64,000 bases of DNA from Candidatus Cloacimonadota bacterium (GTDB taxonomy: Bacteria > Cloacimonadota > Cloacimonadia > Cloacimonadales > JAJBBL01), in contig JAHYIR010000001.1 of assembly GCA_019429305.1 (NCBI GenBank), positions 62,001 through 126,000 of the forward strand, in the 5' to 3' direction. The notes beneath the pieces were generated by a model. The model was given only the letters and a program-made list of their open reading frames with translations, was not told where the DNA came from and did no database searches. Both the position numbers and the translations under genes were made by a program. Every line of letters begins with the position of its first letter. The first letter of the stretch is position 1. Positions 1-64,000 of this stretch are shown here, one piece after another.

Positions 1-18
1 AAAACAAAGGGATAAGAA

Positions 19-246
19 ATGGTCAAATTCTATCTGAAGAAGTATGTGTTTAATATAGCATCGACGATGCCATTTATGATAGGTGCACTACTATTATTTG
101 AAGAGATTGGTTATTTAGCTACAATTGGTGTATGTTTGATTGGTCTCAGCGCTGCAACATTTGGATATTATGGAGAACAATTCAATAGCAATGCGATAAA
201 ATACTACAAAAAGGCGAAAGATGAGAAAAATGAAAAAGATAAATAG
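19..246 (+). CDS. Small membrane protein, paralogue of the next gene
   Basis: A 75-residue protein with hydrophobic stretches at about residues 10-27 and 31-50 and a Lys/Glu-rich C-terminal tail, so probably two membrane segments with a charged cytoplasmic end. ATG start with an AAAGGG ribosome-binding site close upstream. It is the same length as the protein at 406 and shares with it the N-terminal MVKFY block, a central IGxxLIGxSAA block and the GYYG motif, so the pair arose by duplication. I do not recognise the family. No function is proposed. Confidence 0.6.
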   Translation: MVKFYLKKYVFNIASTMPFMIGALLLFEEIGYLATIGVCLIGLSAATFGYYGEQFNSNAIKYYKKAKDEKNEKDK

Positions 247-405
247 CCAGTTAATATCTTTCTAAGCATGTTCTTAGTTTTAAGAATGCCTCTGTTTTGG
301 AATGGTAGGTGATTTTATGAATCAGAGACTTGTAATATTTTAACAAGAATATCTACCTTAATGCATATTCTACTATGGTCTAGTTGAAAATAATTGGGGG
401 GAGAA

Positions 406-633
406 ATGGTAAAATTCTATTGGAAGAAAGCATTATTTAACATAACTACTGGTTTGATATTTGTAGGTGGGATTTGGATACTTCATCATTCCGGGATGAG
501 TAAGATAGCAATTATAGGAATAGCTTTGATCGGAATAAGTGCTGCAATAGTTGGATATTATGGAAAGCAGTATGGTGGCGACGCACTAAAGTTCTATAAA
601 AAGGATAATAAGGAAAATATAGAGGAAGATTAA
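406..633 (+). CDS. Small membrane protein, paralogue of the previous gene
   Basis: A 75-residue protein. The ATG at 406 is preferred over an in-frame TTG at 394 because a GGGGGGAG ribosome-binding site lies at 396-403 and because it gives exactly the length of the paralogue at 19. Two hydrophobic segments (about 10-28 and 33-50) are followed by GYYGKQ and a Lys/Asp/Glu-rich tail. About 160 bases separate it from the first copy, so it may have its own promoter. Family not recognised. Confidence 0.6.
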   Translation: MVKFYWKKALFNITTGLIFVGGIWILHHSGMSKIAIIGIALIGISAAIVGYYGKQYGGDALKFYKKDNKENIEED

Positions 634-1041
634 TACGGCATGTATCAAGAGATCTTGGACATTTACATCCCCCCGTTTTTTACTTACAAATTATGAAGGA
701 TGTTATACATGCTTGTATATTTATTAGCTCCTGTTGTTTATAAAGCGAACCAAGTTTTTAAGGAGATCTTTTTTTAAAAAAATAGTTCATCAACTGCTTA
801 TAAAGCATTATTCAGTATATCTCGAACAGATAAATTTTTACTTCTATTTTCATTACCTACTTATCGCTTCTAATTTGGCAGAGATCTTCTAAAATCGTAT
901 CCTAAGTAACGGTAGTAAGGTCATTCAAGCTCTTTTAATAGAAGCATGCAAAAAAAATGAAAAAAAAATTTTGCTTCGGGGAAAAAGTGTTTAGATTATG
1001 TTAGTAAGCGATAACTTAATCGATATTTTAAGGAGTAAAAA
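634..1041. other. Gene-free stretch upstream of the ferredoxin gene
   Basis: About 400 AT-rich bases with many stops in all frames. I see no RNA gene and no strong terminator. The only structured element is the imperfect inverted repeat at 995-1020, just before the ferredoxin ribosome-binding site AAGGAG (1030-1035). Confidence 0.5.
995..1020. promoter_or_regulatory. Candidate operator, imperfect 9-base inverted repeat
   Basis: ATTATGTTA, 8 bases, then TAACTTAAT: eight of nine positions pair. It sits 21 bases upstream of the ferredoxin ATG, where a repressor such as the TetR protein encoded two genes later could bind. AT-rich repeats of this size can arise by chance, so this is a weak call. 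Confidence 0.3.
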
Positions 1042-1863
1042 ATGTTAAGAAAGATCATTGAGATTGATGAAGAAAAGTGTACCGGATGCGGGTTGTGTAT
1101 TCCCGATTGTCCGGAAGGGGCATTACAGATCATTGATGGAAAGGCGAGATTGATCAGCGATCTATTTTGTGATGGATTGGGTGCCTGCGTCGGTGCTTGT
1201 CCCGAAGATGCCATGCATGTAGTCGAAAGAGAGGCAGAGCCGTATAATGAAGAGATCGTGATGGAGAATATCATCAAAGCGGGAGTTAACACTATAAAAG
1301 CCCATCTGCAACATCTTAAGGAACATGGTGAGCATGAACTATTTGAAGAGGCAGTAGCAGTGTTAAAGAAAAAGGGATTACCGATTCCTGAGTTGGAAGA
1401 AAAAGAGGAAAAGATGGCTTGTGGTTGTCCCGGCTCTCACGTTCGTGAGATCAAACCTCATGAAGAAAAAGAAAGATCAGCACCGGTAAGTACTAAGTCG
1501 GAATTACGACAATGGCCTGTACAATTGCATTTGATCAATCCTCAAGCCAAATATCTTGACAATGCCGATATTCTTTTAGCTGCTGATTGTACACCCTTTG
1601 CCTATGCTAATTTCCATCAGAGATTCATTAAAGGGAAGATCACCATAACCTTGTGTCCAAAACTCGATCACGGCATGGAGCAGTATTTGGAGAAGCTGGT
1701 GACTATCTTAAAAACACACGAGATCAAATCTCTAACTGTGGTTCACATGGAAGTACCTTGCTGTTCCGGGATAGTTCATTTAGCGGAAAGAGCGATCAGA
1801 GAATCGGGCAAGAATGTATTGTTTAGAGATTATACCATCTCAGTAGATGGTCAGATATTGTAA
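1042..1863 (+). CDS. Ferredoxin-domain protein with two 4Fe-4S motifs
   Basis: A 273-residue protein. Residues about 8-60 hold two cluster motifs: CTGCGLCIPDCP (CxxCxxCxxxCP) and a second of the form CDGLGACVGACP. The remaining ~200 residues include a CGCPG motif near residue 127 and further cysteines (for example CCSG near 240) that could bind metal. Proteins of this architecture commonly lie beside hybrid-cluster protein genes in anaerobes and probably donate electrons. Here it is first in the cluster ferredoxin-TetR-hcp-flavodiiron. Ribosome-binding site AAGGAG. Electron donation to Hcp is inferred from context. Confidence 0.8.
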   Translation: MLRKIIEIDEEKCTGCGLCIPDCPEGALQIIDGKARLISDLFCDGLGACVGACPEDAMHVVEREAEPYNEEIVMENIIKAGVNTIKAHLQHLKEHGEHELFEEAVAVLKKKGLPIPELEEKEEKMACGCPGSHVREIKPHEEKERSAPVSTKSELRQWPVQLHLINPQAKYLDNADILLAADCTPFAYANFHQRFIKGKITITLCPKLDHGMEQYLEKLVTILKTHEIKSLTVVHMEVPCCSGIVHLAERAIRESGKNVLFRDYTISVDGQIL

Positions 1864-1880
1864 GCAGCAAGGAAATGGTT

Positions 1881-2486
1881 ATGGGAATGAAACAGACAAG
1901 GTTGCCACAAGACGAAAGACGCGAACAGATCATTAAGACATCGATGCAGATCATAAATGAAGAGGGTTATGCGGCTTTTACTACGAGAAGATTGGCGGAG
2001 AAAATCGGGATCAGTGAACCGGCTCTCTACCGACATTTTAATAGTAAGGATGATATTATAATCAAGATACTTGAGAAAATGGGAGAGCTCTGGTCGGATA
2101 TTAATGAAGAGCTTGATCGGGTTGATGATCTGGAGAAGAAGCTCTGTCACTTCGTTATGATGCACTTTCGATATATCGAAGAAAATCCTGATATATTAGC
2201 TGTATTATTTGCTGATGAATATCTTCGTTTAAATGATAATTTAAGAAAGATGCTGTTCCAAGTGACAGATCAAAGATACTATTTTCTCTATAAGCTGTTA
2301 AAAGGGGGGATCAAGTCAGGGGAGATCAGAGGTACTAACCCCATTGCTCTGGCGATCATAATCGTAGGAGCTATCAGAACAACTGCCTTGAACTGGCGGA
2401 ATAGTAATTATAGTTATTCATTGAGTGAATTCGGAGAATATATCTGCACTAATTTAACCAATATGATATTAAGTAGTAAACAATAA
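1881..2486 (+). CDS. TetR/AcrR-family transcriptional regulator
   Basis: About 201 residues. The N-terminal region (about 13-60) is a typical TetR helix-turn-helix: RREQIIKTSMQIINEEGYAA followed by TTRRLAEKIGISEPALYRHF. The C-terminal part is helical, as expected for a ligand-binding and dimer domain. Possible starts are ATG at 1875, 1881 and 1887. I prefer 1881 because AAGGA (1869-1873) is too close to 1875. It sits 17 bases after the ferredoxin gene and 21 bases before hcp, so it is probably co-transcribed and may control the cluster. FNR-like HcpR or NsrR proteins are the more usual regulators of hcp genes, so a TetR protein here is less common. Confidence 0.85.
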   Translation: MGMKQTRLPQDERREQIIKTSMQIINEEGYAAFTTRRLAEKIGISEPALYRHFNSKDDIIIKILEKMGELWSDINEELDRVDDLEKKLCHFVMMHFRYIEENPDILAVLFADEYLRLNDNLRKMLFQVTDQRYYFLYKLLKGGIKSGEIRGTNPIALAIIIVGAIRTTALNWRNSNYSYSLSEFGEYICTNLTNMILSSKQ

Positions 2487-2507
2487 AGGAAGAGGAGGAT
2501 AAGAAAA

Positions 2508-4124
2508 GTGTTTTGTTATCAATGTCAAGAGACAGTAAAAAATGAGGGTTGTGTTCAGGTAGGTGTTTGTGGCAAGAAATCAGATACAGCAGATTTTCAG
2601 GATCTGTTGATTCATGCCTGTAAGAAGTTATCAGAAACTGCTTTAATTGCCGAAAAGAAAGGTGTTGCAACGGATAAAGCGGGGGAGATGTTAATCGAAG
2701 CGCTCTTCTATACAATTACCAATGCTAATTTTGATGATGAGAGCATTAAAAAGATGATCATTGATGTATGTGATGTACGTAAAGAACTGGCAGCGCAAGT
2801 ACAACCGGATGCTAAATATAGAGATCATCCGACCCATGAAGAGATGCTTAAGAGGGCGAAAGAGGTGGGTGTGTTATCGATCAAGGATGACGATATACGA
2901 TCTCTGACCGAGTTGTTGATCTACGGTTTGAAAGGAATAGCTGCCTATGCAGAGCATAGCTTAGTGTTAGGATATCGATTAGCAGAAGTAGAGAATTTCA
3001 TGTTCAGAGCTTTAGCGAAAACTCTCGATGAGAACCGGCAACAGGAAGAGATGCTTACACTGGTTATGGAATGTGGTGAGATGGGGGTTAAGGTTATGGC
3101 TCTACTCGATGAAGCTAATACCAAGACCTACGGTAAACCGGAACCGACAGCAGTAGATATCGGAGTAGGGAATAATCCGGGAATTCTCATCAGCGGTCAT
3201 GATTTAAGGGATCTCGCTGATCTACTGGAACAGACCAAGGGAACCGGGGTAGATGTCTATACTCATGGAGAAATGCTGCCGGCAAATGCTTATCCGTGTT
3301 TCAAGAAGTACCCGCATTTGAGAGGTAACTATGGTGGTTCTTGGTGGCTTCAGACCAAAGAATTTGCCTCATTCAACGGACCGATCTTGATGACCACAAA
3401 TTGTCTTGTTCCACCATTCCCGTCGTATAAATCGAGATTATATACTACCGGAGTCGCTGGTTTTGCCGAAGTAAAGCATATTCCTGATAGGAAGAACGGA
3501 AAAATGAAAGACTTTTCAGAAATTGTTGAACTGGCAAAGACATGCCCACCCCCGGAAAAAATCGAAGATGGTCATATCTATACCGGCTTTGCTAAGGATG
3601 CCTTACTGGCAAACAAAGATCAGATCTTAGACGCAGTAAGTAAGGGTTTGGTGAAGAGATTCGTGGTAATGGCAGGTTGTGATGGCAGAATGAATGACCG
3701 TCAGTACTTTACCAATGTTGCTGAAAATCTGCCTGAAGATACGATCATCCTGACAGCCGGTTGTGCTAAATACAGATACAACAAACTTCCTCTCGGAAAG
3801 ATCGGTGATTTTCCGAGAGTTTTAGATGCTGGACAATGTAACGACTCCTATTCGCTTGCCGTCTTGGCTCTCAATCTCAAGGATACCCTTCAATTAGAAG
3901 ACATTAACCAGCTTCCCATATCTTTTGATATTGCTTGGTATGAGCAGAAGGCGGTTCTGGTACTTCTTGCTCTGTTGTATTTGGGTTTCAAAAATATTCG
4001 ATTGGGACCGACTTTACCAGCGTTTCTGTCTCCTAATATAGCAAAATTCTTAGTTGAAAACTTCGATATTAAACCTATCAGTAGTCCTGAAACAGATGTA
4101 TCAGCAATGATGCAGGGACTCTAA
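2508..4124 (+). CDS. hcp: Hydroxylamine reductase / hybrid-cluster protein, class I
   Basis: A 538-residue hybrid-cluster protein. GTG start at 2508 fixed by AGAGGAGG at 2491-2498 and by the family N-terminus MFCYQCQET. The N-terminal cysteines follow C3-x2-C6-x8-C15-x5-C21, the class I spacing that binds a 4Fe-4S cluster. Hybrid-cluster ligand motifs are visible downstream, including the HGEMLPANAYP and AGCDG regions and the C-terminal AGCAKYR and AGQCNDSYS motifs. Family members reduce NO or hydroxylamine in the cytoplasm of anaerobes. It lies directly upstream of a flavodiiron protein gene, giving a nitrosative-stress pair. Confidence 0.95.
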   Translation: MFCYQCQETVKNEGCVQVGVCGKKSDTADFQDLLIHACKKLSETALIAEKKGVATDKAGEMLIEALFYTITNANFDDESIKKMIIDVCDVRKELAAQVQPDAKYRDHPTHEEMLKRAKEVGVLSIKDDDIRSLTELLIYGLKGIAAYAEHSLVLGYRLAEVENFMFRALAKTLDENRQQEEMLTLVMECGEMGVKVMALLDEANTKTYGKPEPTAVDIGVGNNPGILISGHDLRDLADLLEQTKGTGVDVYTHGEMLPANAYPCFKKYPHLRGNYGGSWWLQTKEFASFNGPILMTTNCLVPPFPSYKSRLYTTGVAGFAEVKHIPDRKNGKMKDFSEIVELAKTCPPPEKIEDGHIYTGFAKDALLANKDQILDAVSKGLVKRFVVMAGCDGRMNDRQYFTNVAENLPEDTIILTAGCAKYRYNKLPLGKIGDFPRVLDAGQCNDSYSLAVLALNLKDTLQLEDINQLPISFDIAWYEQKAVLVLLALLYLGFKNIRLGPTLPAFLSPNIAKFLVENFDIKPISSPETDVSAMMQGL

Positions 4125-4156
4125 AATCTAAATAAAGACCAAACAAGGAGGTCATA

Positions 4157-5347
4157 ATGAAAATCAAGATAAAGAATAATATCTATTGGGTAGGTAAAAC
4201 CGATTGGGAATTGAGGAAATTCCATGGGTTTGAGTATTCTACTCATCGAGGTTCCAGTTATAATTCCTATCTGATCATGGAAGATAAGATAGCGCTCATC
4301 GATACTGTCTGGTCACCGTTCAGTAAGGAGTATGTTAAGAATCTGGCAAAAGAGATCGACTTGCAGAAGATCGATTATATCATTGCCAATCATGCCGAGA
4401 TAGACCATAGTGGTGCTCTACCGGAATTAATGGAACGCATACCTGATAAACCGATTTATTGCACTGAAAACGGCATCAAATCTCTCAAGGGGCATTATCA
4501 TAAGGATTGGAATTTTCAACCGATCAAGACCGGTATGAAATTGAGTCTCGGGAAAAAGGAACTTATCTTTATTGAAGCTCCGATGTTACATTGGCCTGAT
4601 AGCATGTTTGAATATTTGACAGAAGATAATGTACTGTTTAGTAATGATGCCTTTGGTCAGCATTATGCGACTGAACATCTCTTTAATGATCTGGTAGATC
4701 AGAGTGAACTCTTTGCCGAAGCGATCAAATACTATGCAAATATTCTCACCCCATTCAGTCCATTAGTAAAAAAGAAAATAGAGGATTTTGTCGCTCTCAA
4801 TCTGCCGTTGGATATAATCTGTACCAGCCATGGCGTGGTTTGGCGTGATAATCCTCTACAGATAGTTCAGAAATATCTCGCTTGGGCTCAAGATTATCAA
4901 GAAGATCAGATTACCTTGATCTATGACACCATGTGGAACGGAACGAAAAGGATGGCAGAGTATATTGCCAGAGGTATTCAACAGGTTGACCCGAAAGTTA
5001 CGGTGAAACTCTATAACATCTCTATGACTGATAAGAATGATGTCATTACCGAGATCTTCAAATCAAAAGGGATATTGATGGGTTCTCCGACTATTAACAA
5101 AGGTATCTTATCTGCTTTAGCAGGTCTGTTAGAAGAGGCAAGGGGATTGAATTTCAAGAAGAAGAAAGCCGCTGCTTTCGGTACCTACGGATGGAGTGGA
5201 GAATCTGTTAAAATGCTGACCGATGGTTTGAAAAATTCCGGCTTTGAGGCAATCAATGACGGCATCAAGGCACTCTGGAATCCTGATGAAAAAGCTTTAG
5301 AGGAAGCGGTTCACTTCGGAAGAAGTTTCGCCGAAGCGTTTAAGTAA
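4157..5347 (+). CDS. Flavodiiron protein (FprA-type A flavoprotein)
   Basis: A 396-residue protein with a metallo-beta-lactamase-like N-terminal half and a flavodoxin C-terminal half. Diiron ligands are visible as H79-x-E81-x-D83-H84, then the His of LHWPDSMFE, the Asp of NDAFG and the His of TSHGVVW. The flavodoxin domain begins about residue 255 with IYDTMWNGTKRMAEYIARGI, which is the FMN phosphate loop. Such proteins reduce O2 to water and/or NO to N2O in anaerobes. AAGGAGG ribosome-binding site, 32 bases after hcp. An intrinsic terminator follows at 5425. Confidence 0.95.
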   Translation: MKIKIKNNIYWVGKTDWELRKFHGFEYSTHRGSSYNSYLIMEDKIALIDTVWSPFSKEYVKNLAKEIDLQKIDYIIANHAEIDHSGALPELMERIPDKPIYCTENGIKSLKGHYHKDWNFQPIKTGMKLSLGKKELIFIEAPMLHWPDSMFEYLTEDNVLFSNDAFGQHYATEHLFNDLVDQSELFAEAIKYYANILTPFSPLVKKKIEDFVALNLPLDIICTSHGVVWRDNPLQIVQKYLAWAQDYQEDQITLIYDTMWNGTKRMAEYIARGIQQVDPKVTVKLYNISMTDKNDVITEIFKSKGILMGSPTINKGILSALAGLLEEARGLNFKKKKAAAFGTYGWSGESVKMLTDGLKNSGFEAINDGIKALWNPDEKALEEAVHFGRSFAEAFK

Positions 5348-5418
5348 GATAATACTAATATAACGATATATTGGTATTGTATCAAGGAGAAAAGACGAAA
5401 GACTAGTAATAATTTATA

Positions 5419-5447
5419 TTGTAGGGGCGACCGGTGGTCGCCCTTTT
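5419..5447. repeat. TTGTAGGGG palindromic element, copy A
   Basis: TTGTAGGGGC followed by an inner arm GACC and its complement GGTC, then GCCC. It shares the TTGTAGGGGC core with copies B, C and D, but the inner arm differs while staying self-complementary. Confidence 0.55.
5425..5447 (+). terminator. Terminator of the hcp-flavodiiron cluster, within a palindromic element
   Basis: GGGCGACC, a 3-base loop, then GGTCGCCC followed by TTTTCTT. It ends the plus-strand stress cluster in the gap shared with the converging fetB gene. The 5' flank TTGTAGGGG (5419-5427) makes it a member of the palindromic element family also found at 26213, 26334 and 42311. Confidence 0.75.
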
Positions 5448-5455
5448 CTTAATCA

Positions 5456-6244
5456 CTATTTAATCAGCTCATATCTTAGCTGTTCCCGGTTGTTAAAGAC
5501 ACCTTTTTCTACTAAGAATACGAGCAAAAAGAGTGAAATAGCCGCAGCCGACGAGATCATATACATGATCAGAAGTTGATATTTAACAGATTCAATAGGA
5601 GCTACTCCACCGAGGATCTGTCCTGTCATCATACCGGGTAGTTTAACTATTCCGAGAACCATTAAAGCATTTATTGTCGGTATTAAACCTGCCTTGATAG
5701 CACTCTTACGAATAACTTCCAAAGATTGACCTTTCTTAGCACCGAGTGAAAGTTTAGCTTCTACTTCATGCCTGCGGAGTCTTAATTCACTGCCAAAGGT
5801 ATTAAGGCAGATCGAGATGGCGGTCATAGTATTGGAGATCACCATGGCACTTATAGGAATGACATATTGCGGGTTATACCAAGGGGTGATCTGCAATACT
5901 ATATAGAACATAAAAGCCAGAGGTAGGGCAGTTCCGACAACCATCGAACTCAGACAGCAAAAGAAGGTCTTACTGGGACGGAAATCGATCCTTTTATAAC
6001 TGTCGTAGGTAGCGAAGGTGATCATGATGCTGATCATTAAAACGGTGAAATACCATTTTTGTAGATCGAATATCCATTCCAGCACATAACCCATAATAGT
6101 CAATTGGGCAAAGGAACGAACAGTTCCCAACAGAACACTTTTAGTAATGCCCAGCTTGTTAACCAAGGCAATGATTGCTACTATCAGCATTAATGACACT
6201 GATATTATCAAGGAAGTGTTAGAAATAACTATATAATCATTCAT
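5456..6244 (-). CDS. fetB: FetB-like ABC permease (UPF0014 family)
   Basis: About 262 residues with roughly seven hydrophobic segments spread along the chain. Typical family features: KLGITKSVLLGTVRSFAQLT near residue 31, and the cytoplasmic block RLRRHEVEAKLSLGAKKGQS followed by LPGMMTGQILGG. FetB pairs with the FetA ATPase; in E. coli the pair is proposed to export iron and to improve peroxide resistance. ATG at 6244 is used; an in-frame GTG lies at 6250. The start overlaps the 3' end of fetA, indicating translational coupling. The substrate here is not proven. Confidence 0.85.
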   Translation of the reverse strand: MNDYIVISNTSLIISVSLMLIVAIIALVNKLGITKSVLLGTVRSFAQLTIMGYVLEWIFDLQKWYFTVLMISIMITFATYDSYKRIDFRPSKTFFCCLSSMVVGTALPLAFMFYIVLQITPWYNPQYVIPISAMVISNTMTAISICLNTFGSELRLRRHEVEAKLSLGAKKGQSLEVIRKSAIKAGLIPTINALMVLGIVKLPGMMTGQILGGVAPIESVKYQLLIMYMISSAAAISLFLLVFLVEKGVFNNREQLRYELIK

Positions 6245-6950
6245 ATTCACCTGCCATAAATCTCTTTATAATGCTGTTATCGCTCTCTTGTATCCCTTCA
6301 GGGCTTCCTTCATAAACTATTGTGCCTTCCCAGATAAAGAATATCCGGTCAGAGACAGATAGAGCATCATTCATATTATGACTAACCATGATGACGGTCT
6401 TACCGAAATCTGTTTTTAAAGAGCGGATCAGTTTCAGAACCTTGTTAGCTCTTTGCGGATCAAGAGCAGAGACCGGCTCATCGAGCAGTATTGCTTCCGG
6501 GTCGAGGAGCAGAGAGCGAACTATACATATTCGTTGTTGTTCGCCAATTGAGAGCTCATTACCGGTCTTATCCAAATATTTGACCGGTATATCGACCTGC
6601 TGAAGTACTTTTATGATCTCATCTCGGCTATAGCTCTTTTTTCTGATCTTAAAACCGAAGACGAGATTATCATAAACGGTACCTTCAAAAATAGTCGGCT
6701 TTTGAAAGATCAAGCCAACCTGAGATCTGATCTCGTAAGGATGAAGTTCTGTATGAGGTTTACTATCATAATAGATGGTTCCTGCTTGTGGATCTTCCAG
6801 AGCAGCCAGTAGGCGTAACAGAGTTGATTTACCACTGCCGGAAGGTCCTATGATCGTATTAACTGATTTTACTGCAAAGTTAACACTCAAATCATCAAAA
6901 ACAATATTGTCTTCATAAGCTGCTCTAAGCTTCTCACATCTGATCTCCAT
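6237..6950 (-). CDS. fetA: FetA-like ABC transporter ATPase
   Basis: A 237-residue nucleotide-binding subunit. Walker A GPSGSGKSTLLRL near residue 36, Q-loop VGLIFQKPTIFEG, signature LSIGEQQR, Walker B AILLDEPVSALDP and switch-region His in MVSHNM. Ribosome-binding site GGAG upstream of the ATG. It overlaps fetB and begins 47 bases after the ABC exporter gene at 6998, so the four transporter genes may form one transcript. The FetA assignment rests mainly on its coupling to the FetB permease. Confidence 0.85.
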   Translation of the reverse strand: MEIRCEKLRAAYEDNIVFDDLSVNFAVKSVNTIIGPSGSGKSTLLRLLAALEDPQAGTIYYDSKPHTELHPYEIRSQVGLIFQKPTIFEGTVYDNLVFGFKIRKKSYSRDEIIKVLQQVDIPVKYLDKTGNELSIGEQQRICIVRSLLLDPEAILLDEPVSALDPQRANKVLKLIRSLKTDFGKTVIMVSHNMNDALSVSDRIFFIWEGTIVYEGSPEGIQESDNSIIKRFMAGEYE

Positions 6951-6997
6951 TCTTACTGCTCCTGTTCTCTATCTTTCTCAACTCCCCTAAATACTTT

Positions 6998-8752
6998 CTA
7001 TTTTGCCTGATAATGCTCCTGTATAAAGCTGGAATATTCCGGATATTGCTGCATTATGTTTCTATGTTCACCTTTGGCGATCAAATAACCGCTGTCAAGG
7101 AAGATGACATTATCTACATAACGGAGAGTCGAAAGTCTATGTGAAACTATAAAGCATGTGATATCACCAAACCTTGCAGAGATATCATTCCAAAGACTCT
7201 CCTCATTGTCAGCATCTAAACTGGCAGTAATATCATCGAAAATCAAGATCTCCGGTTCTCTGATCAAGGCTCTGGCTATGGCTAATCTCTGCTTCTGACC
7301 TCCGGAGAGAGTCAATCCTCTTTGCCCTACTCTCGTCTCATCCCTTTCCTGAAAACTCATGATCTCTTTGTCCATCTGAACTATATCCAAAACAGAACGA
7401 TAGAACTCTTCAGAGACGCTTTCCCTGCCGAAATGGACATTCTCTCTAATACTGCCGGAAAAAAGGATCGGTTCTTGCGGTACATACCCTATCTTATCAC
7501 GGAAAGCGGGTAGATCTATCTCATCCAGTGGTATATCATTGATCTTGATCACTCCGCTTTGTGGTCTCAAGAGACCGGTCAAAAGCCCTAAGATCGTACT
7601 CTTTCCTGATCCTACCGGACCGATGATGATAACTCTTTCGCCTCGTTTGATGTGAAAAGAGACGTTGTTCAGGATATGTAACTCCTGCTTCTCGTAAGAG
7701 AAGTTGACGTTCTCGAAGGTGATCGAATCTACCTTCTCGATACGGTGTTTTAGTACTCTTGGATCTTCCGGTTCAGGGAACTCTCTTATCTCTTCCAGAC
7801 GGTCAATATTAACAAATGCCTGTTTCCCTGAGACGAAAAGCTGTGGTAGATCGAGAATAGGGAAGATGATCATCGCCAGATAAGTGTAAAAGGCGAAGAA
7901 GGTTCCTATTGTTATCTGGTGACTGACCACCATAATCCCACCGAATATGATCACAGCGATCTGGCCAAAATAATCTATAAACTCATAGATCATTCGTAAT
8001 CTTGTGTTGAGAGTTACTAACCTCATCTCTGTATTATATCGGTTCGTAAGAGCTCTGTCGAAGAATCTCTTGTATTTCTCTTCGCAAACAAACGCCTTGA
8101 TTATCTTGATCCCTGAAAAGCTCATCTCAAGCTGATTATTGATCTCACTGACCGCCTCCTGATTATGCTTGAAAGAACGGTGTAATTTATTAGAAGTGAA
8201 ATAGAAAATCACTATCATAAGTGGTAGTGGAATCAATGTCAACAGGGTCAATTGCCAGTTTAAGAGTAACATTGCCACAACACAAAAAGCGATCTTACTA
8301 AATGATTCTATAGCACGGAATATACCCGAACACATAAACCAAGCGATCTTAGGCCAATCTGTGATATCGCTTGTTAATCGTGTTACCAGATCACCGGTCC
8401 TGAATTTATTAAAGAATTTGAAATCCTTTCTGAGTATGTAAGCAAAATACCTGTTTCTTAATGTATATTCGAATGTCAGGTTCATTAATGCTCGAAAACC
8501 GGGGTACGTTGCCGCCAAAAGACGTACCAGTCCAATAACTATAAACACCCAAATTATTTTTTGTAACTCGGGAGTTATTCCGGTCAGTTCTGCTGGGTCA
8601 CTGAGCATGTTTTGTATTGTATCAAGAAGCTGTTTTATTACATAAGGGTATATCACCGTCACTGCTGCCGAAATCAAAGTCAGAGAGAGCAGTAGCACTA
8701 TATAGAAAGGGTGCTTTTTCCATTCTCGTAACAGCCATTTTATATTCTTCAT
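6998..8752 (-). CDS. Heterodimeric ABC exporter subunit with degenerate Walker B
   Basis: 584 residues: a six-helix exporter transmembrane domain (about 1-310) fused to an ATPase domain (about 340-575). Walker A is GPVGSGKSTILGL and the signature is canonical (TLSGGQKQRLAIARAL), but Walker B reads LIFDDITASLD, with Asp where the catalytic Glu belongs. Its partner, encoded 26 bases upstream, has a normal Glu but an altered signature. This is the pattern of asymmetric heterodimers such as TM287/288 and BmrCD, where one ATP site is inactive. Likely an inner-membrane multidrug or lipid exporter half. The substrate is unknown. Confidence 0.9.
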   Translation of the reverse strand: MKNIKWLLREWKKHPFYIVLLLSLTLISAAVTVIYPYVIKQLLDTIQNMLSDPAELTGITPELQKIIWVFIVIGLVRLLAATYPGFRALMNLTFEYTLRNRYFAYILRKDFKFFNKFRTGDLVTRLTSDITDWPKIAWFMCSGIFRAIESFSKIAFCVVAMLLLNWQLTLLTLIPLPLMIVIFYFTSNKLHRSFKHNQEAVSEINNQLEMSFSGIKIIKAFVCEEKYKRFFDRALTNRYNTEMRLVTLNTRLRMIYEFIDYFGQIAVIIFGGIMVVSHQITIGTFFAFYTYLAMIIFPILDLPQLFVSGKQAFVNIDRLEEIREFPEPEDPRVLKHRIEKVDSITFENVNFSYEKQELHILNNVSFHIKRGERVIIIGPVGSGKSTILGLLTGLLRPQSGVIKINDIPLDEIDLPAFRDKIGYVPQEPILFSGSIRENVHFGRESVSEEFYRSVLDIVQMDKEIMSFQERDETRVGQRGLTLSGGQKQRLAIARALIREPEILIFDDITASLDADNEESLWNDISARFGDITCFIVSHRLSTLRYVDNVIFLDSGYLIAKGEHRNIMQQYPEYSSFIQEHYQAK

Positions 8753-8778
8753 TTCTTTTTCCTCAAAATACTACACGA

Positions 8779-10539
8779 TTATCCCGCTTCTTCCTGATGC
8801 AGGAATTGTAATTCAACTAACTTTTTGTACTCAGGAGAACTAACTAGTAGTTCATTATGAGAACCCTGATCAATAATTCTTCCGTCTTGGAAGAGCAATA
8901 TTTTATCGGCATTAACGACTGAAGATAGCCGATGTGCTACGATCACAGCCGTCTTATCGTGTAAGATCGTTTCTATTGCTTTCTGAATTCTCGCTTCAGT
9001 ACGAATATCAACAGAGGCAGTAGCTTCATCGAGAATGATCAATTCCGGTGAAAAGACCATTGCCCGGGCGAAACTGAGAAGTTGTTTCTCTCCCACAGAA
9101 ACATTCTGTCCCCGCTCTTTGATCTCCGAATAGATACCATCAGGTTGCTTCTTAAGGAAATCATCAGCCCTTACTATATGTAAGGATTTTTCGATTTCCT
9201 GCTCTGATATGTCATCATTATAGATACGGATGTTTTCTCTGATATCACCGGGGAAAAGATAGATATCCTGCAATACTAGACCAATCTTCTGACGCCATTT
9301 TTTCATCTCCAGTTCATTCAGATTGATTCCATCAACATAAATACCACCTTGCTGTACCTGGTAAAACTGACAGAGCAAGCTTACTGTTGTCGTTTTTCCG
9401 CTCCCGGATGCTCCGACTAAGGCAATTTTCTCACCTTTATTGATCGTGAAGCTTACATCTTTCAGAACCCATTCATCTTCTTTATACTGAAACCAAACAT
9501 TGCGAAACTCTATTTTCTCATTGAAATGAGGAGTAATTGAGTTCTTTAAGCCATCTGTTTCAGGTAGTAAAGCGAGTATTCCAAAGATCCTCTGTAGCGA
9601 GGCAAAAGCACGCTGGATCTGATTAATGTTTTCCGAGATCATTAAGAGAGGCCAAAAGATCCTTTGAGAATACTGGACAAAGACAATCAATGTCCCGATT
9701 GTAACTGCACCGATTAGGATCTGTGGTACCATCAAATATACGAGTAGTACTACAATTACCGTTTCTAACAAGAAACCGTATAAACCCCAAAAACTGTATT
9801 CGGTAAACATTGCCCGAGCATCAATATTCTTCTTCTCTCGAGCTTTTTCATCTAAGATCTTTGCTACTTTATCCTGACGGTTAAATAACTGTATGATTGA
9901 TATGCCTTGAATATATTCCGTCATAACACCTGTTATATCGGCGTTTAATTCTCTTACTCTCCTAAAAAAACGACTCAGATAGCGAGCTACGAAGAAAACG
10001 CTAACTACTATGATCGAGATAGGGATCATGAGAATGATAGTAATGTTCCAGTTCCTCAGAAACATTACAGTAACCATTCCGGAAAAGAAAAGAAGATTAC
10101 CCAAGATCATGACAGATAGTTCGGAAAAGAGTTGTCTGACATTCTCACAATCACTTTCTACACGAGCTATTAATTCTCCTACAGGATTATAATCAAAGTA
10201 CTTCACCGGTAGCTTGAGAAAGTGATCAAAGACCTGAAACTTCAAGCGGGTGATGATCTTTACTCCCATCTTAGCTAAAGTGATGATCTGAAAATAGGTC
10301 AAAAGACCGGAAACTACTACTATTCCTACAAATAGTCCGGCATAGAGATAGAGCTCAGATATATTCTTATCAGGAACAATATGATCCAATATATGAGCTA
10401 TGATCAGCGGATCTAACAACCTGAGCACCGATGTGACTAGCATCATCGAGAGTCCGGCAATAAATAACCACTTCTCTTGCCAAATGTATGGAAATAGCTT
10501 CTTAACTATCTTAACATCGAACTTCTTTTTCTTCTCCAT
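8779..10539 (-). CDS. Heterodimeric ABC exporter subunit with altered signature motif
   Basis: 586 residues with an exporter transmembrane domain (about 15-320) and an ATPase domain (about 345-580). Walker A GASGSGKTTTVSL, Walker B ELIILDEATASVD with the catalytic Glu intact, switch His in VAHRLS. The signature is VSVGEKQLLSFARA instead of LSGGQ. With the partner's Asp-type Walker B this gives one degenerate and one working ATP site. ATG at 10539 with AGGGAG upstream. The out-of-frame ATG at 10546 is not used here. The start lies 25 bases after an intrinsic terminator that is itself preceded by a small leader ORF, suggesting attenuation control. Confidence 0.92.
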   Translation of the reverse strand: MEKKKKFDVKIVKKLFPYIWQEKWLFIAGLSMMLVTSVLRLLDPLIIAHILDHIVPDKNISELYLYAGLFVGIVVVSGLLTYFQIITLAKMGVKIITRLKFQVFDHFLKLPVKYFDYNPVGELIARVESDCENVRQLFSELSVMILGNLLFFSGMVTVMFLRNWNITIILMIPISIIVVSVFFVARYLSRFFRRVRELNADITGVMTEYIQGISIIQLFNRQDKVAKILDEKAREKKNIDARAMFTEYSFWGLYGFLLETVIVVLLVYLMVPQILIGAVTIGTLIVFVQYSQRIFWPLLMISENINQIQRAFASLQRIFGILALLPETDGLKNSITPHFNEKIEFRNVWFQYKEDEWVLKDVSFTINKGEKIALVGASGSGKTTTVSLLCQFYQVQQGGIYVDGINLNELEMKKWRQKIGLVLQDIYLFPGDIRENIRIYNDDISEQEIEKSLHIVRADDFLKKQPDGIYSEIKERGQNVSVGEKQLLSFARAMVFSPELIILDEATASVDIRTEARIQKAIETILHDKTAVIVAHRLSSVVNADKILLFQDGRIIDQGSHNELLVSSPEYKKLVELQFLHQEEAG

Positions 10540-10563
10540 TGCTCATTTCTCCCTGTTCAGTGC

Positions 10564-10597
10564 AAAAAAAAACGCCGCAGGATGGTACCCGCGGCGC
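10564..10597 (-). terminator. Intrinsic terminator in the leader of the ABC exporter genes
   Basis: Read on the minus strand: CGCCGC (10596-10591), a 12-base loop region, GCGGCG (10578-10573), then nine T residues. It stands between the leader ORF (10618-10701) and the exporter ATG at 10539. It could terminate mscS transcripts or act as an attenuator for the exporter; its position 25 bases before the coding start favours attenuation. Confidence 0.8.
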
Positions 10598-10617
10598 TAC
10601 TAAGTTCTCTTTTCAAT

Positions 10618-10701
10618 TTAATTGGCGATGGGACACCTATTCCTCTGATTAATGATCTTCTGAGTGACAATCAATAATGCTCTATCTTTTCCCATTTCCA
10701 T
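10618..10701 (-). CDS. Putative 27-residue leader peptide upstream of the ABC exporter
   Basis: ATG at 10701 preceded by GAGGAG (10716-10711) with a 9-base spacer, 27 codons, TAA at 10620-10618. The peptide begins MEMGKDRALL and ends RNRCPIAN. The region round its start codon (10698-10710) can pair with its own last codons (10618-10631) as a 13-pair stem with a single bulge. An intrinsic terminator follows 20 bases after the stop. The order leader ORF, terminator, BmrCD-type exporter matches ribosome-mediated attenuation as known for Bacillus bmrCD with its bmrB leader. Translation is inferred, not shown. Confidence 0.55.
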   Translation of the reverse strand: MEMGKDRALLIVTQKIINQRNRCPIAN

Positions 10702-10787
10702 CGCAATTAACTCCTCATAATTTTGCAACTAAAAAAAATATCAGGTGTTCAGATGTCAAATGTTTTTTATTTTTTCTTGCTATCTCT

Positions 10788-11594
10788 TTACTGATTCTTC
10801 ACATGAACATCCATCTGTGGGAATGGAATGCTGATATTATTCTTATCAAATTCTTCTTTTACCTGTTCGGTAACATCAAAAAAAACTGTCCAATAATCTT
10901 CGGTATTTGCCCATGCTCTGACAGTAAAGTTCAAAGAGCTGTCAGCTAATTCTCCCAATCTGATAAATGGTTCGGGGTCTTTATGGATCATTTGATGTCT
11001 ATCAATAACACCTTTGATGATGCCCTTTACTTTCTTGATGTCAGAATCATAACTTACACCAAATTTGAAATCAACACGTCGCTTCCCTTCGGTTGTGTAA
11101 TTAGTTATCACACCGCTCATTATTTGTGAATTTGGGATGATGATGGTTTTATTATCAAAAGATTTAAAGACTGTACTAAACATACTAATGCTGTGAACTG
11201 CACCTAATACACCGGCAGCTTCTACTGCATCTCCAACTCTGAAGGGTTTAAAAAATATTATCAATAAACCTGCAGCAAAGTTCGCGAGAGTGCCCTGTAA
11301 GGCAAAACCAACAGCTAAACCAGCAGCACCAATAACTGCAATGAAAGATGTCGTTTCAATCCCTATCTGCGAAAGTGCTGCCAAGATGACAAACACCCAG
11401 AGTATAATATTGATCAAAGATGCAGTAAACGTTATTATAGCTTTTTCAATGAGTCTTTTACCCATGATTTTGATAATTAACTTTCTGATAAACTTGATTA
11501 CAATACTTCCAACAATCAAGATCACTATTGCCGAAATAAGTCGAATACCGAATGTAGACCCCCACTCCATGATTTGTGGTACTAATTCTTCCAT
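10788..11594 (-). CDS. mscS: MscS-family mechanosensitive channel
   Basis: About 268 residues. Three hydrophobic N-terminal segments, the third holding the pore-lining Gly/Ala-rich helix AAGLAVGFALQGTLANFAAG, followed by IIFFKPFRVGDAVE and the cytoplasmic vestibule domain. It releases solutes on hypo-osmotic shock at the inner membrane. ATG at 11594 is chosen because GGAGG lies just upstream; a TTG four codons earlier would overlap that site. Small MscS size class (E. coli MscS is 286 residues). The gene stands alone on the minus strand, and the exporter leader lies downstream. Confidence 0.92.
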   Translation of the reverse strand: MEELVPQIMEWGSTFGIRLISAIVILIVGSIVIKFIRKLIIKIMGKRLIEKAIITFTASLINIILWVFVILAALSQIGIETTSFIAVIGAAGLAVGFALQGTLANFAAGLLIIFFKPFRVGDAVEAAGVLGAVHSISMFSTVFKSFDNKTIIIPNSQIMSGVITNYTTEGKRRVDFKFGVSYDSDIKKVKGIIKGVIDRHQMIHKDPEPFIRLGELADSSLNFTVRAWANTEDYWTVFFDVTEQVKEEFDKNNISIPFPQMDVHVKNQ

Positions 11595-11836
11595 CTTAAC
11601 CTCCAAATATATTTAATAAATAATTATATTAATTCTCTTTTCTTTTGAGCTATTATGTCAAGCTAATCAGAAAAATCTGTTCTAGATCAATATTACGAGG
11701 AAGTACAATTTTCCATGAACCATGAATTGACGCTATTGAATGCCTTTACTTTCAGCTATTCTTCCTAAATATAGGAGATCGATAATTACATCGTTGGTTG
11801 ATCATTTCATTTTTACTTATAGAGATATTATATTCG

Positions 11837-11865
11837 TTGACAAATCACCATTTAAATGTTAAAAT
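11837..11865 (+). promoter_or_regulatory. Promoter of the exported GyrI-like gene
   Basis: TTGACA (11837-11842), 17-base spacer, TAAAAT (11860-11865), 31 bases before the ATG at 11896. A near-consensus sigma-70 type promoter. The rest of the 300-base gap after mscS shows no other recognisable element. Confidence 0.65.
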
Positions 11866-11895
11866 ATACTTTGATAAAATCTTAAGGAGAGAGCT

Positions 11896-12579
11896 ATGAA
11901 AATGTTATATGTATTCACAGTAATGGCTTTACTATTGTCGTCTTATGCTCTAATAGCAGAGCAAACATCCTTTACAAAAAGCCACGATAGTAGTCATGAT
12001 ATAATGACAAAAAAGGAAGATATATCAAGTACCAGCCAAATGGAGAAAGATTTTACTGAGCAAGTTGATGAAGCTAAGAAAGTGCGGCTTACTGAGCTTC
12101 GAATTAAAGAAATCGAAGAATGCATGATAGTAGGTAAAAGTAGACGGTTTGTTTTTGATCAAGAGAAGGTAAATCCCGTTCCAGCTTTTTGGGCAGAATG
12201 TCTTAAAGATGGAACAGTAGAGACTTTAATAGGGTTACCTCAAAACCTACATCCTGATGTGTTAGTTGGATGGTATGGTGATTTCAATTGGGAAGATGAT
12301 AGTTTGACCTGTATTGTGGGTGTGATTACTGCCATTGATGCTCCTGTTCCTGAAGGGATGACCTCTTTTATGATCCCGACTTCCAGATTTGCAGTCGGAA
12401 CTATTGTCGGAGTAGAACCTGATTTATATATGATGGCTCACGATCTAACAATGAATAAAATTGAAGAACTCGGAATCGAAATTGACGAGGAAAGATTGTA
12501 CGAAATAGAGTGGTATGACACAAGATTTCATGTCAGTGCGAATGAAAAATTAATCGATCTATATATACCAGTAAAATAA
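11896..12579 (+). CDS. Exported protein with GyrI-like effector-binding domain
   Basis: 227 residues. The N-terminus (about 1-22) is a signal peptide with a hydrophobic core and an ALIAEQ cleavage region. A charged linker to about residue 60 is followed by a GyrI-like (AraC effector-binding type) domain: IKEIEECMIVGKSR, NPVPAFWAECLKDGT, then VGWYGDF and the C-terminal YEIEWYDTRF region. A cytoplasmic paralogue without signal peptide lies at 15780. GyrI-like domains are usually intracellular small-molecule binders, so an exported copy is unusual. AAGGAGAG ribosome-binding site. Function unknown; ligand binding in the periplasm is a guess. Confidence 0.75.
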   Translation: MKMLYVFTVMALLLSSYALIAEQTSFTKSHDSSHDIMTKKEDISSTSQMEKDFTEQVDEAKKVRLTELRIKEIEECMIVGKSRRFVFDQEKVNPVPAFWAECLKDGTVETLIGLPQNLHPDVLVGWYGDFNWEDDSLTCIVGVITAIDAPVPEGMTSFMIPTSRFAVGTIVGVEPDLYMMAHDLTMNKIEELGIEIDEERLYEIEWYDTRFHVSANEKLIDLYIPVK

Positions 12580-12669
12580 TCATCAAATAATAGTGATATC
12601 GATTATTCCTTGACAACTGACTTTAATAAAGTTTTCAATAATATCAGGTTAATAAGATATGGAGGTATT

Positions 12670-13542
12670 ATGAACAAGGCGTTTTATTTGAATTTGATAG
12701 TGATTTTTATCACATCAAGCACCCTGATCGCAGAACCGTGGAAAATAACATCGGATGCTAGTATTTCTCTCAGCCAGAGTTCGTATAGTGATAATTGGGC
12801 AGGGACTGAATTAGGAAGTATTTCTTGGACAGCATCCAGCAACTCAGCTGCCGAGAAACAATTGTCTGATATTATGCATAATAGAACAACCCTCAAGCTC
12901 TCTTTCGGACAAACTCATCAACAGAGAATTACAGATGAGGGGGATAAGGATTGGAGCAAGCCGGAAAAATCAAATGATAAGATTGATTTAGAATCACTCT
13001 TAAGATTTACTCTGCAGGTATATGTTGATCCATTTATTGCTGCCCGCTGGGAAAGCCAATTTCTCGATTTAAGTGATCCGACAAAAACAAGGATAATCAA
13101 CCCGAGCCGCTTTACAGAATCTGCAGGTATTATGCGTAACTTCATCAAAGAAGATGATCATTCACTCTCTGCTCGATTGGGTGCTGCTTTTAGGCAAAAT
13201 GTGGACCGTGATGCTTTGGTTAATGATACACGAGAAACTGTAACAACGAACGATGGTGGTATTCAGTTTATTGCTGAGTACATGAGAAGATTCCTTCCTC
13301 AAGATATACTTTATAATAGCAGATTAGAGGTTTATCAGGCACTCTTCAATTCAGAAGAAGATGAACTGCCCAATGATAACTGGAAAGCTGTTGATGTTTT
13401 ATGGCAACATTCACTATCTACGAAAATCTGGTCTATCATCAATGCCGGTCTTTTCTTTGAGATGGTCTATGATAAAGAGCAGGTTGATGAACTACAATTC
13501 AGACAAACTTTAGGATTAGGAGTATTCTTCCAACTATATTAA
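12670..13542 (+). CDS. DUF3078-type exported beta-rich protein
   Basis: About 290 residues. ATG at 12670 has GGAGG at 12661-12665, so the longer ORF beginning at 12610 is not used. Signal peptide ending near STLIAEPW. The mature part has the Trp/Asn-rich start SQSSYSDNWAG and alternating amphipathic strands, as in DUF3078 proteins of Bacteroidota and relatives, which look like outer-membrane beta-barrels. It follows the exported GyrI-like gene by 90 bases and ends at a terminator. Function unknown. Confidence 0.7.
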   Translation: MNKAFYLNLIVIFITSSTLIAEPWKITSDASISLSQSSYSDNWAGTELGSISWTASSNSAAEKQLSDIMHNRTTLKLSFGQTHQQRITDEGDKDWSKPEKSNDKIDLESLLRFTLQVYVDPFIAARWESQFLDLSDPTKTRIINPSRFTESAGIMRNFIKEDDHSLSARLGAAFRQNVDRDALVNDTRETVTTNDGGIQFIAEYMRRFLPQDILYNSRLEVYQALFNSEEDELPNDNWKAVDVLWQHSLSTKIWSIINAGLFFEMVYDKEQVDELQFRQTLGLGVFFQLY

Positions 13543-13573
13543 TCCAAGAGTATTGTTCGAATAATCTTTCTAC

Positions 13574-13610
13574 ACAGGGGGAAGCCGAACTCGGTTACCC
13601 CTGTTTTTTA
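13574..13610 (+). terminator. Intrinsic terminator after the DUF3078 gene
   Basis: ACAGGGG (13574-13580) pairs with CCCCTGT (13598-13604); the loop holds a smaller CCGA/TCGG hairpin. A run of T follows. Confidence 0.85.
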
Positions 13611-13636
13611 TTTATAGTAATGAACATAGAAATCAT

Positions 13637-13665
13637 TTGACATTATTTATTATCAATTATATAAG
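13637..13665 (+). promoter_or_regulatory. Promoter of the RCC1-repeat protein gene
   Basis: TTGACA (13637-13642), 17-base spacer, TATAAG (13660-13665), 67 bases before the ATG at 13733. Confidence 0.65.
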
Positions 13666-13732
13666 ATACAATAAGTAGTAGGGACTAAAAAAAGATCAAG
13701 ACTTTCATATAGCAATGCAAGGAGGTATATGT

Positions 13733-15736
13733 ATGATATACAGAAGCATTCTTATTAAGGTGTTAATAATCACACTTTTCTTATCAATATCTTTGGTATA
13801 TGCTCAGAATCAAGCTATAGTGGCGTGGGGGAGAGACAATTATGGTCAAATAACTGATGTTCCTGAAGGTAGCGATTTCATAGCCATAGCAGCTAAAGGT
13901 GACCACAGTCTGGCGTTACGACAAAATGGATCTTTAGTTGCTTGGGGACTAAACACCAATGGTCAATGTAATGTGCCTGCCGGAAACAATTATGTCTCTA
14001 TAGCTACAGGCAATTTTCATAGTCTTGCAATAAGAGATGATGGAACTATTGCTGCTTGGGGACGAGATAATGAGAATCAAGTTTCAGGAGTTCCAACATT
14101 TAATGATTTTACTGAAGTTTCCGGAGGTTATTATCATTGTGCGGCTTTAAGGGGAAATGGTACTATAGTCGGATGGGGAGCAAACAGTTATGGTCAAAGC
14201 AATCCACCGGCAGGGAATGATTTTGTAGCTGTGGCTGCCGGAGGTTTTCATAATATAGCCCTCAGAGAGAATGGGACAATCATTGCTTGGGGTAGAAATT
14301 GGAACGGTGTTTTAAATGTTCCGGCAGGGAATGATTTTGTGCAGATCAGTGCCGGATATTATCAAAACATTGCGTTAAGAGACAACGGAACAGTTGTTGT
14401 TTGGGGCAGTAATGAGTACGGTCAGGTAGCCAATACACCGACAACTGACGATTTTATAGCAGTTTCTACAGGTCTAGGACATAGCATGGCTTTGAGAGAT
14501 GATGGTAGTGTAACATGCTGGGGAGCAGGAGAAGAGGGACAAAGTGGTCTTTTTGATTACGGACAGAGTATAGACCCTGATGGTAATGATTTTGTTAGTA
14601 TTGCTGCCGGTAGAGTTCATAGTGTTGCACTCATAATGACAGAACCCCCATCTGAGTATACACTCACTATGGAGGTTGAGGGTAATGGAACAACAGACCC
14701 TGAACCGGGAGATCATGTTTATGATGTCGGGTTAGAGGTGTTGATAACAGCCATCCCTGATGATGATTGGCTTTTCGGCAGGTGGTTTATCAATGGGGAA
14801 GAGTTTTTTGAGAATCCTTATACAGTAACAATGAATACAAATATCATCGCTCTTGCTGTCTTCGTGTATGAAGAACCATTTTTACCTCCTCCCTTGAATT
14901 TAACTGCTACTGCAGGGGATAGCGTAGTTCATTTGGAATGGGAATTTCCTGATCTACCGGTTAGTTACATCAGACAAGATCTACAGGGTTTTAATGTCTA
15001 TCGTGATAGTGAACTACTAAATACAGAACCCATCTCAGAAATATTCTATGATGATCATGAAGTAGTCAATGGTATAACATATATCTATTATGTGACAGCA
15101 GTATATATTGAAGGGGAATCAGAACCGTCTAATACAGTCGAAGCAACTCCTCAAGAGCTGTTTTTGCCCCCTCCAAGTAACTTATCTTTCCAAGTTTTAG
15201 ATTATAGCTCTGTAAGTCTTAATTGGAGTGAACCGGACTATGAGCCAAGTGAATTATCATTGCTGGGTTACAATATCTACCGAGACAATGTCATAGTAAA
15301 TCCAGCCCCAGTAGTTGAGACTAATTATCTGGATTGCGGATTGGAACCGGATTTACCCTATACCTATTTTGTAACTGCTATCTATAATGAAGGGGAATCA
15401 GATCCGTCTGAAATGGTTGAAGTGTATGTTACCTCAGTGGGAGAAGATACGATCACTTATCATACTCGTCTTAATAGAAATTATCCCAATCCTTTTAATC
15501 CTGAAACTACAATATCTTTCTTCATTGCAGAACCGGGATATACCAAGATCGAAGTATTTAATCTTACCGGGCAGAAGATTACAACCTTGGTAGATAGTTT
15601 TTTAGAAGCAGGGGAACACTCTATTATCTGGGATGGGCGAAATTATAATAGTGAGATTGTTAGTAGCGGTATCTATATGTACAGAATGATCCAAGGGAAT
15701 TACAGTACTACCAAGAAGATGCTCTTAATGAAGTGA
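13733..15736 (+). CDS. Secreted RCC1 beta-propeller / FN3 protein with C-terminal sorting domain
   Basis: About 667 residues. ATG at 13733 is preceded by GGAGG (13721-13725). Signal peptide ends near LVYAQ. Seven tandem RCC1-like blades follow (about residues 20-300), each with a WG...NGQ / HSLALR pattern, enough for one closed propeller. Then an InlB-B-like bacterial repeat (TLTMEVEGNGTTDPEPG...), two fibronectin type III domains ending EGESEPSNTVEATP and EGESDPSEMVEVY, and a type A sorting / FlgD-like domain starting NYPNPFNPETTISF and ending in SGIYMYRM and KKMLLMK. Probably cell-surface and involved in binding. Promoter at 13637 and terminator at 15745 make it monocistronic. Confidence 0.85.
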   Translation: MIYRSILIKVLIITLFLSISLVYAQNQAIVAWGRDNYGQITDVPEGSDFIAIAAKGDHSLALRQNGSLVAWGLNTNGQCNVPAGNNYVSIATGNFHSLAIRDDGTIAAWGRDNENQVSGVPTFNDFTEVSGGYYHCAALRGNGTIVGWGANSYGQSNPPAGNDFVAVAAGGFHNIALRENGTIIAWGRNWNGVLNVPAGNDFVQISAGYYQNIALRDNGTVVVWGSNEYGQVANTPTTDDFIAVSTGLGHSMALRDDGSVTCWGAGEEGQSGLFDYGQSIDPDGNDFVSIAAGRVHSVALIMTEPPSEYTLTMEVEGNGTTDPEPGDHVYDVGLEVLITAIPDDDWLFGRWFINGEEFFENPYTVTMNTNIIALAVFVYEEPFLPPPLNLTATAGDSVVHLEWEFPDLPVSYIRQDLQGFNVYRDSELLNTEPISEIFYDDHEVVNGITYIYYVTAVYIEGESEPSNTVEATPQELFLPPPSNLSFQVLDYSSVSLNWSEPDYEPSELSLLGYNIYRDNVIVNPAPVVETNYLDCGLEPDLPYTYFVTAIYNEGESDPSEMVEVYVTSVGEDTITYHTRLNRNYPNPFNPETTISFFIAEPGYTKIEVFNLTGQKITTLVDSFLEAGEHSIIWDGRNYNSEIVSSGIYMYRMIQGNYSTTKKMLLMK

Positions 15737-15744
15737 TAGTTAGT

Positions 15745-15774
15745 AAAAGAGACGCCTTGTTAGGTGTCTCTTTT
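15745..15774. terminator. Bidirectional terminator
   Basis: AAAAGAGACGCCT, loop TGTT, then AGGTGTCTCTTTT. A-rich and T-rich flanks serve both the plus-strand RCC1 gene and the converging minus-strand gene ending at 15780. Confidence 0.85.
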
Positions 15775-15779
15775 CATCT

Positions 15780-16283
15780 TTATTTAATTGTTACGTAAAG
15801 GTCAATTACTCTCTTATTATCATCCTGACAGAACCGCTCATCATACCATTCAAATTCGAATCCTCTATCAGGATTATATTCTAATCCTTTTTCTTCAATC
15901 ATTTTAAAAGTCAGGTCATGAGCCATCATGTATATATCTGGTTCTTGTCCTTCTATAGTGGCTGCAGCATATTTGGTAGTTGCAATTTCTATAGCAGTCA
16001 GATTTTCCGGAACTTCGGTACTGGACTCAACAAAGACACCTATCAGATAAGTAAAGAAATGATTTTCTGGATTATAATCTCCACACCATCCGATTAATAC
16101 ATCCTGATATAGAAGGTCAGATCGTTTTTCTAAACCGTCAATAGTTCCATCTGAGAAGCACTTATCCCAAAAAGCTGGGATGGGATTTTCTTGCCCTTTT
16201 CTCACGCTACATCGGATGCTCTTCCCAATGATCTTACATTTCTTAATTTCTATTACTTTAAAAGCAGTTAACTCAGCTTGCAT
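15780..16283 (-). CDS. Cytoplasmic GyrI-like effector-binding domain protein
   Basis: 167 residues, all of it a GyrI-like domain and no DNA-binding domain. Shared motifs with the exported paralogue at 11896 include NPIPAFWDKCFSDGT, the QDVLIGWCGDY region, EPDIYMMAHDLT and the EFEWYDERF end. No signal peptide. GGAGAA ribosome-binding site. It is the last of three minus-strand genes. Likely a stand-alone small-molecule binding protein, ligand unknown. Confidence 0.8.
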   Translation of the reverse strand: MQAELTAFKVIEIKKCKIIGKSIRCSVRKGQENPIPAFWDKCFSDGTIDGLEKRSDLLYQDVLIGWCGDYNPENHFFTYLIGVFVESSTEVPENLTAIEIATTKYAAATIEGQEPDIYMMAHDLTFKMIEEKGLEYNPDRGFEFEWYDERFCQDDNKRVIDLYVTIK

Positions 16284-16314
16284 TTTTCTCCAATAGATAG
16301 TTATAAGTAATTGT

Positions 16315-16647
16315 CTATTTCAATACTACTGTAGCTATTGCAGGAGGGATAGGTACTCGCATATCTGGTCGCCATTTTTTTATGGCTAGATTAATCCATT
16401 CTCTTGAGAAATCAATTTTCTTGACTATTAGATAATGTTGATTCCCTTTCTTCTCAAGTTCATACTTCAATATATTAATTTTGATTGGACTTGATTCACC
16501 TTTTAGATCAATCACTACAAGGAGCGATTTTGTATTGGAATCAAGTTTTATCTCCTTAAGCGTTCCAATATCAGATAAATATGAGTTAATAAATGGTTTT
16601 AACACTTTAACTAAAGTGTTATCTTTGATCTTTCTTAAAACTGACAT
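16315..16647 (-). CDS. Conserved-looking hypothetical protein
   Basis: 110 residues from the ATG at 16647, which has GGAGG just upstream; an earlier in-frame start at 16671 has none. Mixed alpha/beta composition, no signal peptide, no membrane segment. A hydrophobic strand (SLLVVIDLKG) and a C-terminal WRPDMRVPIPPAIATVVL stretch stand out. It is the middle gene of the 15780-16969 trio. Family not recognised. Confidence 0.6.
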   Translation of the reverse strand: MSVLRKIKDNTLVKVLKPFINSYLSDIGTLKEIKLDSNTKSLLVVIDLKGESSPIKINILKYELEKKGNQHYLIVKKIDFSREWINLAIKKWRPDMRVPIPPAIATVVLK

Positions 16648-16687
16648 TAAAACCTCCTTCGTAAGTAGCAATAAAGTTTTAAATACC

Positions 16688-16969
16688 TTAACTAATACTC
16701 ATGTGTATCAATGCAAGAATACTTACTAACAAGCCAACAATAATGAAATTTAGTCCTGTCTGCATGAAATCATAATAGGCAGATATAGCTGTCCAAGCTC
16801 CAATTAAAGCGATAACTATACCCGGCCACTTAAGAGACCAGATACCGAGTACGAAGTATGCACACCCAATAACTATAACGGCATTTCTTCCGGCTGGGAT
16901 TGAAATACCTGGTATTCCATGAAGAAATAACCACAACCCTAAAAATACATTAAACCATGCTTTCCACAT
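16688..16969 (-). CDS. Small membrane protein resembling SPW-repeat proteins
   Basis: 93 residues with four hydrophobic segments covering almost the whole protein. The GLWLFLHGIPGIS start and the GIWSLKWPGIVIALIGAW block resemble the SPW-repeat family of small membrane proteins, though the diagnostic SPW triplet itself is not present. First gene of a minus-strand trio, with a promoter at 17062-17091. Function unknown. Confidence 0.55.
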   Translation of the reverse strand: MWKAWFNVFLGLWLFLHGIPGISIPAGRNAVIVIGCAYFVLGIWSLKWPGIVIALIGAWTAISAYYDFMQTGLNFIIVGLLVSILALIHMSIS

Positions 16970-17061
16970 TTTTCCTCCATTCGATCCTTACAAACGTTTA
17001 TGGACGATACCTTCCATAGATACCCCAGACATGCGATTTTAATAAGATAATCACACCTATT

Positions 17062-17091
17062 TTATATCTCTTCTAATGACACATATGTCAA
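17062..17091 (-). promoter_or_regulatory. Promoter of the minus-strand trio (SPW-like, unknown, GyrI-like)
   Basis: On the minus strand TTGACA (17091-17086), 18-base spacer, ATATAA (17067-17062), upstream of the ATG at 16969. It shares a 309-base divergent gap with the bamA promoter; nothing else was seen in that gap. Confidence 0.55.
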
Positions 17092-17139
17092 GATAAATTT
17101 TAAATGCAAGTTATTGGTTCATTTTGAGTACATTATGGT

Positions 17140-17168
17140 TTGAGTGTAAAAAATACCGGCATAATAAT
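17140..17168 (+). promoter_or_regulatory. Candidate bamA promoter
   Basis: TTGAGT (17140-17145), 16-17 base spacer, TAATAA/AATAAT (17162-17168), about 110 bases before the bamA ATG. Confidence 0.4.
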
Positions 17169-17278
17169 AAAAAGCTTTACGTCAGTTAAGTACTTCAATA
17201 AATGGTTATCAGAAAAACGGATATATTTTTAAGCTATGTCGGTTTAGAAATGAAGAGGAATAGGACGGAGGAACATAG

Positions 17279-19534
17279 ATGTTAAAATATTCCCGGATAG
17301 TCATCCTCATCGGGATATTGCTTATAGCAGGTAATTTACTTAGTCAAACAGCTTCATCAAGTGATTTGATACTTGAGATCCAGGTCACTGGTAATGAAAA
17401 TATCGAAACAGCACTTATTATAGCCACCATGAATGTCGAGATAGGCAGAGTTCTTGCAGAAGAAAGAATTGCCTTAGCGATCAGGAATCTCAATCAACTC
17501 GGTGTCTTTAACAACATCGAGATCAGAAAGACTGCTATTACAGGTGGTATTAGATTGATCGTAGATGTGGAAGAGTTTCCCATCGTCGAGTCTGTTCGGT
17601 ATGAAGGTAACAGAAGGATCAGGAACAGTAAATTAGACGAAATAGTTACAATCAGAACGGGAACATATCTGGCACCTTTTCTCTTAGTTGAGAACCGCAA
17701 TCGTATTATTGATGAGTATAAAAAGGTCGGTTATAATTTTGCTTCTGTTGATTATGAGGTGCTTGATCAACCTGATAATAGGGTGAATCTGGATATCGTT
17801 ATTGATGAGGGCGAAAGGATAGCAGTCCGTAGCATTAATTTCTATGGTAACAGAGGAGTGACAGATCGTCAGTTATTGCGTCGTATGAAGACGAAGAGAG
17901 CTAGCTTACTCCGTTCTGGTAGGTTTCAACAGGATCAATTCGATGAGGATTTAAAGAATATCATTAAGTACTATAATGACAATGGTTTCATTGATGCTCG
18001 TATTGTTTCTTGGGAAACTAATGTTCCGGAAAGCCGCTACATGCAGATAGATATCTATCTGCATGAAGGAAGACAGTACTTCTTTGGTGATATTTATGTG
18101 CGAGGAAATAGACGCTTTACCGATGAAATCATCTTAGAAAAATTCCGCTTTAAAGAGGATGAGATTTTCAATCTGGAAAAGTTTAACAGACAGGTAGGCC
18201 AGGTCGCTTCCCTTTATTATGAAGAGGGTTATATTTATGCCGGTTTCGAACATGAGATGCAAAGGGTAGAGGATCGTATCAATATCTTTCTTGATATAAC
18301 AGAAAATACCAGAGCAAAGATCCGAAAAATATTCATTACAGGTAATTACAGGACAAAAGAGAAAGTTATCAGAAGACAATTAGCAATCGCACCTGGTGAC
18401 TATTTCCGCCAGTCTCGAGTTATCCGAACACAGCAAAATATTTATAATCTCGGTTTTTTTGAACCTAATATCCGTCTCGATTATCAACCAATAAATCGTG
18501 AAGGGGATATAGATCTGCTTATAGAACTGGAAGACAAACATTCCGGTTCTGCCAATGCCGGTGTCGGTTATAACAGTCAGGATGGTTTTATTGGGCAGTT
18601 GAGTCTTTCCCATAATAATCTTTTTGGAAATGCTTGGCAAAGTTCAGTATCTTGGGAATTTGGAGGTTCAACTCAAAACTTTACCTTCGATTTTACCAAT
18701 CCTCACTTTCTCGATACTTTCACTCTCGTTGGTTTTAACATCTATCATGCCAGACGTGACTGGTCTTCATTTAATTACAAGGTCTTTACAACCGGTGGAA
18801 GCATTCGTGCCGGGCGTTCTCTCTTCTTTCTTGATAATTCAAGATTAGTGGGCAATTATTCATATTACAGGAAAAAGTATGAAGTTATCAATCCCGATGC
18901 CCCAAACACTTCGGCATATCTGCTCGAATTAGATCGTTTAGGTTGGAGAGACACCAGCTCATTCTCGCTCACTTTCAGCAGAGATAGTCGTGATAATATC
19001 TATTACCCCACTTCAGGTTCACATCTGATCTTCTTTTCCGAGTTAGCCGGTGGTCCTTTAGGTGGTGATTTCGACTATTTCAAGCAAATATTGCAATCAA
19101 CTTGGTACACACGAACATTCTGGAGACTTGTACTTCGCTCTAAATGGCGTTTTGGCTATGTTACTGCCTACGGAAGATCTGATGAAGTACCACCTGATGA
19201 AAGATTCTATTTAGGTGGTACAGGACCTGACGGTCTGAGGGGCTATGTAGAAAGATCTATTCCGGGCAGAGGATCAGAAGGTGGATTGAGAGCGATTATT
19301 CACTCTACAGAGTTTACAGTACCAATTGCCGGTGACCAAATAACAGGACTCTTATTCTTTGATGCCGGAAATACTTTCAATCGTTTGGAAGATTTCAACT
19401 TCTACGATTTTAAGAAGGGAACTGGTTTAGGTATCAGGATTCACAGCCCGTTGGGGTTGATCGGATTTGATTATGGTTACAATTTAGAAACCAGAAAATG
19501 GGAACCACACTTCCAATTCGGCACTACATTCTAA
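17279..19534 (+). CDS. bamA: Outer membrane protein assembly factor BamA
   Basis: 751 residues. Signal peptide (about 1-22), five POTRA domains (about 30-410; each has a VxGNxxxx turn such as VTGNENI, YEGNRRI, FYGNRGV, VRGNRRF, ITGNYRT), then a C-terminal 16-strand barrel with the lid-loop motif GLRGY and a final aromatic residue (QFGTTF). It inserts beta-barrel proteins into the outer membrane and shows that the organism is diderm. GGACGGAGG ribosome-binding site. Followed by two tRNA genes. No other bam gene is in the window. Confidence 0.95.
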   Translation: MLKYSRIVILIGILLIAGNLLSQTASSSDLILEIQVTGNENIETALIIATMNVEIGRVLAEERIALAIRNLNQLGVFNNIEIRKTAITGGIRLIVDVEEFPIVESVRYEGNRRIRNSKLDEIVTIRTGTYLAPFLLVENRNRIIDEYKKVGYNFASVDYEVLDQPDNRVNLDIVIDEGERIAVRSINFYGNRGVTDRQLLRRMKTKRASLLRSGRFQQDQFDEDLKNIIKYYNDNGFIDARIVSWETNVPESRYMQIDIYLHEGRQYFFGDIYVRGNRRFTDEIILEKFRFKEDEIFNLEKFNRQVGQVASLYYEEGYIYAGFEHEMQRVEDRINIFLDITENTRAKIRKIFITGNYRTKEKVIRRQLAIAPGDYFRQSRVIRTQQNIYNLGFFEPNIRLDYQPINREGDIDLLIELEDKHSGSANAGVGYNSQDGFIGQLSLSHNNLFGNAWQSSVSWEFGGSTQNFTFDFTNPHFLDTFTLVGFNIYHARRDWSSFNYKVFTTGGSIRAGRSLFFLDNSRLVGNYSYYRKKYEVINPDAPNTSAYLLELDRLGWRDTSSFSLTFSRDSRDNIYYPTSGSHLIFFSELAGGPLGGDFDYFKQILQSTWYTRTFWRLVLRSKWRFGYVTAYGRSDEVPPDERFYLGGTGPDGLRGYVERSIPGRGSEGGLRAIIHSTEFTVPIAGDQITGLLFFDAGNTFNRLEDFNFYDFKKGTGLGIRIHSPLGLIGFDYGYNLETRKWEPHFQFGTTF

Positions 19535-19614
19535 CTAAGCAGTCAATAGGCAGAAATAAAAAGAGCTCAGAATTAGCTTTCTGACGAGAAAATTACCAAG
19601 ACTATAAAATTGTC

Positions 19615-19643
19615 TTGACCGATAAAGTGAGATAAAAAAGATT
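19615..19643 (+). promoter_or_regulatory. Candidate promoter of the tRNA pair
   Basis: TTGACC (19615-19620), 16-17 base spacer, AAAGAT/AAGATT (19637-19643), 15 bases before the first tRNA base. Confidence 0.45.
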
Positions 19644-19657
19644 ACCTTCGACTGGAG

Positions 19658-19736
19658 CGGGGTGTAGCGCAGCTCGGTTTAGCGCGCTTGATTTGGGATC
19701 AAGAAGTCGGAGGTTCAAATCCTCTCACCCCGACCA
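19658..19736 (+). tRNA. tRNA-Pro (anticodon TGG)
   Basis: Acceptor CGGGGTG (19658-19664) pairs with CACCCCG (19726-19732), discriminator A, encoded CCA at 19734-19736. The anticodon stem CTTGA/TCAAG encloses the loop TTTGGGA, anticodon TGG at 19694-19696. T-loop GGTTCAAAT is standard. Confidence 0.95.
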
Positions 19737-19749
19737 ATTTATCGATTTT

Positions 19750-19825
19750 GGGCGTTTAGCTCAGTTGGGAGAGCGCTTGCCTTACAAGCAAGATGTCGGG
19801 GGTTCAAGTCCCTCAACGCCCACCA
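19750..19825 (+). tRNA. tRNA-Val (anticodon TAC)
   Basis: Acceptor GGGCGTT (19750-19756) pairs with AACGCCC (19815-19821), discriminator A, encoded CCA at 19823-19825. The anticodon stem CTTGC/GCAAG encloses the loop CTTACAA, anticodon TAC. It lies 13 bases after tRNA-Pro and is probably cotranscribed with it. Confidence 0.95.
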
Positions 19826-19938
19826 TTTTTTTAAACCTTTCCTGTTTGTAACACTTGCTAATATAATATTATTACTCGCTTTCATATTGATTTACGATAT
19901 TGAGCTTTGAGCTCAAAAGACTGGATCTGCAAAAAAGT

Positions 19939-19968
19939 TTGACAAAATATTAGTACTTTGATTATATT
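19939..19968 (+). promoter_or_regulatory. Promoter of the first thioredoxin-fold/FN3 gene
   Basis: TTGACA (19939-19944), 18-base spacer, TATATT (19963-19968). About 160 bases of leader follow before the ATG at 20129. No other feature was seen in this 300-base gap after the tRNAs. Confidence 0.6.
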
Positions 19969-20128
19969 CTCTAGAATAGTAATGTTTGTCTTTTGGTTGG
20001 AATATCAGTTAATTTCATTGAGTTTCGATTAACAAGCATTTACTATATGCACATGATTTGGAAACAAGAATCATGGATGCCAAGTAAAAAAATAGGCTAG
20101 TTTAGCTTAAATAAATGAAGGAGGTTTT

Positions 20129-22228
20129 ATGAAGAAGTATCTAATCCTATTTTGGATTATAGCTCTGGCTTCATCACTGTTAGCAACGCAGATATATGTA
20201 GTCGGAGAAGTATTCACGGCAACGTGGTGCGGATTCTGTCCTGTAGCGCGGTCGGCGTTGCGTCAGATGTACGAACAGAGTGATGAATTTGAGTTTTTAA
20301 TTCCCCTATTATGGCAACAAGATGGTCCTTATCCTAGTCCTAATTATTCCCCAAGAACTGGATTATATGGAGTAAGCGGTATTCCTCATGGTCAGTGGGG
20401 AGGTTATTTAACTTATATTGGTGGTGGCGATGCTACTTATCCTAATTATGTTCAAAGATATAACCAAGTAGTAATCAATCAGAGTCCCATAGAGCTTGAT
20501 CTCGACTTCGAAGTTACTGATCAAAATCAGTTGGTCATAACAGCTAATGCTGAGATGCTGGCTGGTATAACAACTACAAATAACAAGATTCTGTTTATTG
20601 TCTCTTATAATCTTGATGCCGAACAACCGGGAGATTATTTTGCTTCGGTTATCAGATATAATGAACAAACTTTCCCTCTAACCTCTGCTGGTCAAACAGG
20701 TGTGTATAACCATACCTTCAATATCGATACATGGTGGGATTTGGCAAAAGCACATGCAATTGTAATTATCCAAACATTTGATGGCAATAAGGTAATTCAC
20801 CAAGCAGCAAGTGTTAGACTTTCTGAGCTAGTTGCACCGGCAAATCTGGTAGGGTATACCGGTAATAGTCAGGCAACACTATCATGGGATGCTCCCGATA
20901 CTGCGTTGGATATTCTTGGTTATAATATTTATCGTGATGATGCTGTAATTAATGACCAACCACATGGAGAGACATCTTATATTGATACAGGTCTGGAGAA
21001 CGAAGTAACTTATTCTTACTATATTACAGCAGTATATGATGAAGCAGAATCAGGACCTTCTAATATAGTAGCCGTTACCCCCTTTGATGGAGAACCGGGT
21101 CTGATTCAAATAGGTTCAGGCACAGCTATAAATGGTACTACAGCAGCTGCGCCGATCAATATCTATTACAGAAGCCAGAGAGGTCAGATGGTTTATACCG
21201 CTGACGAGATCAATTTAGCTGGATTTCAGGGTGAAGGTGAGTTGACTCACATCGGTTTTTATGTCCATGCAGCTCCGATTCATGCCCTACCATCTTTCCA
21301 TATCAGGATCAAACACACTGCTGCTATTGACGCCGGTTCTCACGATAATGGACCGTTTGAAATGACTCAGGTGATAGCATCTTATGCTCCAACACCAGGT
21401 GGTTGGGATATAATCGAATTAACCGAACCTTTTCAATGGAACGGAGTAGATAATATCTTGATCGATACGGCATTTGATCTGGTTCCTAACTGGAATGCTT
21501 CCGGACAGCAAAGGGTCTTTAATATTCCGAATGGTTATAGATATTCCTGGAGTGATACTGTAAGCCAGGTAGATGTAGTAACTGCAAATGTAGTTGGTTA
21601 TAAACCGCAGATCAGACTTCAGTTTATCGGTGAAGAACCGCCTCCTGAACTACCGGCTCCACAAAATCTGGTTGCCGAAGCAGGAGACGGTGTTGTTGAT
21701 CTCTTATGGGATGTACCAGAGTATTCTGAAGAGGTACTGCTTTTAGGTTATCATGTTTACCGTGATGGTTCACAATTGGCTATCGGTATAATTGAACAGA
21801 ACGAATATGCAGATACAGATGTTGAGAATGGAATAACCTACAGTTATTATGTGACTGCCGTATATGTTGAAGGAGAATCTGAACCATCCAACAGTGTAGA
21901 AGCAACACCGGAAGAGGAGACTGATGTTAGTGATGACACTCTGAACCCGTTAGTAACAATGCTTAGAACTAACTATCCTAATCCATTCAATCCGGAAACC
22001 ACTATTCAATTCTCGCTGCAGGAAGCAGGTGAGGTGACTATCGAGATATTCAACATCTCAGGTCAAAAAATCAGAACTCTGGTCAATGGCAACTTTGAGA
22101 GTGGTTATCATAACGTTATTTGGAACGGTAGAGATGATTCAGGTCTGAATGTTGGCAGTGGTATATACTTCTATAGAATGGTTTCAGGCAAATATGTCTC
22201 CTCAAGGAAGATGATATTGCTAAAATAA
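20129..22228 (+). CDS. Secreted thioredoxin-fold / FN3 protein with C-terminal sorting domain (copy 1)
   Basis: 699 residues. Signal peptide ends near SLLATQ. An Omp28-like thioredoxin-fold domain (about 22-235) carries ATWCGFCP with C34 and C37. Then an FN3 domain (about 236-325, ending EAESGPSNIVAVTP), a ~170-residue beta-rich domain (SGTAINGTTAAAPINIYYRS ... QIRLQFIG), a second FN3 ending EGESEPSNSVEATP, and a type A sorting / FlgD-like domain (NYPNPFNPETTIQFSL ... GSGIYFYRM). Likely a surface redox or adhesin protein. GGAGG ribosome-binding site. Its tandem paralogue begins at 22526. Confidence 0.85.
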   Translation: MKKYLILFWIIALASSLLATQIYVVGEVFTATWCGFCPVARSALRQMYEQSDEFEFLIPLLWQQDGPYPSPNYSPRTGLYGVSGIPHGQWGGYLTYIGGGDATYPNYVQRYNQVVINQSPIELDLDFEVTDQNQLVITANAEMLAGITTTNNKILFIVSYNLDAEQPGDYFASVIRYNEQTFPLTSAGQTGVYNHTFNIDTWWDLAKAHAIVIIQTFDGNKVIHQAASVRLSELVAPANLVGYTGNSQATLSWDAPDTALDILGYNIYRDDAVINDQPHGETSYIDTGLENEVTYSYYITAVYDEAESGPSNIVAVTPFDGEPGLIQIGSGTAINGTTAAAPINIYYRSQRGQMVYTADEINLAGFQGEGELTHIGFYVHAAPIHALPSFHIRIKHTAAIDAGSHDNGPFEMTQVIASYAPTPGGWDIIELTEPFQWNGVDNILIDTAFDLVPNWNASGQQRVFNIPNGYRYSWSDTVSQVDVVTANVVGYKPQIRLQFIGEEPPPELPAPQNLVAEAGDGVVDLLWDVPEYSEEVLLLGYHVYRDGSQLAIGIIEQNEYADTDVENGITYSYYVTAVYVEGESEPSNSVEATPEEETDVSDDTLNPLVTMLRTNYPNPFNPETTIQFSLQEAGEVTIEIFNISGQKIRTLVNGNFESGYHNVIWNGRDDSGLNVGSGIYFYRMVSGKYVSSRKMILLK

Positions 22229-22269
22229 TCTAAGAACAATTAGACTGCAAACTATTGTCAAAATATCAA

Positions 22270-22306
22270 GGCAGGTGAATCGAAGTTTTCACCTGTCTTT
22301 TTTTTT
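22270..22306 (+). terminator. Intrinsic terminator between the tandem paralogues
   Basis: GGCAGGTGAA (22270-22279) pairs with TTCACCTGTC (22288-22297), one G-T pair, followed by a run of nine T. It separates the two paralogues into independent units. Confidence 0.85.
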
Positions 22307-22332
22307 ACTAATGAGAGCAGTTAAAAAAAAGT

Positions 22333-22361
22333 TTGACAATAAATGCGAACATTGATTATTT
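22333..22361 (+). promoter_or_regulatory. Promoter of the second thioredoxin-fold/FN3 gene
   Basis: TTGACA (22333-22338), 17-base spacer, TTATTT (22356-22361). The preceding A-run and GTTTGACA resemble the promoter at 19939, so the promoter region was probably duplicated with the gene. Confidence 0.5.
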
Positions 22362-22525
22362 CTGACTAAAATTTAATGATGTGTTTTTTATTGTCAGATA
22401 GGAAGTTTCATAGAGTTTGAATGACCTGACATTTATTGAATGTTATGATTCTCGAGGATCTTAACTTATTGTCAAAGCTATAAAAATAGTAGGTAAATTC
22501 AGTTTGAATAATTGCAGGAGGTTTT

Positions 22526-24577
22526 ATGAAGAAGTATCTGATCCTATTTTGGATTATGGCTCTGGCTGCATCTCTGTTAGCAACGCAGATATATGTAGTC
22601 GGAGAAGTATTCACGGCAACGTGGTGCGTATATTGTCCTGCAGCGCGGTCGGCGTTGCGTCAGATGTACGAACAGAGTGATGAATTTGAGTTTTTAATTC
22701 CCCTATTATGGCAACAAGATGGTCCTTATCCTAGTCCTAATTATTCCCCAAGAACTGGATTATATGGAGTAAGCGGTATTCCTCATGGTCAGTGGGGAGG
22801 TTATTTAACTTATCTTGGTGGTGGGGCCGCCACTTATTCCAATTATGTTCAAAGGTATAACCAAGTAGTAATCAATCAGAGTCCCATAGAGCTTGATCTC
22901 GACTTCGAAGTTACTGATCAAAATCAGTTGGTCATAACAGCTAATGCTGAGATGTTGGCTGGTATAACAACTACTAATAACAAGATTCTGTTTATTGTCT
23001 CTTATAATCTTGATGCCGAACAACCTGGAGATTATTTTGCTTCGGTTATCAGATATAATGAACAAACTTTTCCTTTAACCTCTGTCGGTCAGACAGGAGA
23101 GTATAACCATACTTTCAATATCGATACATGGTGGGATCTGGCAAAGGCACACGCAATAGTAATTATCCAGACTTTCGATGGAAACAAAGTCATTCATCAA
23201 GCAGCCAGCATGAGACTATATGATGCTATCCCCCCAAAATATCTGGTAGGATATCCCGGAAATAGTCAGGTGACATTATCATGGAATGATCCTAATTCAT
23301 CATGGAATGTTCTTGGCTATAACATTTATCGTAATAATGTTATTATTAATGACCAACCGTATGTTGAGACCTTTTATATTGATATGGGGTTGGTAAATAA
23401 TGTAACATATACATATTATGTTACAGCAGTATATGATGAAGCAGAATCAGGACCCTCTAATACTATTATAGCTGCTCCTTTTGATGGAGAACCGGGTTTA
23501 TTGCAGATAGGTTCCGGTATGTCAGTCAATGCAAATAATCAAGCAGCACCGATCAATATCTATTACAGAAGTCAGCGTGGACAGATGGTTTATACTGCCG
23601 AAGATATCAATCTGGCTGGATTTCAAGGTATAGGGGACTTAACAAGTATTGGCTTTTATGTACATGCTGCTCCAATCTATGCTCTACCCTCTTTTAATAT
23701 TAGAATTAAACATACTGATGCTGTGAATGCCAGTTCTCACGATAATGGACCGTTTGAAATGACTCAGGTCATAGCTTCTTATACTCCAACACCAGGTGGT
23801 TGGGATATGATTGAATTAAATGAACCATTTCGCTGGAACGGAGTAGATAATATCTTGATTGATACAGCATTTGCTCTTGTTCCTAACTGGAATGCTTCCG
23901 GACAGCAAAGGGTCTTTAACATTCCGAATGGTTATAGATATTCCTGGAGTGATACTGTAAGTCAGGTAGATGTAGTAACTGCAAATGTAGTTGGTTATAA
24001 ACCGCAGATAAGGCTACAGTTTATAGGACTTGAGTTACCTTCACCTGAAAATCTTGTCGCAGAAGCAGGAGACGGAATAGTAAATCTTTCGTGGGATGAA
24101 CCTGACTTTTCAGGAGCAGTAAACCTCTTAGGGTATCATACCTACCGTGATGGTACACTTATGACTATCGGTATAGTTGAAGGTAATGAATTCTCTGATA
24201 CAGATGTTGTGAATGGAACAATATATACATATTATGTTACTGCCGTATATTTAGAAGGGGAGTCTGATCCATCTAATATTGTTGAAGCTTTACCATTTAT
24301 ACAAGAAATAGCTGCACCAAATCTTGAGATAGAAATTGCAGAAGGATATGTTTTTATTAACTGGCAAGCTATAGCAGGAGCAAACTCATACTATGTGTAT
24401 TCATCTAATGATCCTTATGCTGATGAGTGGGAAGAAATAGCTATTGTTGAAGAACCCGGATATTCAGAAATAGCAGCAGAAGAGAAAAAGTTTTATTTGG
24501 TTATAGCGACTACAACAGCAATACGATTTTTAAGAGATAGTTTCCCTATTGATTCCCCCCATAGAGAGAGTAGATGA
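22526..24577 (+). CDS. Secreted thioredoxin-fold / FN3 protein lacking the sorting domain (copy 2)
   Basis: 683 residues, tandem paralogue of the 20129 gene. Signal peptide and thioredoxin-fold domain (to about residue 228) differ from copy 1 at only 11 positions by my count, including the active site, here ATWCVYCP. The first FN3 is more diverged, the central domain is close again, then come a second FN3 and a third FN3-like module (EIAAPNLEIEIAEGYVFINW...). It ends in KKFYLVIAT plus a short tail, with no YPNPFNP sorting domain. The two copies may therefore differ in final location. GGAGG ribosome-binding site. Confidence 0.85.
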   Translation: MKKYLILFWIMALAASLLATQIYVVGEVFTATWCVYCPAARSALRQMYEQSDEFEFLIPLLWQQDGPYPSPNYSPRTGLYGVSGIPHGQWGGYLTYLGGGAATYSNYVQRYNQVVINQSPIELDLDFEVTDQNQLVITANAEMLAGITTTNNKILFIVSYNLDAEQPGDYFASVIRYNEQTFPLTSVGQTGEYNHTFNIDTWWDLAKAHAIVIIQTFDGNKVIHQAASMRLYDAIPPKYLVGYPGNSQVTLSWNDPNSSWNVLGYNIYRNNVIINDQPYVETFYIDMGLVNNVTYTYYVTAVYDEAESGPSNTIIAAPFDGEPGLLQIGSGMSVNANNQAAPINIYYRSQRGQMVYTAEDINLAGFQGIGDLTSIGFYVHAAPIYALPSFNIRIKHTDAVNASSHDNGPFEMTQVIASYTPTPGGWDMIELNEPFRWNGVDNILIDTAFALVPNWNASGQQRVFNIPNGYRYSWSDTVSQVDVVTANVVGYKPQIRLQFIGLELPSPENLVAEAGDGIVNLSWDEPDFSGAVNLLGYHTYRDGTLMTIGIVEGNEFSDTDVVNGTIYTYYVTAVYLEGESDPSNIVEALPFIQEIAAPNLEIEIAEGYVFINWQAIAGANSYYVYSSNDPYADEWEEIAIVEEPGYSEIAAEEKKFYLVIATTTAIRFLRDSFPIDSPHRESR

Positions 24578-24902
24578 AGAAAGTGATATAAACACTATAA
24601 CACTTGATCTTAAATTGTTGTCAACCTGAGTTTTCTGCCGATAACTTCTTGTTTTCCTGCAGCAGAATGTATCGAGGAATAAGGTATTCTATCCGACTTA
24701 TTGATCAATTCACCCTTCGATACAATTGACTACGTCAATCACTCAGGGTGACAGTGGTGTGGAACGTGCAAAACACCGAATTACTCAGGGTGGTAAGGTG
24801 CGGAAAATTATGAAATTCCCAATGCAATTCCGGTGACAATGTTATAAGTTATTTCACTTTATCAATTATGGATTTCTTCTAAGTAGAGGACAAATCATAC
24901 TA
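24578..24902. other. Intergenic stretch with a repeat element
   Basis: A 325-base gap between converging genes. No intrinsic terminator with a clear T-run was found. It holds the inverted-repeat element at 24710-24753 and a second fragment ACTCAGGGTGG near 24783. Confidence 0.5.
24710..24753. repeat. CTCAGGGTGA-type intergenic element, short copy
   Basis: Outer arms TCACCC (24710-24715) and GGGTGA (24746-24751), with an inner ATTGAC/GTCAAT pair (24725-24730 and 24734-24739) and the motif CCTTCGATACA. The last 14 bases, CACTCAGGGTGACA, recur exactly at 36037-36050 and nearly so at 42574. Confidence 0.55.
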
Positions 24903-25886
24903 CTATGATAGGTTTTTTACTTTTGTTGGTGCTATGGGTCGTCTGATCGAGGAGGGTTGAACGCCGGCTTTCATACACATGATCAGACCTGCTGCCTCGA
25001 GATAGTTTTCCACATAGATAAACTTTTCCTGTTCAGGGATATCTAGACAACTTCTGTTCTCTCTGACCACTATTACCGGAATGCCGGCAGCCAAACAAGC
25101 TCTATGAGGTCGTCCAAAGCAGCCGTAGGGCGAAACCATGACATCTACATCTTTAACACTCATACCACGTTCTTTACTTATTCTGGGTGCTCTATGCAAT
25201 CCTTTCAAGATACAATGAATAAAGTTTTCTGTTATGATCTCGACAGCCATGCGAGGATCTACGACCTCTTTGTGCCCTTCTAAGGCATAGTCAACGGGAC
25301 CATGAGCGACAGGTTTGCCAATTGCCTCTGCTATTAGTTTGGAAGCAACCGCTTCAACACCACCGACAGGATTGACACCTCCATGTTCGAAATAGTGTTC
25401 AAGTGTCTCTCTATCGATGGTTATAGGAGTTGCAATAGCCAGAGCATCAAAGTCGTACCCTTTTACCTGAGCTACTAGTTCCTGCCAGTTTTCAACTTCA
25501 CCGGTAGCTATGCCATCTTTCATTTGGGCGATCATGCGAAGAGGTTTATTTAGTTCAAGTATCTCTGCATCAATTCCCAGAGATGTACGAGCAGCGGAAA
25601 CAGCATTGATTGACTGATAATCAGCTTTATTGACTACTACTAAAACCCGATTGGACATAACTTTTTGCAGAAAGACCTTCCCCTCCAAAAAGAGATCAAG
25701 CTGGCTTCCTTCAACATAAAGACTGTTGGGGGGCATTTCGTTTATATCCGAAGCATTGACGACATTCGGGTGTAGAATAAGATTATCACAACATGCTCCC
25801 AAAAGACGAGCTGCCGGTGCAGCATCACCACAATGACCACCGATCTCACAACCTATACCGGTTGGCACAATCATCACTATATTCAT
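24903..25886 (-). CDS. DUF3326 family protein
   Basis: 327 residues, recognised as DUF3326 by its start IVMIVPTGIGCEIGGHCGDA, the central GGVNPVGGVEAVASKL motif, the VAHGPVD motif and the late VSPYGCFGRPHRACLAAGIP block. It is a cytoplasmic protein of unknown function found in several bacterial phyla. Conserved Cys, His and Gly residues suggest a catalytic or metal-binding role, but none is established. AAGGAGATC ribosome-binding site. Monocistronic as far as can be seen. Confidence 0.8.
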   Translation of the reverse strand: MNIVMIVPTGIGCEIGGHCGDAAPAARLLGACCDNLILHPNVVNASDINEMPPNSLYVEGSQLDLFLEGKVFLQKVMSNRVLVVVNKADYQSINAVSAARTSLGIDAEILELNKPLRMIAQMKDGIATGEVENWQELVAQVKGYDFDALAIATPITIDRETLEHYFEHGGVNPVGGVEAVASKLIAEAIGKPVAHGPVDYALEGHKEVVDPRMAVEIITENFIHCILKGLHRAPRISKERGMSVKDVDVMVSPYGCFGRPHRACLAAGIPVIVVRENRSCLDIPEQEKFIYVENYLEAAGLIMCMKAGVQPSSIRRPIAPTKVKNLS

Positions 25887-26480
25887 AAAAGATCTCCTTT
25901 GCTTGTTTCATAGTGAGATTCAGTAGAGAGCTTTAAACTGTCAAGAATAACATAGTGATGAGGAAGCAAATTAGTCATGAGATATGAGCGATGTAGTTAT
26001 TTGTACTCAGGAGCGAGAAGCGAGTCTATCGGGAGGATAGCTTCGAAGAAGAAATTACCACGAAGACACAAAAGACAGGGAGATAAGATTGAAAACAGCA
26101 AAGTAAGTAATCTCCTAAAGACTCTGCATGTAATCTTTATACCATGAATAGTAGATACAACAAGTCTGGTAACTAATTTAAGAATAAATTATACTACCGG
26201 TTTGATAATGCGTTGTAGGGGCAATTCACGAATTGCCCCCCATGCACCAACTATTTAAGAAAGACAGGTATGACTGAGCAAACAGAGAGGATTTTGGCTA
26301 TAAAAGAGAAACACTCATCATTCATAAAAAAAAGGCAATTCCTGAATTGCCCCTACATAGATATGAAGTCTGGTTCTGTCTATGATTAAACATATCTGTT
26401 TAATTGACTAAAAAGTTAAAAAAGAAAACAAAAGATTAATGATGAAAAGACTAATAGATTGATTATGGCTACAGTAAAGT
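25887..26480. other. 594-base intergenic region with a pair of opposed palindromes
   Basis: No credible ORF or RNA gene. It holds palindromic elements B and C (26213-26357), arranged head to head. Near 26056 there is an ACCACGAAGACACAAAAGAC fragment of the degenerate low-complexity type often seen in intergenic DNA. Confidence 0.5.
26213..26357. repeat. Opposed TTGTAGGGG palindromic elements, copies B and C
   Basis: Copy B: TTGTAGGGGCAATTC (26213-26227), 2-base loop, GAATTGCCCC (26230-26239). Copy C, inverted: GGCAATTC (26334-26341), 2-base loop, GAATTGCCCCTACA (26344-26357), preceded by an A-run. They face each other about 95 bases apart, giving a composite unit bounded by TTGTAGGGG and CCCCTACA. 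Confidence 0.6.
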
Positions 26481-26933
26481 TCAGAAGATCGCCTTAACGA
26501 GGATCTCCGGTTCTAAGCGGTGAGTTGCCCCTTTTCCTTCGAAGAAACCGTGGTTGCGGATCATAGAGATATTAAGGGGAGTCCAGCAAACCTTGAGGTC
26601 ATTTTGCATGTTATGAAGGGTTATAGATCCTTTGGCAATTAAACCTCTATCCATAAAAGGAGAGACGATCTTTCCCCTTTCTGTGAGATAGTGTACTTTA
26701 TATATATCATCGATAACTGCCTCTTCATCGTTATTCATCAGAGCTAAGTCGGTGAAGTATTGCATACGGTCAGCAATATCTTCTTTGGTTATATTGAGGG
26801 ATTTGAGCTTTTCCATATCTTCGTTTATAATATCATGATAATGACGATTATCCTCTCCCAGAAAACCGTCGAGTGTAATAACACCCGGCTTGAGTCTCTC
26901 TTGAATTGTTTTTTCATTTGGTGTTTGTTTCAT
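26481..26933 (-). CDS. Hypothetical protein
   Basis: 150 residues from the ATG at 26933, which has AAAGGAGATC upstream; the longer reading from 26969 is not favoured. Mostly helical and charged at the N-terminus, no signal peptide or membrane segment. The C-terminal half (IAKGSITLHNMQNDLKVCW, then NHGFFEGKGATHRLEPEIL) looks like a folded domain. It lies between the DUF3326 and nqrF genes on the same strand. Family not recognised. Confidence 0.6.
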   Translation of the reverse strand: MKQTPNEKTIQERLKPGVITLDGFLGEDNRHYHDIINEDMEKLKSLNITKEDIADRMQYFTDLALMNNDEEAVIDDIYKVHYLTERGKIVSPFMDRGLIAKGSITLHNMQNDLKVCWTPLNISMIRNHGFFEGKGATHRLEPEILVKAIF

Positions 26934-27099
26934 AAGATCTCCTTTTTCAATACCTGAATATCTCTTCAACTACCGGTTTACTATTTATCAAACATAACAA
27001 TTAAGGTCATTGAGTAACAGCATAAGATGAATAACATTCATTTTGATATCTTCTTTTAAACGAATAGGTTACGCCGTTTAAAAAAAGAGGTGGTAATAA

Positions 27100-28197
27100 T
27101 TAACCGAAGCTGTCGTAATAGACGTTTTCGATACCTAATTCTTTCATTTTCTTCTCTGTGGAAGCAATGAGTGCTGGGCTACCGCAGAGATAACCTTCAG
27201 TATTTTTGGGATCTCTGATATGTTTGTCCAACAGGGGAGGGATATATCCCGATTCTCCCTTCCAGTCCGGACTCTTTTCCGGTTGTGAAATAACAGGAAT
27301 AAAAGTGAAATCCGCCATCTTCTTCTCATATTCTTTCATTTCATCCACCAAGAAGAGGTCTTCAGTAGTTCTAGCTCCAAAAAAGTAAACTATATGCTGC
27401 TTGCTTTCCTTTTTATAGAGATCTTCAATAATACCCTTGAAAGGAGCCATACCAGAACCACCGGCAACGAAGATCATATCAGTGTCAGTATCCCGAATAA
27501 AGAAATCTCCATAAGGTCCGGTTAAATAAAGTTCATCATCTTTCTTTAAATAATCGTGTACGAAAGTAGTCATTATCCCGTCTGGAACTCGGCGAATGAT
27601 CAGTTCAACAACATTGTTGTTTTCCGGACAATTAGCCATAGAATAGGCACGACTGACAACCTGTTTTGATTTGGCATATTTTTTTGATTCTAATTGAATA
27701 TACTGTCCCGCTTTGAAATCTATCTTGGCCGGCTCAATTAATTTAATAACAAGACCTTTCGTATCATAGGTATAATCTATGATTGTCTCTACAACCCCTT
27801 TGAATTTTCTGATCGAGAAGAGGGCTTCAGGAATAGAGATGATGATATCCTCTTTTACTTTGACCTGACAGGATAGACGTACTCCGTTCTTTAATTCATC
27901 CGCATCCAGATAGGGACGTTCGGTTGGTAGTAGCGGTCCGCCACCCTCTTTAACCTTGACTTTGCAAAGACCACAGGTGCCTCTTCCACCGCAGGCAGAG
28001 GGGATAAAGACGTTGTTTTCTGCCAGTGAGTTCAAAAGGGAACTTCCTCCTTTAACGGTTAGCTTTTTCTTGCCGTTGATATCGATCTGGCAGTCTCCGT
28101 AATTAGCGAGAAAATAGTCGGCTATGACGAGGAGTAAGGCAAGAAAACCACCGATACCGGCAAAGATCACGACATTGTTTATGATTAAGCTAAGCAT
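27100..28197 (-). CDS. nqrF: Na+-translocating NADH:quinone reductase subunit F
   Basis: 365 residues. One N-terminal membrane helix (about 5-28), a 2Fe-2S ferredoxin domain (about 35-125) with CGGRGTCGLC and a later Cys in RLSCQV, then an FAD/NAD(P)H reductase domain with RAYSMAN (FAD binding), GPYGDFF and VAGGSGMAPF (nucleotide binding). It takes electrons from NADH into the complex at the inner membrane. Last gene of nqrBCDEF, 26 bases after nqrE. Confidence 0.92.
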   Translation of the reverse strand: MLSLIINNVVIFAGIGGFLALLLVIADYFLANYGDCQIDINGKKKLTVKGGSSLLNSLAENNVFIPSACGGRGTCGLCKVKVKEGGGPLLPTERPYLDADELKNGVRLSCQVKVKEDIIISIPEALFSIRKFKGVVETIIDYTYDTKGLVIKLIEPAKIDFKAGQYIQLESKKYAKSKQVVSRAYSMANCPENNNVVELIIRRVPDGIMTTFVHDYLKKDDELYLTGPYGDFFIRDTDTDMIFVAGGSGMAPFKGIIEDLYKKESKQHIVYFFGARTTEDLFLVDEMKEYEKKMADFTFIPVISQPEKSPDWKGESGYIPPLLDKHIRDPKNTEGYLCGSPALIASTEKKMKELGIENVYYDSFG

Positions 28198-28223
28198 TTA
28201 TCCTCTACTCCGCAAAGACAGTA

Positions 28224-28811
28224 TCATTGAATTATCGCCACACCGGAGAATCCGATAAAGGCAAGTGCCATAATACCTGTAATAATGAGACTAATAGCAG
28301 CATTATTCATGCCTTGGGGTAAATACTTCTCTTTTAAACGATTTCTGATCCCGGCTAAAGCAAGGATAGCGAGTAACCATCCTATACCGCTGCCGGCTCC
28401 ATAAAGAACCGCTTGAATAAAGGAGTATTGACGAATGATCATGAAGAGAGAAACACCGAGTATAGCGCAGTTGACTGTGATCAAAGGGAGAAAGATCCCA
28501 AGTGTATAGTAAAGTACCGGTGAGAATCTTTCGATTATGAGCTCGGTAAGTTGCACAAAGGCAGCAATTACGATAATAAAAATTATGTACTGCAGATAAA
28601 TCAGATCCATTGGCACAAGTATATAGTGGTAAACGATATAGTTAATTGCCGAAGTAAGGGTCAAAACAAAGAAAACTGCCATACCAAGTCCAGCAGAAGA
28701 TTCAATCTCTTTCGAAACCGAAAGATAAGAACACATACCGAGAAAATTGGTCAGAAGAATATTACTGGTGAAGATAGCAGCCATAAAGATGACCAGCGGG
28801 TTTATATCCAT
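28224..28811 (-). CDS. nqrE: Na+-translocating NADH:quinone reductase subunit E
   Basis: 195 residues, six hydrophobic segments. NqrE features: NFLGMCSYLSVSKEIESSAG, GIFLPLITVNCAILGVSLF and GSGIGWLLAILALAGIRNR, with the conserved membrane cysteines that hold an Fe centre between NqrD and NqrE. GGAGA ribosome-binding site. RnfA is the homologue, but the motifs and the neighbouring nqrF favour NqrE. Confidence 0.92.
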   Translation of the reverse strand: MDINPLVIFMAAIFTSNILLTNFLGMCSYLSVSKEIESSAGLGMAVFFVLTLTSAINYIVYHYILVPMDLIYLQYIIFIIVIAAFVQLTELIIERFSPVLYYTLGIFLPLITVNCAILGVSLFMIIRQYSFIQAVLYGAGSGIGWLLAILALAGIRNRLKEKYLPQGMNNAAISLIITGIMALAFIGFSGVAIIQ

Positions 28812-28822
28812 AATGATTCTCC

Positions 28823-29419
28823 TTAGGCAGGTTTCTTATAATAACGGTAATTAATAAACCAGATCAGTAAGCCAAGAACAAAGAAGGCACTCGGAGCCAT
28901 CACCATTATTGACCAAGAGACCCACCAATCACCCAGTATCTGTAAACCAAAGATCGAGCCGAAGCCCATCAGCTCTCTAACCAAAGCGATAAGAAGCAAG
29001 ACCAGAGTATATCCGGCACCGGCAGCTACTCCGTCAATGAGGGAATTAAAGGGATTGTTCTTCTGGGCAAAAGCTTCAGCACGCCCCATTATGATACAAT
29101 TGGTAATAATCAAGCCGACATAAGGTCCGAGAGCACGACTCATGTCAGGGTAATACGCTTTCAGGAAAATATCTACCATGATCACATAAGAGGCGATGAT
29201 CAGTGTTTGCACCATCATTCTTACCCGCCGCGGGGTATAATCTCTGATTATCGAGATAGTGAAGCTGGAGAGTGCTAAAGTGAAAATAACACCCAACCCC
29301 ATGACCAGACTATTGAGCATGAGATTAGTTACAGCCAGTGCAGAACAGATACCGAGAATCTGTCGCCAGATAGCATTGTCATTCAATGCACCGTTGATAA
29401 AGATCTCTTTCTTATTCAT
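28823..29419 (-). CDS. nqrD: Na+-translocating NADH:quinone reductase subunit D
   Basis: 198 residues, six hydrophobic segments. Typical NqrD motifs: LGICSALAVTNLMLNSLVMG, then YVGLIITNCIIMGRAEAFA. An integral membrane subunit that forms a pseudo-symmetric pair with NqrE. Its ATG overlaps the 3' end of nqrC by 8 bases. Confidence 0.92.
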   Translation of the reverse strand: MNKKEIFINGALNDNAIWRQILGICSALAVTNLMLNSLVMGLGVIFTLALSSFTISIIRDYTPRRVRMMVQTLIIASYVIMVDIFLKAYYPDMSRALGPYVGLIITNCIIMGRAEAFAQKNNPFNSLIDGVAAGAGYTLVLLLIALVRELMGFGSIFGLQILGDWWVSWSIMVMAPSAFFVLGLLIWFINYRYYKKPA

Positions 29420-30044
29420 AAGATATTTCCAGTAATTGACTGATTTGCCTTAGATTACGATAGATCATTGATACTACTGCCTGGCTGGAAGCCGTTGCTC
29501 CCGTTATCTGATTAACCTCCCTTCTCTCTGTCGGTTCGTTCTCTGATACCAATCTGAACTCGATGATCCGATTTTCAATAATAAACTCCTTATCAGCAAA
29601 CTGATTTTGAAAACTCTCTTCTGTGATCCTGCCACCTAAGCCGGGAGTTTCATTCTGATCAAGAATATGAAAAGCGATGATCTCATTAAAATCGTTATTG
29701 ACAGCCAATAGAGCAGATATACCGCCCCAGAGACCGGTGCCTGATATCGGGAAGCAATATCCCAAAGTTAAGGTATCTGCTTGAGCTATGTAATAGAAAA
29801 GCTGAGCGGTTTCTTGTTCTATTATATATCTTTCATAAGATTCTTGAATATCATCGAGTGGGAGATCGAAGAGAGCAAGGATAGCAGATCTCAGTCTTAA
29901 CTCACGCTGCTCTTGAATGCGTTCTGTGGTGCTATGATAAAATACAGCCAATATGCTCCCGAAAAAGAGAGCGACAATGATCATAAAGATGATCGGGTAT
30001 ACTCGTGTTTCCGAAAAACTCTTTTTCTCTTTTTTCTCAGCCAT
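29412..30044 (-). CDS. nqrC: Na+-translocating NADH:quinone reductase subunit C
   Basis: 210 residues. One N-terminal membrane helix (about 13-33) and a periplasmic FMN-binding domain. The covalent FMN attachment motif is visible as QITGATASSQ near residue 180, with the Thr of GAT as flavin site. Motif GLWGG near residue 105 also fits. Shorter than the ~257-residue Vibrio protein and close to RnfG length. Confidence 0.9.
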   Translation of the reverse strand: MAEKKEKKSFSETRVYPIIFMIIVALFFGSILAVFYHSTTERIQEQRELRLRSAILALFDLPLDDIQESYERYIIEQETAQLFYYIAQADTLTLGYCFPISGTGLWGGISALLAVNNDFNEIIAFHILDQNETPGLGGRITEESFQNQFADKEFIIENRIIEFRLVSENEPTERREVNQITGATASSQAVVSMIYRNLRQISQLLEISYE

Positions 30045-30047
30045 AAA

Positions 30048-30962
30048 TTATCCCTTTTCTTTGACGGGAGCTTTCTTAGATGTCAATCCATATTCTATGA
30101 TAGGCATAAAAGAGTTAGCCAAAAGCAGGGCAAACATAAAACCTTCACTCCAGAGTGAAAATTTACGGATAAAGACAGTCAGGAAACCGATCAAGAGTCC
30201 AAAGATCCAGATGGCATATTTATTCTTGGGCATAGAGACAGGATCGGTGACCATAAAGACCGTGCCGAAAAGTATGCCGCCACTAAAGAGATATTGTAGA
30301 GGGTTAACTCCAAAATTGAAGATGATCGTAAACAGTAAAAAACTGAGAAATGTAGAGAGCATTGCCTGCCATTTGGCTGTTTTAGTCAGCAATAAATATA
30401 TACCGGCAAGGATGATCAGCAGGGCTGAAGTTTCGCCGATAGAGCCTGGGATCATTCCCGTAAATATTTGAGGTAAACTGAATACCTTGTCTGTAACTAA
30501 GGGGGTAGCTGAAGTGATGTTATCAAGATTAGAATAAGCAGCAAAACCACCCGGTAAAGAGGTAAAAGGGGTAACCCATCTGACAGTCATATAATTGGCG
30601 AAGGTTACATAAAGGAAAGTTCTGCCGACGATAGCAGGGTTAAAAAGATTCATGCCGAAACCACCGAAGATCATTTTGCCGAAAACTATTGCTACGATCC
30701 CGCCTACTGCTGCCATCCATAATGGAATAGTGGGTGGTAAGATGAGACCGAGAAGAGTTCCGGTGACAAAGACCGCAGAAGTTACTTTACCGTTCGGTTT
30801 ATTGCGGACAAAGACGTATTCACTCAGGAAAGCAGCGAGATTGGTAGTTATTACGACTGCTAAGACCCGCCAACCAAAAAGAAAGACAGAATATAATGTG
30901 ATAGGAATTAAGGCATAAAGAACCCTGAACATAACAGGTTGTTTCAATATCTGCACTTTCAT
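30048..30962 (-). CDS. nqrB: Na+-translocating NADH:quinone reductase subunit B
   Basis: About 304 residues, many hydrophobic segments. ATG at 30962 is used; the longer ORF starts at a TTG without support. FMN-binding motif SATPL near residue 155, plus GKMIFGGFGMNLFNPAIVGR and MVTDPVSMPKN. Shorter than Vibrio NqrB (about 414 residues), nearer to RnfD length. It is the first gene of the operon: a promoter lies at 31012-31041 and no nqrA is upstream. Confidence 0.9.
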   Translation of the reverse strand: MKVQILKQPVMFRVLYALIPITLYSVFLFGWRVLAVVITTNLAAFLSEYVFVRNKPNGKVTSAVFVTGTLLGLILPPTIPLWMAAVGGIVAIVFGKMIFGGFGMNLFNPAIVGRTFLYVTFANYMTVRWVTPFTSLPGGFAAYSNLDNITSATPLVTDKVFSLPQIFTGMIPGSIGETSALLIILAGIYLLLTKTAKWQAMLSTFLSFLLFTIIFNFGVNPLQYLFSGGILFGTVFMVTDPVSMPKNKYAIWIFGLLIGFLTVFIRKFSLWSEGFMFALLLANSFMPIIEYGLTSKKAPVKEKG

Positions 30963-31011
30963 ATTCCGTCTCCAGCTCCAATATTGTAAGTTCAAACTTT
31001 GTAACAGGATA

Positions 31012-31041
31012 TGTATATCCGAACCTTTCGTTAGTTGTCAA
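31012..31041 (-). promoter_or_regulatory. Promoter of the nqrBCDEF operon
   Basis: On the minus strand TTGACA (31041-31036), 18-base spacer, TATACA (31017-31012), 50 bases before the nqrB ATG. Confidence 0.6.
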
Positions 31042-31236
31042 TCTTTTTGTAGAATATCAACTGAATTTGCGGGTTTGTTGGTTTTGCTGATCTAAGATGT
31101 CACCATAAGAATGATTTAGCATAATTGCTTAATTATAAAACATTTGCTACCAAGTCAGCATCTTTCTTCTTGACAATTATGCTATTATTCTAAACAAAAT
31201 CATAGCAATAAATAATTGAAACTAAGCAGGGATCTA

Positions 31237-32340
31237 ATGATAAAGAGATTTATAGTCATAATTGTCTTAATGAGTCTGATTTTTTCTTTATTGGCTCAGG
31301 GTTTGGATCTCAAAATTAAGCGGTTAGAGTATATACAACAACAGATAGATCAGAAAAGAAATGAGATAGAGAGGACTCAGGAAGAGATAGATCATTTGAG
31401 TCGTGACAAAGAGAATTACGAGCAACAATATCAAACAACTCAAAGGAAGTTGGATAATTTATCAGCTCAAGAAAGAGAGCTAAGTAGAGAACTACAAGCT
31501 TCTCGAAGAAGAATGGAGCAATCTGAGTCTAAGTTAAACGAAACCCGCGAATTATGGGAGAAACAGATCTACTATTTCTACTTAACTCATCAAAAAAATG
31601 GTCATTCTAAGGATAACATTGTTGATAGGCAGTACTTTCCGATAATGATCAACCAAACGAAAGAAGTTATTGATGAAAATAGTGATCTCTTGGCACATAT
31701 AAAACAAAATGTAGAACAGACTCAAAGATCACAGAAGAGAGTACAGACAGAAAGAAATCGGGAAAATCAGACAGTAAGTGGTTATAGAAATGAGATCAGT
31801 AATTTGAATAATCAAATAGTAATTTTGGAACAACAAGAGCAGGAAATAAATAGAGAATTTCAAGAGCTATTACAGAGCCGGCAGAGCTTAGAGAATCTCA
31901 TAACTCATTTCCAGTCTGAGCAGTTAGATACGCAATTCAGTTATCAATTTACCACCAGCAAACTTCTTTGGCCTGTCAAAGGAAAGGTAATAAACAATTT
32001 CGGAGAGATTCGTGACGAATATTACAATGTAATACTGCTTAACAATGGTATAGATATTGAGGTTGATAAACCACTGGAGGTTAAAGCTGTAGATTTTGGA
32101 GTAGTAGTCTTTGCTGAATTATTCAGAAATTATGGCAGATTAGTTATTATTGATCACCATAATGGTTACTTTTCTTTATATGCCAATAACGGAAATCTTT
32201 TAGTAGCAAAAGATGATGTAGTATCTTTAGGGCAACCAATAGCCATAACAGGAAGGAAGAATAATTCTGACAGCTACATGCTTCATTTCGAATTGAGGAG
32301 AGAAAGAACTCCTGTAGATCCTCTAACATATTTAGAGTAA
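31237..32340 (+). CDS. EnvC-like murein hydrolase activator, degenerate LytM domain
   Basis: About 367 residues. ATG at 31237 with AGCAGGGA upstream; an in-frame TTG at 31216 is less likely. Signal peptide ends near SLLAQG. Long coiled coil (about 20-235) rich in Gln, Glu, Arg, then a C-terminal LytM/M23 domain from LLWPVKGKVINNFGE. The usual zinc ligands are missing: NNGIDI replaces HxGIDI, and LHFELR replaces HLHFEIR (one His lost). As in E. coli EnvC, it probably activates amidases at the division site instead of cutting murein. The gene faces away from nqrB. Confidence 0.82.
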   Translation: MIKRFIVIIVLMSLIFSLLAQGLDLKIKRLEYIQQQIDQKRNEIERTQEEIDHLSRDKENYEQQYQTTQRKLDNLSAQERELSRELQASRRRMEQSESKLNETRELWEKQIYYFYLTHQKNGHSKDNIVDRQYFPIMINQTKEVIDENSDLLAHIKQNVEQTQRSQKRVQTERNRENQTVSGYRNEISNLNNQIVILEQQEQEINREFQELLQSRQSLENLITHFQSEQLDTQFSYQFTTSKLLWPVKGKVINNFGEIRDEYYNVILLNNGIDIEVDKPLEVKAVDFGVVVFAELFRNYGRLVIIDHHNGYFSLYANNGNLLVAKDDVVSLGQPIAITGRKNNSDSYMLHFELRRERTPVDPLTYLE

Positions 32341-32429
32341 TATAAATACTTTTCAATTGTTTTTTTGTTTACACATAAGCAGCTTTTGAATTTATGCTGC
32401 TGATAAAACAGGCAAGTCGGTGACATCAA

Positions 32430-33602
32430 ATGGATATGTATCATGACAATACTCGTAAAGAACTGGTAGAAGTAGCAGAAAAGTACAAAGATCTGAGTTT
32501 TTCTTTTCTGCACCATACCGGTTATATGTACGGTATTGGTTGCAAAGCAGATGATAAGAATACTATTGAGAGAATAAAGCAATACAAAGAACGCCCTGAT
32601 AATAAGGGTTTTATAGTGCTTTTACCCAGTGTTTCAGCTCTTTCTTTGACCGATGGAGAAAGAGAGGTCAGAATTCCGGGCAATAATTTTAAACCGATTC
32701 AATTAAAGATAGATCTTAAATCACTTTTCTTATTAGAGCAATATCAACCTGGTAATTTAACCCTTTGCCTGCAAGTTATTGATAGTAAAGATTATGAACA
32801 TTTAATGCTAAATGGTAAATTAGCTATCCGAGTGCCAGAAAGTCAGTATCTTCGCTATTTTATCAGATTGCTTAACAGACCGGTTGTCAGCACAAGTGTT
32901 AATAGACCGGGAGAAGAGCCGTTAAAGAACTTTAAAGTTATCCGCAAATTAGATTGGTTTGATTTTGCTATCCTCTCTTCTAAAGATATGAAACATAGAT
33001 CAGCTCCTTCAACAATAGTTGAATCGGATAATAACAATTTGACCTGCCACAGAGAAGGATTTATACCTTTTAAAGAAGTGGAGGAGTCTTATCATAAACC
33101 GTTGGTACTCTTTGTCTGTACCGGGAATATTTGTCGCAGTCCTTTAGCCGAGTATTATGCTCGCCATATTTTTAAACAAAGAGGGTTGTCTTTCCGAACT
33201 GCATCTGCTGGTTTTATTCCCGTTACCGTAGCAATTTCATCTCACTCTTTTTCTGTATTAAATAATGATGGTATTCATGCCGGAGAGCATTATTCTCAAC
33301 ATTTACATGAGGATCTGATTCGTAAAGCTTGGCTCATTCTCACAATGGAAAAAGATCATCGTAACCTGATACTAAAGGCATATCCTGCCTGTAAACATAA
33401 GGTTTTCACACTATCCGGTTTCTGCGGTTCTAAAGGTGATGTGGAAGACCCTTTCAGACAGGATATGGAAAAATATGTCAATACCTACCAGTTAATCAAG
33501 AAATATATAGATATATTAGCGGATAAGCTTATTTTACGAAGCAAGAAGTTAGTTACCCTGTATGAATTAGCAAAAATAAAACCTGAAGATGTGGAGATAT
33601 GA
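32430..33602 (+). CDS. Fusion of TsaC/YrdC threonylcarbamoyl-AMP synthase and low-molecular-weight protein tyrosine phosphatase
   Basis: 390 residues. Residues about 8-205 are a YrdC-type domain: [10 protein letters not shown], the KxR motif in [14 protein letters not shown] near 154 and SAPSTIVE at the end. Residues about 224-375 are a low-molecular-weight phosphatase: nucleophile loop C230TGNICR236S and the VEDPFRQD acid loop. YrdC makes the t6A precursor for tRNA. The Ile before the second Cys matches tyrosine-specific enzymes; the arginine phosphatase YwlE has Thr there. In Bacillus the two functions are close neighbours (ywlC, ywlE); here they are one protein. The stop overlaps the purL start by 4 bases. 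Confidence 0.88.
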
Positions 33603-35806
33603 ACGAACCTCAAATCACTCCTGAATTGATCAAATCGCATGGTATTAATCAAGAAGAATACAAACTGATCCTGCAAAAGATCGGCAGAGAACCTACTTTT
33701 ACTGAATTAGGGATTATTTCGGTAATGTGGTCAGAACACGCCAGTTACAAGAATTCCATTCAATATTTAAAGAAACTGCCTCGAGAAGGTAAACATCTGA
33801 TGACCAAGACCGGTGAAGAGAATGCCGGAGTTATTGATATCGGAAATGGTTTAGGAGTTTCTTTCAAAATTGAGAGCCATAATCATCCTTCCGCTTTAGA
33901 ACCATATCATGGTGCTGCTACAGGAGTAGGGGGGATCTTGAGAGACATTTTTACTATGGGTGCTCGTCCTATAGCTGTTTTAGATTCTCTTCGTTTTGGT
34001 AATATAAACAATCCGCAGGTAAAGTATCTTCTCAAAGGGGTTGTCTCTGGTATAGCTGATTATGGTAATTGTTTTGGGGTACCGACAGTAGGCGGAGAAA
34101 TCTATTTTGAAGATTCTTATGAAGGTAATCCACTCGTTAATGCTATGGCAATAGGGATCCTTAAGCATAGTAATTTGATGAAGGCAAGTGCCAAAGGGGT
34201 CGGTAATTATGTCGTCTATGTCGGTTCAGATACAGGCAGGGACGGTATTCATGGTGCTACTTTTGCCTCCGTGGAATTAACTGAAGAATCCGAAGAGAGT
34301 CGAACTGCAGTACAGGTTGGAGACCCTTTCATGGAGAAATTGCTCCTTGAAGCGACATTAGAAGTCATAGAACTCGGGTTAGTGGAGAGTATTCAGGATA
34401 TGGGTGCTGCCGGGTTGACCTGTTCGTCAAGTGAAATGGCTGGTAAGGCGGGTACAGGGATTGAATTGGAAATCTCTTTAGTACCTCGTCGGGAAGAGGG
34501 AATGACCCCTTATGAAGTAATGCTCTCCGAATCACAGGAAAGGATGCTTCTCATAGTTAAACCGGAGAAATTTGCTAAAGTAGAACAAGTTTTTCAGAAA
34601 TGGGATCTACATGCCGTTAAGGTTGGTGTAGTCACTTCAGACGGGATGTTGCGTGTCAAAGAGCATGGTGATATTAAAGCAGAATTGCCTGCTAAAATGC
34701 TTGTATTAGGAGGCGATGCCCCAGTATATAATAGAGAAACTAAATATCCCGCTTATTTAGAACAAGTTAATAAATTCCATGAAGATGAGATTGAAATACC
34801 ACAGGATCTGAACAATGCAATGAAGAAACTCATCTCATCTCCCAATATCTGCTCCAAGAGAGATATTTACAGACAATATGACTATATGGTGCAGATCAAT
34901 ACGGTAGTGGAGCCCGGTTCTGATGCTGCAGTAGTCAGAATAAAAGAGACCGGACAGGGAATAGCTGCCACAGTTGATTGTAACGGGAAATATTGTTATT
35001 TAAATCCTTATGAAGGGGCAAAGGGAGCAGTAGCAGAAGCAGCCCGAAATATTGTCTGTTCCGGTGCCAGACCACTTGCTATCACTAATTGTTTAAACTT
35101 TGGTAATCCCTATAAACAGGAGATGTATTGGACTTTTACTGAAGTTATCAGAGGGATGAGTGATGCTTGTTTAGTTTTTGAAACTCCGGTTACGGGTGGG
35201 AATGTCTCTTTCTATAATGAAAATCCGAAAGGTGCCGTCTATCCAACTCCAACAATAGGTATGATCGGACTGCTTGATGATTATCACAATGCTATCAAGT
35301 GCGGTTTTCAGGATGAAGGGGATCTCATTATACTTTTGGGAGATAATTGTCGTCATTTAGGTGGTACGGAATATCTGAAGGTCTGTCATGATCTCATTCG
35401 GGGCAATCCCCCCTCTGTTGATCTGGAAAAAGAAAAACTCCTGTATAAGACATTTCTGGAATTAGCAAGTTTGAAGGTCATCAAATCTGCTCATGACTGT
35501 TCTGATGGCGGTTTAGCAATAGCTATAGCCGAATCATGTTTTAATGCAGAAAAACTATTAGGTGCAGAAATAAAAATGAATTTTAAGTTCCGTCCCGATG
35601 CTGAACTATTTGGTGAGGAACATTCCAGAATAATTTGCTCGATCTCTCCTGTTAGTCTGGATACATTAAAAAGCATTTGTGAAAAGAACGGTTTTCCTTA
35701 TCAGATCATTGGCACTGTTGGCGGCGGTAATTTAGTCATCAATGATCTGATCAATGTCGAAATTCTGGAACTAAAGAAAGAATGGGAAAACGCACTTTGT
35801 CTATAA
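33599..35806 (+). CDS. purL: Phosphoribosylformylglycinamidine synthase subunit PurL
   Basis: 735 residues, the small PurL type that works with separate PurQ and PurS. Motifs: [11 protein letters not shown] near residue 44, [37 protein letters not shown] and the late [16 protein letters not shown]. It converts FGAR to FGAM using ATP and ammonia in purine synthesis. ATGA overlap with the upstream fusion gene implies translational coupling. purQ and purS are not in the window. Confidence 0.95.
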
Positions 35807-36132
35807 TTGCTAAGCTAAAATAGTTAATAAAAAACTCATAAAGATAATATATAGTGAGAATTAGTATCAATTTTCATCCTGAGTGTCCTTCACCAAAATG
35901 GAAAACTCTGCTCAATGAGGCAATCCGTTTTGGTGAAGGATGTATCGAAGGATGGATAGTGCATAAACAAGTTTTACATACATCTACCCTTCGATACAAC
36001 ACTTGGTTAGTAAAAGCAGGAAGAAGTTCCAAGTGCCACTCAGGGTGACACGGTGAGGGAAATATGAACTTAAAAAGTGATATTTGAATACTTAAGATCA
36101 ATAGTTGGAGCGAATAAAAGAAGACAAGTATT
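35807..36132. other. Intergenic stretch holding a nested palindromic element
   Basis: A 326-base gap on the plus strand, most of it the repeat at 35875-36050. No promoter was recognised, and the ribosome-binding site of the next gene is weak. Confidence 0.5.
35875..36050. repeat. CTCAGGGTGA-type intergenic element, long nested copy
   Basis: Outer ends CATCCTGAGTG (35875-35885) and CACTCAGGGTGACA (36037-36050) are inverted with one mismatch. Inside are TTCACCAAAATGG (35889-35901) against CCGTTTTGGTGAA (35925-35937), and ATCGAAGG (35944-35951) against CCCTTCGAT (35987-35995). The nested pairs could fold the whole 176 bases into a branched structure. Confidence 0.65.
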
Positions 36133-37080
36133 ATGAGTCAAAAACCAGATCAAAGATTAGAAGAGTATAGAAATAAGCTTATCCAAGCCGCCAATGAAGA
36201 TGGTTTGGAACTAATTTCCGAGAAAACAATTCCTTATGGTGTGCAGCTTGTGTTTTCAGATAATAATGAACAATTGCCCCTGAATGTTTACTATTCCGAA
36301 AAGAAAGGTATTTCTACTGTTATTGGTGGTAATGATAATAAGAGAATAAAGAGATCACTTGCTGAGATCATACACAAGTTAAATGATGGTTTTTCTGACG
36401 GGAATATTCATTCATGGCAGAGCTGGCTCGGAACAGATGAAGCAGGGAAGGGTGACTTCTTCGGAGCTTTAGTAGTAGCCGGTTTTTATGCAGATCAAGA
36501 TATTGTGGACGGATTACGGAAAATGGGAGTTAAAGATAGTAAACTGATCAGTCGCAACATGTTAGAACCTATAGCCCTCAAACTTTACAAGAGCTTCAAA
36601 GAGCGGATCTGTGTAGTTGTACTTCATCCTGTGACCTATAATAAGTTATACCTTGAATTTAAAGGTCAGAACAAGAAACTTAATGAGCTAATGGCTTGGA
36701 TGCATGGCAGAGTTATTCTTAATTTATTAGAGAAAACAGGTGAAAACAAAGTTGTGGTTGATAAATTCACAACGGATAAGAAATTGATCAAGACCTTGAA
36801 GGATCTGAATAAAATAGAGCTGCTGCAAGTACCGAAAGCAGAAAAGGATTTAGCTGTTGCTGCCGCTTCCATTATTGCTCGCTATCACTACTTAGAATCC
36901 TTAAAGCAAATACAGAAAAAGTACCGTATAGATTTTAAAGCCGGTTCCGGAGAGCAGAGTTTGGAGACAGGAGTTCTTTTTGTTCAGAAGTATTCTCTGG
37001 ACAAATTGCAGGAAGTTGCCAAGATCCACTTTAAAAACTATGATAAAATAAAAGAAAAGTTAACTCATAAGAAGACTTGA
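36133..37080 (+). CDS. rnhC: Ribonuclease HIII
   Basis: 315 residues. An N-terminal ~90-residue substrate-binding region is followed by the type 2 RNase H fold with WLGTDEAGKGDFFGALVVAG (catalytic Asp-Glu), GVKDSK, and VDKF; the late region VAAASIIARYHY is also typical. DEAGKGDFFG identifies RNase HIII and not RNase HII (DEAGRG). It removes RNA from RNA-DNA hybrids. The next gene begins 12 bases after the stop. Confidence 0.93.
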   Translation: MSQKPDQRLEEYRNKLIQAANEDGLELISEKTIPYGVQLVFSDNNEQLPLNVYYSEKKGISTVIGGNDNKRIKRSLAEIIHKLNDGFSDGNIHSWQSWLGTDEAGKGDFFGALVVAGFYADQDIVDGLRKMGVKDSKLISRNMLEPIALKLYKSFKERICVVVLHPVTYNKLYLEFKGQNKKLNELMAWMHGRVILNLLEKTGENKVVVDKFTTDKKLIKTLKDLNKIELLQVPKAEKDLAVAAASIIARYHYLESLKQIQKKYRIDFKAGSGEQSLETGVLFVQKYSLDKLQEVAKIHFKNYDKIKEKLTHKKT

Positions 37081-37091
37081 TCGGGGGTTAT

Positions 37092-37511
37092 ATGACCTTT
37101 TTACCTGCTTGGTTGATCTATGCTTTGATCACAATGTTTTTTTACGGACTTTGGGCTTTCTTTCCCAAATTAGCTACCCTCTACCTGCCGACTAAGGAAA
37201 TACTCATCTATCAGATCATAGGTATCCTTGCTGTCGGTTTCATAGCTCTTCTCTCTTCCAAACAAAGACTGCAATTCAATAGTCTTGGTCTCCTTTTCGC
37301 TATTTTAGGGGGAGCTGCCGGATTGATCGGAACACTCTTCTTTCTTAAATCCTTAGCAATAGGGAAGACCTATGTAGTAGTCACCCTGACTGCTCTCTAT
37401 CCTATAATAACGATAATTCTCGCCTTTATATTCCTCAGAGAGAGTTTAACACTAAAGAATGCTATCGGTGTAGTTTTTGCTTTTATTGCAATGTATCTTT
37501 TCGCTTCCTAA
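37092..37511 (+). CDS. EamA/DMT-family half-size transporter protein
   Basis: About 139 residues with four to five hydrophobic helices, the size of one EamA repeat, so it would have to dimerise. Features: WAFFPKLATLYLP near the N-terminus and the C-terminal LTALYPIITIILAFIFLRES typical of the family. ATG at 37092 with GGGGG upstream; the TTG at 37077 is inside rnhC and lacks support. Inner membrane. Substrate unknown. Confidence 0.8.
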   Translation: MTFLPAWLIYALITMFFYGLWAFFPKLATLYLPTKEILIYQIIGILAVGFIALLSSKQRLQFNSLGLLFAILGGAAGLIGTLFFLKSLAIGKTYVVVTLTALYPIITIILAFIFLRESLTLKNAIGVVFAFIAMYLFAS

Positions 37512-37523
37512 CAGGTCAAGAAG

Positions 37524-38456
37524 ATGAAAACTCTCATTATTGATCCTTTAGCCCCTAAGTTTGATGAGCTGGTAAGGCAAAAAGGGCTGGAGAATTACTT
37601 TTTAAAAGAAACTGTAGATCCACTTGAAATTGAGATTGTCATCGTGAAAACATTCACGATCGCTGATCAGGAATTCTTAGAAAAATATCAACATCTTAAA
37701 ATGGTGATCAGAGCAGGTTCGGGTTATGATAATATTGATCTCAAAGCAGCAAAGAAGAGAGAAATTATAGTCTGTAACACTCCTGAAGCCAATGTCATTC
37801 CCGCCTTTGAACATACTACTTTTTTTATCCTATCATTACTCAAGCACTACCAGCTGGGGAGAAAAAACATCATAAAGTGTAAATGGAAAGAGGATCTCCC
37901 GAGAAATTGGGAGGTAAAAGACCTGAAAGCTCTCATTATCGGGGTAGGCAGAATAGGAAGCAGGATAGCTAAGTATCTCCAAGAGCACAATGCTGAAGTA
38001 TTAGGAGTTGATCCCTATCTAAATGAAGAGGAGTGGCAGCAGCGAGGAGTCAAAAATACTTCCTACCAAGAAGGGCTTAAATGGTGTAACCTTATCACTT
38101 ATCACTGTCCCTTGACCAAGGAAACCGAGAACTACTTCTCTTATGAAACATTAAAACTATTAAACCAGCCTGTATGGTTGATCAATACTGCCCGTGGTGG
38201 TATCGTAAATGAAGCAGCTCTCCTCCAAGGTATCAACGAAGGGAAGATCCTTGGAGCCGGTTTAGATGTCTTTGTTGATGAACCGAGCCCTTCTTTACCA
38301 TTTCAGGATTATGATAATGTCTATCTTACACCGCATACTGGTGCCTATACTAAGAATGCTCAAAATACGATGGCAGAGGAGATCTTGCAGGTCTGGGAAT
38401 CTTTTGTTTTCCAGAACCTAATCCTCAACGAAGTCATTGATTATAACCACATATAA
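37524..38456 (+). CDS. D-2-hydroxyacid dehydrogenase (phosphoglycerate dehydrogenase-like)
   Basis: 310 residues without an ACT regulatory domain. NAD-binding loop GVGRIGSRIAKYLQ near residue 139; catalytic Arg in NTARGGIVNE, Glu in the DVFVDEP segment and His in TPHTGAYT. RAGSGYDNIDL near residue 73 is the substrate-loop motif of phosphoglycerate dehydrogenases. It could make 3-phosphohydroxypyruvate for serine, or act on another 2-keto acid. It lies 12 bases after the EamA gene. Confidence 0.85.
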   Translation: MKTLIIDPLAPKFDELVRQKGLENYFLKETVDPLEIEIVIVKTFTIADQEFLEKYQHLKMVIRAGSGYDNIDLKAAKKREIIVCNTPEANVIPAFEHTTFFILSLLKHYQLGRKNIIKCKWKEDLPRNWEVKDLKALIIGVGRIGSRIAKYLQEHNAEVLGVDPYLNEEEWQQRGVKNTSYQEGLKWCNLITYHCPLTKETENYFSYETLKLLNQPVWLINTARGGIVNEAALLQGINEGKILGAGLDVFVDEPSPSLPFQDYDNVYLTPHTGAYTKNAQNTMAEEILQVWESFVFQNLILNEVIDYNHI

Positions 38457-38645
38457 CACTAATAAACCACTTGTTATAAAAAAACTTTATCTCCTTATAC
38501 CAATTAAGATTCACTTTCATCAGTTCGTGTTAATTAGTGTAATATTTGTGGTTATTCGTGGATGCATCATTCTTTTAAAAAAGGTTGACGAATAACCCTT
38601 GAACTAAAGAGAGTAACAACAAATTGTTATTATGGAGGTAAAACG

Positions 38646-40313
38646 ATGAAGTTAGTGGAATGTGTTCCGAACTTCAGTGAAGGAAGAGATCAGAAGGTTC
38701 TGGATGCAATATCGAATGTCATCAAAGAGGTCAAGAATGTTACATTGCTCGATGTCGATCCCGGAGCTGATACGAATAGAACAGTTTTTACTTTAGTCGG
38801 AGAACCGGAAGCTGTAATAGAAGCTGCGTTTCAAGCTATCAAGAAGGGTGCAGAATTGATCGATATGTCAAAGCATCAGGGTGCTCATCCCCGTATGGGA
38901 GCAACAGATGTTTGCCCTTTCATTCCCGTCAGTGATGTAACTATGGAGGAAGCAGTCGAATATGCTAAACAGCTTGCTCAGCGAGTGGGAGAAGAGCTGG
39001 AGATCCCGGTTTATCTCTATGAATACGCAGCTACTAAGGAAGAGTGGCGCAATCTGGCAGAAGTTCGCAAGGGAGAATATGAAGCTCTACCAGAAAAGAT
39101 GAAAGATCCCTATTGGAAACCCGATTTTGGTCCGATGAAATTCAATAGCAGAGCCGGAGCTACAGCTATTGGTGCCAGAGAGTTCCTGATTGCCTATAAT
39201 ATAAATCTCAATACCCGCGATAAAAAGAAAGCTACTGAAATAGCCAAAAAAATTCGTGAAAGAGGTTATCCTCAGCGAGATGATAACGGTAAATTGCTGA
39301 AGGATGAAGTGGGTAACAAGATAATGGTATCCGGTCTTTTTTCACACTGTAAGGCAGTTGGATGGTATATAGACGAGTATAACCGTGCCCAGATCAGTAT
39401 GAACCTGACCAATTATAAGATCACCCCTCCGCATTTGGTATTAGAAAAAGTTCGTGAACTGGCACAAGCCGATGGAGTGATAATAACCGGTAGTGAATTG
39501 GTCGGCTTGATCCCTAAAGATGCCATGTTGATGGCGGGTAAGTATTATCTCGAAAAATTGGGAGAGACAGACGGTATTCCTGATGAAATGATCATCGAGA
39601 CGGCGATTCAGTCAATGGGATTAGCTGAGTTAGCCCCCTTCGATATAGATAAAAAGATCATTGAATATAGCATAGCCAGAAAAGACAACCTGGTCAATCT
39701 GACCATTAAGGATTTTGTTGATATCTTATCAACAGATGCGCCTGCTCCGGGAGGAGGTAGTGTGGCAGCTCTCTGCACTACTATGTCGGGAGCTTTAACG
39801 GCTATGGTCAGCAACCTTACATTTGGTAAGAAAGGTTATGAAAAACACTGGCAGAAGTGCAAGGATTTAGCAGTCAAAGGGCAGGAGATCAAGAATAAAG
39901 CACTCGTAGCCATTGATAAAGATACAGATAGTTTCAATTTGTTGATGGATGCCATGAGATTACCTAAGAAAACAGATGAAGAGATCGCTGTAAGAGACAA
40001 AGCGATTCAAGAAGCGACTAAACAAGCGATCCTTGTTCCTCTGGAAACTCTTGAGCTTTCTCTGGAAGCTGTGGAACTGGCAGCTCAGATTGTTCAGATC
40101 GGCAATAAAAATGCCCTGTCAGATGCAGGGGTAGCAGCCATTACAGCCAATGCAGCAGCTAAAGGGGCGTTTTATAATATTAAGATAAATATGCCGGGAA
40201 TTACAGACGATACTTTCCGTGATGAAGTAACAACAAAAGCTGAAAGGTTAGTTGAGAAGATCGAAGCTATTTCCAATGAGACAGAAAAGACAGTAAAAGC
40301 TGCTATCAAGTAA
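38646..40313 (+). CDS. ftcD: Glutamate formiminotransferase / formimidoyl-THF cyclodeaminase fusion
   Basis: 555 residues. The formiminotransferase part (about 1-300) begins KLVECVPNFSEGRD and has SKHQGAHPRMGATDVCPF, including the active-site His region. The cyclodeaminase part (about 355-555) starts TIKDFVDILSTDAPAPGGGS. It moves the formimino group from formiminoglutamate to tetrahydrofolate and then closes the ring, the last step of one histidine degradation route. TGGAGG ribosome-binding site. No other hut gene is in the window. Upstream (38500-38570) is a degenerate ATTCGTGG-type intergenic sequence. Confidence 0.93.
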   Translation: MKLVECVPNFSEGRDQKVLDAISNVIKEVKNVTLLDVDPGADTNRTVFTLVGEPEAVIEAAFQAIKKGAELIDMSKHQGAHPRMGATDVCPFIPVSDVTMEEAVEYAKQLAQRVGEELEIPVYLYEYAATKEEWRNLAEVRKGEYEALPEKMKDPYWKPDFGPMKFNSRAGATAIGAREFLIAYNINLNTRDKKKATEIAKKIRERGYPQRDDNGKLLKDEVGNKIMVSGLFSHCKAVGWYIDEYNRAQISMNLTNYKITPPHLVLEKVRELAQADGVIITGSELVGLIPKDAMLMAGKYYLEKLGETDGIPDEMIIETAIQSMGLAELAPFDIDKKIIEYSIARKDNLVNLTIKDFVDILSTDAPAPGGGSVAALCTTMSGALTAMVSNLTFGKKGYEKHWQKCKDLAVKGQEIKNKALVAIDKDTDSFNLLMDAMRLPKKTDEEIAVRDKAIQEATKQAILVPLETLELSLEAVELAAQIVQIGNKNALSDAGVAAITANAAAKGAFYNIKINMPGITDDTFRDEVTTKAERLVEKIEAISNETEKTVKAAIK

Positions 40314-40357
40314 CTCTTCTGCTTAATACTATTTTGGTCTGATATTGTTGTTTTAAG

Positions 40358-41089
40358 ATGCATAATAATAGTGAAATTATTTTCATTCTTGTAGAACCGG
40401 TCTATCGCGGTAATGTGGGAGCTGCAGCTAGAGTGATCAATAACTTCGGTTTTTCGCATCTACGATTGGTGGGAGCTGTACCTCAGAAAGAAGATTATTA
40501 TCTGGCTGTTCATTCGGAAGAGATCATGCATAATATTGAGGTCTTTGATGACTTATCTTCCGCTATCCAAGATATCGACAATGTGATCGCCGTTACCAGA
40601 AGGTTTGGGAGAAAAAAGAAGACCGATCTTGATGTTGCTGAGATAGGTAATTTTACCCAAGAACTCTATCGGGGTAAGACTGCTTTTGTTTTTGGCAGAG
40701 AGACTTACGGATTAAAGGATGAAGAGATAGAGCTTTGTCCGATCCGCTGTCTGATCCCAACTAATCCCGAGTTTCCATCTCTCAATCTTGCTCAGGCAGT
40801 AGCAATTGTTTGTTATGAACTGTTCAATGGTTTGAATGACCAGAAGCCTTTATCAAAGCTTGCTAAGACAGAAAAAGTTGACAAAACAATCGAACAGATT
40901 ATTGATAGTTTATTGGAAATCGGCTATTTTGAAAATGGTGATCCGAGAATGACCAAGAAGAAGCTGCAGAATATCTTGCTGAGAAGCTATACTTCAGATG
41001 AAAATCTGCTATTCTTGACTAAGATGTTTCACCGTATCTCGATACTTGTCAAGAGTTTGAGCAGATGCGGCAAAGCTGATAAAAAATAA
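40358..41089 (+). CDS. trmJ: tRNA 2'-O-methyltransferase TrmJ-like (SPOUT family)
   Basis: 243 residues. SPOUT fold with ILVEPVYRGNVGAAARVINN (motif 1), FVFGRETYGLKDEEIELC (motif 2, S-adenosylmethionine site) and LIPTNPEFPSLNLAQAVAIV (motif 3). The C-terminal ~80 residues are helical, as in TrmJ. It methylates position 32 of tRNAs in E. coli. The ribosome-binding site is weak. The gene stands 45 bases after ftcD and 26 before the acyl-CoA dehydrogenase. Confidence 0.88.
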   Translation: MHNNSEIIFILVEPVYRGNVGAAARVINNFGFSHLRLVGAVPQKEDYYLAVHSEEIMHNIEVFDDLSSAIQDIDNVIAVTRRFGRKKKTDLDVAEIGNFTQELYRGKTAFVFGRETYGLKDEEIELCPIRCLIPTNPEFPSLNLAQAVAIVCYELFNGLNDQKPLSKLAKTEKVDKTIEQIIDSLLEIGYFENGDPRMTKKKLQNILLRSYTSDENLLFLTKMFHRISILVKSLSRCGKADKK

Positions 41090-41114
41090 CGTAATAAGGG
41101 ATATGGGAGGTTTT

Positions 41115-42257
41115 ATGGATTATTTTTTTACAGAAGAGCAATTGGAAATTAGGGAGATTACCCGAAAAGTTGCTGAAGAGAAGATCAAACCGGTAAGAGA
41201 AAAATACGATGAAGAGGGAATTTTTCCTTGGGATATTGTTGAAGTTTTTGCTCAGACAGATCTGTTTGCGATCTTAATTCCGGAAGAGTATGGTGGGATA
41301 AGCGGCAAAGTAGTCGATCTCTGCATAGTCACTGAAGAGTTATGCCGAGTCTGTGCCGGTATTTCATTATCTTTAGGAGCTTCAGGATTAGGGCTCTATC
41401 CGATCCTGTTATCAGGTTCAGAAGAGCAAAAACAGAAATTCCTGCCTGCTATTGCTGAAGGTAAAAGACTTGCTGCCTTTGCCTTAACCGAAGCTAATGC
41501 CGGTTCTGACGCAGGTGCTATTGAAACTACTGCCACTCTTGATGGTGACCATTATGTTCTTAACGGAACAAAGCAGTGGATTACCAATGGGGGAGAAGCT
41601 GAGGTTTATACTGTCTTTGCTATGACCGATAAGACCAAAGGTGCTCGTGGTGCTTCCTGCTTTATTGTTGAGAAAGATACACCCGGATTCTCCTTTGGTA
41701 AAAAAGAGAACAAAATGGGTATCAGAGCTTCTGCTACCAGTGAGTTGATCTTTGAAGACTGTCGTGTCCCCAAAGAAAACCTCATCGGAAAAGAGGGTTT
41801 TGGTTTTATGATCGCCATGAAGACCTTTGATAAATCTCGTCCGATGGTAGCTGCCCAAGCAATCGGAATAGCTCAGGGTGCTTACGAAGAAGCGGTAAAA
41901 TACTCCAAAGAGAGAAATCAATTCGGTAAACCTATCTCCTCATTTCAGGCAATACAGTTTATGTTAGCCGATATGGCAACTCAGATTGAAGCTGCAAGAG
42001 CTTTGGTCTTTGCTACAGCCAAAATGATTGACGAAGGTAGTAAAAAATACAGCAAAGAATCGGCAATGTGTAAATACTTCGCTTCCGATATGGCGATGAA
42101 GGTCACAACTGATGCCGTGCAAATTTTAGGCGGTTATGGTTATATGAAGGAGTATCCGGTTGAGAAGATGATGCGTGATGCCAAGATTACCCAGATCTAC
42201 GAAGGTACAAACCAGATCCAACGCTCTATTGTCGCATCACATCTCTTGAAAGAGTAA
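41115..42257 (+). CDS. Acyl-CoA dehydrogenase (short-chain, butyryl-CoA type)
   Basis: 380 residues from the ATG at 41115, preceded by GGGAGG; the ATG at 41103 would be four codons longer and lies within that site. FAD-binding segment FALTEANAGSDAG, QWITNGGEA, and catalytic Glu in ITQIYEGTNQIQRSIVA near the C-terminus. The family oxidises acyl-CoA with ETF, or runs the reverse reaction in fermentation. No etf genes are adjacent. The terminator in element D follows. Confidence 0.92.
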   Translation: MDYFFTEEQLEIREITRKVAEEKIKPVREKYDEEGIFPWDIVEVFAQTDLFAILIPEEYGGISGKVVDLCIVTEELCRVCAGISLSLGASGLGLYPILLSGSEEQKQKFLPAIAEGKRLAAFALTEANAGSDAGAIETTATLDGDHYVLNGTKQWITNGGEAEVYTVFAMTDKTKGARGASCFIVEKDTPGFSFGKKENKMGIRASATSELIFEDCRVPKENLIGKEGFGFMIAMKTFDKSRPMVAAQAIGIAQGAYEEAVKYSKERNQFGKPISSFQAIQFMLADMATQIEAARALVFATAKMIDEGSKKYSKESAMCKYFASDMAMKVTTDAVQILGGYGYMKEYPVEKMMRDAKITQIYEGTNQIQRSIVASHLLKE

Positions 42258-42310
42258 AATCAGCCTAATAGTTCTTATTTAAATAAATACACATAAATCT
42301 TAATAACACA

Positions 42311-42349
42311 TTGTAGGGGCGGTTCAAGAACCGCCCTTTTCCCCTACAA
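42311..42349. repeat. TTGTAGGGG palindromic element, copy D
   Basis: The most complete copy: outer arms TTGTAGGGG (42311-42319) and CCCCTACAA (42341-42349), inner arms GGGCGGTTC (42317-42325) and GAACCGCCC (42328-42336), 2-base loop, then TTTT. Confidence 0.65.
42317..42340 (+). terminator. Terminator after the acyl-CoA dehydrogenase gene
   Basis: GGGCGGTTC, AA, GAACCGCCC, TTTT, 60 bases past the stop codon. The T-run is short, so strength is uncertain. The hairpin is part of element D. Confidence 0.6.
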
Positions 42350-42449
42350 CCTCTGTTTTGTATGATTCTCATCCTGATAATCCTGAATCTATTACTTCGG
42401 GATTACAAACTATATTCCTGTGATAAAATATTCTTTATCCTTTAATACA

Positions 42450-42589
42450 TTCTGCACCAAAATGGTAAGTTCCATCAAACGAGAAAAATGCCTTGCGCCA
42501 GCAATTTCCGATCCATCGACAAGCTCAGGAAAGGATTGAGGAAGTCAATGAAGAATTCTATTTTGGTGCAGAACACTCAGGATGACATT
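42450..42589. repeat. CTCAGGGTGA-type intergenic element, third copy
   Basis: Perfect 14-base outer inverted repeat TTCTGCACCAAAAT (42450-42463) and ATTTTGGTGCAGAA (42560-42573), followed by CACTCAGGATGACATT. The CACCAAAAT and CACTCAGGxTGACA parts match the copy at 35875-36050. Confidence 0.6.
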
Positions 42590-42629
42590 TATATTGATTA
42601 TTTAGCTACTATTTATTCATCTGTTTTTA

Positions 42630-43244
42630 TCAACCCTTAAACTCCTCATGTACTATTTCTTCCTGCCAGACAAATCTCAAGACATTAGAGATATCCCCAT
42701 TTCTCTGATTGACTACGTAATAATACTCTTCATCACGATCCTCATATTGAAACAAGATCTCTTTCTTCGGTGCATACTTTTTCTCAACATACAAATGATC
42801 AGTATCTGGATCTGGGTTCTGCGGATCATTAGCCCGATAAATTCTGATCAGATCATTATCCCTCACAGCACGGTCAAAGTAGAAATTTTTCATCCTCAAT
42901 TTCACCGGTTCCGATTTCAGCAGATAATAAGGATAATTGCGAAACAGATATCTTAATCTCTCATCAATATTAGGTTCCGGATTTTGCCAGGCTAATTTGA
43001 CTATCTTTCTCGTTCTGATACGTAATGGAGTATTTCTGTCGTTCTTATACTTATGCGGTTCATAGAGTTTGATCTGCTGCGTGCCACGTGATAACTGAAA
43101 GACATATTTTCCATATCTCCCTTGTATCGAGTCGGTCATTCTGACTAATCTCTGAACACTCTCCGGTGCTTCCAGATAGTGTTTTATCGTTTTATTATGC
43201 AGATGCTCTAAATGATTGGGTATCTTTATCTTCTTTGTTTTCAA
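42630..43244 (-). CDS. Hypothetical protein, basic and tyrosine-rich
   Basis: 204 residues from a TTG at 43244 with a run of GGGGG upstream. Many Arg, Lys and Tyr residues (for example IRTRKIVKLAWQNPEP, then RYLFRNYPYYLLKSEP), no signal peptide or membrane helix; the C-terminal third looks beta-rich (EILFQYEDRDEEYYYVVNQ). Nucleic-acid binding would fit the charge but is not shown. The gene starts 15 bases from a perfect 60-base palindrome. Family not recognised. Confidence 0.6.
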   Translation of the reverse strand: MKTKKIKIPNHLEHLHNKTIKHYLEAPESVQRLVRMTDSIQGRYGKYVFQLSRGTQQIKLYEPHKYKNDRNTPLRIRTRKIVKLAWQNPEPNIDERLRYLFRNYPYYLLKSEPVKLRMKNFYFDRAVRDNDLIRIYRANDPQNPDPDTDHLYVEKKYAPKKEILFQYEDRDEEYYYVVNQRNGDISNVLRFVWQEEIVHEEFKG

Positions 43245-43258
43245 AACATTACCCCCTT

Positions 43259-43318
43259 TTTACCTTTAGGTTATTATATAGTCGGATATATCCGACTATA
43301 TAATAACCTAAAGGTAAA
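43259..43318. repeat. Perfect 60-base palindrome without spacer
   Basis: From TTTACCTTTAGGTTATTATA at the left end to its exact complement at the right end, symmetric about the GGATA|TATCC centre between 43288 and 43289. All 30 pairs match. It lies 15 bases upstream of the TTG of the unknown minus-strand gene and 168 bases upstream of gdhA. Confidence 0.9.
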
Positions 43319-43485
43319 TCGAAAGCAAATTGTTTTTTTGATATTTATTCCGAACTCTGTCGCTAGAGTTAAATCTGGGGGTTTTTAGATCCTATTATCT
43401 ATTATTTTTATTTTAAGCGACTTAACTTGACAATAAAGCTTTAGAATTAAAAAGGGGTATATTAAATAACAAACCGGAGGAAGTA

Positions 43486-44820
43486 ATGACTTTTCAGGAT
43501 TTTATGAACAAAGTTGCTGCTCGTAATCAGGGGGAGCCTGAATTTTTACAGGCAGTCAAGGAAGTAGTTGAGACGATATGGGATGTTTACATTTCAGAAC
43601 CGAGACTTGTAAAAGCGAATATTATGGAAAGAATAGTAGAGCCGGAGCGAGTTATAATGTTCCGTGTACCTTGGGTTAATGACAAGGGTGAAGTCCATGT
43701 CAACCGCGGTTTCCGTGTGCAGTTTAATAGTGCTATCGGTCCATATAAAGGTGGATGCCGTTTCCATCCAAGTGTAAACCTTTCCAGTCTGAAATTTCTC
43801 GGATTCGAGCAGATATTCAAGAACAGCTTGACTACCCTACCAATGGGTGGCGGTAAAGGTGGAGCTGATTTTGATGCCAAGGGTAAATCAGAATATGAGA
43901 TCATGCGTTTCTGTCAGGCATTTATGAGTGAATTATTCCGTCATATCGGACCCGATCTGGATGTTCCAGCTGGCGATATCGGTGTTGGTGGCAGAGAAGT
44001 TGGTTTTATGTTCGGTATGTATAAAAAGCTGAAAAACGAATTTACAGGAGTTTTCACAGGTAAAGGTCAAAACTGGGGTGGCAGTTTGATCAGACCTGAA
44101 GCTACAGGTTATGGTGCTGTCTATTTCACTGAAGAGATGTTGAAAACAAAGGGAGAGTCTTTAGAAGGCAAGACAGTCGCTCTTTCCGGCTTTGGTAATG
44201 TATCTTGGGGTGCTTGTCAAAAGATCAATGATCTCGGCGGCAAGGTAGTAACCCTATCCGGTCCTGACGGCTATATCTATGATAAAGACGGTGTTACGGG
44301 AGAGAAAATCGAATACATGCTGGAACTAAGAGCTTCCAACAACGACCGTGTTTCTGATTATGCTGAAAAATTCAATTGTGAATTCTTTCCCGGCAAACGA
44401 CCATGGGAAGTTCCAGTTGATATTGCTATGCCCTGTGCTATCCAAAATGAGCTTAATCTGGAAGATGCTAAGAATCTGGTCAAGAATGGTGCTAAAGTTC
44501 TTACAGAAGGTGCTAATATGCCGTGTACTCCTGAAGCGATTGAATTGTTACAAGAGAATAAAGTTATGTTTGCTCCCGGTAAAGCTGCCAATGCAGGTGG
44601 GGTTGCTACATCAGGTTTAGAAATGACCCAGAACAGTATGCGTCTGAAGTGGTCACGAGAAGAAGTAGATGAGAAACTACACAGAATCATGGTCTCTATC
44701 CATGATCAGTGTAAAGAATACGGTACCAGACCTGATGGATATATTGACTATATCAAAGGTGCCAATATAGCTGGCTTTATTAAAGTAGCCAATGCGATGG
44801 TAGATCAGGGAGTGATTTAA
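43486..44820 (+). CDS. gdhA: NADP-type glutamate dehydrogenase
   Basis: 444 residues, the length of hexameric bacterial GdhA. Motifs: GPYKGGCRFHPSVN, LPMGGGKGGADFDAKGKS (active-site Lys), VPAGDIGVGGREVGFMFG, the nucleotide loop SGFGNVSWGACQK and the late ANAGGVATSGLEMTQNS. It interconverts glutamate and 2-oxoglutarate plus ammonia. ACCGGAGG ribosome-binding site; a TTGACA hexamer lies at 43427-43432 without a clear -10. Strong terminator at 44883. Confidence 0.95.
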   Translation: MTFQDFMNKVAARNQGEPEFLQAVKEVVETIWDVYISEPRLVKANIMERIVEPERVIMFRVPWVNDKGEVHVNRGFRVQFNSAIGPYKGGCRFHPSVNLSSLKFLGFEQIFKNSLTTLPMGGGKGGADFDAKGKSEYEIMRFCQAFMSELFRHIGPDLDVPAGDIGVGGREVGFMFGMYKKLKNEFTGVFTGKGQNWGGSLIRPEATGYGAVYFTEEMLKTKGESLEGKTVALSGFGNVSWGACQKINDLGGKVVTLSGPDGYIYDKDGVTGEKIEYMLELRASNNDRVSDYAEKFNCEFFPGKRPWEVPVDIAMPCAIQNELNLEDAKNLVKNGAKVLTEGANMPCTPEAIELLQENKVMFAPGKAANAGGVATSGLEMTQNSMRLKWSREEVDEKLHRIMVSIHDQCKEYGTRPDGYIDYIKGANIAGFIKVANAMVDQGVI

Positions 44821-44882
44821 TAATAGTGATTGGTCTTAGGTTTTAGGAAGTAGCGAAATAAAACTTAATACGAGAAAGAATA

Positions 44883-44914
44883 AAAAAAAGGCTGTCGAAG
44901 GACAGCCTTTTTTA
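44883..44914. terminator. Bidirectional-type intrinsic terminator after gdhA
   Basis: A-run, GGCTGTC (44890-44896), GAAG loop, GACAGCC (44901-44907), T-run. A strong hairpin with A and T flanks, 70 bases after the gdhA stop. Confidence 0.9.
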
Positions 44915-44981
44915 TTGCTAAAAAGTAGAAGATGTGAAAAATTGGTTTACAAAAGATCACTTGATAGATAAGGATGTGATT

Positions 44982-45743
44982 ATGAACCAATATATAGCAA
45001 AATCAGCAAAGATCGGAGATAATTCTCAAACAGGCATCAATTCCATTGTTCTCGATAATGTGACAATAGGAGAGAACTGTCAGATAGGACATCATGTCAT
45101 AATCTACGAAGGTACAGTAATTGGAAATAATGTAAGGATTGATGATAATACAATAATCGGGAAAAAACCGATGCACTCTCCCAGAAGTATTTTCAAAGAA
45201 GAGAAAGATTATAGACCAGCAAGAATTGGTGATGGATGCCTTATCGGTGCTAATGTGATCATTTATGTCCAAGCAGAAATGGGGGAGAACAATCTCATAG
45301 CAGATCTGGCAACGATCAGGGAGAATACTGAAATCGGTGATTTTAATATTATCGGTCGTAACGTCACTATCGAGAACTTTGTGAAAATCGGTAGTCGTAA
45401 TAAAATTGAGACCAATTCCTATATTACTGCCTATTCTGAATTAGGTGATTATTGTTTTATAGCACCCTGTGTGGCGACGAGTAATGATAATTATATGGGT
45501 CGAGATAAAGAACGTTTTCATCATTTCAAGGGGGTAACTGTCAAATCTGGGGGTAGGATCGGAGTCAATGCTACAATATTGCCGGGTAAAACCATCGAAG
45601 AGGATGGTGTAGTTTCCGGGGGAGCAGTATTGACGAAAGATCTACCTGCTCAAGAGATCTGGGTCGGTAATCCGGCCAAGTACTTTAAAGAGGTTGATAA
45701 GAAACAGTTAAAAAAGAATAATCTGGATGAAGAGAAAAAATAG
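44982..45743 (+). CDS. Hexapeptide-repeat acetyltransferase (left-handed beta-helix)
   Basis: About 253 residues from the ATG at 44982, which has AAGGA eight bases upstream; a GTG at 44934 would add 16 residues. Nearly the whole chain is hexapeptide repeats of the form (I/V)GxNxx, for example IGENCQIGHHVIIYEGTVIG, with the end VSGGAVLTKDLPAQEIWVGN as in sugar N-acetyltransferases of surface polysaccharide pathways. The loop KPMHSPRSIFKEEKDYRP is an insert. Substrate unknown; it lies upstream of a GT2 glycosyltransferase gene. Degenerate GGTTTTAGG sequences flank it at 44837 and 45743-45771. Confidence 0.8.
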   Translation: MNQYIAKSAKIGDNSQTGINSIVLDNVTIGENCQIGHHVIIYEGTVIGNNVRIDDNTIIGKKPMHSPRSIFKEEKDYRPARIGDGCLIGANVIIYVQAEMGENNLIADLATIRENTEIGDFNIIGRNVTIENFVKIGSRNKIETNSYITAYSELGDYCFIAPCVATSNDNYMGRDKERFHHFKGVTVKSGGRIGVNATILPGKTIEEDGVVSGGAVLTKDLPAQEIWVGNPAKYFKEVDKKQLKKNNLDEEKK

Positions 45744-45885
45744 GTTTTAGGTGTTAGGTTTTAGGGATTAGGTGTCTGTAGAAGGGATAACAAAAAGAAA
45801 TCACAGATTTACACTGATAAAAATAAGATAAACACAGATTAAAAAATGCAATGTAAAAAAAACGGGAAGTAGCAGAGGTAATTAT

Positions 45886-46599
45886 ATGAAGGCATTAGTA
45901 ATTGTTCCGACCTATAATGAAGCAGAAAATATACAGAGACTCATACAAGAAATCCTCTCGAAAGACGAACGTATCGAGTTGTTGATCATTGATGATAATT
46001 CTCCGGATGGAACTGCAGCTCTTGTTGAGGGATTAATGCCGGAAAACTCGAGACTTCACCTCATGAAAAGAGAATCTAAACTTGGTCTCGGTTCTGCCTA
46101 TATTGCCGGATTTAAATATGCTTTAGAAAGAGATTACAGCTATATATTTGAAATGGACGGTGATTTCTCGCATGATCCTAACGTTTTACCGATTATGCTC
46201 CAAGAAATAGAAAATAATGATCTCGTGATTGGGTCACGATATGTTCCCGGTGGTTCTGTTATCAATTGGCCAATCAGAAGATTGTTGCTTAGTTACATTG
46301 CTTCACAATATGTGAGAGTAATAACCGGGATGCAGATCAAGGACACTACAAGCGGTTTTAAATGCTATCGCAGAGAAGTTATACAGGATCTGGATCTCAA
46401 TAAAATAATGTCTGACGGCTATGCCTTTCAGGTTGAGATAAAATACCGTATCTGGTTAAGAAAAAAGCGGATCAAAGAAATCCCGATCATCTTTAATGAT
46501 AGGATCAACGGACATTCCAAGATGTCACGCAAGATCGTCTATGAAGCGATCTGGATGGTTTGGCGTCTAAGGTTTTTGGCTTTATTCAAGAAATTATGA
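45886..46599 (+). CDS. Polyprenol monophosphomannose synthase-like GT2 glycosyltransferase
   Basis: 237 residues, a soluble DPM1-type enzyme without the C-terminal GtrA membrane domain. VIVPTYNEAENIQ at the start, DDNSPDGTA, the metal motif EMDGDFSHDP and DTTSGFKCYRREV are all typical. It would transfer a sugar, usually mannose, from a nucleotide to a polyprenyl phosphate at the inner membrane. Its TGA overlaps the ATG of rlmD. Confidence 0.88.
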   Translation: MKALVIVPTYNEAENIQRLIQEILSKDERIELLIIDDNSPDGTAALVEGLMPENSRLHLMKRESKLGLGSAYIAGFKYALERDYSYIFEMDGDFSHDPNVLPIMLQEIENNDLVIGSRYVPGGSVINWPIRRLLLSYIASQYVRVITGMQIKDTTSGFKCYRREVIQDLDLNKIMSDGYAFQVEIKYRIWLRKKRIKEIPIIFNDRINGHSKMSRKIVYEAIWMVWRLRFLALFKKL

Positions 46600-47948
46600 C
46601 TCTCGTTCATCATGAAATACTTCCCAGTCTGAAGATTGAAAAGATCGTCTATAAGGGTTTGGGATTAGGTTTTTATAAAAAATCCCCCATCTTTGTCTAT
46701 CAAGGCATTCCCGGTGATGATCTGAAGGTAAGATTAGTTCATAAAAGGGGAGATGTTTATTTTGGAGAGATAGTATCATATAACAAAAGGTCTGATCTTC
46801 ATATTCCTGTAAGGTGTGAAGCGTTTAAAGATTGTGGCGGGTGTGATTGGTTGCCCCTCAAATATGAAGATCAATTGAGATTCAAACAACAGATCTTCAA
46901 TGAATTCTTTGAACAATATGGTAACAAAGAAGCAATATTTCAGGATATTGAGCCGTCACCGAAAATCGATTATTATAGGAATAAGATCTTTCTTCCCGTA
47001 TCATCGACTAATGATGGGCTGATAGCGGGAATGTATACCAGACGAAGTCATACAGTCATTCCTCATCAGAGATGTTATTTACAACCAGAAGACTCGGATA
47101 GAATAGTTGAACTATGCTTGAAACTGCTAAACAAAGCACATGTTTCTGCATATAATGAAAAGACCAACAAAGGAACGATCCGATACATCGGGCTACGATA
47201 TAGCGAAGCAAATGATAAGTATCTGGTGATCTTAGTAACTAATACCAGAAAACTTCCCTTCTTCAATACAATAGTTAAAGGATTAGTAACCGAGTTTCCC
47301 GAAATAATCGGAGTTGTACAAAATATCAATGAAGGAAAAACGAACAGAATTCTCGGAGAGGAGACCAAATCGCTTTATGGAAGCGAATATCTGGAAGAGA
47401 AGGTCGGTGAAATAACCTTTAGGACTCATTATTCATCTTTTTTTCAGGTCAATACCGGACAAACAGCCAAGATTCTGGAGTTCATCAAGCAAGAACTCTC
47501 CTCGGAAGATATTGTAGTAGACGCCTATAGCGGTATTGGAACGATAGGGGTCTATATTGCCGATAGAGTAGAAAAAGTAATCTGTCTGGAAGAGCATAGT
47601 TTATCTGTCAAAGATGGAATAGAAAATGCTCAAATGAATAACGCAGCAAACTGCAAGTTTTATAAGAGCAAAGTTGAAAAGGAGATCAAACGGCTTCTGG
47701 AAAAGTCTTCTGCTAATGTAATAGTTCTTGATCCACCCCGTAAAGGGGTAGATAAGAAAGTTATCGATGCTATTACAGAGAGTAGAGTTGAAAAGATCAT
47801 CTACTTGAGTTGTGATATAGCAACTCAGAAACGCGATCTGGAATTGTTACTGAAGGGTGGCTTTAAGGTCAACAAGATCAAACCCTTTGATATGTTCCCT
47901 CATACCTATCACATTGAAAATGCAGTCATCATGACTCGTTCTTTATAG
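46596..47948 (+). CDS. rlmD: 23S rRNA (uracil-5-)-methyltransferase RlmD/RumA family
   Basis: 450 residues from the ATG at 46596, which overlaps the previous stop (ATGA). An N-terminal TRAM-like domain is followed by 4Fe-4S cysteines (CEAFKDCGGCDW and a fourth in HQRCYLQ). The methyltransferase part has DAYSGIGTIGVYIAD and the DPPRKGVD motif, with the catalytic Cys in YLSCDIATQKRDL. It makes m5U in 23S rRNA; RlmC or TrmA specificity cannot be excluded from sequence alone. Confidence 0.9.
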   Translation: MTLVHHEILPSLKIEKIVYKGLGLGFYKKSPIFVYQGIPGDDLKVRLVHKRGDVYFGEIVSYNKRSDLHIPVRCEAFKDCGGCDWLPLKYEDQLRFKQQIFNEFFEQYGNKEAIFQDIEPSPKIDYYRNKIFLPVSSTNDGLIAGMYTRRSHTVIPHQRCYLQPEDSDRIVELCLKLLNKAHVSAYNEKTNKGTIRYIGLRYSEANDKYLVILVTNTRKLPFFNTIVKGLVTEFPEIIGVVQNINEGKTNRILGEETKSLYGSEYLEEKVGEITFRTHYSSFFQVNTGQTAKILEFIKQELSSEDIVVDAYSGIGTIGVYIADRVEKVICLEEHSLSVKDGIENAQMNNAANCKFYKSKVEKEIKRLLEKSSANVIVLDPPRKGVDKKVIDAITESRVEKIIYLSCDIATQKRDLELLLKGGFKVNKIKPFDMFPHTYHIENAVIMTRSL

Positions 47949-47962
47949 TAACTATTTCAAAT

Positions 47963-48589
47963 ATGAAAGCTCGATACATTTTATCATTCTTATTAATCAT
48001 TATTCTAACAGGTTGTTCAGGTCCTCAGCTATCTTATAATGAATATACAAACATAGATACCACTTATCCTCAACAAGAAAAGCTAACAGAACCTGATGTT
48101 ATGATTATAACGCGAGGAAATAGTAGTTTTACCCTACACCCGAAAGCACATTATAGGGTAGGAGCAGTTGTCAGAAGCAAAAGAGGGTACCGTTTTGATG
48201 CAATGTCAAAGATCTCTCCTTATGATTTTGCTCTTGTCTGGGGAGTCTTAGCTGATAAACACTTCTATCAACAGGTCAGAATAAGCCAAGGGAGAAGAAG
48301 GTACTTCTTCAAGCCCAAAAGAAGTTCCCATTTATCTCTCGATTGGGTTTATGTAAATTCCAGCAATCACCATGTTATACCGGCAAATGTTAATATTAAA
48401 AGAGCATTGAGAAGAGTTAAAAAGAACGATATTATTGAGTTAGAAGGTTATCTGGTCGATATTCATGCCGTTATCAAAGGTAGGACTCACACTTGGAATA
48501 CCAGTCTGACCAGAGATGATCGAGGGGACGGTTCTTGTGAGATCATGTATGTCCGAAAAGTGAAGATAAATTATAATGTTTATGAATAG
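47963..48589 (+). CDS. Lipoprotein of unknown function
   Basis: 208 residues with a lipoprotein signal: hydrophobic core then LTGC lipobox at about 15-18. The mature part has a basic middle (RISQGRRRYFFKPKRSS) and ends with TWNTSLTRDDRGDGSCEIMY. A W-S-L-x-R-x-D-x-G-x-G-x-C-E pattern like this occurs in uncharacterised proteins, so the C-terminal part may be a known domain of unknown function. It follows rlmD by 14 bases. Outer or inner membrane anchoring not determined. Confidence 0.7.
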   Translation: MKARYILSFLLIIILTGCSGPQLSYNEYTNIDTTYPQQEKLTEPDVMIITRGNSSFTLHPKAHYRVGAVVRSKRGYRFDAMSKISPYDFALVWGVLADKHFYQQVRISQGRRRYFFKPKRSSHLSLDWVYVNSSNHHVIPANVNIKRALRRVKKNDIIELEGYLVDIHAVIKGRTHTWNTSLTRDDRGDGSCEIMYVRKVKINYNVYE

Positions 48590-48821
48590 ATCATAGTTTA
48601 TTACCATTTTGATAGAGGTTAATATTAAGAGAAACAACTTTTTAAATTCACTAAAAGATTCCAAAAGTAAAGTCACAGAGCAAGGAAGCAGCCAATAAAA
48701 GTTTGACAAATAACGTTTCATCGGGGAATTGTAATTTATTGCTAATTAGACAATTATAACCTGTAGTATGGTTATCGCCAAGTTACTTGGGGGAGGGATT
48801 TAATACCAGTAGAGGAGATAT

Positions 48822-50156
48822 ATGTATAAAGCATATTTTCTACATAATTATCGAGATATTGAACAGGTCAAGAATCTAACAACAGAGGAGAGATTTGATA
48901 TAGAGGTAGTTGGTAATGTTCTCCCTTTCAAGGTGAATAGCTATGTTATAGATGAGTTAATCAATTGGGATAAGGTACCTAACGATCCTGTATATACTCT
49001 AACTTTTCCACGTCGAGAGATGTTGCTACCTGAGCATTATGACAAAATTGCTCAACTTCTGAGGAATAAAGCTTCCCGAGAATTGGTTATTCAAACTGCT
49101 AATGAAATCAGGAATCAGTTGAATCCTCATCCTGCCGGACAGACCGACCTTAATGTTCCAAGATTAGATAGAAAGAAGATCTATGGGATCCAGCATAAAT
49201 ATCGAGAAACAGCCCTCTTTTTCCCCAGTGAAGGGCAAACCTGTCATGCTTACTGCACTTTCTGTTTCCGTTGGCCACAGTTTGTTGGATGGAAAGATCT
49301 TCGTTTTGCCTCCAAAGAAGCTGCGCAGTTGGTGGCTTACCTTAAAAAGCATGAAGAGATATCCGATCTGCTCTTTACCGGTGGTGATCCAATGGTAATG
49401 AAAGCCGAAGATCTGGAATATTATATTGATCATCTGCTGACTGATGAGTTATCGCATATCAAACATATCCGTATAGGAACCAAAGTCCTCTCTTACTGGC
49501 CTTACAGGTTCTTGTCCGATCCTGACAGCGATGATCTGTTACGGACTTTAGAGAAAGTAGTTAAAGCCGGTAAACATCTCGCTTTGATGGTGCATTTCAA
49601 TCATTATCGAGAACTAGAGACAGAAGCGGTAGAGAAGGCAACGAAACGATTGCATAATATCGGCGCTATCTTAAGAACGCAAGCACCTATTTTGAGAAAT
49701 ATCAATGCTGAAACCGAAACATGGAAAAAGATGTGGGAAAAGCAAGTAGATATGGGGATGATCCCTTACTACATGTTCGTTGTACGAGATACCGGTGCTC
49801 AGCATTATTTTGGTGTTCCTTTAGTAGAGTCATGGGAGATATTCCGGCATGCTTATAATAGCGTGAGTGGTCTTTGCAGAACGGTCAGAGGACCGAGTAT
49901 GTCCTGTATTCCCGGTAAAGTACAGGTATTAGGTGTAGCCGAAGTGAAAGGTGAAAAAGTAATCGTTATGAGAATGCTGCAAGGTAGAAATCCGGATTGG
50001 GTTCACCGGCCATTCTTTGCCCAATATGACGAAAAGGCAGCTTGGATAGATTGTTTGAAACCTGCTTTTGGTGAAGAAAAATTCTTCTTTGAAGATCAAT
50101 TGAAGAAGATCTATAAGCAAAAAATAGAAGACGACAGTTCCAGCAGTTACGAATAA
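48822..50156 (+). CDS. KamA-family radical SAM protein (lysine 2,3-aminomutase-like)
   Basis: 444 residues. Radical SAM cluster motif C141-HAY-C145-TF-C148 followed by FRWPQ, then LLFTGGDPMVM and HIRIGTKVLSYWP. The C-terminal SCIPGKVQVLG carries a Lys at the place where aminomutases bind PLP, but the usual PGGGGK loop is not seen. The substrate may thus differ from lysine; related genes are annotated as aminomutases in amino-acid fermenters. Ribosome-binding site AGAGGAG. The stop lies 19 bases from the converging lipoprotein gene. Confidence 0.82.
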   Translation: MYKAYFLHNYRDIEQVKNLTTEERFDIEVVGNVLPFKVNSYVIDELINWDKVPNDPVYTLTFPRREMLLPEHYDKIAQLLRNKASRELVIQTANEIRNQLNPHPAGQTDLNVPRLDRKKIYGIQHKYRETALFFPSEGQTCHAYCTFCFRWPQFVGWKDLRFASKEAAQLVAYLKKHEEISDLLFTGGDPMVMKAEDLEYYIDHLLTDELSHIKHIRIGTKVLSYWPYRFLSDPDSDDLLRTLEKVVKAGKHLALMVHFNHYRELETEAVEKATKRLHNIGAILRTQAPILRNINAETETWKKMWEKQVDMGMIPYYMFVVRDTGAQHYFGVPLVESWEIFRHAYNSVSGLCRTVRGPSMSCIPGKVQVLGVAEVKGEKVIVMRMLQGRNPDWVHRPFFAQYDEKAAWIDCLKPAFGEEKFFFEDQLKKIYKQKIEDDSSSSYE

Positions 50157-50175
50157 ATATTTGCATATAATTTAA

Positions 50176-50820
50176 CTATCTGCGAATAAAAACAATCTCC
50201 TCACCTTTAAATATCACAGTACTCTGTTGATTACGTGCCGGTAATTTACGAAAAAATATAAAACCAGATTTTCTTGCTCCGGGTAGAATATCGCCATAGT
50301 GAAAAGCTTCCTGCATAAAACTGACTCGAGAAGCAAGTCTATCGCCGGTGAATGTATCAGTTCTATCAGGAAACGGACTGAATTTATCCAACAAGAAATC
50401 ATCATAAAAAAGAATCTCCGATACTTCTGATACCGTTATAGCATCATATTGATTTGTCTCCTGATCCAACAGGATTATATCAGAGGGAGAAATAGTTATT
50501 GTTTGTAGAGATTGATTTTTTACTATAACGTGATAAGTAGTAAAAAAATCAGATAGTCTCTGTGGATCTCTGGTCCAAGTTCTGGCACTGATAGCGAAGG
50601 CAATATTCTCTACCTCTATGAGCGCATAGTTGTCAACCACACTTATTCTATCGGTAGCTTGAGGATAGTATCTGGTAGTACAACTATTTAGCAGAATTGA
50701 AGACAGTACTATTAGAAGCAGAGTCGATATTTTTATGACAGGGAAGGGAAATTTCCCTTCCTTGTCATTACTGAAACCTATTACATAGATTGTATCTATG
50801 ATTAGTTTACTCATCCTCAT
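50176..50820 (-). CDS. Probable lipoprotein with palindrome-encoded N-terminal segment
   Basis: Up to 214 residues. A lipobox (LLNSC) lies near residue 47, after the hydrophobic core STLLLIVLSSILL. No ATG, GTG or TTG occurs in frame close to this signal, so translation must start at 50820 or 50814, inside or next to the gyrA 3' end. The 30-odd extra N-terminal residues include SNDKEGKFPFPV, encoded by a 34-base near-palindrome at 50735-50768. The mature part is beta-rich, family not recognised. It follows gyrA, with which it overlaps by 14 bases. Confidence 0.6.
   Translation of the reverse strand: MRMSKLIIDTIYVIGFSNDKEGKFPFPVIKISTLLLIVLSSILLNSCTTRYYPQATDRISVVDNYALIEVENIAFAISARTWTRDPQRLSDFFTTYHVIVKNQSLQTITISPSDIILLDQETNQYDAITVSEVSEILFYDDFLLDKFSPFPDRTDTFTGDRLASRVSFMQEAFHYGDILPGARKSGFIFFRKLPARNQQSTVIFKGEEIVFIRR
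50735..50768. repeat. 34-base near-perfect palindrome inside a coding region
   Basis: ATGACA, one unpaired position, GGAAGGGAAA, then TTTCCCTTCC, one unpaired position, TGTCAT. Only one of 17 pairs (G against T) fails to match. It lies within the N-terminal coding part of the lipoprotein gene, 3' of gyrA. Confidence 0.8.
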
Positions 50821-53398
50821 TTTTTTTGTTATTATTAAACTTAAGCGTTACTTGCTCTTCTTTGGTGACCTCTTCTTCTTCATTTACTTCTGGAGCAGGT
50901 TTTTTCTCTTTTTTAGGTAGTGGGGTTGCTTTAACCGGTTTATCTTCTGCTATGACCTCATTGTTATCTTCGTTGTCGTTAGCAGTAATACAGGCAACAT
51001 CAAAAACTTTGTCATCTTTCTTCAAAGAAACCAGCCGTACACCCTGCGTGTTTCTACCGATTATTGACATCTCTTTAACTGAGTGTCGTAAAATCATTCC
51101 CTCTTTTGTTACGATCATCAGATCATCTGTATCGAGTACTTCCAAGAGAGCAACCAGATAACCATTTCTGGTCGTTGTCTTGATTGTTATGACCCCCTTA
51201 GTGCCACGATTTTTGACCGGATAGGAATCTTCTTTCGTTCTTTTCCCATAACCATTTTCACAGATAGCTAAGAGAGTACCGTTTCTTTTAGCAACTACCA
51301 TTGATACTACGTAATCTCCTTCACGAGGTCGGATTCCTCTTACACCTTGAGAATTTCTTCCAACTGTTCGCACCTTTGTCTCATTAAAACGGTTGGCATA
51401 ACCATTTCGAGTAGCAAGAATGATATCATTCGTACCTTCGGTGATTTGAGCATCTATCAACTCATCTTGTGCGATGAGCTTAATAGCAATAATACCAGAA
51501 GAACGAGGACGAGAATACGCTTCTAACGGTGTCTTTTTTATGATTCCGTTTTTTGTGACCATTATTAAGTAATGTGGTTGTTTGAAATCACGAGCAATGA
51601 CGTGAGCTTTCACTGATTCTCCGGGTTCCATAGGGATTAGATTTACTATCGCCTTTCCCCGTGCTAATCTACCTACTTGAGGTATTTCGTAAACCTTGAG
51701 CCAATAACATTTTCCGTAGTTGGTAAAGAAAAGAATATAGTCATGAGTTGAAGCGACAAATAACTTCTCAGTGAAATCGGTATCTTTCAGATTAGTACCG
51801 GAGAGACCTTTACCACCACGTCGTTGCTGACGATACGTATCAATAGGCAATCTCTTTATATATCCTTCGTGAGATATTGTAACTACCATCTCTTCGTCGG
51901 CAATGAGGTCTTCTATCTCAAAATCGCTAACATGTTCGACTATTTCGGATCTTCGCGGATCAGAGTATTTTTTCTTTATCTCTTTTATCTCGTCCTTGAT
52001 GATCTTCATTCTTAGTGACTCATTTGCTAAGATCTCTTTCAAGTGCTTTACCAGTTTTACCAATTCTTTATACTCATCTTCTACTTTTTCTCTTTCTAAA
52101 CCGGTCAATTTCTGCAATCTCATATCTAAGATCGCTTTTGCTTGAATTTCAGTGAGAGAAAATTCGGTTTGTAGTCTTTCGTTAGCTTCTTGTACATTAC
52201 CCGATTCTTTGATTGTTTTTATTATAGCATCTATATTCTCGAGTGCTATACGAAGACCTTCCAAGATATGTAATCTCTTTTCGGCATTCTCTAATTCATA
52301 TTGAATCCGACGTGTGACTACCTCATGCCGGAAATCTATAAATTTACTAAGTAGTTCAGAGATATTGAGTACTTTTGGAACTCCGTCAACAAGTGTAAGA
52401 TTGATCACTCCAAAAGATTCCTGTAATTGTGAGAACTTATATAATTGATTTAAGACTATCTGCGGATCTTCATTTCTTTTTACTTCGATTACCAGTCGCA
52501 TTCCATCTCGGCCGGACTCATCTCTGATATCACTGATCCCTTCAATCTTCTTATCTTTAACAAGGTTAACAATTCTCTCTATCATAGAGGTCTTATTAAC
52601 CTGATAGGGGATTTCGGATATAATGATCGATTCGCCACCGGAAGATCTCTTTTCTACGTCTGCTTTACCACGAATTCTGATCTTTCCGTAACCGGTCTGG
52701 AAATAGTCAATAATTCCGGCTTTGCCAAGAATAGAACCACCAGTCGGGAAATCGGGACCTTTGATATAATCCATCAATTCCAAAGGTGTCATATCACGCT
52801 TATCTATTAAGGCAATAAGCGCATCACAAACCTCACCGAGATTGTGTGGTGGCATATTGGTTGCCATACCGACAGCAATACCGGAGCATCCATTAACTAA
52901 TAGATTAGGTATTCTGGTAGGAAAGATTATCGGTTCTTCTCGTGTTTCATCATAATTAGGTCTAAAATCAACAGTATTTTTATCTAAATCGGCGAGCAGA
53001 TCAGTAGCGATCTTCTCTAATTTGGCTTCCGTATATCGCATAGCTGCAGGCGGGTCACCATCTATCGACCCGAAATTACCCTGTCCGTTGATGATAGGAT
53101 ATCGCATATTCCACGGTTGTGCTAGTCGTACAAGAGTAGGGTAAATAACCTGTTCACCGTGTGGGTGGTAGTTACCGGAAGTATCACCAGCTATTTTAGC
53201 ACACTTTCTAAATCCTTTATCAGGAGTTAAATTTAACTCGTGCATTGCATATAATATTCGTCTCTGTGATGGTTTTAGACCGTCACGAATATCGGGCAAA
53301 GCGCGTGAGACTATAACACTCATTGAGTATTCAAGATAAGCCCGTTTTAATTCATCTTCTATTTCGATGGATATTATTCTGGATCTGTCAATTGTCAT
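50807..53398 (-). CDS. gyrA: DNA gyrase subunit A
   Basis: 863 residues. Catalytic Tyr122 in AAMRYTEAK, at the same number as in E. coli. GyrA box QRRGGKG in the C-terminal beta-pinwheel domain, so this is gyrase and not topoisomerase IV. The quinolone-determining region reads [19 protein letters not shown]: Gln83 and Pro87 replace the usual Ser/Thr83 and Asp/Glu87. An acidic and lysine-rich tail ([20 protein letters not shown]) ends the protein. gyrB lies 33 bases upstream; the two form one operon. Confidence 0.96.
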
Positions 53399-53431
53399 TT
53401 ATCCTCCATTTTTTTTCAATTCTCGTTTCTA

Positions 53432-55348
<1,917 letters not shown>

Positions 55349-55385
55349 TTATCCTCTTTTTAAAAATCTTTATCATAAAATTTCA

Positions 55386-55967
55386 TTATTCGTCTGTACC
55401 TTCTAGGATGCTTCTGTAGTGATCTCTCCTTTGAGAAGCATCGGGTAATATCCCTAAACTAATCACGATATCAACACTGCTACCCCGAGGTATAAAATCG
55501 TCAGCTATAGGTTGAGAATAGATAATTCGATCTCTAACAACTTCGTTAGAATAACGAAATGTCTTCTCACCAAGCTTTAATCCACTATTTTCCAACCTAA
55601 TCTTTGCTTCCAGTTCGGTGATGTTATCAAGATAAGGTACTCTGACCAGTTCAGGACCTTTACTAACAACTACTTCTACTGTACGGTTGATTTTCGTAGG
55701 TTTATTTGGTGCTGGAGACTGAGAAATAATTCTGTTTTGAGCTATTTCATCATCATGTCTCAACTCTACTTGTTGGACATATAGATTAAGATCCATACAG
55801 GTTTTCCTGGCCACATCGAAAGGGAGATTAATTATATCCGGTACAATAACCTCATTTCCAGTTCCTACAACAATTGACATCAGGATATTAACTCCAAAGA
55901 AACCGATTATGAATAATAGAACTAAAATGCCTGCTGATATTAATAGAGATTTGATTTTAAATGCCAT
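55386..55967 (-). CDS. Single-pass membrane protein with two PASTA domains
   Basis: 193 residues: a membrane helix (about 8-34), then two PASTA domains (about 38-104 and 107-173; TGNEVIVPDIINLPFDVARK and LVRVPYLDNITELEAKIRLE starts). There is no kinase or penicillin-binding domain. PASTA domains bind peptidoglycan fragments, so this may be a periplasmic wall sensor or tether. It follows rsmB by 6 bases, so it is in the same operon. Confidence 0.85.
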   Translation of the reverse strand: MAFKIKSLLISAGILVLLFIIGFFGVNILMSIVVGTGNEVIVPDIINLPFDVARKTCMDLNLYVQQVELRHDDEIAQNRIISQSPAPNKPTKINRTVEVVVSKGPELVRVPYLDNITELEAKIRLENSGLKLGEKTFRYSNEVVRDRIIYSQPIADDFIPRGSSVDIVISLGILPDASQRRDHYRSILEGTDE

Positions 55968-55973
55968 AATACT

Positions 55974-57290
55974 CTATCCTTGTTTTTGCATTTTTGCGGC
56001 AAAAGCGCCATCAATACTATCCCGTTGAGGGAATGTTTTAAGAAAACCGTTCTCAATAAAGTTAGCCGGGACGGTTTTATGATTGGTTATTAACTTAAAA
56101 TTTTTGTTTTGTTGGAGAAACTTTTCGACCTGGTTTTCATTCTCTTCATGATTCATAGTACAGGTACTATAGATTAAAAACCCACCTTTTTTCACAAATT
56201 GAGCTCCCACTTCCAAGGCATTATCCTGAAGCTTGAGTAATGTTTTCATATCCTGATTATTTTGCCAGCGTAATTCTGCTTTTTTCTGAAAAATTCCCCA
56301 ACCGGAACAAGGGACATCAAGAAGTACCCTATCATAAGCAGGAGCAATAGGACCAAATTTAAAAGCATCTTCTGTGACGATAATCATGTTAGTTATCTGT
56401 AGACGATGAATTGCCTGTTTTATCTTCTTGGATTTTTGCGGGAATTTATCAACAGCAACAACTTCGCCAGTATTATTCATTAACTCGGATATGTAAGTAC
56501 ATTTTCCACCTGGTCCAGCAAAGAGGTCCAATATGTTTTCATCCTCTTGAGGGTCTAATAACTCTACCACCATAGCTGATGAAGCATCTTGTACTGAGTA
56601 ATAACCCTCTTCGAAAGAAACATCTCTCAAAATATTCTGTCCGAAATCAGTTTGAAAGACATTAGGTGAAGCATTTGTTTGATTAATCTTAATATCTTTT
56701 CTTTCAAAATATCTTCTGAATCGTTCTTTATCTGTTGCCATTCTATTGATGCGCAAGGATAGCTTAGGAATATAATTAAAATAGTGGCAGAGCTTCTCTG
56801 TTGATTCTTCACCCCAATACTCTATCCATTTTTCAATCAACTCTATAGGATAAGATAGTTCATAGGATATTCTTTCGGTAAAACTGGCAGGATATTCAAT
56901 ATCAGGATTTCGTAAAAATGAACGGAGAACAGCATTAACAAAATCAGCGATTTTAGTATTAAATAATCCCTTCGCTAGCTCAACAGTTTCATCAACTGCA
57001 GAATGATCAGGAACAGACTTACAATATAGAGTCTGAAAGAGTCCCAAGTAAAGAAGACTTTTAATTTTCAGATCTGTTTGAGCATACTTGTCCTTATCAG
57101 TTAGAGAAGCAGCTATATAATCAAGATTTCTCTGCATTTTAATAGTTCCCTTTACCAGATGATAGAGGAAGTTCCTCTCATTACAGGTCTTGAATCTATT
57201 CAATTTCTGCTCTAAGAGACGGTCTGAATGATGATGATCCTTCAAGACCTTATAGATAATATTATATGCTTCTTTCCTTACTAAATCCAT
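55974..57290 (-). CDS. rsmB: 16S rRNA m5C967 methyltransferase RsmB (Sun)
   Basis: 438 residues. N-terminal NusB-like RNA-binding domain (about 1-140) and a Rossmann methyltransferase domain: LFAGPGGKCTYISELM (cofactor loop), LLDVPCSGWGIFQKKAELRW (first catalytic Cys region) and IYSTCTMNHEENE (second Cys). It methylates C967 of 16S rRNA in E. coli. The start overlaps the ruvA stop by one base. Confidence 0.92.
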   Translation of the reverse strand: MDLVRKEAYNIIYKVLKDHHHSDRLLEQKLNRFKTCNERNFLYHLVKGTIKMQRNLDYIAASLTDKDKYAQTDLKIKSLLYLGLFQTLYCKSVPDHSAVDETVELAKGLFNTKIADFVNAVLRSFLRNPDIEYPASFTERISYELSYPIELIEKWIEYWGEESTEKLCHYFNYIPKLSLRINRMATDKERFRRYFERKDIKINQTNASPNVFQTDFGQNILRDVSFEEGYYSVQDASSAMVVELLDPQEDENILDLFAGPGGKCTYISELMNNTGEVVAVDKFPQKSKKIKQAIHRLQITNMIIVTEDAFKFGPIAPAYDRVLLDVPCSGWGIFQKKAELRWQNNQDMKTLLKLQDNALEVGAQFVKKGGFLIYSTCTMNHEENENQVEKFLQQNKNFKLITNHKTVPANFIENGFLKTFPQRDSIDGAFAAKMQKQG

Positions 57291-57919
57291 TATTTATTCT
57301 TCTTCTTACCTGTATAACGATTTTTATATAGATATTGAATCGTCTTTTTTATTAATTCTTCAGAAGTTATTATATCTTGTTCATCTTTTAAAAGCTGTTC
57401 CAGGGCAATACTAATATCCGGTTGTTTATATCCGAGTGTTATCAAAGCAGTTTCAGCTTCAATAAGGAGCTTGTCAACACCTTCGACAGCACTGTCAGAA
57501 ATAGTAAAGATCTGCATGGTTGTTAATTTGTCTTTTAGTTCTAAGATAAGACGTTGAGCAGTCTTTTTACCTAAACCGGGAACGATAGTCAAAGCATTGT
57601 CATTCTCTGTACGGATTGATTTTATGAATGTTTGAATAGTCATTGCCGAGAGTACAGAAAGGGCGATTTTAGGTCCTATACCGCTAATAGAGATAAGCAA
57701 GCGAAATAGCTCTCTTTCTTCATTAGTATAAAAACCATAGAGTTTCAGATCATCATCTGATACAACCAGATGAACTAAGAGTTTAGTCTCCTCTTGTAAT
57801 TTACCCAATCTTTCATAAGTACTGAGCGGTATCCTAACATCATAACCGATACCGTTACAATCAAGAACGATCTTCATCGGTGTCTTTTCTGCCAGCTTGC
57901 CATTTATAAATGAGAACAT
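57290..57919 (-). CDS. ruvA: Holliday junction DNA helicase subunit RuvA
   Basis: 209 residues. N-terminal OB fold (about 1-65) beginning MFSFINGKLAEK, HhH motifs in LISISGIGPKIALSVLS and LTIVPGLGKKTAQRLILELK, then a flexible linker and the RuvB-binding C-terminal domain with ALITLGYKQPDI. It binds Holliday junctions in recombination repair. Located 3 bases after ruvC; ruvB is not in the window. Confidence 0.94.
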   Translation of the reverse strand: MFSFINGKLAEKTPMKIVLDCNGIGYDVRIPLSTYERLGKLQEETKLLVHLVVSDDDLKLYGFYTNEERELFRLLISISGIGPKIALSVLSAMTIQTFIKSIRTENDNALTIVPGLGKKTAQRLILELKDKLTTMQIFTISDSAVEGVDKLLIEAETALITLGYKQPDISIALEQLLKDEQDIITSEELIKKTIQYLYKNRYTGKKKNK

Positions 57920-57922
57920 CTT

Positions 57923-58402
57923 CTAATTCCTAAATCTTTCGTTGTTATAGAGAGCATAAGCTACCGCTAAGGCATCTGCTGCATCATCAGGCAGGTTGTC
58001 TATCTTGATACCCAGTAATTTTGGCAGCATATACTGCACCTGTTGTTTTGAAGCATTACCATTTCCGGTCACTGCTTTTTTTACCTCACGGGGAGAAAAT
58101 TCCATGAAAGGTATCTTTTTCTGAGCTATTGCTAAAAGAATCGCACCCCTGACATGACCTAATGTAAATGCTGACTGAATATTCTTGCCGTAGAAAATAC
58201 TTTCAATACCGACTTTATCAGGTTTATTTTCATCTAACAAAGCTAGGATCTTATCATAGATAACTTCTATTCGTTCCGCTAATGCAGAAGAGGGATTTAG
58301 CTTGATTATGTCATAACCGACTGCAATAATCTTTCGTTTCTCTGTCTCCAATATCCCATACCCACAGAATCTACTGCCGGGGTCAATTCCTAAAAAAATC
58401 AA
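57923..58402 (-). CDS. ruvC: Holliday junction resolvase RuvC
   Basis: 159 residues. Catalytic acids visible as Asp in FLGIDPGSRFCGYG, Glu in VGIESIFYGKN, and the Asp pair in LPDDAADALAVAYA. It cuts Holliday junctions as a dimer. ATGA-type overlap (58399-58402) with yebC; order yebC-ruvC-ruvA is common in bacteria. Confidence 0.95.
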   Translation of the reverse strand: MIFLGIDPGSRFCGYGILETEKRKIIAVGYDIIKLNPSSALAERIEVIYDKILALLDENKPDKVGIESIFYGKNIQSAFTLGHVRGAILLAIAQKKIPFMEFSPREVKKAVTGNGNASKQQVQYMLPKLLGIKIDNLPDDAADALAVAYALYNNERFRN

Positions 58403-59148
58403 TTCTCAGCCAACCTGTTTAGTATCTCATCTGATATCTTATAATTAGAATACACTTTCTGGACATCATCTAAATCTTCCAGATGATCTATCAGTTTGAT
58501 CAGTTTTTCAGCAACATCGTTAGCATCAATTGTTGTTGTTGGAGTACGGGTCAATTCTGCTTCCCTGATTATATAACTATTCTTTTCAAAATAGCTTAAG
58601 ACAACATGAAAGTCAGGGACACTTGTATATACATAAAGAATACCATCTTCATATTCAGCATCCTCAGCACCGGCATCGAGAGCCACCATGATAGCATCAT
58701 CCTCATTCATATCAGGAGCTTCTACCTCGATGTATCCTTTCTGATGAAACATCCATGAAACGGCTCCGCTCTCCGCTAAAGAGCCACCATATTTGGTAAA
58801 AGTATGTCTTACTTCAGCTACGGTGCGATTCTTGTTATCTGTCATAACCTCAACTAAGATCGCTACCCCGTTATGACCATATCCTTCGTAGGTGTATTCT
58901 TCATAGGTTGTACCTGCAATCTCACCCGTTCCTCGTTTGATTGCCTTCTCAATATTATCTTTGGGCATATTAGCGTTACGGGCAGCAGATACTGCAGCAC
59001 GAAGGCGCGGATTGGTGTTTACATCACCAGAACCATTTCTGGCTGCAGTTATAATTTCTCTCGTCAAACGAGTAAATAATCTTCCCCGTTTTGCATCAGC
59101 AGCACCCTTTTTATGTTTGATGGAACTCCACTTATTGTGTCCTGACAT
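58399..59148 (-). CDS. yebC: YebC/PmpR family protein
   Basis: 249 residues. Standard start MSGHNKWSSIKHKKGAADAK, then NANMPKDNIEKAIKRGTGE and YEGYGHNGVAILVEVMTDNK. YebC proteins act as transcription regulators and, in recent work, as ribosome-associated factors that help at difficult peptide bonds. The C-terminal domain is acidic (DLDDVQKVYSNY). First gene of the ruv operon; about 90 bases separate it from the EF-G-like gene. Confidence 0.94.
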   Translation of the reverse strand: MSGHNKWSSIKHKKGAADAKRGRLFTRLTREIITAARNGSGDVNTNPRLRAAVSAARNANMPKDNIEKAIKRGTGEIAGTTYEEYTYEGYGHNGVAILVEVMTDNKNRTVAEVRHTFTKYGGSLAESGAVSWMFHQKGYIEVEAPDMNEDDAIMVALDAGAEDAEYEDGILYVYTSVPDFHVVLSYFEKNSYIIREAELTRTPTTTIDANDVAEKLIKLIDHLEDLDDVQKVYSNYKISDEILNRLAEN

Positions 59149-59239
59149 ATTTTGTCTACTCCTTACTTAAATCATCTACCTTACCTTGATTAATCCGACT
59201 TTTTAATCTGGGAAAAACAAGGAAAAACTTTATTGATTG

Positions 59240-61294
59240 CTATTCACTCTCTTGATATGTTGCTATAACCTTTTCTGCAACCTCATCAGGAAGCTTCTCA
59301 TAGTGTGAAAACTTTTGATTAAACCTACCTCGACCCTGGGTGAGTGATTTCAAATTAGGGAAGTAGGAAAAAAGTTCTGAAAGCGGAAGATGAGCATTTA
59401 GGATCTGTTTCTTACCTTTCTGTTCCATACCGAGGATTTTACCTCGGCGAGTGGAAACATCTCCCATTACATCACCCATATACTCACTAGGAATGATTAT
59501 CTGAACTTCATGGATTGGTTCCAGGATTATCGGTCTGGCTTCTTTAAACCCCTTTTTCAATGCTTGTGAAGCCGCTAGTTTAAAAGCAAGCTCTGATGAG
59601 TCCACATCATGATAGCTACCAAAATAGCAATCTATAAAGATATCTACTACCTGATAACCCGCTATGATCCCTTTCTGCATTGTTTCGACTACACCTTTCT
59701 CAACTGCCGGGATATACTTGCTGGGGATGGTACCGCCAACTATCGAGTTTATGAATTCAAATCCCTCTCCACGTTCTTTGGGACCAATTCGGAAATGGAC
59801 ATGGCCATATTGTCCCCTACCACCGGATTGTTTCTTATGCTTATATTGAACATCAGATTTACCCATAATTGTTTCTTTATATGGGATCTTGGGGTCATTT
59901 AGTTCAGTCTCTATCTTATAACGATTTTTTAATTTCTTCTGTACCATACCGATCTGTAATTCCCCAATACCAGAAAGGACATTTTCAAGAGTTTCTTTAT
60001 TCAATTCAAATCTTAGAGTTGGGTCTTCGTCGATCAACTTGGTTAATGCTGACCCTATTTTATCTTCATCACTCTGGTTAACGGCCTTGATTGTCTTCCA
60101 GTAGACTGGAGTTGGTAAGGCAGGTTGGATAAAACGACGCTTACTATTTGAATCGGTTATTGTATTAAAACTCCGGGCAACCTTCAGTTTTACTAAAGCA
60201 CCAATATCTCCTGCTTTAAGCTCTGATGCTTCATTACGGTGTTTGCCCAATAGATAATACATTGAACCGATCTTGTCTTTATTGTCTTTTTCAGGCACGA
60301 AAACATCCATACCAGACTTCAAAGTACCTGAAAGAACTCGCACATAACCAATATCACCGGTAACCGGATCAGCTACAGATTTGAAAAGATAAGCTAATAG
60401 CGGACCGCTTTCTGAGCAGGTTAACTCCTTCTCTACACTGTTCTCTAAAGCAACTATCTTGTCCTTATCTGCCGGTGAAGGAAGGTAATCAACAAAGCTA
60501 TCTAATAAAGGTATTATCCCTATCTCTGTCCCAGCTGAACAACAAAACGCCGGTATTAATTGTCCTTGAGCCAATCCTTTGCGCAACCCATCTTGAATCT
60601 CTTGATCAGATAAAGCACTACTTTCTAAATATTTATCGAGCAAAGCTTCGTCTGTCTCAGCTATCGCTTCCAGAAGCTGGAGTTTGGCTGTAGAAGCATT
60701 ATCCTTCATGTTATCAGGGATTTCGACATAGCTTCCTTTTATATAGGCTTTGTTTTTTACTAAATCAATTACACCTTCAAAAGTGTTTTCCTTACCAATG
60801 GGAATAACTACCGGTATCGGTGTTATGCCTAAGTTCTCTTTAATTAACTCAAGAGTTTTTTCAAAATCGGCATGCTCATTATCCATGCGGTTGACAATTA
60901 TTACGGTTGATAAATTTTTTCGATCTGAAAGCTGTTCTAAAGTCTGTTCCAAGCCAACTTCAAAACCACCTGCAGCATTGGCTACGATAGCAACACTATC
61001 TGCTGCAGTAGCTCCTGATATCTGCTCTCCAATAAAATCTGCTGTTCCTGGTGTATCTATCAGATTGATCTTATGATTTTTCCAAGTAAAATGAGCTATG
61101 CTCAGAGTTAGAGACATACCTTTATTTATCTCTTCAGGGTCAAAATCCATTACTGTATTCCCTTCTTCTACTCTTCCTATTCTACTCGTAGCTTTAGCTT
61201 GAAACAACAAGTGCTCAGCTAATGTCGTTTTTCCAGCTCCACTCGCTCCTACAAAAGCGATATTCCGTATCTGTTTCATCTCATTACTTTTCAT
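59240..61294 (-). CDS. EF-G-like translational GTPase (EF-G2 type paralogue)
   Basis: 684 residues with the five-domain EF-G layout. The G1 loop is GASGAGKTTLAEHLL, not the GHIDAGKTT of canonical EF-G, and the switch I region reads EEINKGMSLTLSI in place of RGITI. G3 DTPGTADF and G4 VNRMD are present. Domain IV contains SGGRGQYGHVHFRIGP, typical of EF-G. These features match the second EF-G-like family, whose members have little or no translocase activity. GGGGGAA ribosome-binding site. Not the main fusA. Confidence 0.85.
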   Translation of the reverse strand: MKSNEMKQIRNIAFVGASGAGKTTLAEHLLFQAKATSRIGRVEEGNTVMDFDPEEINKGMSLTLSIAHFTWKNHKINLIDTPGTADFIGEQISGATAADSVAIVANAAGGFEVGLEQTLEQLSDRKNLSTVIIVNRMDNEHADFEKTLELIKENLGITPIPVVIPIGKENTFEGVIDLVKNKAYIKGSYVEIPDNMKDNASTAKLQLLEAIAETDEALLDKYLESSALSDQEIQDGLRKGLAQGQLIPAFCCSAGTEIGIIPLLDSFVDYLPSPADKDKIVALENSVEKELTCSESGPLLAYLFKSVADPVTGDIGYVRVLSGTLKSGMDVFVPEKDNKDKIGSMYYLLGKHRNEASELKAGDIGALVKLKVARSFNTITDSNSKRRFIQPALPTPVYWKTIKAVNQSDEDKIGSALTKLIDEDPTLRFELNKETLENVLSGIGELQIGMVQKKLKNRYKIETELNDPKIPYKETIMGKSDVQYKHKKQSGGRGQYGHVHFRIGPKERGEGFEFINSIVGGTIPSKYIPAVEKGVVETMQKGIIAGYQVVDIFIDCYFGSYHDVDSSELAFKLAASQALKKGFKEARPIILEPIHEVQIIIPSEYMGDVMGDVSTRRGKILGMEQKGKKQILNAHLPLSELFSYFPNLKSLTQGRGRFNQKFSHYEKLPDEVAEKVIATYQESE

Positions 61295-61557
61295 AATTCC
61301 CCCGTTGCAATTTATTATTCAAACTTTAATCAAACAATTAAAACACCTGTTTCTTGTCAATAGAAAGATATGCTTATAAACCCTTTATTTTCTATACTCT
61401 CATCATTTTTTTACTTCATTTTTTCGTTCTGAGATTATAGTAGCGTAAATAATTGGCAGACAATGATTTATGACGGTATCTTCTCTGTTGAACTGCTGTG
61501 GTTCTTTTTGCTCTTTTTCAGAACAAAAAAAACTGGTTAAAAGAATACTTTTTCAAG

Positions 61558-61586
61558 TTGAAAAGAAAAGCCAATAGATAATTATT
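61558..61586 (+). promoter_or_regulatory. Candidate promoter of the Hsp20 cluster
   Basis: TTGAAA (61558-61563), 17-base spacer, ATTATT (61581-61586). Transcription would start near 61593, placing CIRCE in the early leader, its usual position. Confidence 0.45.
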
Positions 61587-61631
61587 TGCATATTATTCGA
61601 AGCTCTTTTAGAATGCAACCCCGGCAATAAA

Positions 61632-61658
61632 TTAGCACTCTATGAAAATGATTGCTAA
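61632..61658. promoter_or_regulatory. CIRCE operator (HrcA binding site)
   Basis: TTAGCACTC, 9 bases, GATTGCTAA. The CIRCE consensus is TTAGCACTC-N9-GAGTGCTAA, so only one base differs. It lies 71 bases before the first Hsp20 ATG and implies HrcA repression released on heat shock. Confidence 0.88.
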
Positions 61659-61728
61659 TTTTTTCTTGCTTTTTTTTGAGGACTGATTATTTTATCTATG
61701 GAAACAAAATCAAAAGGAGGTAAGAAAA

Positions 61729-62163
61729 ATGAGACTACCAATATTAAGACGAGATGAACGACAAGTTGATAGTCGTCCTATGCGTTCAATGATTGATGAT
61801 TTCTTGAATAACGCTTTTTTCGAGCCGGAACTTACTGAAACAAAGATGATGGCAATGGATGTCATTGAGCGAGATAACGAATTTGTCTTAACTGCTAATT
61901 TACCCGGTATCAAGAAGAATGATATCAGAGTTTTTGTAGAAGGAGACAGTCTAATAATTGAAGCAAAACGAGCCGAAGAGAAAGAAGAGAAGAGCGAGAC
62001 GATGTATAGATGTGAACGTTATCAGGGTGATTATCGCAGGGTATTTTCAGTTCCTGAGAATTGGGATTACGAGAAGATAAACGCCAAATATGAAGATGGA
62101 GTGTTACAACTGACAGTACCCAAAAAGCAGATACAACCTGAAAAAGAGATCACGATCAAATAA
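61729..62163 (+). CDS. Small heat shock protein Hsp20 (copy 1)
   Basis: 144 residues. Alpha-crystallin domain (about 40-140): VIERDNEFVLTANLPGIKKN, ERYQGDYRRVFSVPENWD, and the late consensus AKYEDGVLQLTVPK. ATP-independent holdase for unfolding proteins. AAAAGGAGG ribosome-binding site. First of three tandem copies, controlled by the CIRCE site at 61632. Confidence 0.93.
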   Translation: MRLPILRRDERQVDSRPMRSMIDDFLNNAFFEPELTETKMMAMDVIERDNEFVLTANLPGIKKNDIRVFVEGDSLIIEAKRAEEKEEKSETMYRCERYQGDYRRVFSVPENWDYEKINAKYEDGVLQLTVPKKQIQPEKEITIK

Positions 62164-62215
62164 AGTGGCATAGAGAATCAACTACATTAACAAATTACTT
62201 AACAAGGAGGTTAAT

Positions 62216-62644
62216 ATGTTACTTTTAGTTTATCGACCAAGTAGCGAATTATTTCCGCAAATCTCATCTTTGTTGAGCGATTTTATGAATAATGCCTATC
62301 CTATGACAACTGAAAGAGAAGGGATAATGATGCCGATGGATTTGTATGAAACAGACAAGGAATTTCTACTTCTGGCAAATTTTCCCGGTTTAAGAAAAGA
62401 GGATGTTAAGATATCAGTTGATAAGAACACCCTATCTATAGCTGGTAAAAACCGGGAAAAGGAACAAAAAGTAGAAGGGACTATTTATCGTGATGAACGT
62501 TACAAAGGTGATTATCATCGTACGATATCTTTTCATATACCGGTCAACTTTGATGAGATCCAGGCAAAGCTGGAAGACGGTATTTTAAGAATTAGTATTC
62601 CGAAAGAAGAAGTAAAGCCCAAAAAAGAGATTTCGATCTCATAA
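62216..62644 (+). CDS. Small heat shock protein Hsp20 (copy 2)
   Basis: 142 residues. The alpha-crystallin domain has LYETDKEFLLLANFPGLRKE, ERYKGDYHRTISF and AKLEDGILRISIPKEE. AAGGAGG ribosome-binding site, 52 bases after copy 1. Clearly diverged from its neighbours, especially in the N-terminal arm, so hetero-oligomers or separate clients are possible. Confidence 0.93.
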   Translation: MLLLVYRPSSELFPQISSLLSDFMNNAYPMTTEREGIMMPMDLYETDKEFLLLANFPGLRKEDVKISVDKNTLSIAGKNREKEQKVEGTIYRDERYKGDYHRTISFHIPVNFDEIQAKLEDGILRISIPKEEVKPKKEISIS

Positions 62645-62665
62645 CTTATAGTTAAGGAGGTTATT

Positions 62666-63097
62666 ATGGATTTTCTAACGACAAGAACGACAAGAGACCT
62701 GTTTCCTTTAATGTCTTCTCTGTTCGATGATTTTTTGAGTAATGCCTTTACAGAGGAACAAACCGAGGCAAACAAAATGATGCCGATGGATGTTTCTGAA
62801 CGTGTCAAAGAGTTTGTTATTCGAGCAAATATGCCTGGTATTAAAAAGGAAAATATCAAGATTTCTGTTTCCAATAACAATGAGCTTACTATCGAAGGTA
62901 AGCAGGAATCGGAGAAATCAGAGAAGAATGAAACAGTCTTTAGATATGAGAGATATAAAGGGAATTATCGCCGTTCGATCAGCTTACCGGAAGTTTGTGA
63001 TATTGAGAAAGTAGAAGCAAAATTAGAGGATGGTGTTTTGACGCTGTTAATACCAAAAAAGGAACCATCTCCGGTAAAAGAGATCAAGATTGGTTAA
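62666..63097 (+). CDS. Small heat shock protein Hsp20 (copy 3)
   Basis: 143 residues. The alpha-crystallin domain has VSERVKEFVIRANMPGIKKE, ERYKGNYRRSISLPEVCD and AKLEDGVLTLLIPKKE. AAGGAGG ribosome-binding site, 21 bases after copy 2. It closes the three-gene cluster at the terminator beginning at 63116. Confidence 0.93.
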   Translation: MDFLTTRTTRDLFPLMSSLFDDFLSNAFTEEQTEANKMMPMDVSERVKEFVIRANMPGIKKENIKISVSNNNELTIEGKQESEKSEKNETVFRYERYKGNYRRSISLPEVCDIEKVEAKLEDGVLTLLIPKKEPSPVKEIKIG

Positions 63098-63115
63098 ATC
63101 TCTCATCTAAGCAAT

Positions 63116-63156
63116 AAAGACCGCAGATAAGACTATTTCTTAACTGCGGTCTTTTT
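63116..63156 (+). terminator. Intrinsic terminator of the Hsp20 cluster
   Basis: AAAGACCGCAG (63116-63126) pairs with CTGCGGTCTTT (63144-63154); the loop has a smaller AAGA/TCTT pair. T-run follows. Confidence 0.88.
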
Positions 63157-63220
63157 ATAATTTTCTTTACGAAATCTATTAACTAAAAAATAGTACCAAA
63201 TAATCATAAATGGAGGAGTC

Positions 63221-63448
63221 ATGATAGAAAAAGAGAAAGTGGAAGAAGTATTGAATCTCGTAAGGCCATCTATTCAATCAGATGGAGGCGATGTAGAACT
63301 CGTCAAGATCAGAGAGGATAATGTAATAGAAGTTAAGCTAAAAGGTGCCTGTGGTACATGCCCTATGGCTATCTATACTTTGAAAGCTGGTATTGAGAGA
63401 GTTATGAAAGAAAGAATCCCGGAAGTTAAAGAGGTCATTTCTGTATAA
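63221..63448 (+). CDS. NifU-like C-terminal domain protein (Nfu-type Fe-S carrier)
   Basis: 75 residues, only the Nfu domain. RPSIQSDGGDVELVKI and the metal motif C44-GT-C47-P in GACGTCPMAIYTLKAG are standard. It carries or hands over 4Fe-4S clusters in the cytoplasm. TGGAGG ribosome-binding site. The gene stands alone after the Hsp20 terminator. Confidence 0.92.
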   Translation: MIEKEKVEEVLNLVRPSIQSDGGDVELVKIREDNVIEVKLKGACGTCPMAIYTLKAGIERVMKERIPEVKEVISV

Positions 63449-63643
63449 TCTGTCTCAATAGAGTACAAGAGCATGAAGATTATTGCTTAATTAAATAAGA
63501 ACAGCCCATTTTAGAAATATTCCCAATAAGACCAGATCAGTAATTTTCCCAATAATTAATAGTATAAGAAGGATAAAAATAAACAAAAATGGGATCTGGG
63601 TTAGATTAAAGAAGTTGTTCAATGTAGTGAGGATGAATGTCAA

Positions 63644-64000
63644 TTAATCTGGTCTTCTAACTGTTGCCGGTGGTCGTGAAGTTAGCAACAACCGGAATTT
63701 AGGGGAAAAAATATGGGTTGGATTGTCTTTTAGAAAATTGGTCAGTAAATCACGATATTCAAGATGCTCCTTTCTTTTTATCTCCGCAAGTCTTATTAAG
63801 GCATATCCGGCAAGAGTGTCGTCTCTGAAATCATGAGAAAAGAGAGTTTCAGCCAGTTCTGTATCACCGGCTTCTAATGCCCATTGTCCGGAAATAAGGA
63901 TGATCTCCTCATCAATAATGTTGCTATCTATTTCTAACAACTTGTTCAAAGCTTCTCTATCCCTATAGACACTTTTAGTTCTATATGCTTCCAAGAAAAT
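63644..64000 (-). CDS. C-terminal part of a TPR-like helical protein (cut by the window edge)
   Basis: The reading frame is open to the right edge (it continues upstream of the TTG at 63994 with Phe and Ile codons), so the gene starts outside the window. About 118 residues are visible. Helical repeats such as ISGQWALEAGDTELAETLF and LAGYALIRLAEIKRKEH resemble tetratricopeptide repeats. The last residues are SRPPATVRRPD. Full function cannot be judged. Confidence 0.6.
   Translation of the reverse strand: MFLEAYRTKSVYRDREALNKLLEIDSNIIDEEIILISGQWALEAGDTELAETLFSHDFRDDTLAGYALIRLAEIKRKEHLEYRDLLTNFLKDNPTHIFSPKFRLLLTSRPPATVRRPD

Follow-up and report, generated by a model that had tools for sequence, protein, structure and literature searches.

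A probable ribosome-mediated transcription attenuator ahead of a heterodimeric ABC exporter operon in Cloacimonadota

Analysis of a 64,000-nucleotide stretch of a Cloacimonadota genome (hereafter the window) revealed a short leader ORF and an intrinsic terminator ahead of an operon for a heterodimeric ABC exporter. We consider it probable (roughly 0.7) that this leader works as a ribosome-mediated transcription attenuator, by which the exporter would be induced when translation stalls early in the leader, and the assignment to the class of attenuators as such is well supported. All elements are located on the minus strand (Table 1), and the comparison comprised the window and two related genomes, G014 and G006. 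A candidate attenuator had already been proposed at this site in the first-pass annotation, and this reading has held, since the ORF is kept in the relatives and the exporter of the window shows no promoter-like site of its own.

Table 1. Elements of the leader region and the exporter operon with their positions in the window.
Feature	Position	Strand	Remarks
mscS	end at 10788	minus	upstream of the leader, same strand
Putative leader promoter, TTGACA (10759-10754) and TATTTTTTTT (10740-10731)	10731..10759	minus	read from the sequence
Shine-Dalgarno GAGGAG of the leader ORF	10711..10716	minus	9 nt ahead of the ATG
Leader ORF, 27 codons, MEMGKDRALLIVTQKIINQRNRCPIAN and stop	ATG 10701, stop 10618	minus	
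Protector (region 1), leader start and codons 1-4	10690..10710	minus	predicted to pair with the ORF end in the absence of a ribosome
GGTGTCC (region 2), putative 5' strand of the antiterminator	10631..10637	minus	core codons of R-C-P; invariant in three genera
GGGTACC (region 3), putative 3' strand of the antiterminator	10584..10590	minus	overlaps 5' arm and loop of the terminator
Intrinsic terminator	10564..10598	minus	stem 10598-10588/10581-10571, loop TACCAT, U-tract to 10564
ABC exporter half 1, BmrD/YheH- and TM288-like	8779..10539	minus	Walker B LDEATASVD, non-canonical signature SVGEK
ABC exporter half 2, BmrC/YheI-like	6998..8752	minus	degenerate Walker B FDDITASLD, signature LSGGQ

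The leader ORF with its good ribosome-binding site and the terminator ahead of the exporter were both recovered as the first-pass annotation had described them. The stem-loop consists of 11 pairs, eight of them G-C, its stem begins about 20 nt after the leader stop codon, and the terminator lies 24 nt upstream of the exporter ATG. In the leader, ATG occurs in frame twice, as codon 1 and as codon 3 (10701-10693, minus strand), and such an M-x-M start is also present in G014. The putative leader promoter resembles the boxes ahead of the tRNA genes of the same genome, which are preceded by TTGACA and, about 12-20 nt further on, by TTTG or TTTTTTTG (a T-run ending in G); TTGACA is also found upstream of the leader in G014 and G006. 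On the minus strand of the window, no terminator was detected between mscS and the leader and no promoter-like site between leader and exporter, where the terminator leaves 24 nt of space, so that transcription of the exporter through the terminator is the simplest reading. Independently of the leader, the tRNA promoters (L210-L239) with TTGACA and a downstream TTTG or T-run recall the -33/-7 type of Bacteroidetes, and these boxes can serve to model promoters of Cloacimonadota.

In regard to the exporter, the nearest relatives of half 1 among solved bacterial heterodimers in the PDB were TmrA, YheH (BmrD), and TM_0288, and half 2 matched YheI (BmrC). One member of the pair has a degenerate Walker B Asp and the other a non-canonical signature, as is characteristic of heterodimers of the BmrCD/TM287-288 kind. 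Judging from these features, the exporter is probably a drug pump of this type. Directly after the exporter pair, genes for an ABC ATPase and a permease (6237-6950 and 5456-6250, minus strand) were noticed, which by eye look like a metal exporter of the FetAB/YbbL-YbbM kind.

The closest orthologues of the exporter were found in two other genera (locus L003 in G014 and L004 in G006, 66% identity), and both have a leader ORF and a terminator upstream as in the window, with the second half-transporter following the first in all three. The genes upstream differ, namely mscS in the window and a serpin-like ORF on the opposite strand in G014, and the distance from the terminator to the exporter ATG varies (24, about 148, and about 300 nt in the window, G014, and G006, respectively), which indicates that leader and terminator travel with the exporter. 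In a held-out test, a covariance model built from the window and G014 found the element of G006 at the right place with 36.3 bits (E 2e-4), the next match in 182 kb of exporter loci reaching 18 bits. Further copies in the window's own genome were detected neither by blastn nor, with E <= 1 as limit, by the covariance model. When the order (107 genomes) and the phylum (125 genomes) were searched, only the window, G014, and G006 scored strongly; the next matches had at most 38 bits, and no GGTGTCC ahead of a U-tract was seen in those of their loci that were retrieved. The more distant exporter orthologues (48-55% identity) do not carry the element. Thus, from these searches, the leader-terminator unit appears as a narrowly distributed, exporter-linked element. 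A pattern scan of IMG/VR with more than 120 loci was discarded, as its hits were judged to be chance matches of a loose pattern. A different arrangement was seen in family f10 of the order (L008-L025, L027-L029, and similar loci), where most exporter orthologues lie directly after a tRNA-Pro gene (CGG anticodon) with a TTGACA promoter; no comparable leader ORF or terminator was found at these tRNA-Pro loci, and tRNA and exporter are possibly co-transcribed.

While ORF and terminator are kept in the relatives, the peptide is not. The three leader peptides (G014, MSMLPNFNPVVILAIRAKIIFGERCPKQ; G006, MKILTIMVSPLGIYAGVATALPRRRCPSL) diverge except for a C-terminal R-C-P, with the ends FGERCPKQ in G014 and RRRCPSL in G006, and this motif is encoded by the invariant GGTGTCC. 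The leader Shine-Dalgarno sequences are GGGAGG, set further from the ATG than usual, in G014 and GAGGAGG in G006. Apart from the terminator, GGTGTCC is the main fixed block, and its reading frame, which gives (R)-C-P, is shared by 3/3 sequences. The stop codon follows 5-6 codons after the Arg, from which it follows that a terminating ribosome covers GGTGTCC, and the terminator stem lies 31-32 nt from GGTGTCC in the three sequences. An ORF with a good Shine-Dalgarno sequence that reads GGTGTCC in frame and stops soon after occurred in 26 of 4000 shuffles; the principal support comes from the conservation of the element in the two other genera. In regard to codon choice, Arg is encoded by NGG and Cys by TGT in 3/3 sequences, NGG making up 15-26% of the Arg codons; given the peptide and local codon usage, the joint chance of this is about 0.0009 if only the peptide mattered, so that the RNA seems to be constrained beyond the peptide. 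The leader peptide revealed no Pfam or NCBIfam match. At the Rfam gathering score, no riboswitch, T-box, or attenuator family was found and only tRNAs reached the threshold in the window; a T-box reading was rejected. With relaxed thresholds, RsaE, SpF11, and ncS54 appeared as weak terminator-like matches far under threshold.

No fully convincing antiterminator had been seen in the first-pass annotation; a candidate was now found in the pairing of GGTGTCC with GGGTACC, extended by additional pairs in the window. The corresponding partner on the terminator 5' arm and loop is GGGCAC in G014 and GGACAC in G006, the latter within a 10-pair helix (GAAGGTGTCC/GGACACTTTC). Pairing as good with all three terminator arms was reached by 26 of 3000 random 7-mers, and the 60 nt that precede the terminator gave better partners than shuffles did (15/400, 2/400, and 0/400 for the best duplex in the three leaders). 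Synonymous recodings paired with the terminator arm to the same extent in 63/300 (window), 183/300 (G014), and 15/300 cases (G006), so that the extent of pairing does not stand out by itself. In the window, none of 300 synonymous recodings exceeded the difference between the ON and the untranslated state, which is exceptional in this sequence only. These figures come from three sequences, among which GGTGTCC does not vary.

The behaviour of this helix was modelled in ensembles in which the transcript was folded before the terminator 3' arm is made and a ribosome masks the RNA to +14 of the P-site codon. In the window, the predicted antiterminator probability is 0.07 without a ribosome, 0.77-0.87 when one occupies any of codons 1-17, and 0 from codon 20 to the stop; with a footprint of 12 or 17 nt, this limit moves by roughly a single codon. 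So broad an ON zone suggests that the leader senses slow translation in general. For the G006 leader, the prediction is ON up to codon 20 and OFF after it, and ON also without a ribosome. In G014, GGTGTCC is used only when the ribosome stands near codons 17-19, and a second, stronger candidate exists in CCCGTGGT (codons 8-11), which pairs at 8 positions with the terminator arm GCCACGGG and is accessible only without a ribosome or with one that has come no further than about codon 4. An antiterminator is thus predicted in all three sequences and a clear anti-antiterminator only in the window; since the G006 leader is ON without a ribosome and G014 prefers CCCGTGGT, a three-state switch is clear in the window only. 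In energy terms, the truncated antiterminator folds (-12.4, -7.6, and -9.8 to -15.3 kcal/mol for the three sequences) are less stable than the folds with the terminator (-27, -21.3, and -18.5 kcal/mol); at equilibrium, the terminator always wins. The exact antiterminator helix is moderately supported, because recodings often pair comparably and an OFF state without ribosome is predicted in the window only.

Between the leader start (10710-10698) and the ORF end (10631-10618), there is complementarity over 13 pairs with one bulge, as the first-pass annotation had noted, and this helix alone has -11.4 kcal/mol. It is not the form of lowest energy (-17.7 when forced versus -20.9 for the free fold), for in the free fold codons 2-4 (ATGGGA) pair with TCCCAT; in both folds, leader start and ORF end are paired with each other. 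Its former interpretation as a control of the leader's own translation was replaced, as it is better read as a protector of the antiterminator arm. The match between CCATC in the terminator loop and GATGG at the leader start, also pointed out before, does exist. An exceptional stability of the overall fold had been expected, but comparison with shuffles did not bear this out (z -1.26 and -0.41), so that stability by itself is no proof.

Based on these elements, we propose the following course. RNA polymerase would start at the promoter after mscS and make the leader. An undelayed ribosome would reach the stop codon and cover GGTGTCC, the terminator would fold, and transcription would end before the exporter (OFF). 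When the ribosome is halted or delayed within about the first 17 codons, as with 50S-targeting drugs or other translation stress, GGTGTCC would stay free and could pair co-transcriptionally with the 5' arm and loop of the terminator before the 3' arm is made, leading to read-through (ON). An untranslated leader would also be OFF through sequestration of GGTGTCC by the start region, a state predicted in the window's species only. That drugs are sensed in this way is suggested by the exporter type and by analogy to bmrB, mef(E), and toiL (PMC4191407, PMC4335068, PMC12121999). As a tentative extension, which we rate somewhat below even odds, the three loci may represent a lineage-specific class of Cloacimonadota in which GGTGTCC serves both as the R-C-P codons and as antiterminator arm, and in which the leader senses early ribosome delay instead of acting as a drug-specific arrest peptide.

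An attenuator in which R-C-P acts as a peptide, with ligand-dependent arrest of the nascent chain near this motif as in TnaC, appears unlikely to us. R-C-P is indeed all that is conserved in the peptide, at 2-3 residues from the C-terminus, and its AGG and CCC codons are rare in this genome; Arg and Pro also occur in several known arrest motifs. However, a ribosome standing at R-C-P covers GGTGTCC and leaves about 19 nt up to the terminator, which should favour termination, the codon choice for R-C is constrained beyond the peptide, and the N-terminal parts of the leader, which would be the ones in the tunnel, are not conserved. A low probability is likewise assigned to a terminator that just ends the mscS and leader transcripts, with the ORF as a stand-alone small gene or small RNA and the exporter expressed by leaky read-through or from elsewhere. 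The missing terminator after the same-strand mscS gene would fit this, as would the roughly 300 nt between terminator and exporter in G006, which offer space for another promoter, but across genera the unit goes with the exporter and not with mscS, no promoter-like site precedes the exporter in the window, and both the terminator distance and the stop codon stand in a fixed relation to GGTGTCC. Amino-acid starvation control of the trp/his kind shares the architecture of short ORF, protector, antiterminator, and terminator; it was rejected as very improbable, because the three leaders show no regulatory codon run or common codon excess, the regulated gene is an exporter and not biosynthetic, and stalling at the conserved Cys/Pro codons would block the antiterminator.

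Transcription attenuation by a leader peptide is a known kind of control for drug exporters, described mainly in Gram-positive bacteria, and a literature search in a restricted collection found no earlier report of such attenuation from Cloacimonadota. We know of no studies on the antibiotic responses of this phylum. A conserved case would extend leader-peptide attenuation of drug exporters to an uncultured phylum. A freely diverging peptide combined with one fixed RNA arm would also allow a clean test between peptide-specific and general sensing of stalling by synonymous and compensatory mutations.

Among known systems, bmrB-bmrCD of Bacillus subtilis shares the short translated leader and intrinsic terminator before a heterodimeric multidrug ABC exporter. 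For bmrB, an anti-antiterminator was predicted along with an antiterminator of lower stability than the terminator, and a start-codon mutant was OFF (PMC4191407); a weaker antiterminator is likewise predicted here, and anti-antiterminator and OFF state without translation are predicted in the window. The proposed mode of action is thus that of bmrB. The anatomy differs, and in this respect the comparison with bmrB in the first-pass annotation was corrected: the terminator of bmrB lies inside the leader ORF (PMC4191407), whereas that of the window follows the stop codon with a conserved spacer. Moreover, the host belongs to Cloacimonadota and not to Firmicutes, the D-like half precedes the C-like half in reversed order relative to bmrCD, and the leader has no recognised protein family. 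For its terminator position beyond the ORF and its leader without a known family, we did not file it as a bmrB homologue. The streptococcal mef(E)/mel operon is also a drug-efflux operon under transcription attenuation by leader peptide and Rho-independent terminator, and its leader Mef(E)L (MTASMRLR) is required for macrolide induction, but this leader is shorter and of other sequence, the transporter family is different, and several stem-loops are involved (PMC4335068). Trp-type attenuators, from which the window leader differs in having no regulatory codon run, share three competing helices read by ribosome position and a stop codon adjoining the antiterminator arm. Finally, the toiL uORF of Escherichia coli affects translation and Rho-dependent termination ahead of a toxin-antitoxin operon, which is different from the window leader, but it is proposed to report stalling at many positions (PMC12121999), similar to the predicted ON zone of the window leader over codons 1-17.
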